Positions 1-64,000 of a stretch of 64,000 nucleotides of DNA are shown here, piece after piece. The notes below the pieces were generated by a model. It did no database searches. It was not told the origin of the DNA and saw only the letters and a list, made by a program, of their open reading frames with translations. A program made the translations under genes and the position numbers. Source of the DNA: Clostridiales bacterium. GTDB lineage: Bacteria; Bacillota; Clostridia; Oscillospirales; Oscillospiraceae. Numbering within the stretch: position 1 is the stretch's first letter; the number at the start of each line of letters is the position of its first letter. The stretch covers positions 1 through 64,000 of the forward strand of contig JALFLH010000013.1 in NCBI GenBank assembly GCA_022774865.1. The letters are read 5' to 3'.

Positions 1-807
1 ATTCCCGGCGGCGCTGACCACATACAGCCAATCGCCGGTGTAGTAGCCATAGCAGCGGACGATGGTGCCGTTGGGCATCGTTTCAATCAGACGCTTGCCA
101 GCGCTCGCGCCGCTGCGGAGGTTGAGCGTGCCGTCGGAGGAATTCACCCGGTATTTGCCCTTTTTCGCCGTGCTGAAGCTCTTTGCGCCGTCGAGCTTCA
201 CCGGGGCAGGATTTTCAGCCGGTTCCTCCTTGGCGGGCGGCTCCACCGTGCCGGATTCCAGCAGCTTCTCCACGTCCGCCCGAAAGGTGTCCATGCTCTT
301 GCCGTGCTTGGGGAACCAGTGCATCACATCGGCGTGGATGGAGGCAATGCCGCGCGTGTGCCCCTCGCTGTGGCAGATGATGTCATTCTCAGTCAAGCCG
401 TACAGCTTGCACAGATAAGCGCACAGCTCCACAGCCTCCTTGTAGACGGCAGCGAAATAGGCAGGGTCTTTCAGTCCATCTTCGCAGATTTCGAAACCAA
501 TGTGTGTACCATTTGCAGAACCACCAGCATGCCATCCGAAATGATCCCACGGGAGGGTCTGGTATGTAGCAATGGTGCCGTCGGCCAGCTTGCCAATGAA
601 ACCATGCACACAGACCTGACGATCCATAGCCTGGTTCCAGTGGTTGCCATACCGGTTCTTCCCCAGCAGGCCGTCATCCGGGGCAACGTAGCGGTTCAGC
701 CACGGATTGTTCGCCCCTGTGCTGTGAACCATGATGCCCTGTGGCTTCATCTTCCTGCCGGTTTTATAGCAGTCGTTTTCAGTGAAAATGAGTTTGTGCA
801 GATTCAA
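1..807 (-). CDS. Phage-type N-acetylmuramoyl-L-alanine amidase with SH3 domain (3' end outside window)
   Basis: Predicted endolysin that cuts the MurNAc to L-Ala bond of peptidoglycan. About 269 residues are visible and the C-terminus lies beyond the left edge. The first 170 residues carry amidase_2/PGRP hallmarks: MVHSTGANNP with a likely zinc His near residue 28, WDHFGWHAGG, GFEICEDG, and the late CHSEGHTRG segment. A Pro/Glu-rich linker near residues 195-215 leads into a bacterial SH3 repeat (YRVNSSDGTLNLRSGAS). The start is taken as the TTG at 807 because GGGAG lies about four bases upstream; the next ATG would cut into the fold. There is no signal peptide, as is usual for phage lysins. 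It is the last of four minus-strand phage-like genes. Confidence 0.85.
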   Translation of the reverse strand, partial: MNLHKLIFTENDCYKTGRKMKPQGIMVHSTGANNPWLNRYVAPDDGLLGKNRYGNHWNQAMDRQVCVHGFIGKLADGTIATYQTLPWDHFGWHAGGSANGTHIGFEICEDGLKDPAYFAAVYKEAVELCAYLCKLYGLTENDIICHSEGHTRGIASIHADVMHWFPKHGKSMDTFRADVEKLLESGTVEPPAKEEPAENPAPVKLDGAKSFSTAKKGKYRVNSSDGTLNLRSGASAGKRLIETMPNGTIVRCYGYYTGDWLYVVSAAGN

Positions 808-869
808 TTTTCTCCCTCTTTCTCAGCCTTTTCTGAATACCGTCAGCACGCGCATCCATTTCCGATATT

Positions 870-1067
870 TCAGCTCAGTCTCAGGTTTATTGGATTCGTT
901 TCGAACCACTTGTCCCAGAAGCTGTCGGGCAGCTTCACTTCCGGGACTTTGATTGTGGGAATCTTGACGCTGGGTGCCTTGATGGTGGGCGTGACGGCGT
1001 ATGCGGTGACCGCCATGCAAACGGCAATCAGAACAACCATCATAACAGCAAAAAACTTTCTCATCAT
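870..1067 (-). CDS. Small exported or membrane-anchored protein with IKxP repeats, unknown function
   Basis: A 65-residue protein with a clear N-terminal hydrophobic segment (residues 5-22, ending TAYA), which could be a signal peptide or a single membrane anchor. The mature part has a short repeated pattern: PTIKAP, SVKIP, TIKVP, EVKLP. It then ends in a Trp-rich stretch (FWDKWFETN). A strong ribosome site (AAGGAG) overlaps the stop region of the upstream tail gene, which supports translation as part of the phage-like cassette. The position between tail protein and lysin is where phages often place a holin. One hydrophobic segment would allow that, but no holin family is recognised, so the function is unknown. 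Confidence 0.6.
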   Translation of the reverse strand: MMRKFFAVMMVVLIAVCMAVTAYAVTPTIKAPSVKIPTIKVPEVKLPDSFWDKWFETNPINLRLS

Positions 1068-1079
1068 GTTTCCTTCTCC

Positions 1080-2162
1080 TTATTCATAGCCTATGGCGAA
1101 CCAGGAATACGTATCACCCTCTTTGAATGCGTATGTACCGATCGTATCTTCCCAATTGAATGTTCCGCCTTCCACATTACAGGAATTGGAAGAAATTTTT
1201 GAGGCATATTGTTTCATATAGGTGCTATAGCTGCTGCACCCGGACACGGTTCCTTTTCCCAGAATGGGAACGAACGATGCCTCAGTCAGCCCCGTGCTGT
1301 TTACACTGGCTTTATCAATGATGATTGCAACGATTTCAGAAAGTCCTGTGTCAAAAGATGGTGTTGTTGTGCTGCCCGACTTTGATACCAGGCTTCCGCC
1401 CCCAGAACTTCCCTCATGGCTGCCGGTAACGCCAAAAATCGAAACACCGCTTCTAATATTACCGGGAATCAGGTTTGCATCGCCCTTGATCGTCTGCGCC
1501 CCGCTGAGATACTGACCGGCTGCAAGCGTCTGGTCGGCTGTACCGGGCGTGATGGTCTGGGCGGCTTTCAATGCGATGGAGCCTGTGATCTTCTGCCCGT
1601 TCGCATAAGCGGTTTTTCCGGACAGAATATCGCTTGCACCTGCGGTCGCATCGGATGTATCCAGCCCCGCGGCGCACTCATGCGTTCCGGTTACCTTCAG
1701 CCCGGCTGCTGAGGTAAAGGTCTTTCCGGAGGCAACATCCGCCGCTGCCGCATCCCCGAATTCGGCAGGGTCAACAACCTGCTCCAGCTCAGTTCCGGGA
1801 GAAACGATTTTCTTTCCATCCGCTTCCTCAATCTGCGAAGTAAAACCGATGTAAATTCCGTTCTTTCCGGGATCGGGCATATTCCCACTACTATCTGATA
1901 CAACGAGCACTTCTGCCAGGCTCGGGTCATATTTCACGATATTGGGAACCTCTTTAATAGACCCGACTATTCTTTCACCATTTACATAGGCGGTCTTTCC
2001 TTCGGCAATATCGTCCGCCGCAGCGGTCGCGTCGGAGGTATCGGTTCCGGTAGCGATATCCCTGATTTTCTGCGGCATCTGATCGAGCGTCAGCTTATCC
2101 GCGCTCCCGTCCATCTCCCGGATTGCGTCCGCGACCGCCGTCAGCTTATCAGTAAGCGCCAT
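1080..2162 (-). CDS. Repeat-containing phage tail-associated protein
   Basis: A 360-residue protein of the kind found at the distal tail end of Firmicutes prophages. Its signature is a degenerate repeat: DTSDATAAADDIAEGKTAYV near residue 42, a GDAAAADVASGKTF unit near 137 and DTSDATAGASDILSGKTAYA near 168, each followed by a short G(S/T)-ending strand (IVGSI, KVTGT, ITGSI). A Gly/Ser hinge near residue 252 precedes a roughly 100-residue C-terminal domain ending WFAIGYE, probably the trimerising or receptor-facing part. The start overlaps the end of the upstream BppU-like gene by 14 bases, so the two are likely translationally coupled. No variable-repeat or reverse-transcriptase signature was seen beside it. 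The exact host ligand cannot be deduced. Confidence 0.72.
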   Translation of the reverse strand: MALTDKLTAVADAIREMDGSADKLTLDQMPQKIRDIATGTDTSDATAAADDIAEGKTAYVNGERIVGSIKEVPNIVKYDPSLAEVLVVSDSSGNMPDPGKNGIYIGFTSQIEEADGKKIVSPGTELEQVVDPAEFGDAAAADVASGKTFTSAAGLKVTGTHECAAGLDTSDATAGASDILSGKTAYANGQKITGSIALKAAQTITPGTADQTLAAGQYLSGAQTIKGDANLIPGNIRSGVSIFGVTGSHEGSSGGGSLVSKSGSTTTPSFDTGLSEIVAIIIDKASVNSTGLTEASFVPILGKGTVSGCSSYSTYMKQYASKISSNSCNVEGGTFNWEDTIGTYAFKEGDTYSWFAIGYE

Positions 2163-2733
2163 TTTCGATCACCCCCAGCTTCGCGTCAATCAGTGCATTC
2201 ATATGGTCATCGGAGATACTGTCCGGCGCAGCCGTCTCAACCGCCTGAATTCTGCCCTGGTCATCCACCGCTTTTACCCGGAGATACGCTCCCACTTTCG
2301 CCGACTGAGGCTGTGGTACATAACACTTGATGTTGATATATTCCTGACTGTCCCCCTTGAAGGAAACCTGTGCCTGTACATTCAGCTCAATGGCAAAGGT
2401 GCTCAGTTCCGCATTGCCGCATAAAAGGCTGACCATCAGTCTGACGGTGCCTGATACCGTGCACACCTGGGGAGCGAGTCCAATGGTCAGCTCGTTGTCT
2501 TCAATTTTCCAAGCCTCTGTTCCATCCGGCATGGCGTCATAGGCGCCCCCGGTTCTGTCCGGCTTACTGTAACGGATCAGCGCATGGCAGCCATCCGGCG
2601 GCAGAAACGCCACGCCGTTTTCATACAGCCGGATGTTCAAATTCCGACTGTACTTGTCATCCTGCACGATGTCGATCCGGGGCGTGATGCCCCGCCTGAT
2701 CAGGTCCATGTTGACTTTGTGTGTGATTACCAT
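2149..2733 (-). CDS. BppU-family phage baseplate upper protein
   Basis: A 194-residue protein whose first 125 residues match the N-terminal domain of phage baseplate upper protein BppU. It begins with a lysine/aspartate-rich strand, then NLNIRLYENG, a DGCHALIRYSKPDRTGG loop, an ELTIGLAPQVCTVSGTV strand and the ELNVQAQ pattern. In siphophages this domain anchors receptor-binding or tail-fibre proteins to the baseplate. The tail end (DSISDDHMNALIDAKLGVIE) forms a short linker to the next protein. AGGAGG lies eight bases before the ATG. It is the first gene of the cassette; no portal, capsid or tape-measure genes occur upstream, which is unusual for an intact prophage. Confidence 0.75.
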   Translation of the reverse strand: MVITHKVNMDLIRRGITPRIDIVQDDKYSRNLNIRLYENGVAFLPPDGCHALIRYSKPDRTGGAYDAMPDGTEAWKIEDNELTIGLAPQVCTVSGTVRLMVSLLCGNAELSTFAIELNVQAQVSFKGDSQEYINIKCYVPQPQSAKVGAYLRVKAVDDQGRIQAVETAAPDSISDDHMNALIDAKLGVIENGAY

Positions 2734-2830
2734 TTATGCATTCCTCCTTCACCCGAAAGTTCAAAACAGTCTGGAGTTGTACACGATATGTCAACCGCCC
2801 GCTTGCAATGAAAGCAGAAAACGAAATCAA

Positions 2831-2869
2831 AAGAAAACCGCCGCAGATGGTGGCCTCCATCTGCGGCGG
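2831..2869 (-). terminator. Intrinsic terminator of the glycosyltransferase gene
   Basis: A perfect 13-bp stem (2838-2850 with 2857-2869) around a six-base loop. On the minus strand it is followed by TTTTCTTTTG. It ends transcription from the 2925-4253 gene and separates it from the phage-like genes. Confidence 0.85.
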
Positions 2870-2924
2870 AAATCAATATGATGTGCGGCAGTCCTCTTTG
2901 ATGATGGTTCCACACATTGGACGG

Positions 2925-4253
2925 TTACTTTTTTTGCTGCAGGACATCTCGAATATGGGTCTGTATTTTTTGAGCCAGTTGGTTATACTGCTCCAATTCC
3001 CCGGGCTGGAGGGATGCCAGCCGGACGGACTCATAGTCCCGCCGGGCGGTTTCCAAATCCGCCAGCACAGACTTTGCCGTCTCGGGGAAGGAGATGTCCA
3101 TTCGCCTGACCTGCTCTTTTCCACACCGGATATCCGTGATCTTCACCAGGCCGCGGCCTGTCAGCTTTTGCAGGGAAAGGGAAAACGTACTCCGGGGCAG
3201 GTTCGCGAAATCCGCCGCCTCCCGGCGGGTAGGCTGGAAATTCAACTCCCAGAGAGCCAGCAAGAGCTTCGCATCGGAAAGCGTCAGGTCGTTTTTCAGA
3301 GCGGCTGTTTCCAGATAGCGGTCCAACAGCTTTCGCTCCCGGAAAGCGTCATACAGCGCGCCCGCGCCATCCAGCACATGGGGAGAGACCTGCATCCGTT
3401 CATCTCCCAGCTTCCGGGAATTGGGAAGCACCGCCGGCGGTACAGAGCCGTCACCGGCGGAATCCAGCAGGAAGCGGTAGACCTTCAGGCGGCTCTTTTC
3501 GTATTCATCCTCGTCCAGAACCGTTTTGAAAAACCGCTGGTAGTATTCAAAGACCATCCGCTTCATTTTCACGGTCTGGCTGATGGACAGATTCTGGGAA
3601 GCCAGAGATCCCTTGGTCTTGACATAATAATAGATGGGAATCTGAATGGCGCGGAAGGTTTCCGCATAACGGATGTACTCCAGGTTGAACATGAAGTCCT
3701 CACACCAGCTGATCTCGGGATTCATCCGCAGATGGTGCGCCTCCACGATCGAACGCCGGTAGAGCTTGTTCCACAGAACGCCGTAGTAGAAGTCGGCTGG
3801 ATTTTTCATCATGTGAGCGGCGAAATTCTCGCGGGTCATCATGCCGTCATCATCAATATCGCCTTTTTGGGAGACCCGCTCCCCCACGACCCGGTAAAAG
3901 TCGGAGATGACCATGTCGCACGGAGTGCTTTCCATTGCGCGTACCAGAGAACTGGTGGCATCAGATGTGATCCAGTCATCGCTGTCCAGGAACTGAAGAT
4001 AGGTGCCCTTGGCCCGGTTCAGCGCCAGGTTCCGGCTCGCGGAGACGCCGGTATTCTCTTTGTGAAAGACCTGAACGCGGCTGTCCTTGGCTGCATATGC
4101 ATCACAGATGGCGCCGGAATTGTCCGTGCTTCCGTCATCGACCAGCAGCAGTTCAAAATCGCAATATTCCTGATTCAGAATACTGTCTATACAGCGGCCG
4201 ATGGTGCGCTCTGCGTTATAGACCGGGACGATGATACTGACGGTGGGACTCAT
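2925..4253 (-). CDS. Family 2 glycosyltransferase fused to a C-terminal MarR-like winged helix
   Basis: A 442-residue protein. The first 230 residues are a GT-A fold glycosyltransferase: SIIVPVYNAERTIGRCIDSI, LLLVDDGSTDNSG, ENTGVSASRNLAL and the metal-binding LDSDDW, with the acceptor-side WNKLYRR and CEDFMFNLEY blocks typical of wall or exopolysaccharide transferases. From about residue 300 the sequence changes to a MarR-type pattern: LTLSDAKLLLALWEL, TRREAADFANLPRSTFSLSL (recognition helix) and LQKLTGRGLVKI, followed by a long helix. The start is the second ATG because AAGGAG is then seven bases away; the first ATG would be one base away. A promoter and terminator bracket the gene as a single unit. 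The fusion is odd for a sugar transferase. Confidence 0.85.
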   Translation of the reverse strand: MSPTVSIIVPVYNAERTIGRCIDSILNQEYCDFELLLVDDGSTDNSGAICDAYAAKDSRVQVFHKENTGVSASRNLALNRAKGTYLQFLDSDDWITSDATSSLVRAMESTPCDMVISDFYRVVGERVSQKGDIDDDGMMTRENFAAHMMKNPADFYYGVLWNKLYRRSIVEAHHLRMNPEISWCEDFMFNLEYIRYAETFRAIQIPIYYYVKTKGSLASQNLSISQTVKMKRMVFEYYQRFFKTVLDEDEYEKSRLKVYRFLLDSAGDGSVPPAVLPNSRKLGDERMQVSPHVLDGAGALYDAFRERKLLDRYLETAALKNDLTLSDAKLLLALWELNFQPTRREAADFANLPRSTFSLSLQKLTGRGLVKITDIRCGKEQVRRMDISFPETAKSVLADLETARRDYESVRLASLQPGELEQYNQLAQKIQTHIRDVLQQKK

Positions 4254-4285
4254 AAACATACTCCTTTTGGGGAAATCTTTCTTTT

Positions 4286-4314
4286 ATTCTAACATAGACG
4301 AAAGCGCAGAGCAA
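4286..4314 (-). promoter_or_regulatory. Sigma-A promoter for the glycosyltransferase gene
   Basis: On the minus strand, TTGCTC (4309-4314) and TAGAAT (4286-4291) are separated by 17 bases. They lie about 33 bases before the start codon. Confidence 0.65.
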
Positions 4315-4424
4315 GATGCGGGGGATAAACCCGGTTCCTTTTTCCCCAACGGAAGACAGGCGCTGCGGAGCTTTCCATACCGGGTCGCTCCGAGTTGAGA
4401 AAACCGGGAAAACGGAGGAATATT

Positions 4425-4456
4425 GAAAGACCCGATGCGATGAAAGCGTACCGGGT
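4425..4456 (-). terminator. Probable terminator of the his operon
   Basis: Just after hisIE on the minus strand an imperfect stem (ACCCGGT with ATCGGGT, seven pairs including one wobble) is followed by CTTTC. The U-run is weak. The remainder of 4260-4477 holds only the promoter of the next gene and no convincing coding sequence. Confidence 0.4.
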
Positions 4457-4477
4457 TTGTTTTCGTGGAAGGCTGCA

Positions 4478-5125
4478 TTACACCATTTTCTCCTGCTTGA
4501 CCTTATGATCGATCACATGGCGGCTGGCCAGCTCCGCGCGTATGTCCTCCACCGAAATCCCCATCTGAACCATCAGCACCAGAACATGGTAAGCAAGATC
4601 GGCAATTTCATAGACGGTCTCGGCTCTGTCACCGGCTTTCCCGGCAATGATGACCTCCGTGCTTTCTTCGCCCACCTTCTTGAGAATCTTGTCGATGCCT
4701 TTCTGGAACAGATAAGTGGTGTAGGAGCCTTCCGGGAGTTCCGCCTTGCGGCCCAGCAGCAGCGCGTACAACCCCTCCAGTGAGAAGGGTTCCTCATCCT
4801 CCGGTTCCAGCACGGGGTTGGTAAAGCAGGAATCCGTCCCCAGATGGCAGGCGGGGCCGTCCTTCTTTACCCGCACCACCAGCGCGTCATAGTCGCAGTC
4901 GGCGGTGATGGACAGAATGTGCTGATAGTTGCCGCTGGTCTCCCCCTTCAGCCACAGGGTCTGCCGGGATCGGCTGTAAAAGCAGGTCAGCTTTTTCTCC
5001 ATGGAGATGGCCAGACTCTCCCGGTTCATATAGGCCAGCGTCAGTACCTTGCCGGTTTCCCCGTCCACCACAATGGCAGGGATCAGGCCCTTTTCGTCAA
5101 ATTTCAAGCTCTCGATATCCAGCAT
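4478..5125 (-). CDS. hisIE: Bifunctional phosphoribosyl-AMP cyclohydrolase / phosphoribosyl-ATP pyrophosphatase
   Basis: Catalyses steps 2 and 3 of histidine synthesis: pyrophosphate removal from PR-ATP and ring opening of PR-AMP. Residues 1-110 are HisI, with [18 protein letters not shown] (49-66), the metal-binding DCDYD (76-80) and [11 protein letters not shown] (91-101). Residues 115-215 are HisE, with [18 protein letters not shown] (133-150) and the Mg-binding [12 protein letters not shown] helix. The 215-residue length is usual for the fused enzyme. It is the last gene of the his operon and starts three bases after the hisF stop codon. Confidence 0.97.
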
Positions 5126-5128
5126 ATC

Positions 5129-5887
5129 TCATAACCTCACCAAAATATTGTTTTCCCGCAGCGTCCGTTTCAGTTCCGGGATGCGCACCTGCCCGAAGTG
5201 GAAAATGGAGGCCGCCAGCCCCGCGTCCACCTTGGGCAAAGTCTGAAAAAGGGTTACAAAGTCCGCCTCGCAGCCCGCGCCGCCGGAGGCGATCACCGGC
5301 ACATCCACCGCGCTGCTGACCGCATCCAGCATGGGCAGATCGAAGCCGCCCTTCACGCCGTCGGTATCAATGGAATTGAGCACCACTTCCCCGGCGCCGT
5401 TCGCCACACACCGTTTAATCCAGCCGATGGCCTCCATACCGGTGTCCTCCCGGCCGCCCTTGGCAAAAACCCGGAACTGGCCGTCCACCCGTTTCACGTC
5501 CGCCGACAGCACCACGCACTGGTCGCCATAGCGCTTGGCCGCCGCCGGAATCAGCGACGGGTTCCGGATGGCCCCGGAATTGACGCTGACCTTGTCCGCG
5601 CCGCACTTCAAAACCCGGTCAAAATCCTCCAGCGTATTGATGCCGCCGCCCACGGTCAGCGGGATAAAAATCGTCCGCGCCACCTCTGTCAGGATGTCCG
5701 TAAACAACCTGCGCCCCTCGGCGGAGGCGGTGATGTCATAGAACACCAGCTCGTCCGCGCCGTTGTCGCTGTAGTATTTCCCCAGCTCCACGGGCGAGGA
5801 CACATCCCGCAGCCCCTGAAAATTCGTACCCTTGACCACCCGGCCGTTTCGCACGTCCAGGCAGGGGATAATCCGTTTTGTAATCAT
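5129..5887 (-). CDS. hisF: Imidazole glycerol phosphate synthase, cyclase subunit
   Basis: TIM-barrel synthase that closes the imidazole ring using ammonia delivered by HisH, forming IGP and AICAR. The 252 residues begin MITKRIIPCLDVRNGRVVKG with the catalytic Asp at 11; the second catalytic Asp lies in LSADVKRVDG near residue 130. Phosphate-binding loops VGGGINTLEDF and ASGGAG are intact. Its ATG overlaps the hisA stop by four bases (ATGA), so it is translationally coupled. The pairing with hisH two genes upstream fits the HisHF heterodimer. Confidence 0.97.
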   Translation of the reverse strand: MITKRIIPCLDVRNGRVVKGTNFQGLRDVSSPVELGKYYSDNGADELVFYDITASAEGRRLFTDILTEVARTIFIPLTVGGGINTLEDFDRVLKCGADKVSVNSGAIRNPSLIPAAAKRYGDQCVVLSADVKRVDGQFRVFAKGGREDTGMEAIGWIKRCVANGAGEVVLNSIDTDGVKGGFDLPMLDAVSSAVDVPVIASGGAGCEADFVTLFQTLPKVDAGLAASIFHFGQVRIPELKRTLRENNILVRL

Positions 5888-6597
5888 TTGGCCACCTCGA
5901 TTGCCCGGCGCAGGTCAATCGCGCCGGTGTAATAGGCCTTGCCCACGATGGCGCCGTGGATTCCCATGGCCGCCAGGGCCCGCACATCCGCCAGCGAGGA
6001 TACACCCCCGGAGGCAATCAGCTCGATGCCGAAGGCTTCTGTCAGTCTCCGGTACAATTCCAGATTGGCTCCCCCCATGGCGCCGTCCCGGGAGATATCC
6101 GTGCAGATGACCGTGGCCACACCAAGCCGCTCCATCCGGGCGAAAAACGCCTCCGCCGTCACGCCGGACTGCTCCGTCCAGCCCCGGATGGCTACAAAGC
6201 CGTCCTTCAAATCCACGCCCACGGCGATTTTACTGCCGTAGCGTTCCAGTGCCTGTTCCAGAAACGCCTGATCCGTCACAGCGGCGGTGCCCAGAATCAC
6301 CCGCTGCACCCCGGCGGACAGAAAATTGGCCGCCGTTTCCAGATTGCGGATGCCGCCGCCCGCCTCCACGAAGCCGCCAAAGGCGGCAATCAGGCGGCGA
6401 ATTACATTCTGATTGGCTGGCACGCCCTTTTTTGCTCCTTCCAGATCCACCAGATGCAGATGATCCGCCCCGGCTTCCCGGAACGCCCGCGCCACCTCCT
6501 CGGGATTGTCGCTGTAGACCGTCATTTGGGCATAGTCGCCCTGATACAGCCGAACGGCTTTCCCCGCGTACAAATCGATGGCAGGATAGATGATCAT
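5884..6597 (-). CDS. hisA: ProFAR isomerase (phosphoribosylformimino-AICAR-P isomerase)
   Basis: Amadori-type isomerase converting ProFAR to PRFAR, the substrate of HisHF. The 237-residue TIM barrel starts MIIYPAIDLYAGKAVRLYQG with catalytic Asp 8. The partner Asp is in CTDISRDGAMGG, and phosphate loops are seen in EAGGGIRNLE and IASGGVSSLADV. The open frame extends further upstream, but the chosen ATG at 6597 gives the normal family length and lies five bases after the hisH stop codon. The ATGA overlap with hisF couples the two barrels. Confidence 0.96.
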   Translation of the reverse strand: MIIYPAIDLYAGKAVRLYQGDYAQMTVYSDNPEEVARAFREAGADHLHLVDLEGAKKGVPANQNVIRRLIAAFGGFVEAGGGIRNLETAANFLSAGVQRVILGTAAVTDQAFLEQALERYGSKIAVGVDLKDGFVAIRGWTEQSGVTAEAFFARMERLGVATVICTDISRDGAMGGANLELYRRLTEAFGIELIASGGVSSLADVRALAAMGIHGAIVGKAYYTGAIDLRRAIEVAK

Positions 6598-6602
6598 ATT
6601 CG

Positions 6603-7223
6603 TCACACTCCCTTCCATTCCGCAAATGCGCGCAGAATTGCAAGTCCCACCGGGCCGCTCTTTTCGGGGTGGAACTGACAGCCGAAAATGTTGCCCTGCT
6701 CCACCGCGGCGGTGATGGGGATGCCGTATTCCGCAGTCGCCGCCAGGGATTCCCCGCAGTCCGCCGCGAAATAGGAGTGGACGAAATAGACGAAATCCCC
6801 CTCGGCGGTGTCGGCAAGCAGGCGGCTGTCCGGCCTGCACCGATGCAGCCCGTTCCAGCCCATATGGGGAATCTTCAGTCCCCGGGGCAGATAATCCGCC
6901 ATGGGAACCACCCGGCCCCTCAGTAAGCCAAGGCCCTCATGCTCGCCGTATTCATAACCCTTCTCAAACAGGAGCTGCATACCAAGGCAGATGCCCAGCA
7001 GCGGCACCCCCTTCGCCGCCCGGTCGCGGACGAAATGATCCAGCCCCGTTGCACGCAACTTGTCCGCCGCGTCGCCGAAAGCGCCCACTCCGGGCAGCAC
7101 CAGCCTGTCGGCCTGGGTGAGTGCTGCCGGGTCGCCGGAGACGAAGGTCTCCGCGCCGATGGCCTCAAAGGAGGATTTCAGGGAAAACAGGTTCCCGACT
7201 CCGTAATCAATGATCCCGGTCAT
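6603..7223 (-). CDS. hisH: Imidazole glycerol phosphate synthase, glutamine amidotransferase subunit
   Basis: Class I glutaminase that supplies ammonia to HisF. The 206-residue protein has the N-terminal IDYGVGNLFSLKSSFEAIG, the oxyanion PGVGAFG loop, nucleophile Cys79 in LLGICLGMQLLFEKG, and the His185/Glu187 pair in GCQFHPEKSG, so the triad is complete. The start codon overlaps the hisB stop by four bases. Confidence 0.97.
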   Translation of the reverse strand: MTGIIDYGVGNLFSLKSSFEAIGAETFVSGDPAALTQADRLVLPGVGAFGDAADKLRATGLDHFVRDRAAKGVPLLGICLGMQLLFEKGYEYGEHEGLGLLRGRVVPMADYLPRGLKIPHMGWNGLHRCRPDSRLLADTAEGDFVYFVHSYFAADCGESLAATAEYGIPITAAVEQGNIFGCQFHPEKSGPVGLAILRAFAEWKGV

Positions 7224-7810
7224 TCCAGAACCCCCTTGGTGGAGGGTACCGCGTCCGGTGCCGACGCATCCATGGCCACCGCCGCCCGCAGCGCCCGCGC
7301 CACGGATTTATAAGCGCCCTCCGCAATGTGGTGGGAATTGGTGCCCGCCAATTTGCGGATGTGCAGGCTCATGGGGCAGCTTCGGACAAAGGCAAGGAAG
7401 AATTCCTCCACCAGCTCGGTGTCAAAGGCGCCAATTTTTTCCGTGGGGATCTCCAGTTGATATCCCAGGGAACTTCTCCCGGAGATATCCACCGCAGTCA
7501 GAATCAGCGCCTCATCCATGGGCAGCAGGAAGCTGCCGTAGCGGGTGATCCCCCGCCTGTCTCCCAGCGCCTGACTGAACGCCTTGCCCAGGCAGATCCC
7601 GATGTCCTCCACCGAGTGGTGGTCATCCACATCCGTGTCCCCGCGGCAGGTCACGGTCAGGTCGAACCGGCCATGGGCGGCGAACAGCGTCAGCATATGA
7701 TTCAGGAAGCCGCAGCCCGTCGCAATCTGGCTTTTCCCGGTGCCATCCAGATTCAGTGTCAGAGAAATGTCCGTCTCCAGCGTGGTTCGCTTGATTTGTG
7801 CCGTTCTCAT
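7220..7810 (-). CDS. hisB: Imidazoleglycerol-phosphate dehydratase
   Basis: Manganese enzyme that dehydrates IGP to imidazole acetol phosphate. The 196 residues contain both metal-binding repeats, DVDDHHSVEDIG (60-71) and TNSHHIAEGAYK near 160, plus the GFLNHML and FDLTVTCRGD motifs. This is the single-domain dehydratase: it lacks the N-terminal histidinol-phosphatase domain of the enterobacterial HisB. No other obvious histidinol phosphatase is in the operon. Four-base overlaps join it to hisC upstream and hisH downstream. Confidence 0.97.
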   Translation of the reverse strand: MRTAQIKRTTLETDISLTLNLDGTGKSQIATGCGFLNHMLTLFAAHGRFDLTVTCRGDTDVDDHHSVEDIGICLGKAFSQALGDRRGITRYGSFLLPMDEALILTAVDISGRSSLGYQLEIPTEKIGAFDTELVEEFFLAFVRSCPMSLHIRKLAGTNSHHIAEGAYKSVARALRAAVAMDASAPDAVPSTKGVLE

Positions 7811-8874
7811 AGGTTCCCTCCTGTCAGAATTGTCTGAATGGTCTGCACCAGCAGTTCCATTTGCTCCGCCGTGCCGATGGTGATGCGGTTGAAGTCCTGA
7901 ATCCGGGGCTTGCTGAAATGGCGCACCAGAATGCCCCGCTTTTTCAGTTCCAGATAGAGTGTCTCCCCGCCGATCCTGCCGGACTTGGCAAAGAGGAAAT
8001 TGGCGCTGCTGGGAAGCACGGTAAAGCCCAACGCTTCCAGGCGCTTAGCCGTCCACTGGCGGACGGCAATAATCTCGGCGCATTTTTCCTGATAGTAGGC
8101 TTCCGCGTCCACCGTCATCTCACCCAGCTTCATGGTCAGGCGGTTGATGTTGTAAGGATTGGTGGAAAATTTGAGCTTCTCCAGGTCCTCGATCAGGCCG
8201 GCGGCGCCAATGGCGTAGCCCAGGCGGGCGCCCGCCATGCATCGGGATTTGGAATAGGTGCGAACCACCAGAAGATTGTCATAGTCCGCGATCAGCGGGT
8301 AGCAGCTCTGCCCGCCGAAGTCCACATACGCCTCGTCGATGAGCACCACGGAATCCGGGTTGGATTTCAGGATTTCCTCGATCTGTCCCACGGGAATGGT
8401 CATGCCCGTGGGGGCGTTCGGATTGGCAATGACCACCAGCCGATCCACGCCGCAGTAGTCCCGGTAGTCCAGGGAAAAATCCTCCTTCAGCGGCGCTTCC
8501 GCATAGGGCACCTGATGGAGCCGGGCAAACACCGGGTAAAACCCGTAGGTGATATCCGGAAAAACAGCGCCCTTTTCTCCCGAAAACGCCATAAACGCAA
8601 AGTTCAGAATATCATCCGATCCGTTGGAAAGGAAGATGTTCTCAACTTTCACCCCGTACAGCGCCGCCAGCTTCTCTTTCAGTGGCCGGCCCGTGGGATC
8701 AGAGTAAAGCCGAAGCTGTTCCACGTCCTGTTTTTGCAGCGCCGCCACCACGGCGGGTGCGGGCGGAAAGGGGGATTCATTGGTATTCAGTTTGAGATAG
8801 GCCATATCCCGGGGCTGCTCACCGGGAACATAGGCCTCCATTGCCTGGTACGCTTCTTTGAGATACCGGCTCAT
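7807..8874 (-). CDS. hisC: Histidinol-phosphate aminotransferase
   Basis: PLP-dependent class I/II aminotransferase that makes histidinol phosphate from imidazole acetol phosphate and glutamate. The 355-residue protein shows LKLNTNESPFPP, LSNGSDDILN, the ANPNAPTGMTI block, LIDEAYVDF, and the PLP lysine at 209 in TYSKSRCMAGARLGYAIG. The Arg that binds substrate carboxylate is expected in the C-terminal FNRITIG segment. The gene begins 28 bases after hisD, the widest gap in the operon, and overlaps hisB by four bases. Confidence 0.96.
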   Translation of the reverse strand: MSRYLKEAYQAMEAYVPGEQPRDMAYLKLNTNESPFPPAPAVVAALQKQDVEQLRLYSDPTGRPLKEKLAALYGVKVENIFLSNGSDDILNFAFMAFSGEKGAVFPDITYGFYPVFARLHQVPYAEAPLKEDFSLDYRDYCGVDRLVVIANPNAPTGMTIPVGQIEEILKSNPDSVVLIDEAYVDFGGQSCYPLIADYDNLLVVRTYSKSRCMAGARLGYAIGAAGLIEDLEKLKFSTNPYNINRLTMKLGEMTVDAEAYYQEKCAEIIAVRQWTAKRLEALGFTVLPSSANFLFAKSGRIGGETLYLELKKRGILVRHFSKPRIQDFNRITIGTAEQMELLVQTIQTILTGGNL

Positions 8875-8902
8875 AACATCAGCTCCTTTGCCAGCCGGGC
8901 AG

Positions 8903-10180
8903 TCACGCCTTCTCCCCGCGGATGCGGGCGCTGCGGGCGTGCGCCTCCAGTCCCTCCTGACGGGCGAAATACGCGACCTGCGCCGAAACTGCGTCCAGCG
9001 CGTCTGCCGTGTAATAGGTAAACTGGCTTTTTTTCACGAAATCGTCCACGGACAATGGACTGGAAAAACGGGCCGTGCCGCTGGTGGGCAGCGTGTGGTT
9101 GGGGCCGGCGAAATAGTCGCCCAGCGCCTCGGGACAGCTCCTCCCCATGAAAATGGAACCGGCATTGCGGATTCCATTCAGGTAGTCAAAGGGATTGTCC
9201 ACCATCAGCTCCAGATGCTCCGGGGCAATCTCGTTGGCGATGGCGATGACCACCTTCAGATCGTCCGCCACGATGATCTTGCCGTTATGCTCAATGGACG
9301 CGCGGGCAATTTCCGCCCGGGGAAGCAGCGGAATCTGAACCTCCAGCTCCCGCTGCACCGCCTCGGCCAGAGACGCGCTGTCCGTCACCAGCACCGCGCT
9401 GGCCATTTTGTCGTGCTCCGCCTGGCTCAGCATATCCGCCGCCACATGGACGGGGTTGCTTTTTCCGTCCGCCACAATGAGGATCTCGCTGGGGCCGGCG
9501 ATCATGTCGATGGCCACCTGACCGAATACCTGCTTCTTCGCTTCGGCCACATAGGCGTTCCCCGGGCCAACGATCTTATCCACCTTGGGCACGCTTTCCG
9601 TGCCGTAGGCCAACGCGGCCACCGCCTGCGCGCCGCCCAGCTTGAAAATCCGGGTCACGCCCGCGATTTTGGCCGCCGCCAGAATGGCGGGTTTGATTTT
9701 TCCGTCCCGGCCCGGCGGCGTCACCATGACGATCTGCTCACAGCCCGCGATTTTGGCGGGGATTGTATCCATCAGCACCGTGGAAGGGTAGGCCGCCGTG
9801 CCGCCGGGGACATACACGCCCACCTTTTCAATGGGTGTGACCTTTTGCCCCAGAATCACCCCCGGCCCGCCGTTCATTACGAAGCTGCCGCGAATCTGCT
9901 TTTCATGGAAAGCCCGGATGTTCCGGGCCGCTTGCTCCAGAATCTCCAGAAACGCCGGCTCCAGCGTGCCGAAAGCTTCGTCGATCTCCTCCTCCGTCAC
10001 CGCCAGCGATGGCAGTGACGCGCCGTCACACCGGTATGTATAATCATAAAGCGCCCGGTCGCCCTCTGCCCGGACGGTGCGGATGATCTCCGCCACCGCG
10101 TCCGATACCTGGTTCTGGGGAATCTCTCTGGCAAAAATCTCGCTGGACGGCAGCTTGTCATAGTCCAGAATCCGAATCAT
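8903..10180 (-). CDS. hisD: Histidinol dehydrogenase
   Basis: Zinc- and NAD-dependent enzyme that oxidises histidinol to histidine in two steps. The 425-residue protein carries the family signatures KVGVYVPGGTAAYPSTVLM, GAQAVAALAYGT, VDKIVGPGN, the zinc-binding QAEHD motif and GPNHTLPTSGTARF with the catalytic His. The length agrees with bacterial HisD. Its ATG overlaps the hisG stop by four bases. Confidence 0.97.
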   Translation of the reverse strand: MIRILDYDKLPSSEIFAREIPQNQVSDAVAEIIRTVRAEGDRALYDYTYRCDGASLPSLAVTEEEIDEAFGTLEPAFLEILEQAARNIRAFHEKQIRGSFVMNGGPGVILGQKVTPIEKVGVYVPGGTAAYPSTVLMDTIPAKIAGCEQIVMVTPPGRDGKIKPAILAAAKIAGVTRIFKLGGAQAVAALAYGTESVPKVDKIVGPGNAYVAEAKKQVFGQVAIDMIAGPSEILIVADGKSNPVHVAADMLSQAEHDKMASAVLVTDSASLAEAVQRELEVQIPLLPRAEIARASIEHNGKIIVADDLKVVIAIANEIAPEHLELMVDNPFDYLNGIRNAGSIFMGRSCPEALGDYFAGPNHTLPTSGTARFSSPLSVDDFVKKSQFTYYTADALDAVSAQVAYFARQEGLEAHARSARIRGEKA

Positions 10181-10812
10181 ACTTTGTTCACCTGCTCCTC
10201 CAGACCCTGCCGGATGGCACGGATCCGATTCAATTTGAATTTGTAGCTTGCCACGTTGGAAATCAGTCGGGCGCTGATGGGGACGATGGTCTCCAGTACT
10301 TCCAGGTCGTTCTCCCGCAGGGTGGTACCGGTCTCCACAATGTCCACGATCACATCGGACAGGCCCAGAATCGGGGCAATCTCGATGGAACCGTTCAGAT
10401 GGATGATGTCAATATCCCGGCATTTTCCGGCGTAAAACGCCCGGGCAATGTTGGGAAACTTGGTGGCGACCCGCAGGGTATCGCCCACCGGCTCCCGGAA
10501 ATGCTTCGGGGCAGCCACGGCCATACGGCATTTCCCCATGCCCAGATCCAGCAGCTCATACACATCCGGGCTGTATTCCAGCAGAATATCCTTTCCCACA
10601 ATGCCGATATCCGCCGCGCCCCGCTCCACATAGATGGCCACATCCGACGGCTTCGCCCAGAAATAGCGTACGCCCGCAGCTTCATTTTCAAAAATCAGCT
10701 TCCGGTTCGGCTGCTCCAATGTGGGGCAGGGATAACCCGCAGCCTTCAGAAGGGCGTAGGCTTTTTCTCCCAGGCGGCCCTTGGGAAGGGCGATATTAAC
10801 CATTTCCGTCAT
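10177..10812 (-). CDS. hisG: ATP phosphoribosyltransferase, short form
   Basis: First committed enzyme of histidine synthesis, joining ATP and PRPP. At 211 residues this is the short HisG class that lacks the C-terminal ACT-like regulatory domain and needs HisZ; hisZ lies directly upstream and overlaps by 17 bases. The motifs IALPKGRLGEKA, ADIGIVGKDIL and the PRPP loop DIVETGTTLRENDL are intact. GGGAGGG lies about seven bases before the chosen ATG. Feedback control by histidine is expected to act through HisZ. Confidence 0.96.
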   Translation of the reverse strand: MTEMVNIALPKGRLGEKAYALLKAAGYPCPTLEQPNRKLIFENEAAGVRYFWAKPSDVAIYVERGAADIGIVGKDILLEYSPDVYELLDLGMGKCRMAVAAPKHFREPVGDTLRVATKFPNIARAFYAGKCRDIDIIHLNGSIEIAPILGLSDVIVDIVETGTTLRENDLEVLETIVPISARLISNVASYKFKLNRIRAIRQGLEEQVNKV

Positions 10813-11902
10813 CGCGTTTCCCTCCCCTGATTTCCACCACCCGGCTCCAGGAACGGTTTTGAGGCAGACTGGTGGTCACCAGCACCGTTCCGCGTTCGGC
10901 CGCTTCCTCCGCGGCCGCGGTCAACTGCGCCGGATCTGCTGTGCCATCATGGAGGATCACGGTGTCCACGTCAAAATTCTCCGCGGCTCCGTCCTGCCGC
11001 TCCAGCAGATCCAGATACAGGGCGAAGCCGATGGCGCGGCTGGCGCGCCCCATCTTCCGCATCAGCTTGTCATACTGCCCACCGGAGAGAATACCCGTTG
11101 GAATTCCGGCCAGATAGCCCTTGAACACCACGCCGCTGTAATACTTCATATCATTGCCCACGGAGAAATCAACCCGTACCGTCCCGGCAAATCCGTTTTC
11201 CGCCAGCAGGACGCACAGCGATTCCAATTCCGCCAGTGCCTGCAGGGCGGCGTCCGAGTTCAGCGCCGGCTTCAGCCGCTCCAGAACTTCTTCCGCCCGA
11301 CCGCTCAGCTCCACCAGAAGCAGCAGCTTTTCCACAGCGGCTTCGTCCAGACCGGCGCAGGCCTCCCGCAGTTCATGGGCGTTTTTCTGTCGCAGACAGC
11401 GCAGAACCCGCTCCCGTTCCGTCACACCACACTCGTCCAGAACGGCGGCGATCAGACCCATGTGGGACAGGTCCAGAACGAATTCCCCGCCCAGGAGCGC
11501 CAGGCTTCTGGCGGCCAGCAGCACCACCTCGGCAATTTCATAATCACCCAGATCGCCCACGCATTCCAGTCCCGCCTGCATAATCTCCCTGATGTCCCGG
11601 CTGGCGCTGTCCGCCCGGTACACATTTTCATTGTAATACAGCTTCTGTACCGCGCCCGGCCTGTCCGGAGAATTCTTGATGATCGACAGCGTCACGTCCG
11701 GCTTCAGCGCCAGCAGCTTTCCATTCCGGTCGGCAAAGGTAATAATCTGGTCGGACACCAGAAAGTCTTTGTTGCGCACATAGAGGTCATATTCCTCAAA
11801 GCGGCTCATTTTGTACGGGAGATAGCCATACCGGCGGTATCGCTCCCGCAGCGCAAAAACAGCCTGCTCATCCTTTTTGAGATAAGGTATCGTCTGTATC
11901 AC
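10796..11902 (-). CDS. hisZ: ATP phosphoribosyltransferase regulatory subunit
   Basis: HisRS-like protein without tRNA-charging function that activates short HisG and mediates histidine inhibition. The 368 residues show class II synthetase remnants: YRRYGYLPYKMSRFEEYDLY, TLSIIKNSP, YYNENVYRAD, a DFSVGNDMKYYSGVVFKGYL-like region and GGQYDKLMRKMG. It lacks a C-terminal anticodon-binding domain and is shorter than true HisS. It overlaps yerC upstream (35 bases) and hisG downstream (17 bases), which indicates coupled expression. Confidence 0.93.
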   Translation of the reverse strand: MIQTIPYLKKDEQAVFALRERYRRYGYLPYKMSRFEEYDLYVRNKDFLVSDQIITFADRNGKLLALKPDVTLSIIKNSPDRPGAVQKLYYNENVYRADSASRDIREIMQAGLECVGDLGDYEIAEVVLLAARSLALLGGEFVLDLSHMGLIAAVLDECGVTERERVLRCLRQKNAHELREACAGLDEAAVEKLLLLVELSGRAEEVLERLKPALNSDAALQALAELESLCVLLAENGFAGTVRVDFSVGNDMKYYSGVVFKGYLAGIPTGILSGGQYDKLMRKMGRASRAIGFALYLDLLERQDGAAENFDVDTVILHDGTADPAQLTAAAEEAAERGTVLVTTSLPQNRSWSRVVEIRGGKRDDGNG

Positions 11903-12197
11903 CTGGTAGTTTCCCCGCTTTCTTCATTCGTTCCAGAACCGTTCGGTAGCCGCTCCCGTATTGCAGGCACTTGTTGACCCGGCAGATGGTTGCCGAACTG
12001 ACGCCGGTATCCTCATAGACCTCGTTGTAGTTTTTTCCCGCATCCAGCTGACAGGCTACCTGAAACCGCTGCGCCATGGCCTGTTGTTCCTTAATGGTGC
12101 AGATATCCTCAAAAAAGGCGTAACACTCTTCCACACTTTGCAGCGAGAGGATTGCTTCAAAGAGAATGTCTGTCTCCATGCTTCGCATTTGATTCAT
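11868..12197 (-). CDS. yerC: TrpR-like regulator, YerC/YecD family
   Basis: A 109-residue helical DNA-binding protein of the TrpR superfamily. Visible features are the N-terminal helices (ILFEAILSLQSVEECYAFFE), QQAMAQRFQVACQLDAGKNY, and the helix-turn-helix TGVSSATICRVNKCLQYGSG. The ATG at 12197 is chosen because AAGGAG lies eight bases upstream; an earlier in-frame ATG lacks a ribosome site. It is the first gene of the his operon. Comparative-genomic work has proposed that YerC-type TrpR proteins regulate his genes in Firmicutes, and the dyad at its own promoter fits autoregulation with histidine as possible corepressor (inference). Confidence 0.9.
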   Translation of the reverse strand: MNQMRSMETDILFEAILSLQSVEECYAFFEDICTIKEQQAMAQRFQVACQLDAGKNYNEVYEDTGVSSATICRVNKCLQYGSGYRTVLERMKKAGKLPGDTDDTLSQKG

Positions 12198-12226
12198 TCG
12201 GAAGCTCCTTTCCATAATCTGGTGGA

Positions 12227-12263
12227 ATTTTATCACTTTATCGTGTTAAAGTCAAGTTACTTT
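12227..12263 (-). promoter_or_regulatory. his operon promoter overlapped by an AAAGT/ACTTT operator-like dyad
   Basis: On the minus strand TTGACT (12250-12255) and TAAAAT (12227-12232) are 17 bases apart. Three alternating half-sites, AAAGT (12259-12263), ACTTT (12248-12252) and AAAGT (12235-12239), form two overlapping inverted repeats of 16 and 18 bp over the -35 box and spacer. This is a likely repressor site, plausibly for YerC. Confidence 0.7.
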
Positions 12264-12362
12264 TTCTCTGCGTGTTCTTTGGCTACCCCCTATATCGCAT
12301 TCTTGTCCTTCTTTCCAAAAAAAAATGCTGTTGAACGGTGCCGGTTTTGTCGAATCTCAAAA

Positions 12363-12391
12363 TTGACATTGCTCCCATGTTTTCTTATAAT
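12363..12391 (+). promoter_or_regulatory. Near-perfect sigma-A promoter of an orphan short transcript
   Basis: TTGACA (12363-12368) and TATAAT (12386-12391) with a 17-base spacer match consensus exactly. A terminator begins about seven to ten bases after the predicted start point, so it drives no protein gene unless there is read-through. Confidence 0.8.
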
Positions 12392-12397
12392 ATGGTC

Positions 12398-12441
12398 ATC
12401 ACAAAGGCGTGAGGATGCAGGTCATCCCCACGCCCTTTTTT
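12398..12441 (+). ncRNA. Candidate very short RNA made of a terminator hairpin
   Basis: From the predicted start near 12398 only about 44 bases follow before the end of a U-run. The hairpin pairs GGCGTG (12406-12411) with CACGCC (12429-12434) and GGATG (12413-12417) with CATCC (12423-12427), separated by one A.C mismatch, then C and six T. This could be a small RNA or a leader terminator for the downstream operon. No family is recognised. Confidence 0.45.
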
Positions 12442-12469
12442 GGTGCTGTGTTTTTGCTCAGACAACACT

Positions 12470-12488
12470 CGTTTTTGTACGAAAAACG
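12470..12488. repeat. 19-bp inverted repeat upstream of the transporter promoter
   Basis: CGTTTTT (12470-12476) and AAAAACG (12482-12488) flank GTACG. It lies about 130 bases upstream of the -35 box of the peptide transporter operon, so it could be a regulator site. No binding protein is evident. Confidence 0.35.
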
Positions 12489-12616
12489 GAACACACATTC
12501 ATATATACGGTATCCTATGCATATTATTCACGATTTTGTCCGTTTATTTTGCAATTTCGCCAAAAAATCATGCATTTCTGTTCAGATTTTTTGTGTGACT
12601 GGATGAAATCTCATAC

Positions 12617-12645
12617 TTTACATTCTCTTTAGAACGTGGTAAACT
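12617..12645 (+). promoter_or_regulatory. Probable promoter of the peptide transporter/muropeptide operon
   Basis: TTTACA (12617-12622) and TAAACT (12640-12645) with a 17-base spacer. It would give a leader of about 270 bases before the binding-protein gene. Confidence 0.45.
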
Positions 12646-12925
12646 ACACATAATATTATGAAATAAGTGTTGGGAATCAAGGTTTTTCCCCTGAAGCCGC
12701 AAACTGTGACCCGGTTTTTTCATTTCTGCCGTTTGCCCCTGCCAACGCATTCCCCATCCGCCGTTGGAACGGGATGAAATTCTCCCCCTGCACGAGTTTC
12801 ATTTTTGAGTTTGCAAATATTCGCCCCCCAATATTCTGTTTCCTATAATTTGGCATCCGCCATTTTATAGAACCGGCTTGTTGCAGGCCGGTTCGCGTAT
12901 ATCGAATATGAAAGGAATGATCACT

Positions 12926-14932
12926 ATGAAAGCAACAAAAAGACTGCTTGCCATGCTTCTGGCCGTGACCATGATTCTGGCGCTGGCCGCGTGCGGCAAG
13001 ACGCCCGCCACCGACAGCACCTCGGGTGCAGCCGTTCCCGGCGCCACGGGAGATGATGCGAATCCTGTCACGGAAAACGCCGTCTACCGGACGCTGTACG
13101 CCTCCGAGGTCACAACGCTGAACTATCTGATCACCGGTCAGACCAACGAGCTGTCCATTGCAGCCAACGTGGTGGACTGTCTGGTGGAGTATGACGCCTA
13201 CGGCAACGTCAAGGAAGCTCTGGCCGAAAGCTGGGAGCAGAACGAGGACGCGACCGTCTGGACGTTCAAGATCCGTCAGGGTGTGATGTGGGTTGACAAG
13301 GACGGCAACGAGGTTGCCCCCGTCACCGCCAACGACTGGGTTTCCTCCGCCCGCTACGCCTGCGATGCCGTCAATGCTTCTGATACCTTCTACACCATGA
13401 GCGGCGTGATCGCCGGCGCCGACGCCTACTACGAGTGGACCGCCTACCAGATGGCGCTGGCCACCGCTGTGGACGGCACGGATGAAAACGGCAACCCCGT
13501 CAAGCTCATCACCAACGAGGATGGCGAGCAGGAGATTCTGGAAGAGGTTCCTGAAGCCTCCGCGGAGGACATCGGCGTCAAAGCTCTGGATGACTACACG
13601 CTGGAGTTCACGCTGGAAACCTCCCGTCCCTACTTCCTGTCCATGGTTTCTTTCGGCCCCTATATGCCCGTATACGGTCCCTTCCTGGAGGAGTGCGGCG
13701 ACAAGTTCGGCACCAGCAATGAATACCTGCTCTACTGCGGCGCGTTCATTCTGTCCACCTATCAGCCCCAGCAGCAGCGGATTCTGACCAAGAACCCCTC
13801 CTACTGGGATAAGGATAACGTGTTCCTCGATGCCGTTCAGGCCACCTACAACGCTGAGGCTTCCTCCATTGCCGTCACCATGTATCAGCAAGGTGACGTT
13901 GACCAGGCTGACATCTCCTCCAACCTGCTGTCCGCCATGATGGCCGATCCCGCCACCGCCAGTCTGATTCATCCCACCCGTTCCGATACCTCCTTTTCTT
14001 ATTGGTATCTGTTCAATTTCGATCCCAACTTCGACGCGGAATTTGAGCCTGAGAACTGGAAGATCGCCGTCAACAACGAGAACTTCCGCCAGTCCGTCGT
14101 CCACGCTTTCAACCGGATGCCCGCTCTGGCCACCAACGACCGCGTTGACCCCGCGTCTCTGAAGAGCAACACCATCACCCCCGCCGGCTTTGCTTCCGCC
14201 TCCAAGGACTTTGCCTATTACGGTGAGCTGGCCGCCTACACTGAGGGCGACAACTTTGACGAAGCTCTGGCACAGGACTACAAGGCAAAAGCCGTTGCGG
14301 AACTGACCGCCGCCGGCGCTACCTTCCCCATCAAGATGCTGATGTGCTACAACCCCACCAGCTCCAACTGGGCTGAGGAGTGCCAGGTTGTGGAGCAGAC
14401 CATTGAAAATGTGCTCGGCACCGACTATGTGGACATCATCATTCAGGCCGGCCCCGAAACCGGCTTTCTGGGCGCCATCCGCCGCACCGGCAACTATGCC
14501 TTCATGAAGTGCAACTGGGGCGCGGACTACGCCGATCCCGAGACCTGGACCGATCCGTTCACCTACTACGAGAACGGCAACCAGTCCTCCTACAGCTTCA
14601 TCTATAAGAGTGAAGATCCCGAGACCCAGGCTCTGTATGCCGAGTATATGGAGCTGGTTGACAAGGCCAAGGCCATCACCGATGACATGGAAGCCCGCTA
14701 TGAGGCTTTCGCCGCCGCCGAGGCTTTCCTGCTGGATCACGCCTTTGCCGTCCCCTTCTCCATCAGCAGCCGCAGCTATCAGATGTGCAATCTGAACGTC
14801 TTTGAAGGCCAGTACGCCTCCTTCGGTCTGGCCAGCCAGCGTTACAAGGGTCAGCACCTCTATGATACCTCCATGAGTCTGGAGCAGTATCAGGCCGCTT
14901 ATGCCGATTGGCAGGCCAAGCTGGCCGGCTGA
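12926..14932 (+). CDS. Peptide ABC transporter substrate-binding lipoprotein (SBP_bac_5)
   Basis: Extracellular lipoprotein that binds oligopeptides for the permease encoded downstream. The 669-residue protein starts with a lipoprotein signal (LLAVTMILALAACGK, lipidated Cys23), then a family 5 solute-binding domain: YRTLYASEVTTLNYLITGQ, LAESWEQNEDATVWTFKIRQ and a long C-terminal lobe with WGADYADPETWTDPF. AAAGGA lies eight bases before the ATG at 12926; upstream in-frame starts would spoil the signal peptide. The enzymes encoded further along suggest cell-wall peptides as cargo (inference). It is the first gene of a plus-strand operon, and a hairpin follows it. Confidence 0.93.
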   Translation: MKATKRLLAMLLAVTMILALAACGKTPATDSTSGAAVPGATGDDANPVTENAVYRTLYASEVTTLNYLITGQTNELSIAANVVDCLVEYDAYGNVKEALAESWEQNEDATVWTFKIRQGVMWVDKDGNEVAPVTANDWVSSARYACDAVNASDTFYTMSGVIAGADAYYEWTAYQMALATAVDGTDENGNPVKLITNEDGEQEILEEVPEASAEDIGVKALDDYTLEFTLETSRPYFLSMVSFGPYMPVYGPFLEECGDKFGTSNEYLLYCGAFILSTYQPQQQRILTKNPSYWDKDNVFLDAVQATYNAEASSIAVTMYQQGDVDQADISSNLLSAMMADPATASLIHPTRSDTSFSYWYLFNFDPNFDAEFEPENWKIAVNNENFRQSVVHAFNRMPALATNDRVDPASLKSNTITPAGFASASKDFAYYGELAAYTEGDNFDEALAQDYKAKAVAELTAAGATFPIKMLMCYNPTSSNWAEECQVVEQTIENVLGTDYVDIIIQAGPETGFLGAIRRTGNYAFMKCNWGADYADPETWTDPFTYYENGNQSSYSFIYKSEDPETQALYAEYMELVDKAKAITDDMEARYEAFAAAEAFLLDHAFAVPFSISSRSYQMCNLNVFEGQYASFGLASQRYKGQHLYDTSMSLEQYQAAYADWQAKLAG

Positions 14933-14961
14933 CCGCTGCGCTGCCGTACAAGTGAAACCCG

Positions 14962-14991
14962 GAGAGAAGTCCCCGTTTGGGGACTTCTCTC
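14962..14991 (+). terminator. Strong hairpin after the binding-protein gene
   Basis: A perfect 13-bp stem (14962-14974 with 14979-14991) around GTTT, without a following U-run. It is best read as an mRNA-stabilising or partial-termination hairpin that lets the binding protein be made in excess over the permease. The remaining bases to 15149 contain a TATAAT-like box near 15052 but no matching -35. Confidence 0.6.
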
Positions 14992-15149
14992 AATCCGCAA
15001 GTTGGGCACACCCGCTTCAAGAAAATGCTTCCCTTTTTCGGCAAAATGGAGTATAATAAGATTTTCGAAGTCTTTACCAGTGTCCCTTACCGTCAAGAGA
15101 TAGTGGTATCGGTTTTGAACCACGCAATACGCAGGAGGCCTGTTCAATT

Positions 15150-16118
15150 ATGGCAAAATACATCACCAAGCGCGTTCTGCGCTCTCTGATTACCATGTTC
15201 ATCATCATCACCGTTCTGTTTGCCCTGCTGCGGCTGATGCCCGTTGAGGGCTATTTTGAGAACTACGACAAAATGAACGCGACCCAGGTGCAGGTAAAGC
15301 TGACCGCGCTGGGTCTGACCGACCCGCTTCCCAAGCAGCTTCTGAATTTCTATAAGCAGCTTCTTCACGGCGATCTGGGTGAATCCAACGTCTACCGCAA
15401 GGGTGTTGCCATCACGCAGATCATCACCGAAAAAATCCCGATTTCCCTGAAGCTGGGGCTGGTTTCGCTGGCACTTTCGCTGGCGCTGGGGCTTCCGCTG
15501 GGCATCATCATGGCGCGCAGCACCCGCACCCGCTTCAAAATCGGAGACCGGCTGGGCACGGTGTTTATCGTGCTGATTCAGGCCATGCCCTCCGCTGTTT
15601 ATCACATTCTGATTCAGTTCGCCGGTTCTCAGACCTATATCGGCAAGGAGATTCTTGGCTTGCCCATGCTGTTTGACGCGGCCAATCTGAAAAGCTACAT
15701 TCTTCCCGTGATTTCCCTTTCCATCGGCAACATCGCCTATTATGCCATGTGGCTGCGCCGGTATATGGTGGACGAGGCCAACAAGGATTATATCCGTCTG
15801 GCCCGCGCCAAGGGCGTCCCCAACGGCGCCATCTCCCGCAAGCATATCTTCCGCAATGCTTTTGTGCCGCTGGTTCAGTACATTCCCAACTCCATTCTGT
15901 TTACTCTGATGGGCTCTCTGTATGTGGAGTCCCTGTATTCCGTTCCCGGTATGGGCGGCCTGCTGGTCACCGCCATCAAGCGGCAGGATAATACGCTGGT
16001 TCAGGCGCTGGTTCTGATTTACGCGGTCATCTCGATTCTGGGACTTCTGCTGGGCGACATTCTCATGGGCATTGTCGATCCACGCATCAGCTTTGCCAAG
16101 AAGGAGGGAGCCCGCTGA
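15150..16118 (+). CDS. Peptide ABC transporter permease, OppB/DppB type
   Basis: Inner-membrane subunit forming half of the translocation channel. The 322-residue protein begins with the conserved MAKYITKRVLRSLITMFIII segment. It has about six membrane helices and carries the ATPase-coupling EAA loop, YIRLARAKGVPNGAISRKHI, near residues 208-227. AGGAGG precedes the ATG. The stop codon overlaps the next start (TGATG), coupling it to the second permease. The insertion before the second helix and the GDLGESNVYRKG loop are typical of OppB. Confidence 0.93.
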   Translation: MAKYITKRVLRSLITMFIIITVLFALLRLMPVEGYFENYDKMNATQVQVKLTALGLTDPLPKQLLNFYKQLLHGDLGESNVYRKGVAITQIITEKIPISLKLGLVSLALSLALGLPLGIIMARSTRTRFKIGDRLGTVFIVLIQAMPSAVYHILIQFAGSQTYIGKEILGLPMLFDAANLKSYILPVISLSIGNIAYYAMWLRRYMVDEANKDYIRLARAKGVPNGAISRKHIFRNAFVPLVQYIPNSILFTLMGSLYVESLYSVPGMGGLLVTAIKRQDNTLVQALVLIYAVISILGLLLGDILMGIVDPRISFAKKEGAR

Positions 16119-17149
16119 TGAAACACCTTGGTTTTCACACTCTTCGTGATCGGAAAACGGACGTGCTGTCCGATAAGCTCTCCCAGCAGCTCAAATCGGA
16201 GCTGAATCCCGCGCTGAGCGACGAAGAACTGTTTTCCTTTGCCGATTTCAACGCCGACCGCGCCGAGCGCGGCGGTTATTCCGGCTATTCCTACTGGGGC
16301 TCCACCCTGCGGGCCTTTTTTCAGAACAAGGTCGCTGTCTTCTTTTTGATCGTCATGCTTTCCGTGCTTACCTTCACGCTGATTCAGCCCTATCTGCCCG
16401 GTCAGAAGGACCCGCTGCTGATTCACAACGACCAGTGGGGGCTTCCCCTGAACAATGTGGCACCCTGCGGGGAATTCTGGTTCGGCACCAATGCCATCGG
16501 ACAGGATCTGTGGGCGCGCATCTGGGCGGGCACCCGTACGTCGCTCTTTATCGGCTTCACCGTGGCCATGGTGGAAGCCGTAGTGGGCATTCTGGTCGGC
16601 GTTCTGTGGGGCTATGTCCGCAAGCTGGACTTCTTCTTCACGGAGCTTTACAACGTGCTTGACAACATTCCCCAGACGCTGCTGCTGATTTTGATTTCCT
16701 ATGTGATGAAGCCCGGCGTTTCCACCATCATTTTTGCCCTCTGCCTGACGGGCTGGCTGGGCATGGCGCGGTTCATCCGGAATCAGATCATCATCATCCG
16801 GGATCGGGACTACAATCTGGCGTCCCGCTGCCTGGGCGTCCCCACCTGGCGCATCATCGTCAAAAACCTGCTGCCCTATCTGGTGTCCGTCATCACCATG
16901 CGTATGGCGCTGGCCATTCCCTCCGCCATTGGCAACGAGGTATTCGTCACCTACATCGGCATCGGCCTGCCGGTGGACACCCCCTCTCTGGGCAACCTGA
17001 TTCAGACCGGCCGTTCCCTGATGACCGTAGCCTCCCTGCGCTATCAGCTCTTCTTCCCCGTTCTGGTTCTTGTGCTCATCACCACCTCCTTCTATCTCAT
17101 CGGCAACGCGTTCGCGGATGCCGCCGATCCCAAGAACCATGTGAAGTAA
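16118..17149 (+). CDS. Peptide ABC transporter permease, OppC/DppC type
   Basis: Second membrane subunit, 343 residues. A roughly 65-residue cytoplasmic N-terminal extension, with YWGSTLRAFFQNKVAVFFL leading into the first helix, is typical of the OppC group. It is followed by FWFGTNAIGQDLWARIWAGT and a C-terminal channel domain with the EAA loop RDYNLASRCLGVPTWRIIVK. It overlaps the upstream permease by one base and has AAGGAGG upstream. It forms the channel with the preceding gene product. Confidence 0.93.
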   Translation: MKHLGFHTLRDRKTDVLSDKLSQQLKSELNPALSDEELFSFADFNADRAERGGYSGYSYWGSTLRAFFQNKVAVFFLIVMLSVLTFTLIQPYLPGQKDPLLIHNDQWGLPLNNVAPCGEFWFGTNAIGQDLWARIWAGTRTSLFIGFTVAMVEAVVGILVGVLWGYVRKLDFFFTELYNVLDNIPQTLLLILISYVMKPGVSTIIFALCLTGWLGMARFIRNQIIIIRDRDYNLASRCLGVPTWRIIVKNLLPYLVSVITMRMALAIPSAIGNEVFVTYIGIGLPVDTPSLGNLIQTGRSLMTVASLRYQLFFPVLVLVLITTSFYLIGNAFADAADPKNHVK

Positions 17150-17170
17150 TTCCCCACCGCCTTTTAAGGA

Positions 17171-18232
17171 GTGATTCATATCAATCCCACAGAGAACAAA
17201 GTCATTCTCTCCATTCAGAACCTGAATGTGAAATTTACCCTCCGGGGTCAGGTGCTCAGCGCCATCCGGGGCGTATCTCTTGATGTCCATCAGGGCGAAA
17301 GCATCGCAATTGTGGGCGAATCCGGTTCCGGCAAGTCTGTATTTGTCAAATGCGCCATGGGTCTGCTGGATGCCAATGGGTATATTGAAAGCGGCTCCAT
17401 TCTCTACAACGGGATGGATCTGGCAACGTTCAAAACCGACAGGGACTGGCTGAAAATCCGCGGGCATGAAATCGCCATGGTTTTTCAGGACCCCATGACC
17501 TCGCTGAATCCGCTGAAAACCATCGGGCAGCAGATCCGGGAAGCCGTGGAGCTTCATCAGGGTCTGCATGGCGAGGCCGCTTATAATGCCGTTCTGGAAG
17601 TGCTTACCGATGTGGGCATCAGCGAGCCGAAGCGCCGCTACAAGCAGTATCCCCACGAATTCTCCGGTGGAATGCGGCAGCGCGTGGTGATTGCCATTGC
17701 GCTGGCCTGCCGTCCCAAGATCCTCATCTGTGATGAGCCGACGACGGCTCTGGATGTAACCATCCAGGCGCAGATTCTGGAACTGATCAAGGCCATGCAG
17801 AAGAAATACAACCTGACCACCATTTATATCACCCATGATCTGGGCGTGGTGGCCAATGTGGCCGACCGGATCGCCGTCATGTATGCCGGTGATATTGTGG
17901 AAATTGGCACCTGCGACGAGGTATTCTACGATCCCAAGCATCCCTACACCTGGGCGTTGTTGTCTTCCCTGCCCCAACTGGGCGTGAAAAACGAACCGCT
18001 GTATTCCATTCAGGGCACGCCGCCGAACCTGTTTCAGGAAATCAAGGGCGACGCATTCGCCCCCCGCAATCCCAAGGCACTGACAATTGACTATTTGCAG
18101 CGTCCGCCCTTTTTTGAAATTACACCCACGCATAAAGCACGCACATGGCTGCTGGACCCCCGGGCGCCCAAGGTGGAACCGCCGGAGCACGTTCGCGCGC
18201 TGCGGGAGAAGGGAGTGAACCGCAATGGCTGA
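17171..18232 (+). CDS. Peptide ABC transporter ATP-binding protein, OppD type
   Basis: Cytoplasmic ATPase of the transporter, 353 residues. Walker A GESGSGKS is at 49-56, the Q-loop lies in [11 protein letters not shown], the signature is FSGGMRQR near 163 and Walker B is [11 protein letters not shown] near 186, followed by the ITHDLGVVA switch. A C-terminal oligopeptide-transporter extension is present. The start is unusual: the only nearby conventional codon is GTG at 17171, which overlaps the AAGGAG site, whereas ATC at 17180 has ideal spacing. The true initiation codon is therefore uncertain. It overlaps the next gene by eight bases. Confidence 0.93.
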
Positions 18233-19160
18233 TCAACGCAAAAAAATGCTGGAAATTCAGGATCTGACCGTTCAGTTCGGTTCCCGGCTCCATCCCTTTA
18301 CCGCCGTGGATCATGTATCCTTTGATATTTATCAGGGTGAAACCTTCGGTCTGGTCGGTGAGTCCGGTTCCGGCAAAACCACCATCGGCCGCGCCGTCAT
18401 CCGCATCCATCCCACTGCGGGAGGCAACATCATCTTTGACGGTCAGAAGATCAACGGCCGTATCTCCCGGTCGCTGGACCGGCAGATTACCCAGCGGATT
18501 CAGATGATTTTTCAGGACCCCATGTCCTCTCTGAACGAGCGCGCCAAGGTTGACTATATCGTCAGCGAAGGACTGATGTCCGGACACCACCACCTCACGG
18601 AGGCCCAGCGGCGGGAAAAGGTTGCCAAGGCGCTGTCCGACGTGGGTCTTTTGCCCGAGTTCGCCAGCCGGTTTCCCCATGAGTTCTCCGGCGGCCAGCG
18701 GCAGCGCATCGGCATTGCCCGGGCGCTGATTATGGAGCCGGACTTCATCATCGCCGACGAGCCGATCTCCGCGCTGGATGTGTCCATCCGCGCGCAGGTG
18801 CTGAACCTTCTGTCCTCCCTTCAGAAGGAACGGGGTCTGACCTATCTGTTCATTGCCCATGACCTTTCCGTGGTTCGCTTCATCTGCGACCGGATTGCCG
18901 TCATTCACAAGGGACAGATTGTGGAGCTGGCCGAAAGCGAGGAGCTGTTCGCCCATCCGCTGCACCCCTATACTCAGGCGCTGCTATCCGCCATTCCCCT
19001 GCCCGATCCCATTGCCGAGCGGCAGAAAAAGCTGCTCGTCTATGACCCCGCCTGCCACCATTACAGCCAAACCAACCAACCAAGCTGGCAGGAAATTCTG
19101 CCCGGCCACTTTATTCTGGCCAGTCAGGAAGAGCTGGACGCATACAAAAAGCAGCTTTAA
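18225..19160 (+). CDS. Peptide ABC transporter ATP-binding protein, OppF type
   Basis: Second ATPase subunit, 311 residues, pairing with the OppD-like protein. It shows Walker [10 protein letters not shown] (45-53), the Q-loop [12 protein letters not shown], signature [15 protein letters not shown], Walker [13 protein letters not shown] and IAHDLSVV, then the OppF-type C-terminal region ([20 protein letters not shown]). It overlaps the upstream gene by eight bases. A hairpin lies in the short gap before the LD-carboxypeptidase gene. Confidence 0.94.
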
Positions 19161-19166
19161 CATTCT

Positions 19167-19192
19167 CAGAGCACAGGTTTTCCTGTGCTCTG
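19167..19192 (+). terminator. Hairpin between the transporter and peptidase genes
   Basis: A perfect 11-bp stem (19167-19177 with 19182-19192) with a TTTT loop and only TCTGT after it. It is probably a partial terminator or stabiliser rather than a full stop. Confidence 0.5.
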
Positions 19193-19223
19193 TCTGTAAT
19201 CAGATCAAAACGAGGTGTTTTCC

Positions 19224-20144
19224 ATGGTCATTCCCCAGCCTTTATCCCCCGGCGCCCGGGTCGCGCTGGTGGCGCCCGCCTCCGCCGTTCCGGAGGCAAA
19301 GCTTCAGCCCGCGCTGGACTTCGTCCGCAGTCTGGGTATGCAGCCCGTCACATACCCCTCCTGTTATGACGCAAACCGGGACGGCTATCTGGCCGCGCCG
19401 GACGCCCGGCGGGCCGCGGATATCAATGATGCCTTTTCCGATGATTCCATTGACGGAATCTGGTGTATCCGCGGCGGCTACGGCTCCCACCGGATTCTCC
19501 CCCTGCTGGATGCGGATGCCATCCGCCGCCATCCCAAGTGGTTCGGGGGCTATTCCGATGTGACGGCGCTGCACATCTTTCTGAACCAGGTCTGCGGTCT
19601 GGAAAGCTACCACTGCACCATGCCCTCCACGGAGCCAGAACCAAATGATTATACAATGGGCTATCTCAAGAAGGCTCTCTTCGGCGGTTTGTCCGGCCGC
19701 TTTCAGAATCCGGACGGCGAACCCATCGCCACGCTGGTTCCGGGAACAGCCAGCGGCGTTCTGTGCGGCGGCAACCTGTCGCTGATCGCCGCGTCTCTGG
19801 GCACCCCATGGGAGATTGATACCCGGGGCAGGATTCTGTTTCTGGAGGACATCGGAGAGAAAACCTACCGGCTGGATGCCATGCTGACCCAGCTTCGCAA
19901 CGCGGGCAAGCTGGATGGCTGCGCCGGCATTGTGCTGGGCGCGTGGGTCGACTGTGTGCCCGAGCTTCCCGAACGGACGCTGGAACTGACCGAAATCTTC
20001 CGGCAGCTCATCGTCCCGACGGGCAAGCCTGCCGTCATGAACCTGGCCTGCGGCCACTGCGCCACCACCATGGCGCTGCCCTTGGGCAGAATGTGCACGC
20101 TGGATGCCGGGCAGGGCATCCTCACACTGGCAAAGGGGGACTGA
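19224..20144 (+). CDS. LD-carboxypeptidase (peptidase S66 family, LdcA/YkfA-like)
   Basis: Serine peptidase that removes the terminal D-amino acid from murein tetrapeptides through an L,D bond. The 306-residue protein shows GARVALVAPASAVPE at the N-terminus, the IWCIRGGYGSHRILPLLD block, the nucleophile-containing GGYSDVTALHIFL, and the GGNLSLIAASLGTPWEIDT and ILFLEDIGEKTYRLDAML segments bearing the catalytic Glu. The likely catalytic His is in LACGHCATTMALPLG. The ATG at 19224 is preferred because GAGGT lies seven bases upstream. Its place behind a peptide transporter recalls the dpp-ykf locus of Bacillus subtilis. Confidence 0.92.
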   Translation: MVIPQPLSPGARVALVAPASAVPEAKLQPALDFVRSLGMQPVTYPSCYDANRDGYLAAPDARRAADINDAFSDDSIDGIWCIRGGYGSHRILPLLDADAIRRHPKWFGGYSDVTALHIFLNQVCGLESYHCTMPSTEPEPNDYTMGYLKKALFGGLSGRFQNPDGEPIATLVPGTASGVLCGGNLSLIAASLGTPWEIDTRGRILFLEDIGEKTYRLDAMLTQLRNAGKLDGCAGIVLGAWVDCVPELPERTLELTEIFRQLIVPTGKPAVMNLACGHCATTMALPLGRMCTLDAGQGILTLAKGD

Positions 20145-20149
20145 GCCGC

Positions 20150-20959
20150 ATGGAATCCGGCAATCTGGAGCAGCTTCTCCGGCAGACAATGGACGCTTTC
20201 CCCGCCAAATCCGCGCTTTATGCCGTTGACCTCACCACCGGGCAGCCCATCGCCGCCATTCGGCAGGACACCCGGGTGGTTTCCGCCTCCACCATCAAGG
20301 TCATGATTCTCTGCTGTGCCCTGCAGAAGGTAATGGACGGCAGACTTTCTCTGGAGCAGACCGTTCCCATCTCCGATGCGGACTACTGCGAAGATACGGA
20401 AGTTTTTGAACCGGGCTACCGGCAATACGACGCCACGCTGTGGGAGCTGCTGTACTGGATGATTGTATCCAGCGACAACACCGCCACCAATGCCCTGCTC
20501 ACGCTGCTGGGGTTCGATCCCATCAACCGTTACTGCGCGGAGCTGGGGCTGACCCAATCCTGCGTCCAACGGAAAATGCTGGACTTCGCGGCTGTGGAGG
20601 CTGGCCGCAACAACTACACCTCCCCCGCCGATCTGTACCGGATTTTCGGGCTGCTGTACCATGGCAAAATTCTGACACAGCCTCTGCGGGACGTGGCCTT
20701 TGATTTTCTCGGCCGCAGCCGCAGCTTTGACGGCCTGCAGCGCTACATCCCCGATCCGGTGCCCGTACTGCATAAGCCCGGTGGGCTGGATCATCTGAAT
20801 CATGACGCGGGAATCTTCCTGCTGGAAGGCAGACCCTACTATCTGGGCATATTCACCTGGGACGGCCCGGCGCTGGATGGCCAGCCCCAGCAGCTCCGGC
20901 TCATCGGCCGGCTGTCCCGGATGGTTTTTGACTACAGGAAGGGAGGTCTTACTCCATGA
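20150..20959 (+). CDS. Class A beta-lactamase-like serine hydrolase
   Basis: A 269-residue penicillin-recognising fold protein. It has the three active-site motifs: S47-T-I-K50, S108-D-N110, and K209-P-G in place of the usual KTG. There is no signal peptide or lipobox, so it may act in the cytoplasm on D-amino-acid-containing peptides rather than on antibiotics (inference). It sits in the peptide-salvage operon, overlaps the next gene by four bases and is preceded by GGGGGA about ten bases before its ATG. A beta-lactamase role cannot be excluded from sequence alone, but the missing export signal argues against it. Confidence 0.85.
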   Translation: MESGNLEQLLRQTMDAFPAKSALYAVDLTTGQPIAAIRQDTRVVSASTIKVMILCCALQKVMDGRLSLEQTVPISDADYCEDTEVFEPGYRQYDATLWELLYWMIVSSDNTATNALLTLLGFDPINRYCAELGLTQSCVQRKMLDFAAVEAGRNNYTSPADLYRIFGLLYHGKILTQPLRDVAFDFLGRSRSFDGLQRYIPDPVPVLHKPGGLDHLNHDAGIFLLEGRPYYLGIFTWDGPALDGQPQQLRLIGRLSRMVFDYRKGGLTP

Positions 20960-21774
20960 AGGCCATTGTAAACACCGCCGTCTGTCCCATGTACGGCGCG
21001 CCCACCCGGGAAAGCGCTCTGACGGACGAGGTTCTCTACGGCATGGTGGTGGATATTCTGGAATCCCCCGCGCCGGGCTGGTACCGTGTCCGCACCCATT
21101 ACCGTTACGAGGGCCTGGTGTCCGCTCAGGATCTGATTGTTGACGGTGAAGCCGCCGCGGCATGGGAGAAGCTGCCGAAACAAGTTGTGCGGAACAAAAA
21201 TTTCTGCGATGTGCTTTCCGTGCCCAAGGTTCAGGGCTGGCACCTGGCCGCACTGACCCGGGGCTGCGTCGTCTCCCCGGTGGGTCAGCCGGAACAGGGC
21301 TGGCAGCGGGTGCTGCTTGCCGACGGGCGAACGGGTTACGTGCAGTCCTCCATTCTGGACACATACCACATATCGCCCCTGTCCGGGGATGAAACCAGAC
21401 TGCGGCAGGCGCTTGTGGATGCCGCCCTGCTCTACCGGGGCACCCACTACCGCTGGGGCGGAAAATCCCCCATGGGCATCGACTGCTCCGGTCTGGTGTC
21501 CATGGCCTATATGCTCTGCGGCATTCTGATCTACCGGGACGCGGATATCCGGGAAGGCTTCCCCATCCACGAAATCGCGCTGGACGACCTGAAGCCGGGT
21601 GATCTGTTGTTCTTCCCGGGTCATGTGGCCATGTATATGGGTGGAGGACGGTACTGCCACTCCACCGGCCGCAGCGGTGACGACGGCTTCACCATCAACA
21701 GCCTCGACCCCGCCGCGCCTGATTACCGGGCCGATCTGCCCGGCATGATTACCCACGTAGGCTCCTATTTCTGA
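20956..21774 (+). CDS. SH3-domain NlpC/P60 cysteine peptidase (YkfC-like)
   Basis: A 272-residue peptidase that probably cuts gamma-D-Glu-(meso-)diaminopimelate bonds of muropeptides. Two SH3-like modules occupy residues 1-140, including NTAVCPMYGAPTRESALTDE and GWHLAALTRGCVVSPVGQP. The NlpC/P60 domain follows, with Cys177 in MGIDCSGLVSMAYML, His223 in PGHVAMYMGGG and a third polar residue, probably His235, in RYCHSTG. No signal peptide is present, so it likely processes imported peptides inside the cell, as YkfC does. It shares four bases with the upstream gene. Confidence 0.92.
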   Translation: MKAIVNTAVCPMYGAPTRESALTDEVLYGMVVDILESPAPGWYRVRTHYRYEGLVSAQDLIVDGEAAAAWEKLPKQVVRNKNFCDVLSVPKVQGWHLAALTRGCVVSPVGQPEQGWQRVLLADGRTGYVQSSILDTYHISPLSGDETRLRQALVDAALLYRGTHYRWGGKSPMGIDCSGLVSMAYMLCGILIYRDADIREGFPIHEIALDDLKPGDLLFFPGHVAMYMGGGRYCHSTGRSGDDGFTINSLDPAAPDYRADLPGMITHVGSYF

Positions 21775-21792
21775 TTGAAAGGAAGGATTGAT

Positions 21793-22602
21793 ATGAAAAT
21801 TTTCCTGAGTGCCGATATGGAAGGTACCTGCGGCATTGTCTCCTGGCCGGAGACAGAACGTTCCACCCCCTTTGATTACACCCCCGCCCAAAAGCAGATG
21901 ACCCGTGAAGTCGCCGCAGCCTGCCGCGGCGCGCTGGCCGCGGGTGCCGATGAAATTCTGGTGAAGGATGCCCACGATTCCGCCCGGAATCTGGACCCCG
22001 CCGGCCTGCCCCGGGAAATCCGCATGAACCGCTCCTGGTCCGGCGACCCGCTGTCCATGATGAGCGGGCTGGACAGGGAATCTTTCGGCGCGGTGTTTTT
22101 CACCGGCTACCACGCCTGGGCGGGCTGCCCGGGCAATCCCCTGAGCCACACCATGAATCTGCGCAACGACCACGTCACATTGAACGGCGAACGGTGCAGC
22201 GAATTTCTGATCAACGCCTACACGGCGGGCTACTACGGCGTTCCCGTGGCCCTGCTCACCGGCGACAAGGCGCTGTGCGACTTTGCCAAGGCCCTGATTC
22301 CCGCCATCACCACCGTCCCGGTCAACGAGGGGCGGGGCGGCAGCGTCACCTCGCTGCATCCGGACGAGGCGGTCGCGCGTATTGAGGCGGCAGCCAAAGA
22401 GGCCGTTTCCAAAGCGGATCAGTGTCAGGTTCCCATGCCGGATCACTTCCACATGGAGATTGATTTCACCCGGCATCACGTGGCCTATTCCAAGAGCTTT
22501 TATCCCGGCGCGGTGCTGAAGGACGGCAAGATCGTCTGCTTCGACTCCGACGACTGGTACGAGATGCTGCGCTTCTGCCACTTTGTGCTCAGCGATGGCT
22601 GA
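21793..22602 (+). CDS. D-aminopeptidase, M55 (DppA) family
   Basis: Zinc peptidase that releases N-terminal D-amino acids, for example from D-Ala-D-Ala. The 269-residue protein shows the family signature MKIFLSADMEGTCGIVSWPE with metal ligands Asp8 and Glu10, then LVKDAHDSARNLDP, VFFTGYHAWAG and NPLSHTMN. GGAAGG lies before the ATG at 21793; an earlier in-frame start would add six poorly conserved residues. It is the last gene of the operon, followed by a strong terminator. In B. subtilis dppA is likewise part of a peptide-transporter operon. Confidence 0.93.
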   Translation: MKIFLSADMEGTCGIVSWPETERSTPFDYTPAQKQMTREVAAACRGALAAGADEILVKDAHDSARNLDPAGLPREIRMNRSWSGDPLSMMSGLDRESFGAVFFTGYHAWAGCPGNPLSHTMNLRNDHVTLNGERCSEFLINAYTAGYYGVPVALLTGDKALCDFAKALIPAITTVPVNEGRGGSVTSLHPDEAVARIEAAAKEAVSKADQCQVPMPDHFHMEIDFTRHHVAYSKSFYPGAVLKDGKIVCFDSDDWYEMLRFCHFVLSDG

Positions 22603-22621
22603 TTTTTTCCCCCCACGATGA

Positions 22622-22659
22622 AATCCGGAGGCTGCAAACCGCCTCCGGATTCTTTTTTT
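22622..22659 (+). terminator. Terminator of the muropeptide salvage operon
   Basis: An 11-bp stem (22622-22632 with 22641-22651) is followed by C and seven T. Confidence 0.93.
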
Positions 22660-22680
22660 CGACGGGAAGAAAGAATTTTA

Positions 22681-22709
22681 CTGACAAACCGTCTTTTTTA
22701 TGGTATATT
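22681..22709 (+). promoter_or_regulatory. Promoter of xpt
   Basis: CTGACA (22681-22686) and TATATT (22704-22709), spacer 17. The leader is only about 20 bases, so there is no room for a purine riboswitch in front of this gene. Confidence 0.65.
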
Positions 22710-22736
22710 ATGGGCATTATTTTGGGAGGTGCCGCT

Positions 22737-23321
22737 ATGAATTTCCTTGAAGAACGAATACGCAAAGACGGAATTGTCAAACCCGGTCATATTTTGAAGG
22801 TGGACAGTTTTCTGAACCACCAGATGGATATCGCCCTGCTGGACGAGATCGGCCGGGAATTCAAACGCAGATTCTCCGATGTCCCGGTTACCAAGGTGCT
22901 CACCATTGAGGCCTCCGGCATCGCCATCGCCTATCCGGTGGCCCGGGAATTCGGCGTGCCCATGGTTTTCGCCAAAAAATCCAAGAGCATCAACATCGAA
23001 GGCGAGATGTATGTGGCCGAGGTGGAATCCTTCACCCATAAGAATAAGAATCAGGTGATTGTGTCAAAAAAGTTCCTCAGTCCCGACGACCATGTTCTGA
23101 TTATTGACGATTTCCTCGCCAACGGCTGTGCGCTGCAGGGTCTGATTTCCATCACCGAGTCCGCCGGCGCTACGGTGGAGGGTCTGGGTATCGCCGTGGA
23201 GAAGGGCTTTCAGATCGGTGGAAAGATCATCCGTAATCTGGGCTACCGGCTGGAATCTCTGGCCATCGTGGACGCCATGGACCCGGAAACCGGAGCCATT
23301 ACATTCCGGGAACAGCCGTGA
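22737..23321 (+). CDS. xpt: Xanthine phosphoribosyltransferase
   Basis: Salvages xanthine to XMP with PRPP. The 194-residue type I phosphoribosyltransferase begins MNFLEERIRKDGIVKPGHIL, has the KKSKSINIEGEMY flexible loop region and the PRPP-binding motif VLIIDDFLANGCALQGL. Length and motifs match Xpt rather than hypoxanthine or adenine transferases. GGGAGG precedes the ATG at 22737. Xanthine is also a key intermediate of the purine-degradation genes further right, so salvage and breakdown would compete for it (inference). The M42 peptidase gene follows after nine bases. Confidence 0.95.
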   Translation: MNFLEERIRKDGIVKPGHILKVDSFLNHQMDIALLDEIGREFKRRFSDVPVTKVLTIEASGIAIAYPVAREFGVPMVFAKKSKSINIEGEMYVAEVESFTHKNKNQVIVSKKFLSPDDHVLIIDDFLANGCALQGLISITESAGATVEGLGIAVEKGFQIGGKIIRNLGYRLESLAIVDAMDPETGAITFREQP

Positions 23322-23330
23322 GGAGGCGTC

Positions 23331-24368
23331 ATGAATAAGCAGTTCTTATACACCCTGCTGGACGAAATGTCCGTTTCCGGGCATGAAATCGGCCTTCAGA
23401 AAAAGATTATCCGGGAAATGACGCCCTGCTGCGACAAAATCCTCACCGACTATACCGGCAATGTGATCTGCGTTCTGAATCCCGACGCGTCCTTCAAAGT
23501 CCTGCTGGCCGGTCATGTGGATGAAATCGGCCTGATTGTCACCCAGATCCGCGACGACGGTCTGATCCGGGTGGGGAAAGCCGGAGGCATCTACCCCAGC
23601 GTCTATCCCGGCCATCAGGTGGCGGTTCACGGCTATGCCCAGACCGTCTATGGCGCGGTTGTCCATTCCCGGGACACCGAGAAATCCGACCTGAAGGTCA
23701 GCGGTCTGCTGGTGGACATCGGCGCGAAAAACGCCGCCGACGCCCGCAAATACATCCGGGAGGGCGATCCCATTCACCTGAACACCTACCATCAGGAAAT
23801 GCTGAACGGCCATCTCAGCGCCCGGGCAATTGATGACCGGGCAGGGGTGTTCATCGTGCTGGAGGCGCTGAAACGCGCTCGGGAGAGAGGCTGCGCCATC
23901 GGCGTCTACGCGGCCGCCACCGTGGGTGAGGAAACCACCAAGCGGGGCGCCCACTGGGCCGGAAGCGCGGTACGGCCCGATGTGGCCATCGCCGTGGATG
24001 TGACCTACGCCCAGGATTATCCCGGCACCGATTCCGGAGATTCCGGACAGGTAACGCTGGGTCATGGCCCGGTGTTGTGCAACAGCTCCATCGGCAACCG
24101 GAAGGTCAACGAGATTCTCATGGAGTGCGCCGCCAAACGGAACATCCCATGGCAGATCGAATCGTACATGGGCAGCACCTACACCGATGCGGACAGACTC
24201 CATTTTGCTGGAAACGGCATCGTGACGGCGCTGGTGTCCCTGCCCCTGCGGTATATGCACTGCCCCAGCGAGGTCTGCCGTCTGGATGACATTGAGAACA
24301 CCATCGAACTGCTGACCGAATTTCTGCTCCGCGTCAACGGGCAGACCGACTTCGACCCCTTTCACTGA
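23331..24368 (+). CDS. M42 family glutamyl/deblocking-type aminopeptidase
   Basis: Cytosolic di-metal aminopeptidase of 345 residues that usually forms large tetrahedral complexes and trims peptides. Metal ligands are seen at His62/Asp64 in LLAGHVDEIG, in RAIDDRAGVF near 178, and at the glutamates of VGEETTKRGAHW near 210; a late His is in RYMHCPSEV. AGGAGG lies six bases before the ATG. It shares a transcript with xpt, though no functional link is obvious. A terminator follows. Confidence 0.93.
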   Translation: MNKQFLYTLLDEMSVSGHEIGLQKKIIREMTPCCDKILTDYTGNVICVLNPDASFKVLLAGHVDEIGLIVTQIRDDGLIRVGKAGGIYPSVYPGHQVAVHGYAQTVYGAVVHSRDTEKSDLKVSGLLVDIGAKNAADARKYIREGDPIHLNTYHQEMLNGHLSARAIDDRAGVFIVLEALKRARERGCAIGVYAAATVGEETTKRGAHWAGSAVRPDVAIAVDVTYAQDYPGTDSGDSGQVTLGHGPVLCNSSIGNRKVNEILMECAAKRNIPWQIESYMGSTYTDADRLHFAGNGIVTALVSLPLRYMHCPSEVCRLDDIENTIELLTEFLLRVNGQTDFDPFH

Positions 24369-24376
24369 CCGCTGCA

Positions 24377-24412
24377 CAGCCCGGCTCCGGCCGGGCTGTT
24401 TGTCTGTTTTGT
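24377..24412 (+). terminator. Terminator after the M42 peptidase gene
   Basis: An 8-bp GC stem (24377-24384 with 24391-24398) is followed by an interrupted T-rich tract (TTTGTCTGTTTT). Confidence 0.8.
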
Positions 24413-24482
24413 TCAGTCTATCCTCCAATTCCGGTATCCGGTTGTGCTGATCTCCAAAAATGGAAGAAAACGCAGATTGCAC

Positions 24483-24511
24483 TTGCATCTGCGCACAATT
24501 GTTGTTACAAT
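24483..24511 (+). promoter_or_regulatory. Promoter of the glycine-riboswitch transcript
   Basis: TTGCAT (24483-24488) and TACAAT (24506-24511), spacer 17. The start point is expected near 24518, about 20 bases before the first aptamer. Confidence 0.65.
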
Positions 24512-24537
24512 ACGGACAACTGAATAAACTGTGTGAC

Positions 24538-24762
24538 GCTTACAGGAAATTGCAGATGCAGCCGAAGGAGTAACGCTCTCAGGTGTCCGGGTTCCGGATG
24601 GGGACTGTAAGCCGACAGAACTTTGGAGAAACCCATTGAGTTGGGTGCCGAAGGTGCAAAGCGTGAACGCGCTAATCTCTCAGGCAAAAGGACAAAGCTG
24701 ATTTTTCGGAAAAGATTTGTTTTTTGAGCGGATTGTGTGATTTCACGCAATCCGCATTTTTT
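24538..24762 (+). promoter_or_regulatory. Tandem glycine riboswitch with intrinsic terminator
   Basis: Aptamer 1 (24538-24612) closes with GCTTACAG/CTGTAAGC and holds GCCGAAGGAGTAA and CTCTCAGG. Aptamer 2 (24621-24697) closes with CTTTG/CAAAG and holds GGAGA, GCCGAAGGTGCAAA and CTCTCAGGCAAAAGGACA. The expression platform is a terminator (24728-24735 with 24748-24755, then A and six T). The gene controlled encodes an alanine/glycine symporter. Whether glycine turns it on or off cannot be read with certainty. Confidence 0.94.
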
Positions 24763-24787
24763 GAATCAAAACGGGGAGGAAATTCAA

Positions 24788-26305
24788 ATGTTTTTCGAAA
24801 AACTGGCTGAAATCAACGGGGTCATCAATGATTTTGTCTGGGTCAAAATCGGTCTGGTGCTGCTCATCGGCACCGGCATTCTCATGACCTGCTGCACGAA
24901 ATTCTTCCAGCTTTCCCATATCCGCCACTGGTGGAAGCAGACCATCGGTTCTCTGTTCACCAAGGACAGCGCCACCACCAAAAAAACCGATAAAAAGACC
25001 ATTTCCCAGTTTCAGGCGCTGTGCACCGCTCTGGCCGCCACCATCGGCACGGGCAACATCGCAGGTGTTTCCGCCGCCATCGTCATCGGCGGCCCCGGCG
25101 CGGTGTTCTGGATGTGGATTGCGGCCTTCTTCGGCATGATGACCAACTTCTCCGAAAATGTGCTGGGCATCTATTTCCGCCGCCGCAACCGGGACGGGGA
25201 ATGGTCCGGCGGCCCCATGTACTATCTGAAGGACGGCCTCGGCCGCTACAGGCACTGCGGTAAAATCGGCAGCGTTCTGGGCGCGCTGTTCGCCGTATTT
25301 GCGATTTTCGCCTCCTTCGGCATCGGCAATATGGGTCAGATCAATAAAATCACCCTGAATCTCCAGTCCGCTTTCTTCAAGAATGTGTCTCTGGGCACGG
25401 TGGGCGGCATCAACGTGGTGAATCTTCTCATCGGCGTGGCGCTGATGATCGTAGCCGGTCTGATTATCATCGGCGGCCTGCAGCGGATTGCGGCTTTTGC
25501 CGAGCGGATTGTCCCGTTTATGGCGGTCGTCTACTGCATTGGCTGTATCTTCCTTTTCTTTAAGCACATTGGCTCCGTGGGCGCGATCTTCGCCTCCATT
25601 TTCCGCTTTGCTTTCGGCATCAAGGCCGTGGCCGGCGGCGCGGCCGGCGTGATGATCAGTCAGGTGATTACCCAAGGCTGCAAGCGCGGTGTATTTTCCA
25701 ACGAGGCCGGACTTGGTTCCTCCGTGATGGTGCACTCCTCCTCCAATGTGAAGGAGCCGGTGATGCAGGGAATGTGGGGCATTTTTGAGGTGTTTTTCGA
25801 CACCTTCGTGGTGTGCACCATGACCGCCATTGTGGTGCTGTCCTCCGGCTTCATCAATCTGGAAACCGGACTGGCTGTGGAGGGTGTCAGCGATGCCACG
25901 CTGGTGTCGCAGGCATTTGGCAGTGCGTTCGGCCCGCTGGGTGAAATCTTTGTCGCCATCGCCATGCTTCTCTTCGCCTTTACCACGGTTCTGGGCTGGT
26001 CGCAGTACGGAACCAAGGCAGTTGAGTATCTCTTCGGTCACAAGGGTGTCCGGATCTACAAGGTTATCTTTGTGGTGATGATCATCTCCGGTGCGGTCAT
26101 GACTTCCTCTCTGGCGTGGGATATCTCCGACACCTTCAACGGCCTGATGATGATTCCCAACCTGATCGGCGTTATCGCCCTGTTCCCGCTTGTGACAAAA
26201 ATTACAAATAATTATGTCAACCGCAAGATTCGGGGCGGGGATGAGGAGCCGGTTCTTTCCTACGATCCCGCCATACAGGATGAACTCAAAGCCACGCTGG
26301 ATTGA
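24788..26305 (+). CDS. Sodium:alanine/glycine symporter (AGCS family)
   Basis: A 505-residue secondary transporter with about 11 membrane helices, moving alanine or glycine with sodium. Family signatures are seen in FQALCTALAATIGTGNIAGV, GGPGAVFWMWIAAFFGMMTN, WSGGPMYYLKDGL, the NEAGLGSSVMVHSS block and FTTVLGWSQYGTKAVEYLFG. The ATG at 24788 is chosen for its upstream GGGGAGG. A glycine riboswitch in the leader suggests that glycine is the physiologically important substrate. A terminator follows, so the gene is expressed alone. Confidence 0.95.
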   Translation: MFFEKLAEINGVINDFVWVKIGLVLLIGTGILMTCCTKFFQLSHIRHWWKQTIGSLFTKDSATTKKTDKKTISQFQALCTALAATIGTGNIAGVSAAIVIGGPGAVFWMWIAAFFGMMTNFSENVLGIYFRRRNRDGEWSGGPMYYLKDGLGRYRHCGKIGSVLGALFAVFAIFASFGIGNMGQINKITLNLQSAFFKNVSLGTVGGINVVNLLIGVALMIVAGLIIIGGLQRIAAFAERIVPFMAVVYCIGCIFLFFKHIGSVGAIFASIFRFAFGIKAVAGGAAGVMISQVITQGCKRGVFSNEAGLGSSVMVHSSSNVKEPVMQGMWGIFEVFFDTFVVCTMTAIVVLSSGFINLETGLAVEGVSDATLVSQAFGSAFGPLGEIFVAIAMLLFAFTTVLGWSQYGTKAVEYLFGHKGVRIYKVIFVVMIISGAVMTSSLAWDISDTFNGLMMIPNLIGVIALFPLVTKITNNYVNRKIRGGDEEPVLSYDPAIQDELKATLD

Positions 26306-26324
26306 TTCCGCCCTTCCTGCAGAA

Positions 26325-26348
26325 AACGCCCGGAACCGGGCGTTTTTT
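26325..26348 (+). terminator. Terminator of the symporter gene
   Basis: A 9-bp stem (26325-26333 with 26336-26344) and a short T-run. The two-base apical gap means the top pair opens in practice. Confidence 0.88.
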
Positions 26349-26362
26349 GTATCTATCCACCG

Positions 26363-26391
26363 TTGCAATCGGTTTTGCAGAATGCTATAAT
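26363..26391 (+). promoter_or_regulatory. Promoter of the proBAC operon
   Basis: TTGCAA (26363-26368) and TATAAT (26386-26391), spacer 17. The start point is near 26398. Confidence 0.75.
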
Positions 26392-26417
26392 GCAAAGAAA
26401 AAGAAAGAAGACATCCC

Positions 26418-26498
26418 ATGTACGGACTTGGAACCATTGTCAACGCCCTCGCCATTGTATTCGCTGTTCTTTTCGCGTTTCTTCCCCTGAAAATCTGA
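26418..26498 (+). CDS. Tiny hydrophobic ORF before proB, possible small membrane protein or gene remnant
   Basis: A 26-codon frame starts about 20 bases after the predicted transcript start and ends 19 bases before proB. The peptide is almost wholly hydrophobic: its first half reads GLGTIVNALAIV and its end FLPLKI. The opening resembles the start of DUF554 membrane proteins, so it may be a truncated relic. It could equally be a real one-helix protein or a translated leader. The upstream purine-rich stretch (GAAAGAAG) is only a weak ribosome site. It does not contain runs of Pro or Glu codons as expected for an attenuation peptide. Confidence 0.4.
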   Translation: MYGLGTIVNALAIVFAVLFAFLPLKI

Positions 26499-26517
26499 CA
26501 CAGAGAGGAATTCCATC

Positions 26518-27294
26518 ATGCGCATTGTAATCAAAATCGGCACCAGCACGCTGGCGCATCCCACAGGGCACCTGAACATCCGGCTGACCGAGCAGCTCTG
26601 CAAGGTCATCAGTGATATCAAAAACGCCGGACACGCGGTCATTCTGGTGTCCTCCGGCGCCATCGGCATGGGCGTTGGCAAGCTGGGGCTGCTCAGCCGT
26701 CCCGGCGACATCCCCACCAAGCAGGCCGCCGCCGCCGTGGGGCAGTGCGAGCTGATGTACACCTATGATAAGCTCTTCAGCCAGTACAACCACACCGTCG
26801 CCCAGCTTCTGATCACCGGTGCGGACGTGGCGAACGAAACCCGGCACGATAATTTCAGGAATACCCTGAACCGGCTGCTGGAGCTGGGTGTCATCCCGAT
26901 CATCAACGAAAATGACACGGTGGCCACTGACGAAATTGTCATCGGCGACAACGACACGCTGGCGGCCATTGTGTCCAAAAGTGTAGGTGCCAAGCTGCTG
27001 GTGCTTCTGTCCGACATCGACGGCCTGTACACCGCCGATCCGCATCGGGACCCCAACGCCAAGCTGATTTCCAGCATCAGTGAAATCACCGAGGAAATCC
27101 GCCGCCTCGGCGGCGGCAGTGCTTCCTCCCAGGGCACCGGCGGTATGGCCACCAAGCTTCACGCCGCTCAGATGTGTATGGACTGCGGTTGCCGTCTGGT
27201 CATTACGAACGGAAGGCGGCCGGAAGCGCTGTATGACATTCTGGACGGAAAATCCGTCGGCACGACGTTTCAAAGGAGGCAGCCCCATGACTGA
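26518..27294 (+). CDS. proB: Glutamate 5-kinase
   Basis: First step of proline synthesis: phosphorylates glutamate on the gamma-carboxyl. The 258-residue amino-acid-kinase fold starts [17 protein letters not shown] and shows [26 protein letters not shown] and [17 protein letters not shown], with the C-terminal [12 protein letters not shown]. It lacks the C-terminal PUA domain found in the roughly 370-residue E. coli enzyme, as in other short ProB proteins. It overlaps proA by eight bases. Confidence 0.95.
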
Positions 27295-28525
27295 AATGCT
27301 GAAACAGGCAAAGGCCGCAAAGGCCGAAGTATCCATTCTGACCACCGGGCAGAAAAACCACGCGCTGGAGGCCATGGCCGATGCGCTGCTGGATCATCAG
27401 ACGCAGATTCTCGCGGCGAACGCCGCCGATCTGGAAGCGGCTGCCGGTTCCGTCTCTCCGGTGATGCTGGACCGGCTGATGCTCAATCCCGCCCGGCTGG
27501 CAGGGATGGCACAGGGCATCCGGGATGTGGCGAAGCTGCCAGATCCGGTGGGGCTTCTGCTGGATACGCATACCCGCCCGGACGGTCTGGAAATTCAGAA
27601 GATATCCGTTCCCATGGGCGTGATCGCGATTATTTACGAAAGCCGCCCCAACGTAACCAGCGACGCGGCGGCGCTGTGTCTGAAAAGCGGAAACGTGTGT
27701 ATTCTGCGCGGCGGTAAGGAAGCGTTCCGCTCCGCCGCCGCCATTGTGGACGCCCTGCGGGAAGGGCTGCGGGATGCGGGCGTGACGGAAAACGCCGTCA
27801 ATCTGGTCACGGATACCAGCCGGGCCAGCGCCACGGCGCTGATGACCGCCAGTGGATATGTGGATTTGCTGATTCCCCGGGGCGGCGCGGGTCTGATCAA
27901 CGCCTGTGTCCGGAACGCCACCGTTCCCTGCATTGCCACCGGCACCGGCATCTGCCATGTCTACGTGGAACGGAGTGCCGATCAGGAGATGGCCCTGAAC
28001 ATCATCGAAAATGCCAAAACCAGCCGTCCCAGCGTGTGCAACGCCGAGGAGGTTCTGCTGGTAGACAAGGCCATTGCGGCGGAGTTTCTGCCCAAGCTGT
28101 ACAACCGTCTGGTGGTTAACCGGCAGAAGCCCGTGGAACTGCGGCTGGACACCTTCGCGCAGGCCATTATTCCCGGCACACCCGCCGGAGAAAAGGACTT
28201 TGATACGGAGTTTTTGGACTACATTCTGGCTGTCAAATGTGTGGAAAACGTGCAGGAGGCCATTGCCCACATTGCGGCCCACTCCACCGGCCACAGCGAG
28301 GCCATTGTCAGCCGGGACCCGGCAACCCAAAAGGCCTTCGCCGCCGGGGTGGACAGCGCGGCGGTCTACATCAACGCCTCCACCCGGTTCACCGACGGCG
28401 GTGAATTCGGCCTCGGCTGTGAAATGGGCATCTCCACCCAGAAACTCCACGCCCGGGGGCCCATGGGTCTGCGGGAACTGACCAGCTACAAATACGTCAT
28501 CACCGGCAACGGTCACATCCGGTAA
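27287..28525 (+). CDS. proA: Gamma-glutamyl phosphate reductase
   Basis: NADPH-dependent reductase that forms glutamate semialdehyde from the unstable product of ProB. The 412-residue aldehyde-dehydrogenase-fold protein shows [30 protein letters not shown], the catalytic Cys in [14 protein letters not shown] and the C-terminal [19 protein letters not shown]. An earlier in-frame start is possible, but the ATG at 27287 has AGGAGG upstream and gives the normal length. The eight-base overlap with proB supports coupled synthesis and channelling. Confidence 0.96.
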
Positions 28526-28538
28526 GGAGGAAGCGGAT

Positions 28539-29312
28539 ATGAAATACGGATTTCTGGGCTGCGGGAATATGGGCAGTGCCATTGCCCGGGCCATTTCCAA
28601 AAAAACGTCGGATTTCGCCGTCACCGACCGCAGCGGCAGGGCAAAGGCTCTCGGCTTTTCCTATACCACGCCGGAGGACATTGCCGCCCACGCGGAACGG
28701 ATTTTTCTGGCGGTGAAGCCTCAGATGATGGCAAGTGCTTTGGAACCCCTGCGCCCCATTCTGGCGGCGCGGAAGCCGGTGCTGATTACCATGGCGGCAG
28801 GACTGACCATGGAAAAAATCGAAGCACTCGCCGGGGTGCAGCTTCCCATCATCCGCATCATGCCCAATACGCCCGTGGCCGTGGGCAAGGGCATGACGCT
28901 GTATTGTGCCAACGAGCGGGTGGATGCCGAAACACTGGCGGATTTTCTGGGCGACATGGAATGCGCCGGCATTCTCGACCCAGTGGAGGAGCGGCTTTTT
29001 GACGCGGCGGGCACCGTCTCCGGCTGCGGTCCGGCCTACGTATATCTGTTCATTGAAGCCATGGCCGACGGGGCGGTGGCCTGCGGTGTTCCCCGGAAGC
29101 AGGCCGTGGAATACGCCGCCGCCACCCTGGCGGGCGCGGCGGAAATGGTGCTGCAGACCGGCCAGCACCCCGGCGCGCTGAAGGACGCCGTCTGCTCCCC
29201 CGGCGGCAGCACCATCGCGGGTGTCAAGGCTCTGGAAGATTGCGGCTTCCGTGGCGCGGTCATGGACTGCGTCATGGCCGCTGCCAAGCGGAACCGGGAA
29301 TTGGGAAAATAA
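28539..29312 (+). CDS. proC: Pyrroline-5-carboxylate reductase
   Basis: Final step of proline synthesis. The 257-residue enzyme has the NAD(P)-binding GFLGCGNMGSAIARAI at its N-terminus, LAVKPQMM, the MPNTPVAVGKGMT block and the C-terminal family signature LKDAVCSPGGSTIAGVKALE. AGGAGG lies before the ATG, 13 bases after proA. This completes a proBAC operon, so proline synthesis from glutamate is fully encoded here. Confidence 0.96.
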   Translation: MKYGFLGCGNMGSAIARAISKKTSDFAVTDRSGRAKALGFSYTTPEDIAAHAERIFLAVKPQMMASALEPLRPILAARKPVLITMAAGLTMEKIEALAGVQLPIIRIMPNTPVAVGKGMTLYCANERVDAETLADFLGDMECAGILDPVEERLFDAAGTVSGCGPAYVYLFIEAMADGAVACGVPRKQAVEYAAATLAGAAEMVLQTGQHPGALKDAVCSPGGSTIAGVKALEDCGFRGAVMDCVMAAAKRNRELGK

Positions 29313-29354
29313 TGCCCATCGAATGGGTCAATCCGGCAAATACAGGCGAAAAAA

Positions 29355-29382
29355 CACCGCAGCGCATTTTGCGTCTGCGGTG
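29355..29382 (-). terminator. Shared terminator between proC and the P-II-like genes
   Basis: A stem of 8 + 3 bp with one bulged base (CACCGCAG-CGC with GCG-CTGCGGTG). On the minus strand it is followed by TTTTTT; on the plus strand the tract (ATTCTCTT) is weaker. It lies between the convergent genes. Confidence 0.82.
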
Positions 29383-29388
29383 ATTCTC

Positions 29389-29727
29389 TTACTCCGGGTG
29401 TTTCTCCGGCTCATGCGTCGCCAGACCGGCCACATCGGATACGGGCAGGGAAAAGGCGATGCCTTTGGCTTTTCCGGCCATGCCCATCCGCTGATAGATC
29501 GCGTTCAGCACGCCGTCCCGGATGGATTTTTCCACCACCATCATCAGAATCTCCTTCTCTGTATGCAGCGTGATGCCGAAAAACGCCGCGGCCTCCTGAT
29601 TGGCCACACCCCGGGCATTCAGAATCGTGCCGCCCCGGGCGCCCTGCTCCCGGGCAATGTCCATTACGTCCTCGGCAAAGCCCGCGTCCACAATGGCAAA
29701 AATCACCTCATGATCGTTGGTTACCAT
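29389..29727 (-). CDS. P-II family signalling protein (copy 2)
   Basis: A 112-residue P-II-like trimer-forming protein. It has the beta-alpha-beta core (EVIFAIVDAGFAEDVMDIAR), an ARGGTILNARG segment where GlnB has its T-loop base, a short T-loop region and the second half EKEILMMVVEKSIRDGVLNAI. The canonical Tyr51 uridylylation site is not evident. It follows the first P-II-like gene by two bases and both follow a DUF1538 membrane gene, so they probably sense a small molecule and gate that transporter. The true ligand is unknown. Confidence 0.85.
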   Translation of the reverse strand: MVTNDHEVIFAIVDAGFAEDVMDIAREQGARGGTILNARGVANQEAAAFFGITLHTEKEILMMVVEKSIRDGVLNAIYQRMGMAGKAKGIAFSLPVSDVAGLATHEPEKHPE

Positions 29728-29729
29728 GG

Positions 29730-30098
29730 TTATTTCCCCCTCTCCAAGCGGTTGTTACTCATAAACCGGTACAGATTCACGCCGATGATGCTGCTCAGCG
29801 GCACCGCAAAGGCTACCCCCTTGCCGTTGCGCACGGTATGGAATTTTTCCTCCAGCGTATTCAGAATCGGGCTGACCTGATCCTCCCGCGCCACACTCAG
29901 AATCACGGCCTTGGCGTTGTTCAGTCCCAGCAGCTCGATGATCTCGGAACTGGCTGTGCCCTTGCCAGCCATCACCAACTGGCAGTTGACCTGAAACTGG
30001 CTGATCACATCCAGATAAAAATCACCCTTGGGACGATCCACCACGGTGAAAATCAGCTTCAGCTTCTTAATCGCGGAATCATTTACTGTGTTGTCCAA
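29730..30098 (-). CDS. P-II family signalling protein (copy 1)
   Basis: A 122-residue P-II-like protein related to, but clearly diverged from, its neighbour. It opens with KKLKLIFTVVDRPKGDFYLDV, has GKGTASSEIIELLGLNNAKA in the T-loop region and VGVNLYRF-like C-terminal strands. The start is taken as TTG at 30098 because GGAGGG sits eight bases upstream; earlier in-frame starts run into the upstream gene. It lies 13 bases after the DUF1538 stop. Two distinct P-II-like subunits could form hetero- or homotrimers. Confidence 0.8.
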   Translation of the reverse strand: MDNTVNDSAIKKLKLIFTVVDRPKGDFYLDVISQFQVNCQLVMAGKGTASSEIIELLGLNNAKAVILSVAREDQVSPILNTLEEKFHTVRNGKGVAFAVPLSSIIGVNLYRFMSNNRLERGK

Positions 30099-30111
30099 TC
30101 GCCGTCCCTCC

Positions 30112-31653
30112 TCACATAAAGTTGATGATCTGCTGGTCGTCCGCATCCAGAATGCGCTTCATGGCGCGCCGTTCGGCAATCCGTTCGGACACGATTGCCC
30201 GGAAGCCCAGAAGCTGAATGGTGATCAGCGGCGCCATGGCCACCAGCGCCACCACGCCGAAGGCATCCCGCAGCACCGCCTCCCCACCCTGCAGCGTCAT
30301 GCAAGCGCCGACGGCAAAGGGCAGGATGAATCCTGAGGTCATGGGGCCGCTGGCCGTTCCGCCGGAGTCAAAGGCGATGGCCGTGTAGACAGGCGGCACA
30401 AACAGCGACAGCGCCAGAGAAAGGAAATAGCCGGGAATCAGATAATAGACCAGACTGAAATCAAAAATGATTCGGAGCATGGACAGGGCGATGGCTCCGC
30501 CCACGCCGATACACAGCCCCAGCAGCATGGATTTTTTTGTAATATATCCGCCGGTCACATCCTCCACCTGCCCGGTCAGCACATGAATGGCCGGCTCCGC
30601 CAGCACCACCAGCATTCCCACGGCCAGTCCGAATATGGTGAGAAAGCCCTCATTCCATCCGGCCAGTTCCCGTCCCAGCTTGAATCCGATGGGCATAAAA
30701 CCCACGTTCACGCCGGTAAGAAACACCACCAGACCCAGATATGTAAACAGCACGCCCACGGCGATCCGTTGGAGCCGTTTGCGGGGCAGCTTCAGAAACG
30801 CGAACTGGCAGATCAGAAAAAACAGCACGATCAGTCCCAGCGCGATGGCCACCTCCCGCGCCGTATGGACAGCGGTATGGACAAATCCCTCCCAGATGTG
30901 GGCGTCTGCCGCATAATCCGGCACCTGATAGGTCAACGTCCGATCCGAGAAAATACCCAGAAGCAGCACCGCGGCCACCGGGCCGATGGAGCACAGCGCC
31001 ACCAGACCGAAGCTGTTCTCCTGACTTTTCCGGTCGCCCAAAACCCCGGAGATACCCACGCCCAATGCCATAATGAACGGGACTGTGATTGGGCCGGTGG
31101 TGACGCCGCCGGAATCAAAAGCCAGCGGCAGCAACGCCAGATTGTCATTCACCGCAAGCAGCAGTGCCAGGGCAAACAGCAGCATATAAAACAGCATGAG
31201 AAGCTGGGAAAGGGGTTTTCGAAACACGATTTTCAGAACGGCGGTAAGCAGAAACAGTCCCACACCGATGCCCACGGTGTAAACCAGCACCGTGCCGTTC
31301 ATCACCGCGCTCACCTGATTTGCCAGCACCTGCAGATCCGGCTCCGCAATGGTAATCAGCATCCCCAGCACAAAACAGACCGCAAGCAGAAGCCCCAGCT
31401 TTCGCTGCCTGGAAAGTCCCGCGCCCACATGGGTGCCCATGGGTGTCATGGCCAGATCCGCGCCCAGATTGAACATACCGATCCCCAGCACCAGCGCTGC
31501 CGCGCCGATGGTAAAGCTCCCCAGCTCCGCCCCGGAGAAATTGAACAGTGGGGTCAGCGCCAGAAGATAAACAATCGCCGTAACCGGAAGCGCCGAAACC
31601 AGCGCCTCCCTGATTTTTGCCCAAAGCGCGTTCAAATTCATCACCTTTCCCAT
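30112..31653 (-). CDS. Double DUF1538 integral membrane protein, predicted transporter
   Basis: A 513-residue, very hydrophobic protein with roughly 12-14 membrane helices arranged as two related halves. Each half has an (A)EP helix motif (LITIAEPDLQVLANQV, near 105-120; LVVLAEPAIHVLTGQV in the second half) and an AFDSGG loop (AFDSGGVTTGPITVPF near 178; AFDSGGTASGPMTSGF near 425). Such internal duplication with conserved polar motifs in membrane segments is typical of transporters, but the DUF1538 substrate is not established. The start may instead be six codons later at a TTG that follows AAAGGTGAT. P-II-like genes follow directly. Confidence 0.85.
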   Translation of the reverse strand: MGKVMNLNALWAKIREALVSALPVTAIVYLLALTPLFNFSGAELGSFTIGAAALVLGIGMFNLGADLAMTPMGTHVGAGLSRQRKLGLLLAVCFVLGMLITIAEPDLQVLANQVSAVMNGTVLVYTVGIGVGLFLLTAVLKIVFRKPLSQLLMLFYMLLFALALLLAVNDNLALLPLAFDSGGVTTGPITVPFIMALGVGISGVLGDRKSQENSFGLVALCSIGPVAAVLLLGIFSDRTLTYQVPDYAADAHIWEGFVHTAVHTAREVAIALGLIVLFFLICQFAFLKLPRKRLQRIAVGVLFTYLGLVVFLTGVNVGFMPIGFKLGRELAGWNEGFLTIFGLAVGMLVVLAEPAIHVLTGQVEDVTGGYITKKSMLLGLCIGVGGAIALSMLRIIFDFSLVYYLIPGYFLSLALSLFVPPVYTAIAFDSGGTASGPMTSGFILPFAVGACMTLQGGEAVLRDAFGVVALVAMAPLITIQLLGFRAIVSERIAERRAMKRILDADDQQIINFM

Positions 31654-31682
31654 TTCATTTCTTTCAAATCAATCATACCAGA

Positions 31683-31717
31683 AAAATCCGTTTCTGCATA
31701 GAACAAAAACGGATTTT
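31683..31717 (-). terminator. Terminator after the sigma factor gene
   Basis: An 11-bp stem (31683-31693 with 31707-31717) whose minus-strand 3' arm runs into TTTTTCTGG. It partly separates the sigma factor gene from the DUF1538 operon. No clear promoter was seen in the 30 bases that remain, so read-through is possible. Confidence 0.6.
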
Positions 31718-31723
31718 CAAGGT

Positions 31724-32185
31724 CTATTCTGTTTTTTCCAATTTATCCGTTCCGATGTTCTGCTCCAGTGCGGCGCTGCCCTGTGAAATCCGTCTGCGCA
31801 CCGATTCTTCGGAAATATCCAGGATTTTCGCAATTTCTGCTGTATTCAGGTTTTCCGCGTAGTATAAAACCATCACATCCCGGCAGTCAGGATTGAGGGC
31901 GCATACCGCGTCCCAGAGGGAGCTGCCCGGCTCCCGCTCGGTGTCCTCCGGATGGAGCTGCGCCATCTGGCGGCATTCCTGCAGGAGAATCTTCAGAATC
32001 CACGGCTTCACCGGCTCCAGCAGCCCCAGCTCTCCAATCTTCCCGCGTGCGCTGTGCAGCGCATTCCGGATTGCCCACTCGGTATCCGGCGAGTATCCCA
32101 AGATGCTGACCGCAACCGCGTACAGATCGTTTTTCAAAGCCGCCGCCCGGCGGCAGAACCGTTTTTCCTTTATCCCGTCAAACAT
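31724..32185 (-). CDS. ECF-like RNA polymerase sigma factor
   Basis: A 153-residue sigma-70 family protein. Residues 1-75 form a sigma-2-like helical domain (LKNDLYAVAVSILGYSPDTE), and residues 95-150 a sigma-4 domain: LWDAVCALNPDCRDVMVLYY, then the helix-turn-helix NTAEIAKILDISEESVRRRI. The ATG at 32185 is chosen because GGAGG lies nearby and it gives the usual ECF length. No anti-sigma gene is adjacent, so its trigger is unknown. It has its own upstream promoter. Confidence 0.85.
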   Translation of the reverse strand: MFDGIKEKRFCRRAAALKNDLYAVAVSILGYSPDTEWAIRNALHSARGKIGELGLLEPVKPWILKILLQECRQMAQLHPEDTEREPGSSLWDAVCALNPDCRDVMVLYYAENLNTAEIAKILDISEESVRRRISQGSAALEQNIGTDKLEKTE

Positions 32186-32235
32186 GCCCGTCCTCCATGG
32201 AACCCCGTTTTCGAACTTATGTAAACCATGTATCA

Positions 32236-32264
32236 AGCATATCACAGGGCGCGTTCAGGTACAA
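32236..32264 (-). promoter_or_regulatory. Promoter of the sigma factor gene
   Basis: On the minus strand TTGTAC (32259-32264) and TATGCT (32236-32241), spacer 17. It looks like a housekeeping promoter rather than an ECF-type one. Confidence 0.5.
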
Positions 32265-32300
32265 GTCCCGCCGGATTAAGTTTTCTTTAATTTTCCCCCG

Positions 32301-32329
32301 TTGCAAAAAAGCGCTGTTCCGATTATAAT
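32301..32329 (+). promoter_or_regulatory. Promoter of the histidine phosphatase gene
   Basis: TTGCAA (32301-32306) and TATAAT (32324-32329), spacer 17. Confidence 0.75.
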
Positions 32330-32371
32330 GAATGGGTGTTTTCAGATCTTTTTCATCAAAGGGGCTTTCCT

Positions 32372-33097
32372 ATGAAACTGCTGATTATTCGCCACGGCGA
32401 CCCGGATTACACCATTGATTCCCTGACCGAAACCGGCTGGACGGAAGCCCGGCTGCTGTCCGCGCGCCTTTCCCGACTGGATGTAAAGTCGTTTTACTGC
32501 TCCCCGCTGGGTCGCGCCCGGGACACCGCGGCTCCCACGCTGGCTGCCATGCACCGGGAGGCTGAAATTCTCCCCTGGCTGCGGGAATTTGCCCCAAAGG
32601 TGCAAAAACCCGATGGGCACGGCTACGTTGCATGGGACTGGCTGCCTCAGGACTGGACAGCGCGGGATTATTTTTATGATAAGGACCGCTGGATGGAAGC
32701 CCCGGAGTTTCAGACGGCGGGAGTACCCGACGAATACCGCTGGGTCACCGGGGAACTGGACGCGCTGCTTGCCCGCCACGGCTATGTCCGGGACGGAAGT
32801 CTCTACCGGGCGGCGCGGCCCAATGAGGACACCCTTGTGTTCTTCTGCCATTTCGGGCTGGAATGCGTGCTGCTGAGCCGCCTGCTGAACATCAGCCCCA
32901 TGCCGCTGTGGCACGGCACCTGCGCAGCCCCCACCGCCGTCACCACATTGGTCACCGAGGAACGGCGGCCGGGCTTCGCCAGTTTCCGCATGGGCTCGTT
33001 CGGTGACATTTCCCATCTGTACGCCGCCGGAAGAGAGCCGTCCTTTTCCGCCCGGTTCTGCGAAACCTACAGCCGCATGGATCAGCGCCACGACTGA
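32372..33097 (+). CDS. Histidine phosphatase superfamily protein
   Basis: A 241-residue phosphoglycerate-mutase-like phosphatase. The phosphohistidine motif R7-H8-G9 is in MKLLIIRHGDPDY, followed by LTETGWTEARLLSARLSRLD and FYCSPLGRARDTAAPTLAAM. The second catalytic His is probably in VFFCHFGLECVLLSRL. A roughly 70-residue insertion after the N-terminal motif (residues 72-140, rich in Trp and Asp) distinguishes it from mutases. The substrate is unknown. AAAGGGG precedes the ATG. It stands alone between its promoter and a terminator shared with serA. Confidence 0.88.
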   Translation: MKLLIIRHGDPDYTIDSLTETGWTEARLLSARLSRLDVKSFYCSPLGRARDTAAPTLAAMHREAEILPWLREFAPKVQKPDGHGYVAWDWLPQDWTARDYFYDKDRWMEAPEFQTAGVPDEYRWVTGELDALLARHGYVRDGSLYRAARPNEDTLVFFCHFGLECVLLSRLLNISPMPLWHGTCAAPTAVTTLVTEERRPGFASFRMGSFGDISHLYAAGREPSFSARFCETYSRMDQRHD

Positions 33098-33105
33098 CAA
33101 AATTC

Positions 33106-33133
33106 GAGCCGTCCCGTTTGGGACGGCTCTTTT
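33106..33133 (+). terminator. Bidirectional terminator between the phosphatase gene and serA
   Basis: A perfect 10-bp stem (33106-33115 with 33120-33129), loop GTTT, then TTTT on the plus strand. On the minus strand GAATTTT follows. Confidence 0.88.
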
Positions 33134-33136
33134 GAT

Positions 33137-34300
33137 TTACTTGATTACCCGCACCCGGAGCACGCCGTTGATCTTTTTCAGATCTTCCACCACCTCGGTG
33201 GAGGCTGGCTGGTCAACGTCCAGCATGGTGTAGGCGAATTCGCCCTTGGAAGCGTTCTGCAGTCCCGCGATGTTGATATTGTCCCCTGCGATGACAGACG
33301 TAAACTGGCCCAGAGAATTGGGGATGTTCTTATGCAGAATGGCAATCCGTCCGGCGGTGGTACAGACGCCCATGTCCAGATTGGGATAGTTGACGGAATT
33401 GACGATGTTGCCGTTTTCCAGATAGTTCATCACCTGACGGACGGCCATCCTGGCGCAGTTGTCCTCCGATTCCTCGGTGGACGCGCCCAGATGGGGAATG
33501 GCAATCACGCCATCCAGATTGGCGGTTTTGTCATTGGGAAAATCGGTCACATAGCGGTGAACCTTACCGGAGGCCAGCGCCTGTTCCAGCGCGTCGTCGT
33601 CCACCAGGAGATCCCGGGCGAAATTCAGCAGAATCACGCCGTCCTTCATTTGGGAAAGGGCTTCGGCGTTGATCATTTTCCTGGTGGAATCCATCAGCGG
33701 GACATGGATGGAGATGATGTCGCACTTTTCATAGATTTCCTCCCGGGTTTTCACCCGGACAACGCCGCTGTCCAGATGCCAGGCAGCGTCAATGGAAATA
33801 AAGGGATCACAGCCGTAGACCTTCATCCCCAGCTTCATGGCCGCATTGGCCAGCGGGCCGCCGATGGCGCCCAGACCGATGACGCCCAGGCTCTTGTGGG
33901 CGATCTCATGTCCGGCAAATTTGCTCTTGCCCTTTTCCACCTTCTTGGCCACGTCGCCCTCACCCCGGATGGACTTGACCCACTCGATGCCGCCGACGAT
34001 ATCCCGGCAGCCCAGCAGCATTCCGCACAGCGCCAGCTCCATGACGCCGTTGGCATTGGCGCCGGGGGTATTGAACACCACCACGCCCTGCTCGGCGCAC
34101 TTGGCCAGGGGAATGTTATTGACGCCCGCGCCCGCCCGGGCGACAGCCAGCAGCTTCTCCGGCAAGGCAAGATCGTGCATGGCAGTGCTGCGCACCAGCA
34201 CCGCTTCCGCCTCGTCCAGATTTTCCGTGGACGCATAATCCTCCGTCCAGAGAGCCGTTCCCTTGGGGGAGATGTTATTCAGATATTTCACATGATACAT
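33137..34300 (-). CDS. serA: D-3-phosphoglycerate dehydrogenase
   Basis: First step of serine synthesis: NAD-dependent oxidation of 3-phosphoglycerate. The 387-residue protein shows VRSTAMHDL, ARAGAGVNNIPLAKCAEQGV, the NAD-binding KSLGVIGLGAIGGPLANAA, LLNFARDLLVDDDAL and the catalytic Glu/His region IAIPHLGASTEESEDNCA. A C-terminal ACT-like domain (GQFTSVIAGDNINIAGLQN) is of the short form. The ATG at 34300 is preferred although AAGGAG is 12 bases away; an upstream TTG start would overlap serC. It follows serC by 16 bases. Confidence 0.94.
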   Translation of the reverse strand: MYHVKYLNNISPKGTALWTEDYASTENLDEAEAVLVRSTAMHDLALPEKLLAVARAGAGVNNIPLAKCAEQGVVVFNTPGANANGVMELALCGMLLGCRDIVGGIEWVKSIRGEGDVAKKVEKGKSKFAGHEIAHKSLGVIGLGAIGGPLANAAMKLGMKVYGCDPFISIDAAWHLDSGVVRVKTREEIYEKCDIISIHVPLMDSTRKMINAEALSQMKDGVILLNFARDLLVDDDALEQALASGKVHRYVTDFPNDKTANLDGVIAIPHLGASTEESEDNCARMAVRQVMNYLENGNIVNSVNYPNLDMGVCTTAGRIAILHKNIPNSLGQFTSVIAGDNINIAGLQNASKGEFAYTMLDVDQPASTEVVEDLKKINGVLRVRVIK

Positions 34301-34316
34301 GGTATCTGTCGTCTCC

Positions 34317-35399
34317 TTAACCGTTGTTTTTCTCAAATTCCGCCATAAATGCCACCAGCTTTTCCACGCCTTCGATGGGCATGGCGTTGTAGATGCTGGC
34401 GCGCATACCGCCCACGGTGCGGTGGCCTTTCAGATTCACGAAGCCCGCCGCCTCCGCTTCCCTGACAAACCCGGCATCCAGCTCCTTGTCGCCGGTGACG
34501 AAGGGAACATTCATGAGAGAACGATCCTTCTTCACCACGGTTCCGTGGAACAGCTTGCTTTCATCCAGAAAATCATACAGAATTTTCGCCTTCTGCTCAT
34601 TGTACTGCTTCATGGCCTCCAAACCGCCCCGGGCCTTCAGCCACTGGAACACCTTGCCGCAGATATAGATGCCGTAGGCGGGAGGCGTATTGTACAGAGA
34701 GCCGTTATCGGCGTGGATTTTGTATTGCAGCATGGTGGGGGTGCCGGGCAGCACATCCTCGGTAATCAGGTCATCGCGGATGATGACAATGACCACACCG
34801 GCGGGGCCGATGTTCTTCTGAACGCCGCCGTAGATCATGCCGTACCGGCTCACATCCACCGGCTCGGACAGGAAGCAGGAGGACACGTCCGCCACCAGGG
34901 GCTTGCCCTTCGTATTGGGCAGCTCATGGAACTTGGTGCCGTAGATGGTGTTGTTTTCGCAGATGTAAACATAGTCCGCATTCTCGCTGATGGGCAGATC
35001 GGAACAGTCGGGAATGTAGGTAAAGGTCTTGTCGGCGGAAGACGCCACGGCGTTTGCCTTGCCGTACTTCTGCGCTTCCTGCCATGCTTTCTTTGCCCAC
35101 TGGCCGGTGATGATATAGTCGGCAACCCGGTTTTTCATCAGGTTCATGGGAATCATGGCGAACTGCTGGGAAGCGCCGCCCTGTAAAAACAGGACCTTGT
35201 AGTTGTCGGGAATCCCCATCAGCTCCCGCAAATCGCTTTCGGCTGTCTCAATAATCTCCTGAAAAGGACGGGATCGATGGCTCATCTCCATCACGGACAT
35301 TCCGGTGCCCCTGTAGTCCAGCATTTCCGCTGCGGCTTCCCGCAGCACCTCTTCCGGCAATACAGCCGGGCCGGCGGAGAAGTTGAATACTCTTGCCAT
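34317..35399 (-). CDS. serC: Phosphoserine aminotransferase
   Basis: Second step of serine synthesis: transaminates 3-phosphohydroxypyruvate with glutamate, using PLP. The 360-residue protein opens MARVFNFSAGPAVLPEEVL and has GMSVMEMSHRSRPF, LFLQGGASQQFAMIPMNLM, VADVSSCFLS, the PLP-lysine region YGGVQKNIGPAGV and the C-terminal HRTVGGMRASIYNAMP. GGAGGG precedes the ATG. No serB homologue is in the operon, so the phosphatase is encoded elsewhere. Confidence 0.95.
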   Translation of the reverse strand: MARVFNFSAGPAVLPEEVLREAAAEMLDYRGTGMSVMEMSHRSRPFQEIIETAESDLRELMGIPDNYKVLFLQGGASQQFAMIPMNLMKNRVADYIITGQWAKKAWQEAQKYGKANAVASSADKTFTYIPDCSDLPISENADYVYICENNTIYGTKFHELPNTKGKPLVADVSSCFLSEPVDVSRYGMIYGGVQKNIGPAGVVIVIIRDDLITEDVLPGTPTMLQYKIHADNGSLYNTPPAYGIYICGKVFQWLKARGGLEAMKQYNEQKAKILYDFLDESKLFHGTVVKKDRSLMNVPFVTGDKELDAGFVREAEAAGFVNLKGHRTVGGMRASIYNAMPIEGVEKLVAFMAEFEKNNG

Positions 35400-35517
35400 T
35401 ATGTTTCCCTCCAAATAAACTGACGAATTTTCCGGGCTTCACTTTGATCAAACCGCCCGGCGTGCGCGCATTTGCACCAGTCTTTTTTTCATGGACAAAT
35501 GTGTTTTCAATATATAC

Positions 35518-35546
35518 TATCATGATTTTACGCCAAAAACAACTGT
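35518..35546 (-). promoter_or_regulatory. Possible promoter of serCA
   Basis: On the minus strand TTTGGC (35541-35546) and TATATT (35518-35523), spacer 17. The -35 is a poor match. Confidence 0.3.
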
Positions 35547-35706
35547 CGTTCTTCCAGAATCTTGCCGGTTTTTCCCCCGTTTTCTGGGCAATCTGTCAAA
35601 TTCTCAGTGATATGGCATCCCGGTTTTCCGATGGACTGCCAATTATACTATGCCACCGCCGTGCGGAATTTCACCCGGCAGGCGGGCATTGAATAAATAT
35701 TCTTCT

Positions 35707-35725
35707 TTTTGTTCCTTTTTTGTTA
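35707..35725. repeat. Direct repeat of TTTTTGTT upstream of xdhA
   Basis: TTTTTGTT occurs at 35707-35714 and 35718-35725, 11 bases apart and thus on one face of the helix, about 75 bases before the -35 box. The reverse complement (AACAAAAA) matches elements near ygeX, ssnA and the 61764 gene. Confidence 0.45.
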
Positions 35726-35796
35726 ATTTTGCCTAATTTCGCCGTAAAGCCAGTCCGCTTTTTCATCTTCGTGCCCATCTCCGCAACGGAATCAGC

Positions 35797-35825
35797 TTGA
35801 CATCTTTCATATATTTCGGTATAAT
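35797..35825 (+). promoter_or_regulatory. Consensus promoter of the xanthine dehydrogenase operon
   Basis: TTGACA (35797-35802) and TATAAT (35820-35825) with a 17-base spacer. The leader is about 60 bases. Confidence 0.88.
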
Positions 35826-35891
35826 TTTTCTGGAAATCGTTGTTGTCCCGTGAGATGTTATGTCAGGAGCATTTAAGGAAGGAGCTTCCCC

Positions 35892-38186
35892 ATGAAAAAG
35901 TATACCGGAAAAAGTGTTCTGCGTGTGGATGCCTATGACAAGGCCACCGGACGGGCCAAATACGTGGATGATCTGTGCCCCAAAGATGCGCTGATTATGA
36001 AAATCTGCCATTCCACCATTGGTCACGGCTACGTGAAATCCATCGACACCGCTGAAGCTGAGGCGGTTCCGGGTGTCATCAAAATCTTAACCTGCTTTGA
36101 CGTTCCCGATATTCAGTTCCCCACGCCCGGCCATCCCTGGTCCACCGACCCCCACCATCAGGACCCCGCTGACCGCAAGCTGCTCAACCGCCACGTCCGC
36201 TACTACGGCGACGATGTGGCCGTGGTGATTGCGGAAAACGAAATTGCCGCCAATCAGGCAGTCCGGCTGGTGAAAATTGATTATGACCCGCTGCCCGTGG
36301 CGCTGGATGTGCAGGAGGCAATGGACCCTTCCCTGCCGCCCATTCACGGGGAATGCCCCGGCAACGTCATCAAGCATACGGACAGCCGCAAGGGTAATTA
36401 CGAGCAGGCCATTCAGGAGCCGGGCCTCATCAAGGTCGAAGGCTGGTACGACACCCCCACCGTGCAGCACTGCCACATTGAAAACCACGGCTGCTACGCC
36501 TATGAGGAAAATGGCCGGATCGTTGTCGTTTCCTCCACCCAGATTCCCCACATCGTCCGCCGTATCTGCGGGCAGGCGCTGGGTCTGCCCTGGGGCAGAA
36601 TCCGGGTCATCAAGCCCTACATCGGCGGCGGCTTCGGCAACAAGCAGGATGCCCTGTATGAGCCACTGACCGCCTGGTGCACCACCCAGGTGGGGGGCCG
36701 CCCGGTCAAATTCGAATGCACCCGGGAGGAAACCTTCGTCTCCAACCGTGTGCGCCACGCCATCCGCACCCATCTGATCTCCTATGTCCGGCCCGACGGC
36801 CGGATCGTGGCCCGGAAGGCAGAGCTGTTCTCCAACAACGGTGCTTACGCTTCTCACGCCCATTCCGTGTGCGCCAAGGCGCTTGGCTCCCTTCCCCAGC
36901 TTTACCCCTGCGACAATTTTGAGGGTGATGCCTACACCGTCTACACCAACCGCCCCGCCGCCGGCGCCATGCGCGGCTACGGTATGCCCCAGGCCACCTT
37001 CGCCATGGAGAGCCACACCGACGATATCTGCAAGGCGCTGCATCTGGACCCCATCGAATACCGCCGGAAATACCTGATGCCCGTGGGCTATGTGGACGGC
37101 TTTTCCAAAAACGAGTTATATGCCGACAGCTTCAACCAGTGTCTGGATGAGGCCATCCGGGCGACAAACTACTACGAAAAATACGCGGCCTACCAAAACC
37201 AGACCGGCTCCGTCCGCAAGGGCATCGGCGTTTCCGTGTTCTGGTACAACACTGCCGTGTGGCCCATCTCTCTGGAGTCCTCCTCCTGCCGGATGGTGGT
37301 CAACCAGGACGGCTCCATCCAGTTTCAGACCGGCGAAACCGAAATCGGCCAGGGCTGCGATACCGCCTACTCCCAGATGGTGGCCGACGCCGTGGGCGTC
37401 CCGCTGAACATGGTGCACGCCGTCTCCACCCAGGATACCGACGTGACCCCCTACGGCACCGGCGCCTACGCCTCCCGCCAGACCTATGTTGGTTCCTTCT
37501 GCATCACCAAAACCGCCAACGCCCTGCGGGAAAAGATTCTGAAGCAAGCTCACGAATACACCCGGATGCCCATTGAGATCCTCGATCTGGTGGACGGAGA
37601 CATTGTGCGGATCACCGACGGCCGGAAGCTCATGACGCTGGGGGAGCTGGCCACCGAATGCCTGTATTCTCTGGAGCACTCCGAGCATCTGACGGCGGAG
37701 GAAACCGCCCAGGTCAAGTCCAACGCCTACTCCTTCGGCTGCTGCATCGCCGAGGTGGAAGTGGATATTCCCATGTGCAAGACCAGGCTGACAAATATCA
37801 TCAACGTCCACGACTGCGGCAATCTGGTCAACCCCGCTCTGGCAGAGGCACAGGTGCACGGCGGTATGTCCATGGGCATCGGCTACGCTCTGTCCGAGCA
37901 GCTCCTGTTCGACCCCAAAACCGGCAAGCCCCTGAACAACAACCTGCTGGATTACAAGCTGTCCACCTTCCTGGATCACCCCCATCTGGAAGCCCGCTTC
38001 GTGCAGAATCCGGAACCCACCTCCCCCATGGGTGTCAAGGCGCTGGGCGAACCGCCGGTCTGCCCTGTTGCCTCCGCCATCCGCAACGCCATCCGCAACG
38101 CCACCGGCGTTTCCATCAATTGCTGCCCCATCACACCCCATGTACTGTACCGGGAATTCAAGCAGGCCGGACTGATCGAAGAGTAA
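35892..38186 (+). CDS. xdhA: Xanthine dehydrogenase, molybdenum-binding subunit
   Basis: Large catalytic subunit of a three-subunit molybdenum hydroxylase that oxidises xanthine or a related purine. The 764 residues start with the fold-defining KSVLRVDAYDKATGRAKYVD and show YYGDDVAVVIAENE, the cofactor-contact loop IGGGFGNKQDALYEP, AGAMRGYGMPQATFAME, TGETEIGQGCDT and the C-terminal GVKALGEPPVCP with the base-catalyst Glu. AAGGAAGGAG precedes the ATG. FAD and 2Fe-2S subunit genes follow directly. The selenium genes nearby suggest a selenium-containing cofactor, but the sequence cannot prove that. Purine specificity is inferred from context. Confidence 0.92.
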   Translation: MKKYTGKSVLRVDAYDKATGRAKYVDDLCPKDALIMKICHSTIGHGYVKSIDTAEAEAVPGVIKILTCFDVPDIQFPTPGHPWSTDPHHQDPADRKLLNRHVRYYGDDVAVVIAENEIAANQAVRLVKIDYDPLPVALDVQEAMDPSLPPIHGECPGNVIKHTDSRKGNYEQAIQEPGLIKVEGWYDTPTVQHCHIENHGCYAYEENGRIVVVSSTQIPHIVRRICGQALGLPWGRIRVIKPYIGGGFGNKQDALYEPLTAWCTTQVGGRPVKFECTREETFVSNRVRHAIRTHLISYVRPDGRIVARKAELFSNNGAYASHAHSVCAKALGSLPQLYPCDNFEGDAYTVYTNRPAAGAMRGYGMPQATFAMESHTDDICKALHLDPIEYRRKYLMPVGYVDGFSKNELYADSFNQCLDEAIRATNYYEKYAAYQNQTGSVRKGIGVSVFWYNTAVWPISLESSSCRMVVNQDGSIQFQTGETEIGQGCDTAYSQMVADAVGVPLNMVHAVSTQDTDVTPYGTGAYASRQTYVGSFCITKTANALREKILKQAHEYTRMPIEILDLVDGDIVRITDGRKLMTLGELATECLYSLEHSEHLTAEETAQVKSNAYSFGCCIAEVEVDIPMCKTRLTNIINVHDCGNLVNPALAEAQVHGGMSMGIGYALSEQLLFDPKTGKPLNNNLLDYKLSTFLDHPHLEARFVQNPEPTSPMGVKALGEPPVCPVASAIRNAIRNATGVSINCCPITPHVLYREFKQAGLIEE

Positions 38187-38200
38187 GGAGTTGACGACCT

Positions 38201-39082
38201 ATGTATGATATCGATGTACTTTATCAGGCAAAAAGCGTGCAGGACGCGGTCAAACTTCGTCTGGCCCATCCTGAAGCGGACATCATCGCCGGCGGCTCCG
38301 ATGTGCTGGTGCAGATGCGCGAGGGCAAACGAGCCGGAAAATCCCTGATTTCCATTCAGACGCTGGATGAGATCCGTGGCGTGAAGCTGGAGGACGACGG
38401 CACCATCCGCATCGGCTCTCTGACCAGCTTCTCCCATATCACCCGGGACCCCATCATCCAGAAATACATCAACGTTCTGGGGGAAGCGGTTGACCAGGTG
38501 GGCGGTCCCCAGATCCGCAACATCGGCACCATTGGCGGCAACACCTGCAACGGCGTTACCTCCGCCGATTCCGCCTCCACTCTGTTCGCCTGGGACGCCA
38601 TCGTGGAGCTGACCGGCCCCGACGGCATCCGCCGCCTGCCCATCAGCGAATTTTACATCCGGGCGGGTAAGGTTGATATCCGGGAGGGTGAAATTCAAAC
38701 CGCCATTCTGATTCCAAAAGAAAGCTACGAGGATACCTGCGGCCACTACATCAAGTATGCCATGCGAAACGCCATGGACATCGCCACCCTGGGCACCTCC
38801 GTGAACGTCCGGCTGTCCGCGGATAAAAAGACCGTGCTCCGGGCAAGAGTCGCCTTCGGTGTCGCCGGTCCCATCCCGCTGCGCGCCGTGACCGCCGAGT
38901 CGCTGGCCGCCGGGCAGCCCGTCTCCATGGAGCTGGCCGAACGTTTCGCGCAGGCCGTCAAGGCGGACATTCACCCCCGGGATTCCTGGCGGGCAGCCAA
39001 GGACTTCCGGATGCACATTGCCGTGGAAAGCGCCAAGCGGGCCTTTATTGAGTCCGTGAAGCTGTGTGGAGGTGCGCTGTAA
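38201..39082 (+). CDS. xdhB: Xanthine dehydrogenase, FAD-binding subunit
   Basis: Carries FAD and passes electrons to the final acceptor. The 293-residue protein has the FAD-binding motif AGGSDVLVQMREGK near residues 30-43 and the second FAD signature VGGPQIRNIGTIGGNTCNG near 104-122, then the C-terminal CO-dehydrogenase flavoprotein domain (ESLAAGQPVS). It begins 14 bases after xdhA, and its stop codon overlaps the start of the next subunit (TAATG). Confidence 0.93.
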   Translation: MYDIDVLYQAKSVQDAVKLRLAHPEADIIAGGSDVLVQMREGKRAGKSLISIQTLDEIRGVKLEDDGTIRIGSLTSFSHITRDPIIQKYINVLGEAVDQVGGPQIRNIGTIGGNTCNGVTSADSASTLFAWDAIVELTGPDGIRRLPISEFYIRAGKVDIREGEIQTAILIPKESYEDTCGHYIKYAMRNAMDIATLGTSVNVRLSADKKTVLRARVAFGVAGPIPLRAVTAESLAAGQPVSMELAERFAQAVKADIHPRDSWRAAKDFRMHIAVESAKRAFIESVKLCGGAL

Positions 39083-39600
39083 TGGAAAAGCATATCACCC
39101 AATATCAAACCGTTCACTTCAACCTCAACGGGAAGGATGTGGAAAAAAACGTCGACGTCCGGGCATCTCTGACCGATATGCTCCGCAACGACTTCTCCCT
39201 GCACTCTGTCAAAAAGGGCTGTGAGGTGGGCGAGTGCGGCGCCTGCAACGTGATCATCGACGGGGAAACCTTCAACTCCTGCATCTATCTGGCCGTCTGG
39301 GCCGAGGGCAAGCACGTCCGCACCCTGGAAAGTCTCACCGGCCCCAACGGCGAATTGTCCGACATTCAGCAGGCCTTTGTCGAGGAAGCGGCCATTCAGT
39401 GCGGCTTCTGCACGCCGGGCTTCATCATGACCGCCGTGGAGATTCTGGAAAGCGGCAAGGACTACACCGACGACGAGCTGCGCAAGCTGCTGTCCGGCCA
39501 TCTGTGCCGCTGCACGGGCTATGAAAACATCCTCCGTGCCGTCAAAAGCGCCATCCGCAAAACCCAGGCCCGCCGCCGGGAAGCAGCGCAGGAACCGTAA
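39082..39600 (+). CDS. xdhC: Xanthine dehydrogenase, 2Fe-2S subunit
   Basis: Electron-transfer subunit with two 2Fe-2S clusters, 172 residues. The plant-ferredoxin-type cluster is ligated in CEVGECGACNVIIDGETFNS (four Cys counting the one just after it). The second, all-helical cluster is ligated by QCGFCTPGF and GHLCRCTGY. The ATG at 39082 overlaps the xdhB stop; an earlier in-frame start would extend into xdhB without support. With the two preceding genes it completes a classical XdhABC enzyme. A terminator follows. Confidence 0.94.
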   Translation: MEKHITQYQTVHFNLNGKDVEKNVDVRASLTDMLRNDFSLHSVKKGCEVGECGACNVIIDGETFNSCIYLAVWAEGKHVRTLESLTGPNGELSDIQQAFVEEAAIQCGFCTPGFIMTAVEILESGKDYTDDELRKLLSGHLCRCTGYENILRAVKSAIRKTQARRREAAQEP

Positions 39601-39612
39601 ACGCCTTGTTTT

Positions 39613-39645
39613 CTGGGAGCCGCGCGTCCGGCTCCCAGGTTTTTC
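39613..39645 (+). terminator. Terminator of the xdhABC operon
   Basis: A 9-bp stem (39613-39621 with 39630-39638) is followed by GTTTTTC. Confidence 0.87.
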
Positions 39646-39674
39646 TTGATTTACCCCACCGGATATGGTACAAT
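39646..39674 (+). promoter_or_regulatory. Promoter of the guanine riboswitch transcript
   Basis: TTGATT (39646-39651) and TACAAT (39669-39674), spacer 17. It starts immediately after the upstream terminator. Confidence 0.7.
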
Positions 39675-39691
39675 CCGAATACAGACAAATA

Positions 39692-39803
39692 TGCTCATAT
39701 AAGTACGCTGTGAATGGTGCGTATGTTTCTACGGGCCGCCGAAAGGCTCGCTATGAGTATCTGAGCCCAGCCTTTCCGTGGGAGCAGATACTCTTTTTCT
39801 TTT
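39692..39803 (+). promoter_or_regulatory. Guanine-class purine riboswitch with terminator, predicted ON switch
   Basis: P1 pairs TGCTCATA (39692-39699) with TATGAGTA (39752-39759). P2 is TACGC/GCGTA, J2/3 is GTTTCTAC, and P3 is CGGGCC/GGCTCG with loop GCCGAAA. The specificity base before TATGAG is C, as in guanine/hypoxanthine binders. The terminator arm GAGTATCTG (39755-39763) overlaps the 3' side of P1 and pairs with CAGATACTC (39785-39793), followed by TTTTT. Ligand binding should therefore block termination. The P2 loop (GAATGG) is shorter than usual. Confidence 0.9.
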
Positions 39804-39839
39804 CCCGGAAGGACTCCATCTGAAAGAGGTGCTTATGTT

Positions 39840-41108
39840 ATGAAAACAACCATTCTCAAAGGAACCGTCGTCTCCGCTCCCGCGCTGGGTAAACTGGACA
39901 TCACCGAAAACGGCTATCTGGTGGCTGTGGACGGCATCATTCAGGGCGTGTATGAGACACTGCCGCCTCAATTTGCCGGTTGCGCCGTGGAGGACTGCGG
40001 CAGCGATCTGATTTTGCAGTCCTTCGCCGATATGCACCTGCACGCGCCCCAGTATCCCATGCTGGGCATGGGCATGGATCTGCCGCTGCTCAAATGGCTG
40101 GATACCTACACCTTCCCCACCGAGGCAAAATTTGCCGACACCGGCCTTGCCCGGCAGGTCTACCGCCAGTTGGCGGCGGAGCTTGCCAAAAACGGAACAA
40201 CCCGGGTGTGTATGTTCTCGTCGCTGCACCGGGAGGCGACCCTGATCCTCATGGAAGAGCTGGAAAGCGCCGGCATCACAGGCTACGTGGGCAAGGTCAA
40301 CATGGATCGCAATGGCGGCGTGAACCTGCAGGAAACCACCGAAGAATCCATCTGGGAAACCCGCCGATGGCTGGACGAATGCGGGGATTTTCCTCACATC
40401 AAGCCCATCATCACCCCCCGGTTCACCCCCTCGTGCACCGACGAGCTCATGAAAGCGCTGGGTGAAATTGCCGGAGCGCAGAACCTCCCCATTCAGTCCC
40501 ACCTGTCCGAGAACACCGGCGAGATTGCCTGGGTTTCCGAGCTGCACCCCGAATGCGCCCAATATTGGGAAACCTACGCGAAATACGGTCTGTGGAACAG
40601 CCGAACCCTGATGGCGCACTGCGTCTGGTCGGACGAGCGGGAGCGCCGCGCCATCCGCGACGCGGGTGTCTGGGTTGTCCACTGCGCCGACTCCAACCAG
40701 AATATCCTCTCCGGCGTGGCGCCCATCTGGGTCATGCTGAACGAGGGGGTTCGGGTCACGCTGGGCAGCGATATTGCGGGCGGCGACCATCTTTCCATGT
40801 TTGATGTGGCCGCCGCCTCCATCCGGGCATCCAAGGCGCGTTCCATTCTGGACAACTGGCAGACCGATTTTCTGACCGTGGCCGAGGGCTGGTATCTGGC
40901 CACCTCCGCCGGAGCGGAATTCTTCGGAGAGAAGCCGGGCTTCGCCCCCGGCAATCCCCTCCACGCCATCGTCCTGCGGGATGACGCGCTGCCCGCTGTC
41001 CGGAAACTGACCGCCCGGGAGCGGTTTGAGCGGTGTGTCTACCGCCGGCAGGAAGGGGCTCTCCGCGCCGTCTGGAGCGCCGGCCGGAAAATCTACGCCG
41101 CTGAATAA
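39840..41108 (+). CDS. guaD: Guanine deaminase
   Basis: Zinc amidohydrolase that converts guanine to xanthine and ammonia, feeding the xanthine-oxidising enzymes. The 422-residue protein shows the hallmark FADMHLHAPQYPMLGMGMD with zinc ligands His66 and His68, KVNMDRNGGVNLQETTEES, IITPRFTPSCTDELM, QSHLSENTGEIAWV, a late MAHCVWSD and the catalytic Asp in TLGSDIAGGDHLSM. AAAGAGG lies before the ATG. A guanine-class riboswitch with overlapping terminator controls it, which fits substrate induction. It stands between xdhABC and the selenium genes. Confidence 0.95.
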   Translation: MKTTILKGTVVSAPALGKLDITENGYLVAVDGIIQGVYETLPPQFAGCAVEDCGSDLILQSFADMHLHAPQYPMLGMGMDLPLLKWLDTYTFPTEAKFADTGLARQVYRQLAAELAKNGTTRVCMFSSLHREATLILMEELESAGITGYVGKVNMDRNGGVNLQETTEESIWETRRWLDECGDFPHIKPIITPRFTPSCTDELMKALGEIAGAQNLPIQSHLSENTGEIAWVSELHPECAQYWETYAKYGLWNSRTLMAHCVWSDERERRAIRDAGVWVVHCADSNQNILSGVAPIWVMLNEGVRVTLGSDIAGGDHLSMFDVAAASIRASKARSILDNWQTDFLTVAEGWYLATSAGAEFFGEKPGFAPGNPLHAIVLRDDALPAVRKLTARERFERCVYRRQEGALRAVWSAGRKIYAAE

Positions 41109-41114
41109 ACGTTT

Positions 41115-41142
41115 GGAGCCTGCGGCACACGCCGCAGGCTCC
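41115..41142 (+). terminator. Bidirectional terminator between guaD and the LysR gene
   Basis: A perfect 12-bp stem (41115-41126 with 41131-41142), loop ACAC, followed by ATTTATTCC on the plus strand. The genes converge here. Confidence 0.8.
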
Positions 41143-41144
41143 AT

Positions 41145-42056
41145 TTATTCCGATTCCTGCTCCGCAGCATAATGCTGCACCACGAATTCCATAAACTCCC
41201 GGAGGCGGCGATCCCCCGCCCGCTCCGCCCGGTAGACCAGAAACAGCCTGCGGGTATTGGCCCATTCTGGCAGCTCGAATGCCAGCAGGCGCTTTTCCAG
41301 CAGAAAATTCCGCGCTGCCCGGGCCGAGACAATGGAGATGCCCAGGCCACCGGCCACCAGATTCTTGATGGCCTCCGGGTCGTTGATCCGGGCGCAGACC
41401 TGAAGCCGCTCCTCCGGAATACCCGCCCGCTCCAGAAACCGGTCCACGCTCTTTTTACTGCCGCTGCCCTTCTCCCGGAGAATTACCGGCTCCTGCAGCA
41501 GAATATCCACCGGAGAAGCCGCCCGCGCCTGCAGCTCCAGAAAATGGGCGGTCACCGGGGTAATCAACACCATCCGGTCCCGGCAGAAGCTGCGGCAGAC
41601 CAGATTTTCCTGCTGGCAGGGCATTCCGGTCAGCCCCACATCGAACACCCCGTCCGTCAAGCCGTCAATCACGCCCTGACTGTCGCTCTGGTGTATGACA
41701 AAAAACGTATTGGGGTGAAGCCTGCCGAACGCGGGCAGGATCTCCGGCAGCACATAGGCGGAAGGAATTGTGGACGCGCCCAGATGGATGATCCGTTTGG
41801 CGCCGCCTGCGCTTTCCTGAAGCATCCGGTCCCGGAGCTGCAGAATGCTGACCGCATCGTCGTAGACCTTTTTGCCCGCGGCTGTGACCTCAATGCTTTT
41901 GGTGGTGCGCAGAATCAGGCGTGTATTCAGTTCCTCCTCCAGCGTCCGGATATGGGTGCTGACCGTGGGCTGGGAAATGTACAGTTCCTCTGCCGCCCGG
42001 GTGAAGCTGCCCAGCCGCACCACCGCCGCGAAGGATTCCAACTGCTTAATTTCCAT
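41145..42056 (-). CDS. LysR-family regulator of the selenium-metabolism type
   Basis: A 303-residue LysR-type transcription factor. The winged helix is at residues 1-60 (LESFAAVVRLGSFTRAAEEL and the YISQPTVSTHIRTLEEELN recognition region), followed by a periplasmic-binding-like effector domain (IIHLGASTIPSAYVLPEILP, GLTGMPCQQENLV, ILREKGSGSKKSVD). LysR proteins of this type occur next to selenium-use genes. Here it overlaps a cysteine desulfurase-like gene by 11 bases and faces yedE-selD across a 146-base gap. The effector is unknown; a selenium or sulfur metabolite is plausible. Confidence 0.88.
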   Translation of the reverse strand: MEIKQLESFAAVVRLGSFTRAAEELYISQPTVSTHIRTLEEELNTRLILRTTKSIEVTAAGKKVYDDAVSILQLRDRMLQESAGGAKRIIHLGASTIPSAYVLPEILPAFGRLHPNTFFVIHQSDSQGVIDGLTDGVFDVGLTGMPCQQENLVCRSFCRDRMVLITPVTAHFLELQARAASPVDILLQEPVILREKGSGSKKSVDRFLERAGIPEERLQVCARINDPEAIKNLVAGGLGISIVSARAARNFLLEKRLLAFELPEWANTRRLFLVYRAERAGDRRLREFMEFVVQHYAAEQESE

Positions 42057-43209
42057 GGCAGATCTCCTTCAGGGCATCCAGCGTTTTCTCCACCTGAGAC
42101 TGGGTATTCCACCAGCCGAAGGAAAACCGGATGGTGCCCGTGGGATAGGTGCCCAGCGTCCGGTGTGCCGCCGGGGCACAGTGCAGCCCGACCCGGGTCT
42201 GGATGCCGTAAACCGTGTCCAGTTCGAATGCCGCCTGCGACAGTTCTACGGCCAGCGTCTGGATGCTGACCACCCCGGTGCGGTTTTCGCAGTCCTTTTT
42301 CCCCACAATTCGCAAAAGTCCCTCCCGTTCCAGCCCTTTCAATTCCGCCAGAAACTGGGCGGTCAGTTCCAGCTCGTGTGCCCGTATCCGGTTGATGCCG
42401 GTTTCCTCCAGCCATTCCAGTCCCGCCTTCAGCCCCAGAATGCCGGGCAGATTCATGGTTCCCGGTTCGAAGCGGTCGGGCATAAAGGGCGGGATTTCCT
42501 CCGTGTGGCTGACCGATCCGGTGCCGCCGGAAAGCAGTGGCTCCAGCAGCGGCACCATGTCCTCCCGGAGCACGAAACCGCCCGTCCCCTGGGGGCCCAG
42601 CAGTCCCTTGTGCCCCGTAAAGGCCAGCGCGTCAATGTGCATCCGCTCCATATCAATCGGCCAGACACCCGCTGTCTGAGCGCAGTCCACCAGGAATTTC
42701 AGCCCGTGGGCTTGGGCAAATTCCCCCACCGCATCAACTGGCAGCAGCGTGCCGCAGACGTTGCTGGCATGGAGCATGGCGATCAGCTTTGTGTTTGGCT
42801 TCACCATGCGCTCCATCGCGGTCAGATCCAGCTCCCCGGTTTCGCTGCAGGGAATCCGGTCAAAGCTGACGCCCTTCGCTTCAAGCTGGCGCAGCGGCCG
42901 CATCATGGCGTTGTGCTCCATGGACGAAACCAGCACATGATCGCCCGGCTTCAGATAGCCCTTGAGAATCACGTTCAGGCTCTCCGTCACGTTTTTGGTA
43001 AACACCACATTTCTGCAGTCGCCGCCGTGAAACAGCGCTGCCAGCTTCTGCCGGGTGTCAAACACCGCTTCCTCCACATCATAGGCGCTTTCATAGCAGC
43101 CCCGGTTGATGTTGCTCCCGGCAGTCGTCATATATTCGTAGACACTGCGGGCAACCCTGTCTGGTTTGGGAAAGGTGGTGCTGGCATTGTCCAGATAGAT
43201 TCGGTCCAT
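42046..43209 (-). CDS. Class V aminotransferase, cysteine desulfurase/selenocysteine lyase-like
   Basis: PLP enzyme predicted to mobilise sulfur or selenium from cysteine or selenocysteine for the selenium pathway. The 387-residue protein starts MDRIYLDNASTTFPKP and has FTKNVTESLNVIL, VSSMEHNAMMRPLR, LVDCAQTAGVWPID, the PLP lysine (about 201) in FTGHKGLLGPQGTGG, and the reactive cysteine (about 344) in QTRVGLHCAPAAHRTLG. The upstream frame is open, but AGGAGG places the start at 43209. It precedes and overlaps the LysR gene and is divergent from yedE, so selenium supply is its likely role. Confidence 0.88.
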   Translation of the reverse strand: MDRIYLDNASTTFPKPDRVARSVYEYMTTAGSNINRGCYESAYDVEEAVFDTRQKLAALFHGGDCRNVVFTKNVTESLNVILKGYLKPGDHVLVSSMEHNAMMRPLRQLEAKGVSFDRIPCSETGELDLTAMERMVKPNTKLIAMLHASNVCGTLLPVDAVGEFAQAHGLKFLVDCAQTAGVWPIDMERMHIDALAFTGHKGLLGPQGTGGFVLREDMVPLLEPLLSGGTGSVSHTEEIPPFMPDRFEPGTMNLPGILGLKAGLEWLEETGINRIRAHELELTAQFLAELKGLEREGLLRIVGKKDCENRTGVVSIQTLAVELSQAAFELDTVYGIQTRVGLHCAPAAHRTLGTYPTGTIRFSFGWWNTQSQVEKTLDALKEICHGN

Positions 43210-43355
43210 ATCCCCGCCTCCTTTTCCCCGATCATAGCACAGATTTATTAAAAATACAAATAATTTTATCTGGATCATCAATAAATACTATTTCCGTTCC
43301 AATTCCGTCCGTGATATACTGAAATAGATCCAAAAAACAGATGGAGGTAGATTGG
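43210..43355. promoter_or_regulatory. Divergent regulatory region of the selenium genes
   Basis: A short AT-rich gap between the desulfurase-like gene (minus) and yedE (plus). It contains a plus-strand TATACT near 43314, a minus-strand TTGATG/TGTATT pair and several inverted AT-rich elements such as TTATT-N9-AATAA. A LysR site is expected here but is not certain. Confidence 0.4.
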
Positions 43356-44471
43356 ATGAAACTGAAAAACGAAAAACTTGCCATCATTCTGGCCGGTCTG
43401 GCCATCGGAGTCATTGCCGTGCTGCTGGTGCTGTTCGGCAATCCCACCAATATGGGCTTCTGCATTGCCTGCTTCCTGCGGGACACCGCCGGCGGTCTGA
43501 AGCTGCACACCGCCGCCGTCGTCCAGTACGTCCGGCCCGAAATTATCGGTCTGGTTCTGGGTAGCTTCCTGATGGCCTGCCTGAAAAAGGAATGGGCGCC
43601 CAAGGGCGGCTCCGCGCCTCTGACCCGGTTTATTCTGGGCTTTTTCGTCATGGTAGGCTGTCTGGCATTTCTGGGCTGTCCCTTCCGCATGATTCTCCGG
43701 CTGGCGGGCGGCGATCTGAACGCCCTGTTTGGCCTGCTGGGCTTTGTGGGCGGCATTCTGGCCGGTGTGTTCTTCCTGAACAAGGGCTATTCCCTGAAGC
43801 GTACTTACAGGCAGCCCAGACTGGAGGGCATGGCGTTTCCCATCGTTCAGGTGGTCATTCTGGTCATTCTGGTCTTTTTCTCCTCCCTGCTGGCATTCTC
43901 CGAGTCCGGCCCCGGCTCCAAGCATGCCCCCGTTCTCATCTCTCTGGCAGCCGGTTTGATTGTGGGCGCGCTGGCGCAGCGCACCCGTCTGTGCATGGTG
44001 GGCGGCATCCGGGACGCGGTGCTGTTCCGGGAAAGCAAGCTGCTGCTGGGCTTCATCGCCATCTTTGTGGCGGCGCTGGCCGGCAACCTGATTCTCAACG
44101 CCGCCACCGATACCACCTTCTTCAAGCTGGGCTTTGAGAGCCAGCCAATCTCCCACAGCGCTCAGCTCTGGAACGTGCTGGGCATGGCGCTGGCCGGCTT
44201 CGGCTGCACCCTGCTGGGCGGCTGTCCCCTGCGTCAGCTCATTCTGGCAGGCGAGGGCAACACCGACTCCGCCATCGCCGTGCTGGGTCTGATCGCCGGC
44301 GCGGCCTTCAGCCACAACTTTGGTCTGGCCGGCGCCGCTGACTCCGTGGTGGACGGCGTGTACAAGGTTGGCGGCCCCGGAGCGAACGGCAAGGTCGCAG
44401 TCATCGCGGGTCTGGTAATCGTCACCGTGATTGCCTGCGTCAACACCTTTGGCAAAAAGGAGGAAGTGTAA
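43356..44471 (+). CDS. yedE: YedE-family selenium-metabolism membrane protein
   Basis: A 371-residue integral membrane protein with about 10 helices, of the YeeE/YedE group linked to selenium use and thought to import a selenium or sulfur compound. The two-fold repeated pore motifs with cysteines are visible: GFCIACFLRDTAGGLKLHT with VGCLAFLGCPFRMILRLAGG in the first half, and RTRLCMVGGIRDAVLFRE with GCTLLGGCPLRQLILAGEGN in the second. GGAGG precedes the ATG at 43356. The TusA-like gene starts immediately after its stop. Transport direction and substrate are inferred. Confidence 0.9.
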   Translation: MKLKNEKLAIILAGLAIGVIAVLLVLFGNPTNMGFCIACFLRDTAGGLKLHTAAVVQYVRPEIIGLVLGSFLMACLKKEWAPKGGSAPLTRFILGFFVMVGCLAFLGCPFRMILRLAGGDLNALFGLLGFVGGILAGVFFLNKGYSLKRTYRQPRLEGMAFPIVQVVILVILVFFSSLLAFSESGPGSKHAPVLISLAAGLIVGALAQRTRLCMVGGIRDAVLFRESKLLLGFIAIFVAALAGNLILNAATDTTFFKLGFESQPISHSAQLWNVLGMALAGFGCTLLGGCPLRQLILAGEGNTDSAIAVLGLIAGAAFSHNFGLAGAADSVVDGVYKVGGPGANGKVAVIAGLVIVTVIACVNTFGKKEEV

Positions 44472-44678
44472 ATGAAGCATCTGGACGCGAGAGGGCTTTC
44501 CTGCCCCGAACCCGTGGTCATGATCCGCAAGGCCATGATGAGCGGTGAAAGGGCGTACGAAATCGTGGTGGATAACGTCACCTCCAAGGAGAACGTCACC
44601 CGCTACGCCGAGCATCAGGGCTATACCGTTTCCGTCTGTCAATCCGGAAGCGAATTCACCCTGCAGATTCAGAAATAA
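44472..44678 (+). CDS. TusA/SirA-like sulfurtransferase domain protein (YedF N-terminal type)
   Basis: A 68-residue TusA-fold protein. It has the family signature LDARGLSCPEPVVMIRKAM with the persulfide/perselenide-carrying Cys near residue 11, and a C-terminal strand pair. In selenium clusters YedF usually has a second C-terminal domain; this protein has only the TusA part, and a separate DUF3343 gene follows. Its likely role is shuttling selenium from the desulfurase to SelD. The ATG directly abuts the yedE stop codon. Confidence 0.88.
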   Translation: MKHLDARGLSCPEPVVMIRKAMMSGERAYEIVVDNVTSKENVTRYAEHQGYTVSVCQSGSEFTLQIQK

Positions 44679-44690
44679 GGAACACCGGTC

Positions 44691-44936
44691 ATGACCTGTA
44701 TTGCCACTTTTTTCTCCCATTTTGGAGCCATTCGCTTCAAAAAGCTCTGCCAGAATCGGCTCTGGCCTGCCGTTGTGATGCCGGTGCCCCGGAACTTAAG
44801 CAGTAGCTGCGGCACCTGTGTCCGCTATGAGGGAGATGCGCTCTGCCCCGCGGCGGAGATCCCGGAGGAAGTGGAGCAGATCGTGGAAATCACCGATCAG
44901 GGCTATGTCTGCCGCTACCGGGCATCGGACAGCTAG
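44691..44936 (+). CDS. DUF3343 family putative Se/S carrier protein
   Basis: An 81-residue protein with the DUF3343 pattern: an N-terminal TCIATFFSHFGAIRFKKLC and a central VMPVPRNLSSSCGTCVRYEG, where the CGTC pair could carry selenium or sulfur. The family is strongly associated with selenium genes but its chemistry is not settled. It lies 12 bases after the TusA-like gene and 10 bases before selD, so it is part of the same transcript. Confidence 0.85.
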   Translation: MTCIATFFSHFGAIRFKKLCQNRLWPAVVMPVPRNLSSSCGTCVRYEGDALCPAAEIPEEVEQIVEITDQGYVCRYRASDS

Positions 44937-44946
44937 GAGGAACACC

Positions 44947-45984
44947 ATGGAAACCCAAGTGAAACTGACCAAGCTGGCCAAGTGCGCCGGCTGCGGCGCG
45001 AAGGTTGGCGCCGGGACGCTGGTGCATATGCTGGAGGGCTTCAAAACCCACACCGACCCCCGGTTGATCGTGGGCTACGACAAGTCGGATGACGCCAGCG
45101 TCTATGTCATCGACCGGGACACCGCACTGGTGCAGACCACGGATTTCTTTCCCCCCATTGTGGACGATCCCTATCTCTACGGACAGATTGCCGCCGCCAA
45201 CGCCCTGAGCGATGTATACGCCATGGGCGGCCAGCCCAAGCTGGCGCTGAACATTCTGTGCATTTCCGAAGCCATGGACGGCGCTGCCGTGCAGGAGATT
45301 CTCCGGGGCGGCTACGACAAGGCCTATGAGGCGGGCGCCATCATCACCGGCGGCCACACCATCCACGGTGCGGAACCGATCTACGGTCTGGCCGTCTCGG
45401 GCTTTGTCCGGCCGGATAAGGTGCTGACCAATTCCGGCGCCCAGCCGGGGGACGCGCTGATTCTGACCAAGCCCCTGGGCATCGGCATTCTGACCACCGC
45501 CGCCAAGGCGGGAATGGTGGAAAAGCCCGTGCTGGATCGGATCTACGCCCAGATGGCCACGCTGAACAAAACCGCCCGGGACATTATGGTTCAGTACCCA
45601 GCTCATAGCTGCACGGATGTCACCGGGTTCTCCCTGCTGGGTCACAGCTATGAGATGGCGCAGGGCAGCGGCGTGACGCTGCACATCGACGCGGCGCGGG
45701 TGCCCTATCATTCCGAGGCCTATGAATTGGCTGAAATGGGCTTCATCCCCGCCGGTGCCTACCGCAACCGGGAATACGCCGGAGCCGGTGTAAAAGTTGT
45801 CGGCGATGTGACCCGTGCCGCTCAGGATATCCTTTATGATCCCCAGACCAGCGGCGGTCTGCTGATCGCCATGCCCCAAAAGGACGCGGAAGCGTGCCTT
45901 GCCGAAATGCGGAACGCAATTCCCGCCGCTGCCATTATCGGCCATGTCACCGAGCCGCTGGACGCGGCGATCTATCTCACCTGA
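44947..45984 (+). CDS. selD: Selenide, water dikinase (selenophosphate synthase)
   Basis: Makes selenophosphate from selenide and ATP, the selenium donor for selenocysteine, selenouridine and the selenium cofactor. The 345-residue protein has the catalytic Cys16 and Lys19 in LAKCAGCGAKVG; the position is Cys, not selenocysteine. Asp-rich ATP/Mg sites are in VQTTDFFPPIVDDPY and CTDVTGFSLLGHSYEMA, with GGHTIHGAEPIYGLAVSG and DPQTSGGLLIAMP. AGGAGG lies six bases before the ATG. It is the last gene of the yedE operon and is followed by a terminator. Confidence 0.95.
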   Translation: METQVKLTKLAKCAGCGAKVGAGTLVHMLEGFKTHTDPRLIVGYDKSDDASVYVIDRDTALVQTTDFFPPIVDDPYLYGQIAAANALSDVYAMGGQPKLALNILCISEAMDGAAVQEILRGGYDKAYEAGAIITGGHTIHGAEPIYGLAVSGFVRPDKVLTNSGAQPGDALILTKPLGIGILTTAAKAGMVEKPVLDRIYAQMATLNKTARDIMVQYPAHSCTDVTGFSLLGHSYEMAQGSGVTLHIDAARVPYHSEAYELAEMGFIPAGAYRNREYAGAGVKVVGDVTRAAQDILYDPQTSGGLLIAMPQKDAEACLAEMRNAIPAAAIIGHVTEPLDAAIYLT

Positions 45985-46017
45985 CAAGCACCGACCGCAC
46001 CGGCTGACAAAGCAGCA

Positions 46018-46058
46018 GCCCCCTGATGTCGTTTCCCGACATCAGGGGGCATTCATTT
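46018..46058 (+). terminator. Terminator of the yedE-selD operon
   Basis: A perfect 14-bp stem (46018-46031 with 46037-46050) followed by ATTCATTTTCC. It may also stop the convergent ridA transcript. Confidence 0.85.
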
Positions 46059-46110
46059 TCCGATCCGGTTTTCCCGGATATCGTCACATTCCACCCATTA
46101 TCCGTGGGTT

Positions 46111-46491
46111 TTATTTCACCGCCACGCACTCGATTTCCACCAGTGCGTTCTTCGGCAGGGCGGCAACCTGAAAGGCGGCGCGGGCGGGGAAGGGGGCGGT
46201 GAAGAACTCGGCATAGACCGCGTTCATGGCGGCAAAGTCGGCAATGTCCGCAAGCAGAACGGTGGTCTTGACCACGTCCGTCATGGAATAGCCGGCCCCG
46301 GCCAGAATGCTTCGGATGTTGGTCAGGCTCTGGCGGGTCTGGGCAGCGATGTCCGCTCCGGCGAAAGCACCGGTGGCGGGGTCAATGGGAAGCTGGCCGG
46401 AGACATAGATGGTGTTTCCTGCCTGAATGGCCTGCGAGTAGGGGCCGATGGCGGCGGGGGCGTTTTCGGTGTGAATCGCGGTATTGCTCAT
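46111..46491 (-). CDS. ridA: RidA-family reactive intermediate deaminase
   Basis: A 126-residue YjgF/YER057c/UK114-family protein that hydrolyses 2-aminoacrylate and other enamine/imine products of PLP enzymes. It shows [28 protein letters not shown], the conserved [15 protein letters not shown] and the substrate-binding Arg and Glu in [26 protein letters not shown] precedes the ATG. It is 23 bases after hyuA and last in the arcC-hyuA-ridA group. The obvious source of 2-aminoacrylate is the diaminopropionate ammonia-lyase encoded nearby (inference). Confidence 0.94.
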
Positions 46492-46514
46492 AGTAAAAAC
46501 TCCTTTTCATAAAA

Positions 46515-47873
46515 TCAGGTTTTTGTTTTGACAAACTGGCCGGCGATGGCGCCGGTGGGTTCTCCGTTCTCCGCGGCCAGAACGCCGTTCACATAGACGT
46601 ATTTAACTTGTCCGGCGGCCCGGAAGCCCTCGTAGGGAGTATAGTCCACATTCTGGTGCTGGTTTCCGGCAGAAATTGTCCAGGTTTGATTGGGATTCCA
46701 GACCGTGACATCCGCGTCGGAGCCGGGCAGCAGCGCGCCCTTCCGGGGGTACAGGTGGAACAGCTTCGCCACATTCTCACTCATGAGACGGGACAGTTCC
46801 ACATAGGAAAGGGTATCCCGGAAGCTGGTGAGCATGAGCGTGGGGCGGTGCTCCACGCCGGGGCCGCCGTTGGGAATCCGGGTGAAATCATCCCGGCCAA
46901 GGGTTTTCTGCCCGTGAAAGTTGAAACTGCAATGGTCGGTGGCAATGGTGTTGATCTCTCCGTTTACAACCGCTTCCCGCAGCGCCTGCACATCGGACGC
47001 CTTGCGCAGAGGCGGACTCATGACGTACTTGGCGCCCTCGAAATCGGGCAGGCCGTACACGCTGTCCTCCAGCAGCAGATACTGGGGGCAGGTCTCGGCG
47101 TACACGGTCTGGCCGCGCTGCCGGGCTCTGCGCACTTCCTCCAGACCCAGTTCACTGGACAGGTGCACCACATGGACGGGCGCGTCCGCCAGTCTGCCAA
47201 GCCAGCACAGCCGGTCGATGGCTTCGGCCTCCACCTCTGCGGGGCGGCTGACGGGGTGCGCCGCCGGGCCGGTGTTGCCTTTGGCCAGCTCCAGCTTTTG
47301 CAGCGCGTTGACCACTGGGCCATTTTCACAGTGGACACCGATGATGCCGCCGATGGGCTTCAGGCTTTTCAGAATATCCAGCAGCTCGGCGTCGCTGACC
47401 CGCAGGTTGTCATAGGCGAAATAGGCCTTGAAGGAGGTGACGCCTGCCTCCCGCATGAGGGGAAGCTCGGCCTTTGTCCGGTCGTTCCAGTCGGTGATGG
47501 CCATATGGAACGCGTAGTTACAACTGGAGACTCCCTCCGCCATGCCTTTCCAGACATCCAGCGCGTGCATCAGGGTGCCGCCCTTATCCTGGGTAGCGAA
47601 GTCAATGATGGTGGTGGTGCCGCCGCAGACCGCCGCCCGGGTGCCGGTTTCAAAGTTGTCGGCGGTGTTGGTGACGCCGTTGTTCAGATCCAGATGGGTG
47701 TGTCCGTCAATAAAGCCGGGAAACACGATGCACCCGCCCACATCCACAGCCGTATCTCCGCTGCCGGCGGGGATATGCGCCGCAATCCGGGCGATTTTGC
47801 CGTCCTCCATGGCCAGATCCCCCCGGAACAGGCCGTTGGGTGTGACCAGAGTACCATTTTTCAGAATCGTCAT
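46515..47873 (-). CDS. hyuA: Dihydropyrimidinase/hydantoinase-type amidohydrolase
   Basis: Cyclic amidohydrolase of 452 residues that opens a ring amide, of the D-hydantoinase group found in selenium/purine gene clusters. Zinc ligands are in GFIDGHTHLDLNNG; the carboxylated lysine is in GVTSFKAYFAYDN; further ligands are in VHCENG, VVHLSSE and the catalytic Asp in NTIATDHCSFNFHG. The ATG at 47873 follows AAAGGCGG. It lies between carbamate kinase and RidA genes. Its real substrate here is probably a purine-ring fragment (inference from published work linking hyuA with anaerobic uric acid breakdown). Confidence 0.9.
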   Translation of the reverse strand: MTILKNGTLVTPNGLFRGDLAMEDGKIARIAAHIPAGSGDTAVDVGGCIVFPGFIDGHTHLDLNNGVTNTADNFETGTRAAVCGGTTTIIDFATQDKGGTLMHALDVWKGMAEGVSSCNYAFHMAITDWNDRTKAELPLMREAGVTSFKAYFAYDNLRVSDAELLDILKSLKPIGGIIGVHCENGPVVNALQKLELAKGNTGPAAHPVSRPAEVEAEAIDRLCWLGRLADAPVHVVHLSSELGLEEVRRARQRGQTVYAETCPQYLLLEDSVYGLPDFEGAKYVMSPPLRKASDVQALREAVVNGEINTIATDHCSFNFHGQKTLGRDDFTRIPNGGPGVEHRPTLMLTSFRDTLSYVELSRLMSENVAKLFHLYPRKGALLPGSDADVTVWNPNQTWTISAGNQHQNVDYTPYEGFRAAGQVKYVYVNGVLAAENGEPTGAIAGQFVKTKT

Positions 47874-47936
47874 CGGGAATACCGCCTTTCTGATAATCAG
47901 TCCGCCCACCGGAAGGGGTGCGTGGGCTGATGGAAA

Positions 47937-48878
47937 TTACATATGAATTGAAGTACCGGTTCTGCCGGCAATGCCGTCCTTGGCCTTGTCCAGCAGGGTA
48001 ATCAGCGCCGTACGTCCGGGCGCGGACTGGGCAAATTCCACCGCGGCCTGCACCTTGGGCAGCATGGAGCCGGGGGCGAACTCACCCGCGTCGATGTACT
48101 TCTGCGCCTGCGCGGGCGTCAGATCGGACAGCCACTCCACCTCCGGCGTTCCGAAGTGGATGGCAACCTTCTCCACGGCGGTCAGAATAATCAGGCAATC
48201 CGCGTTGAGCTGCTTGGCCAGCACGCAGGAGGCGAAGTCCTTGTCGATGACGGCGGCCGCGCCCTTCAGGTGATGACCCTCGGTGCGGAATACGGGAATA
48301 CCGCCGCCGCCGCAGGCGATGACCACATGGTCGGACTCCACCAGAGAACGGATGGTGTCCAGCTCCACGATGCTCACGGGACGGGGCGAGGCCACGACCC
48401 GGCGGTAGCCCCGGCCGGCGTCCTCCACCACGGTATAGTCCCGCTCCCGCACCAGCGCGTCGGCTTCTTCCTTGCACATAAACGCGCCGATGGGCTTGGT
48501 GGGGTGATGGAACGCGGGATCTGCCGGGTCCACCTCCACCTGCGTCAGGACGGTGGACACGCCTTTGTTCAGCCCGCGGTCCAGCATTTCCTCCCGCAGG
48601 GCGTTCTGCAGGTCGTAGCCGATGTAGCCCTGACTCATGGCCACGCAGACGGACAGGGGACAGGGAATATATTTTTCGGGATTGGAACGGGTCAGCTCCG
48701 TCATGGCATTCTGAATCATACCAACCTGGGGGCCGTTGCCATGGGCAATTACAACCTCATGGCCTTCTTCAATCAAATCAACGATGGCTTTGGCGGTGTG
48801 CTTCACGGCCTGCATCTGCTCCGGCAGATTGCTGCCCAGCGCGTTACCGCCCAGCGCGATCACAATACGCTTACCCAT
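47937..48878 (-). CDS. arcC: Carbamate kinase
   Basis: Transfers phosphate from carbamoyl phosphate to ADP, giving ATP, CO2 and ammonia in the catabolic direction. The 313-residue amino-acid-kinase-fold protein shows KRIVIALGGNALGS, EVVIAHGNGPQVGMIQNAM, ASPRPVSIVELDTI, VIACGGGGIPVF and a DKDFASCVLAKQL block. GAGGTG lies before the ATG. With the YgeW carbamoyltransferase encoded upstream it could form an energy-recovery pair like that of arginine fermentation. hyuA begins 63 bases downstream. Confidence 0.95.
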   Translation of the reverse strand: MGKRIVIALGGNALGSNLPEQMQAVKHTAKAIVDLIEEGHEVVIAHGNGPQVGMIQNAMTELTRSNPEKYIPCPLSVCVAMSQGYIGYDLQNALREEMLDRGLNKGVSTVLTQVEVDPADPAFHHPTKPIGAFMCKEEADALVRERDYTVVEDAGRGYRRVVASPRPVSIVELDTIRSLVESDHVVIACGGGGIPVFRTEGHHLKGAAAVIDKDFASCVLAKQLNADCLIILTAVEKVAIHFGTPEVEWLSDLTPAQAQKYIDAGEFAPGSMLPKVQAAVEFAQSAPGRTALITLLDKAKDGIAGRTGTSIHM

Positions 48879-48891
48879 TTTTACACCTCAT

Positions 48892-48920
48892 ATTATAGTC
48901 AGTCGGGATGAAAATAGCAA
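48892..48920 (-). promoter_or_regulatory. Promoter-like sequence immediately upstream of arcC
   Basis: On the minus strand TTGCTA (48915-48920) and TATAAT (48892-48897), spacer 17. A start near 48885 would fall inside or after the ribosome site (48886-48889) and leave only about seven leader bases, so its use for arcC is doubtful. Confidence 0.4.
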
Positions 48921-48922
48921 TA

Positions 48923-48955
48923 GCCCGCACACAGCAACCTGCGGCGTGTACGGGC
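48923..48955 (-). terminator. Hairpin after ygeW
   Basis: A 10-bp stem with one wobble (GCCCGTACAC with GTGTGCGGGC on the minus strand), followed by TATTGCTATTTTC. It is a probable weak terminator that separates ygeW from arcC, allowing read-through. Confidence 0.55.
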
Positions 48956-48975
48956 CATTTCGCCATTAAGCGGGA

Positions 48976-50175
48976 TTACTTCTGAAACCAGCGGGGCGTG
49001 CCGCGCTCTTCCAGCGCTTTCAGGGTCGCCTGGGGATTCTTGACCTTGGCCAGCAGGATCATGGCGGCGATGATGTACGGCTTGAAGGAGGCTTCCTTGT
49101 ACAGCGGGTCGCGGTAACGGTCAAATACGGAGGCTTCCACTTCGCCATCCACGCAGGAAACGCCGTTGATGTCGGCGGGCAGGCAGTGCAGATACAGCGC
49201 CTTGCCATTCTTGGTGGTGGCCATCAGCTCCTCGGTGCAGCACCAGTCCTTGTGCTCGGCGTTCTGCGCCAGCAGTTCCTTCTCCAGTGCCTTGATGCCG
49301 GCGGTGTCGCCCTCGGCGTACAGGTTGGTGCGCTTCTCCATGGCGGCGAAGGGCGCCCAGGACTTGGGGTAGACGATATCGGCGTCCTTGAAGGCCTCGG
49401 CCATGGAATTGACCTTGGTGAAGCTGCCGCCGGAAGCGGCCGCGTTCTTCTTTGCCACTTCCTCAACCTCGGGCATGACCTCGTAGCCATCGGGGTGTGC
49501 CAGAACCACGTCCATGCCGAAGCGGGTCATCAGGCCGATGACACCCTGGGGAACGGACAGGGGCTTGCCATAGGAGGGAGAGTAAGCCCAGGTCATGGCA
49601 ATCTTCTTGCCCTTCAGGTTTTCCACGCCGCCGAACTCGTGGATGATGTGCAGCATATCGGCCATGCACTGGGTGGGATGGTCGATGTCGCACTGCAGGT
49701 TCACCAGCGTGGGCTTCTGCTCCAGTACGCCGTCCCGGTTGCCCGCAGTAACGGCATCCATGAACTGATGCATATAGGCGTTGCCCTTGCCGATGTACAT
49801 ATCGTCCCGGATGCCGATCACATCAGCCATGAAGGAGACCATGTTGGCGGTTTCCCGGACGGTTTCGCCATGGGCGATCTGGCTTTTGCCCTCGTCCAGA
49901 TCCTGCACTTCCAGACCCAGCAGATTGCAGGCGGAGGCGAAGGAGAAGCGGGTACGGGTGGAGTTGTCCCGGAACAGGGAGATGCCCAGACCGGACTCGA
50001 AAATCTTGGTGGAGATGTTGTGCTCACGCATATAGCGCAGGGCGTCGGCCACGGTGAAGACGGCTTCCAGCTCGTCGTCGGTCTTTTCCCAGGTCAGGAA
50101 AAAGTCGCCGTTGTACATATCCTTGAAATTCAGGGCGTTCAGCTTGTCAATATAGGTCTGCAAAGTCTTATCCAT
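48976..50175 (-). CDS. ygeW: YgeW-type knotted carbamoyltransferase
   Basis: A 399-residue member of the aspartate/ornithine carbamoyltransferase superfamily. The carbamoyl-phosphate loop is LFRDNSTRTRFSFASACN, with the HPTQCMADMLHI motif and the C-terminal LHCLPADINGVSC. The amino-acid-binding regions differ from ArgF and PyrB, and the real YgeW substrate is not established. It follows ygeY by 30 bases and precedes arcC, so it may produce carbamoyl phosphate by phosphorolysis of a ureido compound from purine breakdown (inference). Confidence 0.93.
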   Translation of the reverse strand: MDKTLQTYIDKLNALNFKDMYNGDFFLTWEKTDDELEAVFTVADALRYMREHNISTKIFESGLGISLFRDNSTRTRFSFASACNLLGLEVQDLDEGKSQIAHGETVRETANMVSFMADVIGIRDDMYIGKGNAYMHQFMDAVTAGNRDGVLEQKPTLVNLQCDIDHPTQCMADMLHIIHEFGGVENLKGKKIAMTWAYSPSYGKPLSVPQGVIGLMTRFGMDVVLAHPDGYEVMPEVEEVAKKNAAASGGSFTKVNSMAEAFKDADIVYPKSWAPFAAMEKRTNLYAEGDTAGIKALEKELLAQNAEHKDWCCTEELMATTKNGKALYLHCLPADINGVSCVDGEVEASVFDRYRDPLYKEASFKPYIIAAMILLAKVKNPQATLKALEERGTPRWFQK

Positions 50176-50205
50176 GATTGAATCTCTCCTTTGTTTGAAT
50201 ATCTG

Positions 50206-51618
50206 TTACAGAATATCGTTGTTGGTCTTGCCGGCGCGGAACTCGTATACGTCCACCTTCTTGCTCTCATCGTACAGGTTGACGGCGGCCACATAGAGGG
50301 CGGCGCAGGTCACCAGATCCTGCTTCCAGGTGATTTCGTTGGGAGCGTGTGCCTGGCTCTCGGCGCCGGGGCCGAAGCCCACGCAGGGAATGCCGTAGCG
50401 GCCCTGAATCGCAACGCCGTTGGTAGAGAAGGTCCACTTGTCGGTCAGGGGACGGCCCACCCGATTGGAACGGGCAATCTCGTCGTTGGGGGAGATGCGC
50501 TCGTCGCCAAAGAGTGCCTTGTGGGCATCCTCCAGCGCCTTGACGTGGGCAGACTCCTTCTTGTTGATCCAGGTGGGGAAGTAGCACTCGGTCTCGTAGA
50601 CCTCGCCGGTCCAGGAGGGACGGTCGTACATATACATGGACACCTTCACATCATCGCCGTACTTCTTCACGCTAGGCAGATCCCGGATCTCCTGCAGGCA
50701 GGAATCCCAGGTCTCGCCGGCAGTCATGCGGCGGTCAACGGAGATGGAGCAGGAGTCTGCCACTGCGCAGCGGGAGGGAGAGGTGTAGAAAATCTGGCTG
50801 GTGGTGCAGGTGCCCCGGCCCAGGAAGCGGGCGTCCTCATAGTGGTCGGGATTGTATTTGGGGTCGAGCATTTTCACCAGGCCCTTGATTTCGGTGCCTT
50901 CTTCGGCGTCGTTCTCGTTCAGCGCCCGGATGTCCTGCAGAATGTCGGCCATTTTGTAGATGGCGTTGTCGCCCCGGTCGGGCGCGGAGCCATGACAGGA
51001 AACACCCTTCACGTCCACCCGGATTTCCATACGGCCCCGGTGACCCCGGTAGATGCCGCCGTCGGTAGGCTCGGTGGAGATGACGAATTCCACCTGCTCC
51101 TTCCTGATGCCCTTGGCGGGGAAATACCTGTTGACGATGTACTGCCAGCACATCCCGTCGCAGTCCTCTTCCTGCACGGAGCCGACCACCATGATCCGGT
51201 AGCCGGCGGGAATCAGGCCCAGATCCTTCATGATCTTGGCGCCGTAGGTGGCGGAAGCCATGCCGCCCTCCTGGTCGGAGCCGCCCCGGCCGTAGATAAC
51301 CTCGTCGGTCTCGTAGCCCTGATAGGGATCGGCCGTCCAGTTGGCGATGTTGCCGATGCCCACGGTATCGATGTGGGAGTCGATGGCAATGATCTTATCG
51401 CCCTGACCCATCCAGCCGATCACATTGCCCAGACCGTCCACCTCGACTTCGTCAAAGCCCAGCTTTTCCATTTCGGCCTTGATGCAGGCCACAACTTCCT
51501 TTTCCTCGCAGCTTTCGCTGGGGTGGGAGATCATTTCCCGCAGGAAGCGGGTCATGTCGGCCTTGTAGCCCTCGGCGGCTGCCTTGATTTGCTCATAATT
51601 CAGATTCTGATTGACCAT
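50206..51618 (-). CDS. ygeY: YgeY family M20-type hydrolase
   Basis: A 470-residue metallohydrolase of the M20 deacylase/carboxypeptidase clan, in the subgroup tied to selenium and purine gene clusters. Di-metal ligands are visible in [13 protein letters not shown] (His and Asp), the [13 protein letters not shown] region, and [14 protein letters not shown] (Glu-Glu pair). A dimerisation domain follows ([20 protein letters not shown]), with a late His in the [15 protein letters not shown] motif. It is in the middle of the ygeX-ygeY-ygeW group. The substrate is unknown; a carbamoyl- or formyl-amino compound is possible. Confidence 0.92.
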
Positions 51619-51670
51619 GGATCATATCCTCCTTGAACATGGTGATTATCGTTTCGCGTTTGCGCGTGGT

Positions 51671-52885
51671 TTACACGGTGGCGTACTCGCCGCCCCAGAC
51701 AATCTTCTTGTACTTGTCGGGGTCGGTATCTCCCTCGGTGGAGAACAACAGAACCTTGCTGTTTTCGTTCAGTTCCAGGGCATTTTTCAGCTCCGCATAG
51801 TCGGGATCGGTCATGATGGTCGCAATCAGACCCATGCCAACGGCGCCGGACTCGCCGGAGATGACGGCGGGATCGCCCTTGATGGGGGCGGCCAGCATCC
51901 GCATACCCTTGGCTGCCACCCAGTCGGGACAGGCGCAGAAGGCGGTGACATGGTTGCGCAGAATATCCCAGCAGACGATGTTGGGCTCGCCGCAGGCAAG
52001 ACCGGCCATGATGGTCTGCAGATCGCCGCCCACGGTGCGGTAGTTGCCGTCCCCGGCCACCGCGCCGGCATACAGGCAGGCGGCAATGTCGGCCTCGGCA
52101 ATGACGATCTTCGGGGGATTATCCCGATACTTGTTGACGATGTAGGCGGTGATGGCGCCGGCCATACAGCCCACGCCCGCCTGCAAAATCACCACATCGG
52201 GACGCTCCACGCCATAGTCCTCCAGTTGCTCCAAGGCCTCGCAGCCCATGGTGCCGTAGCCCTGCATGATCCAACTGGGAATCTCGGTGTAGCCCTCCCA
52301 GGCGGTGTCCTGCACGATGACGCCGTGCGGGGTTTCGGCGGCCTCGGCGGCGGCCATCCGGACGCAGTCGTCATAATTGACATCCTCAATGGTGACCTTG
52401 GCGCCCTCCTTGGCAATGTTGTCAAAGCGGGTCTTGGTGCTGCCCTTTGGCATATGGACGACAGCCTTCTGGCCCAGCTTGTTGGCGGCCCAGGCCACGC
52501 CCCGGCCATGGTTGCCGTCGGTGGCGGTGAAGAAAGTGGCCTGACCGAAATCCTTTTTCAGATCATCGCTGGTCAGGTAATCGTATGTCATTTCGGATAC
52601 ATCCCGTCCAAGCTGACCGGCGATGTATTTTGCCATGGCGAAGGAGCCGCCCAGAACCTTGAAGGCATTCAGGCCGAAGCGGTAGCTTTCGTCCTTGACG
52701 CACAGCGTGTCCAAGCCCAGGTAGGCGGCCATGCGATCCAGCTTGGCCAGTGGCGTAACGGCGTATTGCGGAAAGCTCCTGTGGAATGCCCGCGCCTTGG
52801 CGACGTTTTCCAGGGACATGATGCCCAATTCCCTGTCCTCGCTGCGCGGAAGGGTATTCAGTTTCCATTTGATTTTGGGTTCCAT
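51671..52885 (-). CDS. ygeX: Diaminopropionate ammonia-lyase
   Basis: PLP fold-type II enzyme that splits 2,3-diaminopropionate into pyruvate and two ammonia via 2-aminoacrylate. The 404-residue protein shows the PLP lysine in YRFGLNAFKVLGGSFAMA, the ATDGNHGRGVAWAAN motif, QDTAWEGYTEIPSWIMQGY and the glycine-rich LQAGVGCMAGAITAYIV. The ATG at 52885 is chosen because AGGAGG lies ten bases upstream; an earlier in-frame start would overlap that site. It is the first gene after a promoter and dyad region. In purine-degradation clusters it is thought to act on a late pathway intermediate. Confidence 0.95.
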   Translation of the reverse strand: MEPKIKWKLNTLPRSEDRELGIMSLENVAKARAFHRSFPQYAVTPLAKLDRMAAYLGLDTLCVKDESYRFGLNAFKVLGGSFAMAKYIAGQLGRDVSEMTYDYLTSDDLKKDFGQATFFTATDGNHGRGVAWAANKLGQKAVVHMPKGSTKTRFDNIAKEGAKVTIEDVNYDDCVRMAAAEAAETPHGVIVQDTAWEGYTEIPSWIMQGYGTMGCEALEQLEDYGVERPDVVILQAGVGCMAGAITAYIVNKYRDNPPKIVIAEADIAACLYAGAVAGDGNYRTVGGDLQTIMAGLACGEPNIVCWDILRNHVTAFCACPDWVAAKGMRMLAAPIKGDPAVISGESGAVGMGLIATIMTDPDYAELKNALELNENSKVLLFSTEGDTDPDKYKKIVWGGEYATV

Positions 52886-52926
52886 CGCGGCATAACCTCC
52901 TGAAGAAATCACTTGTTGCTAAAAAA

Positions 52927-52961
52927 AAGGATGAAGCAAAACTTTTTGTTTGGTCATCCTT
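52927..52961. repeat. Nested dyad at the ygeX transcription start, possible operator
   Basis: Outer arms AAGGATGA (52927-52934) and TCATCCTT (52954-52961) flank CAAAACTTTTTGTTTGG (52937-52953), which is itself palindromic with one mismatch. A run of eight A (T on the minus strand) follows at 52921-52928. It could serve as a terminator for upstream read-through, but the promoter start lies inside it, so an operator is at least as likely. Confidence 0.5.
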
Positions 52962-52989
52962 ATCATACCACGCCATGTCAGTTTGTCAA
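52962..52989 (-). promoter_or_regulatory. Promoter of the ygeX-ygeY-ygeW genes
   Basis: On the minus strand TTGACA (52984-52989) and TATGAT (52962-52967), spacer 16. The start is predicted near 52955. Confidence 0.72.
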
Positions 52990-53163
52990 GCCTTTTTCAT
53001 CGTTTATTTTGGAGAAAAAAGACAGGAAAATTTGTTGAATTTACAGTAATATTTCAGATAATAGGCTAAAATCCGCCCCACGTGGAGAAACGCGGTCCGG
53101 ATGTCCCTCCCCGCCGGAACAAGCCTTCCCGGTGAGGCAGGCCTGCCGGAAAAATCCGCAAAT

Positions 53164-53180
53164 CCAAACAAAAAGTTTGG
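53164..53180. repeat. 17-bp palindrome CCAAAC-N5-GTTTGG
   Basis: A perfect palindrome around AAAAA. A near-identical copy (one mismatch, opposite orientation) lies at 52937-52953 by the ygeX promoter. It is a candidate regulator-binding site. Confidence 0.5.
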
Positions 53181-53195
53181 TTGTTTTTCAGGAAG

Positions 53196-53222
53196 AATCC
53201 CGGCAGCGGCGCTGCCGGGATT
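53196..53222 (-). terminator. Hairpin ending the ssnA-ygfK-XDH-ferredoxin transcript
   Basis: A perfect 12-bp stem (53196-53207 with 53211-53222) around a three-base loop. On the minus strand only CTTCCTG follows, so the U-run is poor. Confidence 0.65.
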
Positions 53223-53227
53223 GGGCT

Positions 53228-53722
53228 TCAATATTTGCCGGTCAGGACGCCGCGGGTGTCGATCAGCGCGCCCCGGGGGCAGTTCACGGCGCACATCCCG
53301 CAGCTCAGGCATTTGCCCTCCTCAATGACGGCCACATTGTTCTCCACATGGATGGCGTTGGCAGAGCAGATCTTTTCACACATCCCGCAGCCGATGCAGC
53401 TCACCTCGCACACAGCCCGGGCATCCCTGCCCTTATCCCGGTTGGAGCATTTGACTACGATGTAATTGGCACATTCGTGGATATGAATCAGATTCTGGGG
53501 GCAGTAGGAGACGCATTTCCCGCAGGCGATACACTTGGCCTCGTCCACCTCCGCGATGCCCAGATCGTTGATGCGGATGGCTCCGAACCGGCAGGCCAGC
53601 ACACATTGCTCGCAGCCGATGCAGCCGTATACACATTTGGTGTCCACGGTTTTACTTGCCCTGCAGCCGCCGTTGCAGGCCACAACCGCCGCGCGGTAAG
53701 GGAATTTCTTTTTGATTGGCAT
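53228..53722 (-). CDS. Ferredoxin-like protein with four 4Fe-4S motifs
   Basis: A 164-residue iron-sulfur protein with no other domain. Four cluster-binding motifs are seen: CVYGCIGCEQCVLAC near residues 30-44, CIACGKCVSYCPQ near 64-76, CEVSCIGCGMCEKIC near 108-122 and CLSCGMCAVNCPRG near 137-150. Further cysteines occur in ACNGGC near the N-terminus, as in RnfB-type proteins. It follows the Se-XDH gene by 17 bases. It is a good candidate for the electron carrier between that enzyme and YgfK (inference). No signal peptide is present, so it is cytoplasmic. Confidence 0.9.
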   Translation of the reverse strand: MPIKKKFPYRAAVVACNGGCRASKTVDTKCVYGCIGCEQCVLACRFGAIRINDLGIAEVDEAKCIACGKCVSYCPQNLIHIHECANYIVVKCSNRDKGRDARAVCEVSCIGCGMCEKICSANAIHVENNVAVIEEGKCLSCGMCAVNCPRGALIDTRGVLTGKY

Positions 53723-53739
53723 ACGTTCATTCCCCCTTC

Positions 53740-56322
53740 TTATTTCCGGTACGGTGTCCCGCTGATGGGCAGACTGTACCGCCGCTGTCCGTCGTACTGG
53801 TAGTAGGCCTCCGTAATGGCGGGCGCCGTGGGAATACTGGTAATTTCGCCGATGCCGATGGCGCCGCCGGCCACGTTCAACCCCGGCTTGTCCACCACAA
53901 TGGCTTTGATTTCCGGAATTTCGTGGGCGCGGAACAGACCCAGAGCGCCGTACTTCCCGGTGGGTTTGCAGTTTTCATCCAGCGGATAGTCCTCCCGCAG
54001 GGCAAAGCCCATGCTCATGACCACGCCGCCCTCAATCTGTCCCTCGCAGGACAGGGGGTTCACGGCTTTGCCCACATCATGGGCGGCAACCATTTGTTCT
54101 ACCTTTCCGGTCTTTTTGTCCAGAATGCACATCTGGGTGGCATAGCCGTAGGCCACATGGGATACGGGGTTGGGCACATTGGCGCCCAGCGGATCGGTTT
54201 TCGCCAGATACTCCCCATAGAATTCCCGGCCAACCAGATCGGCAAGGGCAACGCCATCCGTATAGGCCTCCATGAACTTCCGGCAGGCACGGATGCAGGC
54301 CTCACCGGTAATCAGGGTCTGGCGGGAGCCGGAGGTAGTGCCGGAATCCGGGGCAATCCAGGTGTTGGAGCGCTCGTAGACAATGTCCGCCCGGCTCAGA
54401 CCGGTGTACTCCACCACATTCTGAACCAGCACAGTGCCCAGACCCTGTCCAATGCAGGAAGCGCCGGAGTAGATGTGCAGCTTGCCGTCCGGCTCCACGA
54501 TCAGCTTGACCCGGCCGGTGTCGGGAATGCCCACGCCCACGCCGGCGTTCTTCATGGCGCAGGCCAGTCCAACGGGTTTCCCCGCAGCAACAGCCGCGTC
54601 ATAATAGGGCTTGACAGCCTCCAGCGTCTCCACCAGGCCGGTGGAATCGTCCACAATCTGGCCGTTGGGCAGCACACCCCAGGGCCGGATGGCGTTGCGG
54701 CAGCGGATCTCCCAGGGGGAGATCCCGATTTTTTCTGCCATCATATTCAGCAGCGTTTCGGTGGCGAAGCAGGTCTGGGTCACGCCGAAGCCCCGGAACG
54801 CGCCGGCGGGGGGATTATTGGTGTAGTAGGCAGTGCCTTCAATCTCGAAATTCTCGTAGGCGTAGGGCCCGGCGGCATGGGTGCAGGCCCGCTCCAGCAC
54901 GGGGCCGCCCAGAGAGGCATATGCGCCGGTATCAGAGGCGACTTTGGCCTTGACACCCAGAATTTTGCCGTCATGGTCACAGCCCATGGTGAAGTCCATG
55001 ACAAAATGGTGGCGCTTGGGATGCACCAGCAGGGACTCCGCCCGGGTCAGATTCATCTTTACGGGGCGGTGAGTGTGGTAGACGGCCAGAGCAGCCAGAT
55101 GCTGGACGGTCATGTCCTCCTTGCCGCCAAACCCGCCGCCAACCAGTGCGTTCTGTACCTTGATCTTTTTCGTGCCCAGCAGCAACTGGCACTCGTGGAG
55201 GGTCTGGTGGGCGGACTGGTCGGTGGAGTAGATGAAAATATCGCCGTCATCATCCAGAAACGCGGTAGCAGCCTCCGGTTCCAGAAACGCGTGCTCCGTC
55301 CAGGGCGTTTCGAAATGGGCGCTGATCACATGGGGCGCGCCGGCAATGGCTCCAGAGGCATCGCCCCGGGATACGTGCTTATAGGCCTGAACATTGCTGG
55401 CCTCCTCGTCAAAAACCAGCGGCGCGCCGGGGGCGGCGGCCTCCTCGATGCTGTGGACGGCGGGCAGTACCTCATAGTCCACCCTGATGAGCTTTTTCGC
55501 CTTCTCCACGGTGGCCATATCCTCTGCTATCACCAGGGCGATGGCGTCGCCCAGATAGTGGGTCAAACCGCCCACGGGAATCAGAGTGTACTGGTCGTGC
55601 TTCAGGTGGCCGATTTTGTTCTGGCCGGGAATGTCGTCGGCGGTCAGCACGGCCACCACGCCGGGCAGCGCTCTGGCCTTGGAGGTGTCGATGGCCAGCA
55701 CCCGGGCGCGGGGATATTTGCTTCGCAGCGCCCCGGCGTAGGTGGTATGCTCGGGATAGTAGTCGTCTGGATATTTGCCGTAGCCCAGCACCTTTTCCTC
55801 CACGTCCAGCCGGTGAACCCGGGAGCCGACCTTCCAGTCGGTGGCGGATGCCTCGGGAATCCGGCCCTCCCGCCAGATTTGAGCCGCCAGCTTCACGGCA
55901 GCGATGATCTTCACATAGCCGGTGCAGCGGCAGTAATTGTTGCGCAGGGCATATTTGATCTCGGCCTCCGTCGGGTCGGGGTTTTTGTCCAGAAGCGCCT
56001 TGGTGCACATGACCATACCGGGGATACAGAAACCGCACTGGACGGCGCCCGCCTCGCCATAGGCAAAGGTGTAGACCTTGGCCTCCCATTCGGAAAGGCC
56101 CTCCACGGTGAGGATATTTTTTCCCGCAAGCCGATCGGTGGTGGGGACGCAGGCCTTGACGGTCTCACCGTCGATGATGACCGTGCAGGCGCCGCAGGCT
56201 CCCTGACTGCATCCGTCCTTGACGGAGGTCAGGCGCAGGTCATCCCGCAGATAGCGCAGCAGCGACTTCTTTTCGGTGACGGTATGGGTGACGCCGTTTA
56301 CGGTAAAGGTGTACGCACTCAT
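53740..56322 (-). CDS. Selenium-dependent xanthine dehydrogenase, fused 2Fe-2S and molybdenum subunits
   Basis: An 860-residue molybdenum hydroxylase. Residues 1-155 form the 2Fe-2S part, with CSQGACGACTVIIDGETVKA and QCGFCIPGMVM plus YCRCTGY. The rest is the molybdopterin-binding region: VLGYGKYPDDYYPEHTTYAG, LVGGGFGGKEDMTVQHLAAL, PAGAFRGFGVTQTCFATE, GASCIGQGLGT and the C-terminal GIGEITSIPTAP with the catalytic Glu. This arrangement fits the family annotated as selenium-dependent xanthine dehydrogenase. There is no FAD subunit gene beside it, unlike xdhABC. It lies between ygfK and a ferredoxin gene. The exact purine substrate is uncertain. Confidence 0.9.
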   Translation of the reverse strand: MSAYTFTVNGVTHTVTEKKSLLRYLRDDLRLTSVKDGCSQGACGACTVIIDGETVKACVPTTDRLAGKNILTVEGLSEWEAKVYTFAYGEAGAVQCGFCIPGMVMCTKALLDKNPDPTEAEIKYALRNNYCRCTGYVKIIAAVKLAAQIWREGRIPEASATDWKVGSRVHRLDVEEKVLGYGKYPDDYYPEHTTYAGALRSKYPRARVLAIDTSKARALPGVVAVLTADDIPGQNKIGHLKHDQYTLIPVGGLTHYLGDAIALVIAEDMATVEKAKKLIRVDYEVLPAVHSIEEAAAPGAPLVFDEEASNVQAYKHVSRGDASGAIAGAPHVISAHFETPWTEHAFLEPEAATAFLDDDGDIFIYSTDQSAHQTLHECQLLLGTKKIKVQNALVGGGFGGKEDMTVQHLAALAVYHTHRPVKMNLTRAESLLVHPKRHHFVMDFTMGCDHDGKILGVKAKVASDTGAYASLGGPVLERACTHAAGPYAYENFEIEGTAYYTNNPPAGAFRGFGVTQTCFATETLLNMMAEKIGISPWEIRCRNAIRPWGVLPNGQIVDDSTGLVETLEAVKPYYDAAVAAGKPVGLACAMKNAGVGVGIPDTGRVKLIVEPDGKLHIYSGASCIGQGLGTVLVQNVVEYTGLSRADIVYERSNTWIAPDSGTTSGSRQTLITGEACIRACRKFMEAYTDGVALADLVGREFYGEYLAKTDPLGANVPNPVSHVAYGYATQMCILDKKTGKVEQMVAAHDVGKAVNPLSCEGQIEGGVVMSMGFALREDYPLDENCKPTGKYGALGLFRAHEIPEIKAIVVDKPGLNVAGGAIGIGEITSIPTAPAITEAYYQYDGQRRYSLPISGTPYRK

Positions 56323-56383
56323 AGCGGTGTCCTTTCTGATTATGGGGTTGGGGCGGGGGATCTTCCCCCGCCCGGAAAGCAGT

Positions 56384-59374
56384 TTATTTCAGCAGATACG
56401 CATAATCGCGTTCAACGGTGAGGATCAGCTTCCGCAGATCCTCATAAAGGCCGCAGTCAGCGTCATGGGGATCATATTCTTTGACCATGGTGCCCAAGCG
56501 AACCAGAACACGGCCGTTTTCCAGGGGCAGGTAGCCGGCGTTTTCAGAATTCTCAAAGTCCCACTTGGTCCAGAACAGGGTAAACTTGTCCCGGTAGGGG
56601 CGGGAATCATAGGGGCAGAACACGGCGCAGTTGCCGCACTCGTTGCACATACCGTCCATGTGCAGGATCTGACGCTGGCGCTTGCCGGGAACCCGGATGG
56701 CCACGTTAGCCCGGTTGGGGCAGACGGTGGTGCAGGTCTCGCAGACCGTAGCGCAGCCAAGGCAGCGGGAGTCGGTACAGGTGTCGCAATCGGAGCACAG
56801 CTCGCCCCGCTTGCTCACAACCTTCTGGTAATCGGGGCGGATATTGGCATCAGCGAATTTGTCGAAGGAAATTCCGGCGATTGCAGCGGCAGCCTTGGCC
56901 GCGTCGGCAATACCCTCCACCACGGTGGCGGGGCCACGGCGGGCGTCGCCGATGGCGTAGACGTGGGCGGCGGTGGTGCGGTTGTTTTCGTCCACCACGG
57001 GGGTGCCCTTCCGGGTCAGCGCGGCTCCGATCTGCTCATACAGCCCGGTGTCCACCTTCTCGCCCACGGCGGTGATCACGGTGGTGGCGGGCAGCTCGAT
57101 CTTCTTGCCGGTGTCCGCCACGGAGCGGCGGCCGGAGGCATCGGGGGCACCCAGCTCCATAACGGCGCAGGTCAGCACGCCGTTCTTCACGCCGACGGGC
57201 GCCAGCAGTTCCATAAATTCCACCCCGTCCTCCAGAGCCAGCGCCAATTCCTCTTCATCGGCGGGCATATACCGCTTGGTGCGGCGGTAGACCAGACGGA
57301 CATTGGGCACACCCAGCCGCTTGGCGGCTCGGGCGGCATCCATGGCGGTGTTGCCGCCGCCGATGATCACCACGTCGCTGCCGAGATTCAGGGTTTCGGG
57401 AGCGTTCTTGGCCGCCTGCAGGAAGCGGATCACATTCATGGCTTCGCCGTATTCCAGATGGGCGTCGCCCGCCTTCCACGCGCCCACGGCGATGATTACA
57501 TCGGTGTAGCCCTGAACCAGCAGATCGGTGACGGAGGCCACTTCGGTATTCAGCCGGAACTTGGCGCCGTAGGCTTTGCACAGCGCCACATCCTTGTCGA
57601 TGGCCTGGGAAGAGATCCGGAATTCAGGGATTACGTGCCGGACAATACCGCCCAGAGCGCCGGTGCGCTCGAAAACGGTCACATCCACGCCGGCGCGGGA
57701 CAGGAAGGAAGCGGCCGCCAGACCGGCGGGGCCACCGCCGATGACGGCGACCTTCTTGCCGGATACCGGCGCGGCAGGTTTCAGCGTGGCAATCACCGCG
57801 TCAAAAGCGCCCTTGGCTGCGGTCAGCTTGGCGTCACGGATTTTGACGGATTCCTCATAGTAATTGCGCATACATTTGTCGGCGCAGTGATGGGGGCAGA
57901 TGGTGCCGGTGATGAAGGGCAGGGCGTTCCGCTCCAGAATGATGCGCAGCGCGTCCTCCAGACGGCCTTCGCCCACGGCGGCGAGATACCCGGGGATGTC
58001 CTGCTCAATGGGACAGCCGCTGCGGCAGGGCGCGCCGAAGCAGTCAATCAGGGGAACTTCCTTACCGTTGTGGCGGACGGGCAGAGGCTTAATGGGCTTG
58101 CGGTACAGCTTGTCGGATGCAACGCCCTCGTCCAGCGCGATCACCGCATCCACGTTCACACCGGAGAAGCGCTGATCACCGCAGTCGCCCAGCACCTGAT
58201 AGATCTGGGTCATACGCTCATATCCGCCGGGCTTCAGGATGGTGGTGGCCATGGTGATGGGCCAGATACCGGCCTCAAACAGTGCCCTGATATTCCGGGC
58301 CTCCGCGCCGCCGGAGTAGGAAATGCGCATCTTGCCCCCGAACTGCTCGGAGATTTTCCGGGCAAGGGAGATGGTCAGGGGATACAGCGCCCGGCCGGAC
58401 ATATACATCTCGCTGCTGGGCAGTTCCCCGGCCGCCACGTCCACGGGGAAGGTATTGGTCAGCTTCAGGCCGAATTCCAGACCTTCCCTGGCGCACAGAG
58501 CCATCAGGCGCTCAAACATGGGAACGGCGTCAGCCCACTGCAGATCCTCCACAAAATGGTGGTCATCGAACACAATGTAGTCAAAGCCCAGGCTGTCCAG
58601 CCGCTTGCGGGCATAGTCGTAGCCCAGCAGGGTGGGATTGCACTTGATAAAGGTGTTCAGGTGCTTCTCGGTAATCAGGTAGGTGGCAATGCGCTCGATC
58701 TCGTCGGGCGGGCAGCCGTGCAGGGTGGACTCGGTGATGGAGCCGGACACCCGGGCGGGGATGCTTTCGACGAACCCGGCGTCCACGTGCCGGAATTTGT
58801 CCAGATTGGCCAGCGTCCAGTCCCTGCACTCCGCCCAGACAGCGGTGCCGGCGGCGTTTTTCATATCCTCGATATATTTGTCGATTTTGGGGGATTTGAT
58901 ACCGTCCAGGGAATATCCCACGGACATATTGAACACAAACCCATCGGGATCGCCCATGCCGAATTCCTTCGCCATCAGGTGGCAGGCCCACCAGGCCTTC
59001 ACATACTCGTCAAAGGCCTCGGGAACGGTCAGCTCGGTGGACCACTCACAGTTGTAGCACTCGTCCCCGGCGGTGATGCAGGGTTTGCTGACGCAGGCGC
59101 TCAGCTCCGGTCCATCCATCACCTGAACGGTCTTGAGTTCGAAGAAGCGGGAGCCGGCGGCATAGGCCGCGATGATATTCTGCGCCAACTGGGCGTTGGG
59201 GCCGGCGGCGGGGCCGTAGGGCGTTTCAATCTTCTCGTCGAAGATGGGCAGCGCCTTACCGGTGGTATGGTGTACCTGCTTTGCTACACCGAAAACGCTT
59301 CCCTGTGTCCGGTTTTCGGTCAGAATCCAATTCATCAGCTGACCGAAGGGAATGGGTCTCATAATATCTGCCAT
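56384..59374 (-). CDS. ygfK: YgfK, putative iron-sulfur flavoprotein oxidoreductase of purine breakdown
   Basis: A 996-residue multidomain protein annotated elsewhere as a putative selenate reductase subunit but tied by gene clusters to anaerobic purine degradation. Residues 1-420 form a TIM-barrel-like domain (MRPIPFGQLMNWILTE, NMSVGYSLDGIKSPKIDKY). From about 450 the GltD-like part begins: CRSGCPIEQDIPGYLAAVGE, the FAD loop VAVIGGGPAGLAAASFLSRA near 543 and the NAD(P) loop VVIIGGGNTAMDAARAAKRL near 670. The C-terminus carries cysteine clusters (CSDCDTCTDSRCLGCATVCE near 858, CNECGNCAVFCPYDSRP near 915). GGAGG precedes the ATG. It likely moves electrons between NAD(P)H, ferredoxin and a purine. 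Confidence 0.93.
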   Translation of the reverse strand: MADIMRPIPFGQLMNWILTENRTQGSVFGVAKQVHHTTGKALPIFDEKIETPYGPAAGPNAQLAQNIIAAYAAGSRFFELKTVQVMDGPELSACVSKPCITAGDECYNCEWSTELTVPEAFDEYVKAWWACHLMAKEFGMGDPDGFVFNMSVGYSLDGIKSPKIDKYIEDMKNAAGTAVWAECRDWTLANLDKFRHVDAGFVESIPARVSGSITESTLHGCPPDEIERIATYLITEKHLNTFIKCNPTLLGYDYARKRLDSLGFDYIVFDDHHFVEDLQWADAVPMFERLMALCAREGLEFGLKLTNTFPVDVAAGELPSSEMYMSGRALYPLTISLARKISEQFGGKMRISYSGGAEARNIRALFEAGIWPITMATTILKPGGYERMTQIYQVLGDCGDQRFSGVNVDAVIALDEGVASDKLYRKPIKPLPVRHNGKEVPLIDCFGAPCRSGCPIEQDIPGYLAAVGEGRLEDALRIILERNALPFITGTICPHHCADKCMRNYYEESVKIRDAKLTAAKGAFDAVIATLKPAAPVSGKKVAVIGGGPAGLAAASFLSRAGVDVTVFERTGALGGIVRHVIPEFRISSQAIDKDVALCKAYGAKFRLNTEVASVTDLLVQGYTDVIIAVGAWKAGDAHLEYGEAMNVIRFLQAAKNAPETLNLGSDVVIIGGGNTAMDAARAAKRLGVPNVRLVYRRTKRYMPADEEELALALEDGVEFMELLAPVGVKNGVLTCAVMELGAPDASGRRSVADTGKKIELPATTVITAVGEKVDTGLYEQIGAALTRKGTPVVDENNRTTAAHVYAIGDARRGPATVVEGIADAAKAAAAIAGISFDKFADANIRPDYQKVVSKRGELCSDCDTCTDSRCLGCATVCETCTTVCPNRANVAIRVPGKRQRQILHMDGMCNECGNCAVFCPYDSRPYRDKFTLFWTKWDFENSENAGYLPLENGRVLVRLGTMVKEYDPHDADCGLYEDLRKLILTVERDYAYLLK

Positions 59375-59395
59375 GATCGATTTCCTCCAAATTCC

Positions 59396-60739
59396 TTAGT
59401 ATACCCGGTGGTTCAGCTCGCCCCAGAGCTTCCTGCTCTGCTCCAGAACCCAGGCGTTGATGGCGTCCTCATCGATGCTGACGAATTCCCGGTCTTTATA
59501 GAGCACCTTACCGTTGATGATGGTGGTGCGGCAATTCCTGCCCATCATACCGAAGAGCATATGGCCGTCGATATTTTCCGCGGACAGCGGGGTAAAGGGC
59601 TTGTAGTCCATGACGATCACGTCGGCGGCAGCGCCGGGCTTCAGCACGCCCAGGGGCTTGCGGCAGTATTTGGCCATCATTCTGGCGTTATTCTGGAAGA
59701 GCATGGTGGTGCCCTCGCACCAGCCCACGTTGGGCAGACCCGCGTTGTGGCGCTGGATGGTCAGAAAAACCTTCAGGCTTTCCAGCATATCGTGGGTGTA
59801 GGCGTCGGTGCCCATGCACACATGAATTCCCTTCGCCATCATCTTCAGCACGGGGGCGCAGCCCACAGCGTTGCCCATGTTGGATTCCGGATTGTTGACC
59901 ACCATGGTGCCGGTCTCTTTCACGATGTCCAGTTCCTTGTCGGTCAGGTGGATGCAGTGACCCAGCATGGTTTTCTCACCCAGAATGCCGCCGATGCGCT
60001 GCAGGCGCTCGATGGGCAGACAGTGGTGCTGATTGAGGGAATCATACACGTCGTTTAATCCCTCGGCCACGTGGATATGGAATCCGGTGAGGCCGTTGTT
60101 GGCCTCCACCATTTTTTCAAAGGTCTTGTCGGAGATGGTGAACAGGGCATGGCCGCCGAACATGGCGGTGATCATGTCGTCCTGCTGCTGCGCGGCCCAT
60201 CTGGAGAATTCCACATTCTCCTGAATGGCCTGTTCACATTTTTCCATGCCGTCCCGCTCGGACACCTCGTAGCACAGGTTCGCCCGGATACCCAGCTCCT
60301 GACACACATCCTTGATGGCAAACAGGGAACCGGGAATTTCGCGGAAGCTGGCGTGGTGATCCACGATGGTGGTCACACCGTCGCGGATACAGTCGAGAAT
60401 GGTGGCGTAGGCGCAGGCACGGGTGCCGTCCAGGGTCAGATGGCGGTCAATGTTCCACCAGGTTCCGTCCAGCACCTCCAGAAAATTGGTGGGATTGTTG
60501 CCCTCGATGGCAAGGCCACGGGCCAGTCCCGAATAGATGTGGGTGTGGGCGTTGATGAGACCGGGCATAATCAGCCCGCCTCTGGCGTCCACATATTCGG
60601 CGTTGGGGTATTTTGCCCGCAGCGCGGCCTGTGTACCGACCTCACGAATGGCTTCCCCATCAATTACGACCGCGCCATCCTCCAGATAGGGCATTGCCGG
60701 GTCCCGGGTGAAGAGTTTTCCGTTTCCTACCAGCAGCAT
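59396..60739 (-). CDS. ssnA: SsnA-type aminohydrolase
   Basis: A 447-residue zinc amidohydrolase of the ATZ/TRZ deaminase group, in the SsnA subfamily found with selenium-dependent purine genes. Metal ligands: GLINAHTHIYSGLARG near residue 65, the HIHVAEG His near 225, MLGHCIHL near 268, and the Asp in CMGTDAYTHDMLESLK near 300. A Trp-rich WWNIDRHL segment near 93 is characteristic. AAGGAGG precedes the ATG. It is the first gene of the ssnA-ygfK-XDH-ferredoxin operon, divergent from the YheO-like regulator. Its substrate is probably a purine or a ring-opened derivative (inference). Confidence 0.93.
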   Translation of the reverse strand: MLLVGNGKLFTRDPAMPYLEDGAVVIDGEAIREVGTQAALRAKYPNAEYVDARGGLIMPGLINAHTHIYSGLARGLAIEGNNPTNFLEVLDGTWWNIDRHLTLDGTRACAYATILDCIRDGVTTIVDHHASFREIPGSLFAIKDVCQELGIRANLCYEVSERDGMEKCEQAIQENVEFSRWAAQQQDDMITAMFGGHALFTISDKTFEKMVEANNGLTGFHIHVAEGLNDVYDSLNQHHCLPIERLQRIGGILGEKTMLGHCIHLTDKELDIVKETGTMVVNNPESNMGNAVGCAPVLKMMAKGIHVCMGTDAYTHDMLESLKVFLTIQRHNAGLPNVGWCEGTTMLFQNNARMMAKYCRKPLGVLKPGAAADVIVMDYKPFTPLSAENIDGHMLFGMMGRNCRTTIINGKVLYKDREFVSIDEDAINAWVLEQSRKLWGELNHRVY

Positions 60740-60916
60740 AAGAATTGCCTCCTTTGGTTGAAAATAATATTCTCAGCCGGCCCGTGCGCGAAGCACTTCG
60801 TTGCAGCCCGCAGCTTTAACAAATATTTTGTTATTCTATCAGAATTTTTGTTGATATTTCCGTCTTTCATGATATAATGAACGCAGTATGCAGATAACCG
60901 AAAGGGGTTCCCGCCA
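60740..60916. promoter_or_regulatory. Divergent ssnA / regulator control region
   Basis: It contains a promoter for the regulator gene (TTGATA 60851-60856, TATAAT 60873-60878, spacer 16), a minus-strand TAGAAT (60833-60838) for ssnA with no good -35, and a perfect 17-bp palindrome (60817-60833) directly downstream of that -10. A further TTTTTGTTGA element (about 60845-60854) overlaps the regulator -35. The weak ssnA -35 suggests activator dependence. Confidence 0.65.
60817..60833. repeat. 17-bp perfect palindrome TAACAAA-N3-TTTGTTA
   Basis: Seven-base arms around TAT, between ssnA and the divergent regulator gene. It is the best single example of the recurring AACAAA-type element and the likely binding site of the neighbouring regulator. 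Confidence 0.55.
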
Positions 60917-61561
60917 ATGAAAGAAAATGAAATCAGTTTCTGCGCCCAGCTTGCCAAAGCCATCGCCCGTCAGTTCGGCCCCAATTGTGAGGTTGTGGTA
61001 CATGATCTGTGCGGAGCGGAGCCGGAGCATTCCATCGTGGCTATCGAAAACGGCCATATTTCCGGCCGCCGGGTGGGCGACGGGCCGTCCCACGTGGTAT
61101 GGGAAGCGCTCAAAGCAGATCCGGGCAAGCTGGAGGATCGGCTGGCCTATCTGACCCGAACCGAGGACGGTAAAATTCTGAAATCCAGCACGGTGTTTCT
61201 GCGCGACGCGGACGGGAATGTGAACGGCGTATTTTCCATTAACTATGACATCACCATGATGAAGGCCATGGAGGATCAGCTTCGGGCATTCACGGAAACC
61301 GAAACCAGCGGCGCGGAACCGGAGACCATCACCCACAATGTCAATGACCTGCTGGACGAGCTGATCCGGCAGAGCGCCAGGCTGGTGGGAAAGCCTGTTG
61401 CGCTGATGAACAAGGACGATAAAATCAAGGCCATCCGCTTTCTCAATGACAGCGGCGCGTTTCTGATTACCAAGTCCGGCCTGCGGGTGTGCAATTTCTT
61501 TGGAATCTCCAAGTACACGCTCTACAGCTATTTGGATGAAGCCAAGGGCGAGAAGGAATAA
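60917..61561 (+). CDS. YheO/DauR-type transcriptional regulator (PAS-like plus helix-turn-helix)
   Basis: A 214-residue regulator. Residues 8-120 form the YheO-like PAS domain (LAKAIARQFGPNCEVVVHDL, NGHISGRRVGDGPS, YLTRTEDGKILKSSTVFLRD and the GVFSINYDIT strand). Residues 140-212 form a helix-turn-helix domain of the DauR kind (LLDELIRQSARLVGKPVALM, FLITKSGLRVCNFFGISKYT, LYSYLDEAKG). In DauR this architecture controls D-amino-acid catabolism. Here the gene is divergent from ssnA and has its own promoter, so it is the prime candidate to control the purine genes with a purine-derived effector (inference). Confidence 0.9.
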   Translation: MKENEISFCAQLAKAIARQFGPNCEVVVHDLCGAEPEHSIVAIENGHISGRRVGDGPSHVVWEALKADPGKLEDRLAYLTRTEDGKILKSSTVFLRDADGNVNGVFSINYDITMMKAMEDQLRAFTETETSGAEPETITHNVNDLLDELIRQSARLVGKPVALMNKDDKIKAIRFLNDSGAFLITKSGLRVCNFFGISKYTLYSYLDEAKGEKE

Positions 61562-61569
61562 CCGGGTGG

Positions 61570-61602
61570 GGCAGCCTGATGGAAGCATCGGGCTGCCGTT
61601 TT
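61570..61602 (+). terminator. Terminator of the regulator gene
   Basis: A 12-bp stem with one wobble (61570-61581 with 61586-61597), loop GAAG, then GTTTTC. Confidence 0.75.
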
Positions 61603-61622
61603 CTGCGGCAGCTATGAATTTC

Positions 61623-61672
61623 TAACAAAAATTTTTTCCACCTAACAAAAGTATAGCATTCATTTGACAAAA
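61623..61672. repeat. Three spaced TAACAAAA-type direct repeats
   Basis: TAACAAAA (61623-61630), TAACAAAA (61643-61650) and TGACAAAA (61665-61672) repeat every 20-22 bases, about two helical turns, before the 61764 gene. The same core occurs at the ssnA, ygeX and xdhA control regions. No clear sigma-A promoter could be placed in this gap. Confidence 0.5.
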
Positions 61673-61763
61673 ATTCAAGGAGAAATCCATGCCAATCCGC
61701 CAATAATCCGATGAAGAAATTAGGCAGAATTGCTAATGGTTTTCTATGCTGGAGGAAATTGAA

Positions 61764-63347
61764 ATGCTGGACTATCTGATTCGGAACGCGCGGATTGTGG
61801 ACGGAAGCGGAAAGCCGTCTTATCCGGCGGACGTGGGCATCAAGGGCGACAAAATAGAACAGGTCGGAAATCTGGCCGGCGCGGCCGCGCACCGGGTAAT
61901 CGATGCCGGGGGACGTTATTTGACCCCCGGTTTTCTGGACGTGCACCGCCATGGCGAGGCTGCGGCGTTCCGCCCGGACTACGGCAGGGCGGAGCTGGCG
62001 CAGGGGCTTACCGCTGTGGTCAACGGCAACTGCGGCCTGTCCCTGGCTCCGGTACTGGGGCCGTTCCGGCAGGATATTCTGGACTATCTGGCCCCCGTGG
62101 TTGGAAGAATGCCGGACGAATCCGGGTTTTCAACCGTGGCGGAATATACGCGGCAGCTTTCCCATACCCGGCAACGGATTCACAATGGTCTGCTGGTTGG
62201 CATGGGGACGGTGCGGGGCTGCGCCGCCGGGTTCCGGGCTGGTGCCCTGACGGAGGACGAATACCGCTTCGTCCACCGGCTTCTGGAGCAGTCCCTCGCC
62301 GACGGGGCGCTGGGCGTCAGTCTGGGACTGGGGTATGCCCCGGAATGCTTTTACGATACGCCGGGACTGATCAAAGCACTGGAGCCGCTGCGCTGTTCCG
62401 GGCGGATCATCACCGTCCATATGCGGCAGGAGGGCGACGGGGTCGTTCAGGCCCTGGAAGAAATGCTGGCCGTCGCCCGCGCACTGAAAACGCCGGTGCA
62501 AATCAGTCACCTCAAAGCCATCGGCAGGCGCAACTGGAACCGCTGCGTACCCCAGATGATCCGGCTGCTGCGCCGCGCCCGGGAGGAGGGCGTGGATGTG
62601 ACCTGCGACGTGTATCCCTATCCGGCTGGCTCCACCCAGTTGATTCACGTGCTCCCGCCGGAGTTTCAGGCCGGGGGCATGGAGGCGCTGACCGCCGCTC
62701 TTCGGGAGCCGTCCAGCCGGGAAGCTATGAAGCTGCGGATGCAGACCGGGACGGACTTCGAGAATATCTCTCTGCTGGCAGGCTTTGAGAATATTCAGGC
62801 AACCTCGCTGCGAAGCCCGGGAAACCAGCTCTTTGAAGGGAAAAACATTCTGGAAATCGCCGAAATGCAGGGGAAAGATCCCTATGACGCGCTCTTTGAT
62901 CTTTTGGCGGACGAGCACTGCGCCGCCTCCATGATTGACCGGATCACAAGCGAGGATGACATCGACCGGATTCTGAAAGAGCCCTATTCCTGTGTAATCT
63001 CCGACGCCACCTATCCGGAAAACGGCCTGATGCATCCCAGGGTATACGGCAACGTCCCCCGGCTGCTGGAACAATATGTGGCAGCGCGGCATCTGCTGTC
63101 CGTTGAGGAAGCGGTGCGCAAAATCACGGCGCTTCCCGCCGAACGGTTCGGCCTGACAGCCAAGGGACGCATCGCGGCGGGAATGGACGCGGACCTGTGC
63201 CTGTTTGACTTGCATAACATCCATCAGACCGGTACCTGGCAGCAGCCGGATCAGCTTGCGGCGGGAATGGACGCGGTATTTGTCATGGGAAAGCCCGCGC
63301 TGGAGGACGGGCGGTTTACCGGCCATTTCGGCGGCCGCTGCCTGTAG
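61764..63347 (+). CDS. N-acyl-D-amino-acid deacylase-like amidohydrolase
   Basis: A 527-residue amidohydrolase of the D-aminoacylase/dihydroorotase clan. Features: MLDYLIRNARIVDGSGKPSY, zinc region GFLDVHRHGEAAAFRPDYGR, the NGNCGLSLAP motif typical of D-aminoacylases, LGLGYAPECFYDTPGLIKAL, VHMRQEGDGVVQAL, PVQISHLKAIGRRNW, TCDVYPYPAGSTQL and the catalytic Asp in VISDATYPENGLMHPR. The ATG at 61764 has GGAGG upstream; earlier in-frame starts lack one. It follows the regulator gene and carries the repeated AACAAAA elements in its leader, so a role in the purine regulon is plausible, with a ureido- or formyl-amino substrate instead of an acyl amino acid. Confidence 0.88.
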   Translation: MLDYLIRNARIVDGSGKPSYPADVGIKGDKIEQVGNLAGAAAHRVIDAGGRYLTPGFLDVHRHGEAAAFRPDYGRAELAQGLTAVVNGNCGLSLAPVLGPFRQDILDYLAPVVGRMPDESGFSTVAEYTRQLSHTRQRIHNGLLVGMGTVRGCAAGFRAGALTEDEYRFVHRLLEQSLADGALGVSLGLGYAPECFYDTPGLIKALEPLRCSGRIITVHMRQEGDGVVQALEEMLAVARALKTPVQISHLKAIGRRNWNRCVPQMIRLLRRAREEGVDVTCDVYPYPAGSTQLIHVLPPEFQAGGMEALTAALREPSSREAMKLRMQTGTDFENISLLAGFENIQATSLRSPGNQLFEGKNILEIAEMQGKDPYDALFDLLADEHCAASMIDRITSEDDIDRILKEPYSCVISDATYPENGLMHPRVYGNVPRLLEQYVAARHLLSVEEAVRKITALPAERFGLTAKGRIAAGMDADLCLFDLHNIHQTGTWQQPDQLAAGMDAVFVMGKPALEDGRFTGHFGGRCL

Positions 63348-63359
63348 GGCAGCAAAAGA

Positions 63360-63389
63360 GGAGCGGCACCGCTGACACGGCGCCGCTCC
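63360..63389 (-). terminator. Terminator between the amidohydrolase and DegV genes
   Basis: An 8-bp GC stem (63360-63367 with 63382-63389). The minus-strand side is followed by TCTTTTGC, so it fits the DegV transcript best. Confidence 0.6.
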
Positions 63390-63458
63390 GGGAAAACAGC
63401 CTGATTCGAATTGAGAAACCATCCCATCCCCTGCCGATCCGCATGGCTTCCCCGCGGT

Positions 63459-64000
63459 TTATTCCACGAAGAACGCCGCGGCAACGGCGCCGGGGCCTGC
63501 GTGCACGCCCACCGTGCTGCCCACCACCGTTGAGGGAAATGTCCGTCCGCCCCAGTAGTCCACGCTCTCGGCGATGTACTTCTGAAGCAGCTCGTCGCTG
63601 CAGCCGGTATAGCCCAGCATCACAGGCTTGCTGAAATCAACCTTGCCCAACTTGTCGATTTCCTGATTCATCACGGCGTTGGCCTGCTTGTTGCCCCGCG
63701 CCTTGTTGATCATTTTCAGTTCGCCGCCCGCTACGCTGATTACCGGCTTGATGGACAGCAGGCCGCCGGCAAAGGCAACGGTTTTGGAAATTCTGCCGCC
63801 CTTGCGCAGGTATTCCAGCGTATCCACCACGGCCACCAGATACACCTTGCTGCGAAGCTTCGTCAGCTCCGCGGCAATCCGGCCGGCCTCCATCCCCTGA
63901 TCCGCCAGCTTCAACGCATATTCCACCAGAATACCCGCACCGATCGCCACATTTTCGCTGTCCACCACGAAAATCTTTCCGGGGTAGTCCTCCGCCGCAA
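63459..64000 (-). CDS. DegV family fatty-acid-binding protein (5' end outside window)
   Basis: About 180 C-terminal residues are visible; the frame stays open to the right edge. DegV hallmarks include FVVDSENVAIGAGILVEYAL, the KVYLVAVVDTLEYLRKGGRI signature, the FAGGLLSIKPVISV strand and the end region VVGSTVGVHAGPGAVAAAFF. DegV proteins bind a fatty acid in a buried cleft and, in some Firmicutes (FakB), present it to a fatty-acid kinase. No kinase gene is visible in the window. It converges with the amidohydrolase gene across a terminator. Confidence 0.92.
   Translation of the reverse strand, partial: AAEDYPGKIFVVDSENVAIGAGILVEYALKLADQGMEAGRIAAELTKLRSKVYLVAVVDTLEYLRKGGRISKTVAFAGGLLSIKPVISVAGGELKMINKARGNKQANAVMNQEIDKLGKVDFSKPVMLGYTGCSDELLQKYIAESVDYWGGRTFPSTVVGSTVGVHAGPGAVAAAFFVE

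Follow-up and report, generated by a model that had tools for sequence, protein, structure and literature searches.

A guanine-I riboswitch with putative ON wiring upstream of guanine deaminase in the Oscillospiraceae and their relatives

Results

The guaD locus

The window analysed here is the whole 64,000-nucleotide stretch of contig JALFLH010000013.1 (positions 1 to 64,000) from a member of the Oscillospiraceae (assembly GCA_022774865.1). It carries guaD, preceded by a riboswitch leader whose features are collected in Table 1. By homology, the product is a guanine deaminase. TIGR02967 gave 300 bits, under its curated cut-off of 375 yet the best-scoring model, and the closest solved relatives are 2i9u (1.1e-93), 2uz9 (1e-65) and 6oh9 (1.4e-61). 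Residues H66, H68, Q71, R194, F195, H221, E224, H260 and D311 are invariant among relatives, and we take them to be the metal and substrate residues, by the roles that they have in human GDA.

Upstream lies an xdhABC operon, with XdhA, XdhB and XdhC each over its curated cut-off, that ends in its own terminator. Since a further terminator closes guaD, the gene forms a monocistronic unit. A consensus scan returned two promoter sites in 2.1 kb against 0.7 expected, and the site just before the aptamer is likely to be the guaD promoter. A selenium-metabolism LysR regulator (41145-42056) adjoins guaD, and the window also holds a glycine riboswitch at 24613-24705 (+) and an ssnA RNA motif at 60779-60808 (-), the latter directly upstream of an SsnA-like aminohydrolase gene (59396-60739). 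A search of five other sampled genomes of the same genus for a close guaD found none, with one weak match (E 1e-5), and the gene may have been gained in the window's genome.

Table 1. Features of the guaD leader and its surroundings in the window
Feature	Position	Strand	Basis
Terminator closing the upstream xdhABC operon	39612-39639	+	terminator scan
Promoter-like site, TTGATT-17 nt-TACAAT, TG before the -10	39646-39674	+	consensus scan
P1 5' strand UGCUCAUA	39692-39699	+	Rfam alignment and pairing check
J1-2 UAA, U22 first	39700-39702	+	Rfam alignment
P2 hairpin	39703-39724	+	Rfam alignment and pairing check
Loop L2 GUGAAUGG	39710-39717	+	Rfam alignment
J2-3 GUUUCUAC, carrying pocket U47 and U51	39725-39732	+	Rfam alignment
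P3 hairpin, GCCGAAA in the loop	39733-39749	+	Rfam alignment and folding
Position 73, G	39750	+	Rfam alignment
C74 equivalent, guanine-specifying base	39751	+	Rfam alignment
P1 3' strand (P1') UAUGAGUA, in common with the terminator from 39755	39752-39759	+	pairing and folding
Terminator 5' arm GAGUAUCUG	39755-39763	+	pairing and folding
Terminator 3' arm CAGAUACUC	39785-39793	+	pairing and folding
U-tract UUUUUCUUUU (U5 C U4)	39794-39803	+	sequence
guaD, guanine deaminase, 422 aa	39840-41108	+	TIGR02967 (E 2.5e-89) and solved relatives
Bidirectional terminator 3' of guaD	41114-41143		terminator scan

The aptamer and its class

The Rfam Purine model (RF00167) matched 39675-39773 (+), flanks included, with a modest score of 41.7 bits against a gathering score of 37, and a genome-wide Rfam scan placed the genome's one purine aptamer here. 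All eight P1 pairs are standard (8/8), and the aptamer folded alone is of mildly unusual stability (z -1.8). An earlier note on this DNA had described the P2 loop as shorter than usual; this was mistaken, for L2 has 8 nt against 7 in the Rfam consensus, with about 7-10 in relatives. Both the GG of L2 and the CC of L3, the bases of a predicted loop-loop contact, are kept.

In the Rfam alignment the window aptamer has the sequence marks of guanine-I, namely C74, U22, U47, U51 and a J2-3 free of insertions. Three other classes were considered and rejected. Guanine-II needs a one-nucleotide insertion in J2-3, which here is of consensus length; xanthine-II needs U51G with insertions in J2-3 and J3-1, where the window keeps U51 and has no insertion; and the adenine class needs a U at position 74.

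The pocket is strictly conserved among close guaD leaders. The UAUA at J1-2, U47, U51 and C74 was present in 60/60 of them, U22 likewise in 60/60, and it is on C74 together with U22, U47 and U51 in these 60 leaders that the assignment of guanine as ligand rests. J2-3 reads GUUUCUAC in 48/60 and GUCUCUAC in the other 12. At position 73, where the window's G departs from consensus, G is found in 42 of the 60, while every one of the family's 32 importer and xpt (xanthine phosphoribosyltransferase) aptamers has A.

The terminator and its overlap with P1

The terminator stem has nine Watson-Crick pairs out of nine, and its hairpin has a folding energy of -20.4 kcal/mol (z -5.1), a value equalled by none of 200 shuffles. 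The P1 3' strand and the terminator 5' arm, proposed in the earlier note to share bases, overlap exactly, over the five bases 39755-39759. Folding with and without a P1 constraint, which the note had put forward as a check, made the two structures mutually exclusive and left no terminator once P1 was forced: the sequence downstream then forms just a hairpin with 3+4 pairs, which stops well short of the U-tract. A terminator independent of P1 was sought by folding in the window leader and none was found (E_indep 0 for L032). The leader has the layout of a pbuE-like transcriptional ON platform, with a sole terminator whose 5' arm overlaps the P1 3' strand. As no terminator can form without the shared P1' bases, a ligand-stabilised P1 should permit read-through into guaD.

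Over the whole leader the terminator state folds at -40.2 kcal/mol and the P1-forced state at -34.1, 6.1 less stable, in equilibrium folding that ignores tertiary contacts. A ligand bonus of 9-12 kcal/mol, the value that we assumed for nanomolar binding, would reverse this balance. When the transcript was folded as it grew, the probability of P1 was 0.92-0.97 for 3' ends at 39759-39763, and that of the terminator was 0.995 at 39793.

Wiring compared across genes

We compared leaders by asking whether a terminator of -10 kcal/mol or better can form from the sequence downstream of P1' alone. Such independent terminators were present in 0/20 close guaD leaders, 7/8 xpt leaders and 23/24 leaders of importer lipoproteins, the last having been identified from sequence by the analyst, with only some matching a named model. 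The importer and xpt riboswitches of the window's family mostly have the OFF layout, which is that of an independent terminator. These energies replaced a score of pairing probability for the 8 bases that precede the U-tract, which was rejected because the upper terminator stem survives and bound and free states were not cleanly separated. A gain of at least 5 kcal/mol from the 3' half of the aptamer was seen in 19/20 close guaD leaders, 13/14 distant ones and 36/40 of a named guaD set that overlaps the family set in part; 6/24 importer and 1/8 xpt controls also showed it, each with an independent terminator too. Removal of P1' lowered the terminator energy of close guaD leaders by about 9-17 kcal/mol.

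In 45/45 aligned leaders, at least 8 of the 9 positions of the P1'-derived arm are paired with the terminator 3' arm. The mean was 8.87, against 8.29 for the best of 1000 re-dealt sets, and the P1 helix was slightly above its re-dealt sets (7.27 against a maximum of 7.22), although in both statistics the leaders are related sequences and hence not independent samples. Shuffled tails reached 8 pairs in 13% of trials. Because MAFFT misplaced the terminator 3' arm of some leaders, column-based pair counts were left out. Relatives differ at position 5 of P1', which is A, G or U (e.g., L032, L037 and L052), and both the P1 5' strand and the terminator arm change to match it, a three-way covariation that is expected if P1' pairs with each in turn.

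Spread of the switch

In 300 genomes of the window's family, 89 carried a purine aptamer. An Rfam-detected aptamer preceded 35/96 family guaD-type genes on the same strand at a distance of at most 500 nt, where chance would give about 0.004. Of the 29 close guaD homologues (at least 58% identity), 20 had an Rfam aptamer upstream and an Rfam scan found no match for the other nine, so the switch is not universal; two of those nine, L041 and L043, have an aptamer visible by eye. A scan of GTDB genomes added 80 named guaD relatives, about half with an aptamer. The search of homologous leaders that the earlier note had called for bore out its proposal, with ON-type wiring conserved in about 60 leaders, and the same predicted ON wiring is conserved across dozens of gut bacteria.

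Several leaders depart from this pattern. L166 and L167 (GuaD identity 74%) retain the terminator and part of P3 (at about 2350-2470) over a degraded aptamer core, and would represent either a decayed switch or a changed sensor. In L024/L051 (G029:C21 14858-17848), an ON-wired aptamer stands 1.7 kb upstream of guaD with a 366 aa gene between them. A guanine-type aptamer also accompanies guaD in L192, L193 and L194, from MAGs titled Alphaproteobacteria/Rhodospirillales, and in L191 and L201, titled Spirochaetales. Rfam placed L201 over its cut-off and L191 just under it, and left L192 and L194 undetected. Going by these MAG titles, guaD and its switch lie beyond the Bacillota here, and the two may have been transferred jointly.

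Other ON-type leaders

In distant guaD homologues (about 41-45% identity) the terminator 5' arm begins in the P3 5' strand, and the terminator takes up P3 and P1' together with a hairpin further downstream. It is abolished when P1 is enforced (e.g., from -50.7 to -35.7 kcal/mol in L076), and in these folding models the distant group is ON by a different construction, one that consumes both P3 and P1. Tandem aptamers lie 5' of guaD in G078, G200 and G269, and L076, L077 and L089 each have two full guanine aptamer-terminator units in tandem; where folded (both units of L076 and L077), these are predicted to be ON. Tandem units would sharpen or threshold the response.

Adenine-type aptamers (U74) stand upstream of adenine deaminase in L018 (1501-1650), L012 and L031. 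The L018 terminator is long and perfect and consumes P3 and P1, and this leader is predicted to be wired ON. The adenine-deaminase leaders L145 and L146 have C74 and independent terminators, so the correlation between base 74 and gene is imperfect. In L185 (2280-2500, a Bacilli MAG) a guaD aptamer, undetected by Rfam at E 0.05, has no terminator; its P1' AGUUCU can pair with GGAACU beside the ribosome-binding site, which suggests a translational ON version.

ON-type terminators also accompany aptamers at L141 (101-198), L136 (1477-1573, -), L152, L154 and L133 (about 1440-1600, -). The genes that follow encode a MATE-like transporter, a Se-dependent xanthine dehydrogenase, FAD-dependent oxidoreductases and a small membrane protein. 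The last of these follows L133, which belongs to the window's own genus and whose aptamer was seen by eye only.

Discussion

We consider it very probable that a guanine-I aptamer controls guaD by transcription antitermination and that the switch is ON with guanine. The identity of the aptamer, the mutually exclusive pairing, its conservation and covariation, and the identity of the gene by homology are established here. The aptamer itself appears ordinary and its polarity uncommon, and the comparative support is strong.

We propose the following mechanism, of which we infer that guanine binds, that the switch is kinetic, in which direction the cell regulates the gene and that the enzyme is active. 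RNA polymerase would first make the three-way-junction aptamer. With guanine bound, P1 would persist, its 3' strand would be unavailable, the terminator would be blocked and guaD would be transcribed. With no guanine, the terminator strand would invade P1 and transcription would stop at the U-tract. Guanine would thus induce the deaminase that converts it into xanthine, and so supply the xanthine dehydrogenase whose genes lie just upstream.

The closest models for such a device are adenine riboswitches. In that of B. subtilis pbuE, the P1 3' strand doubles as the terminator 5' arm and ligand leads to read-through, and in the add riboswitch the substrate base induces a deaminase, with Vibrio add acting on translation. 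Both are adenine-specific (U74), and pbuE encodes an exporter. The window leader shares the pbuE layout of P1 3' strand and terminator arm, but differs by C74 and by the type of gene; by analogy with add, it would likewise be a substrate-induced deaminase switch, although add is specific for adenine and, in Vibrio, translational.

With guanine-I (RF00167) at large, the window switch has in common the aptamer fold, the junction bases, C74 and U22/U47/U51. Switches of that class are usually OFF and stand before genes for synthesis, salvage or uptake, whereas the window switch is apparently ON, precedes a degradative enzyme and has G73. Guanine riboswitches are described as mostly lowering expression (PMC9295807), and the four of C. 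difficile are all OFF (PMC11477304). ON wiring has been predicted for guanine-II, xanthine-II and a guanosine-sensing variant (PMC9295807). Guanine-II, found with Paenibacillus phosphoribosyltransferase (PRT) genes, is also a guanine sensor that is predicted to be ON, but unlike the window switch it carries an insertion in J2-3, along with other xanthine-II-like changes, and controls salvage phosphoribosyltransferases (PMC9295807). Xanthine-II resembles the window switch in its purine three-way junction, ON wiring and purine-degradation genes, and differs in U51G, junction insertions and a xanthine ligand (PMC9295807). Some genes associated with xanthine-I (the NMT1 motif) are guanine-deaminase-like amidohydrolases, as here, but its fold is unrelated, and it is a translational OFF switch that senses product instead of substrate (PMC7373994). 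Tandem guanine riboswitches have also been counted (PMC9481103). In the open-access literature we found no prior report of a guanine or purine riboswitch controlling guanine deaminase (guaD) or purine degradation.

The alternative that deserves most attention, though we think it unlikely, keeps the ON switch as proposed and makes xanthine, hypoxanthine or an oxidised purine its physiological ligand. With xdhABC adjoining, the next metabolite is xanthine, and the consensus base at position 73 is replaced by G. The selectivity of guanine-I pockets over hypoxanthine and xanthine is only about 10-fold, and ON-wired xanthine-II variants have been described (PMC9295807). However, every mark of xanthine-II (U51G and the J2-3 and J3-1 insertions) is absent from the window aptamer, the four pocket bases are intact in all 60 leaders, and the enzyme under control is expected to act on guanine.

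We give far less credence to an OFF switch, in which an unseen antiterminator would make the bound state the terminating one. It is the usual mode of guanine riboswitches and the layout of the family's importers and xpt, but the window terminator cannot form without the P1' bases, forced P1 leaves just the short hairpin described above, and it would make little sense for a substrate to repress its own catabolic enzyme. Equally improbable is a relic aptamer in a leader that is now a constitutive attenuator or unregulated: L166 and L167, with their terminators retained beside degraded cores, are what such decay would look like, whereas in the window all pocket bases are intact, P1 is fully paired, and P1' is doubly constrained by pairing across relatives. 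The ON reading, advanced in the earlier note, is thus the one supported by the comparison of sequences, in which the need of the sole terminator for P1' bases, the conservation, the covariation, the opposite wiring of importer and xpt leaders and the ON platform of different structure in distant guaD homologues agree.

More tentatively, and with less than even confidence, we suggest that the guanine-I aptamer is a general-purpose sensor in the Oscillospiraceae and their relatives, whose polarity follows the role of the gene. It would be ON where guanine is removed (guaD and, as single cases, a MATE exporter and a Se-dependent xanthine dehydrogenase) and OFF where guanine is imported or salvaged. 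ON control of guaD may then have arisen more than once via unrelated platforms, and G73 of the close guaD group may retune the pocket.

The guaD switch would supply the missing guanine counterpart to adenine-induced ON control, and would be a case of a single RNA sensor whose polarity, in one and the same bacterial family, is reversed according to what the gene is for. The leaders described here would form a set of natural guanine ON platforms that lend themselves to testing, of which two types are transcriptional and one is possibly translational, and the switch would offer a direct regulatory route into the purine breakdown of gut bacteria.
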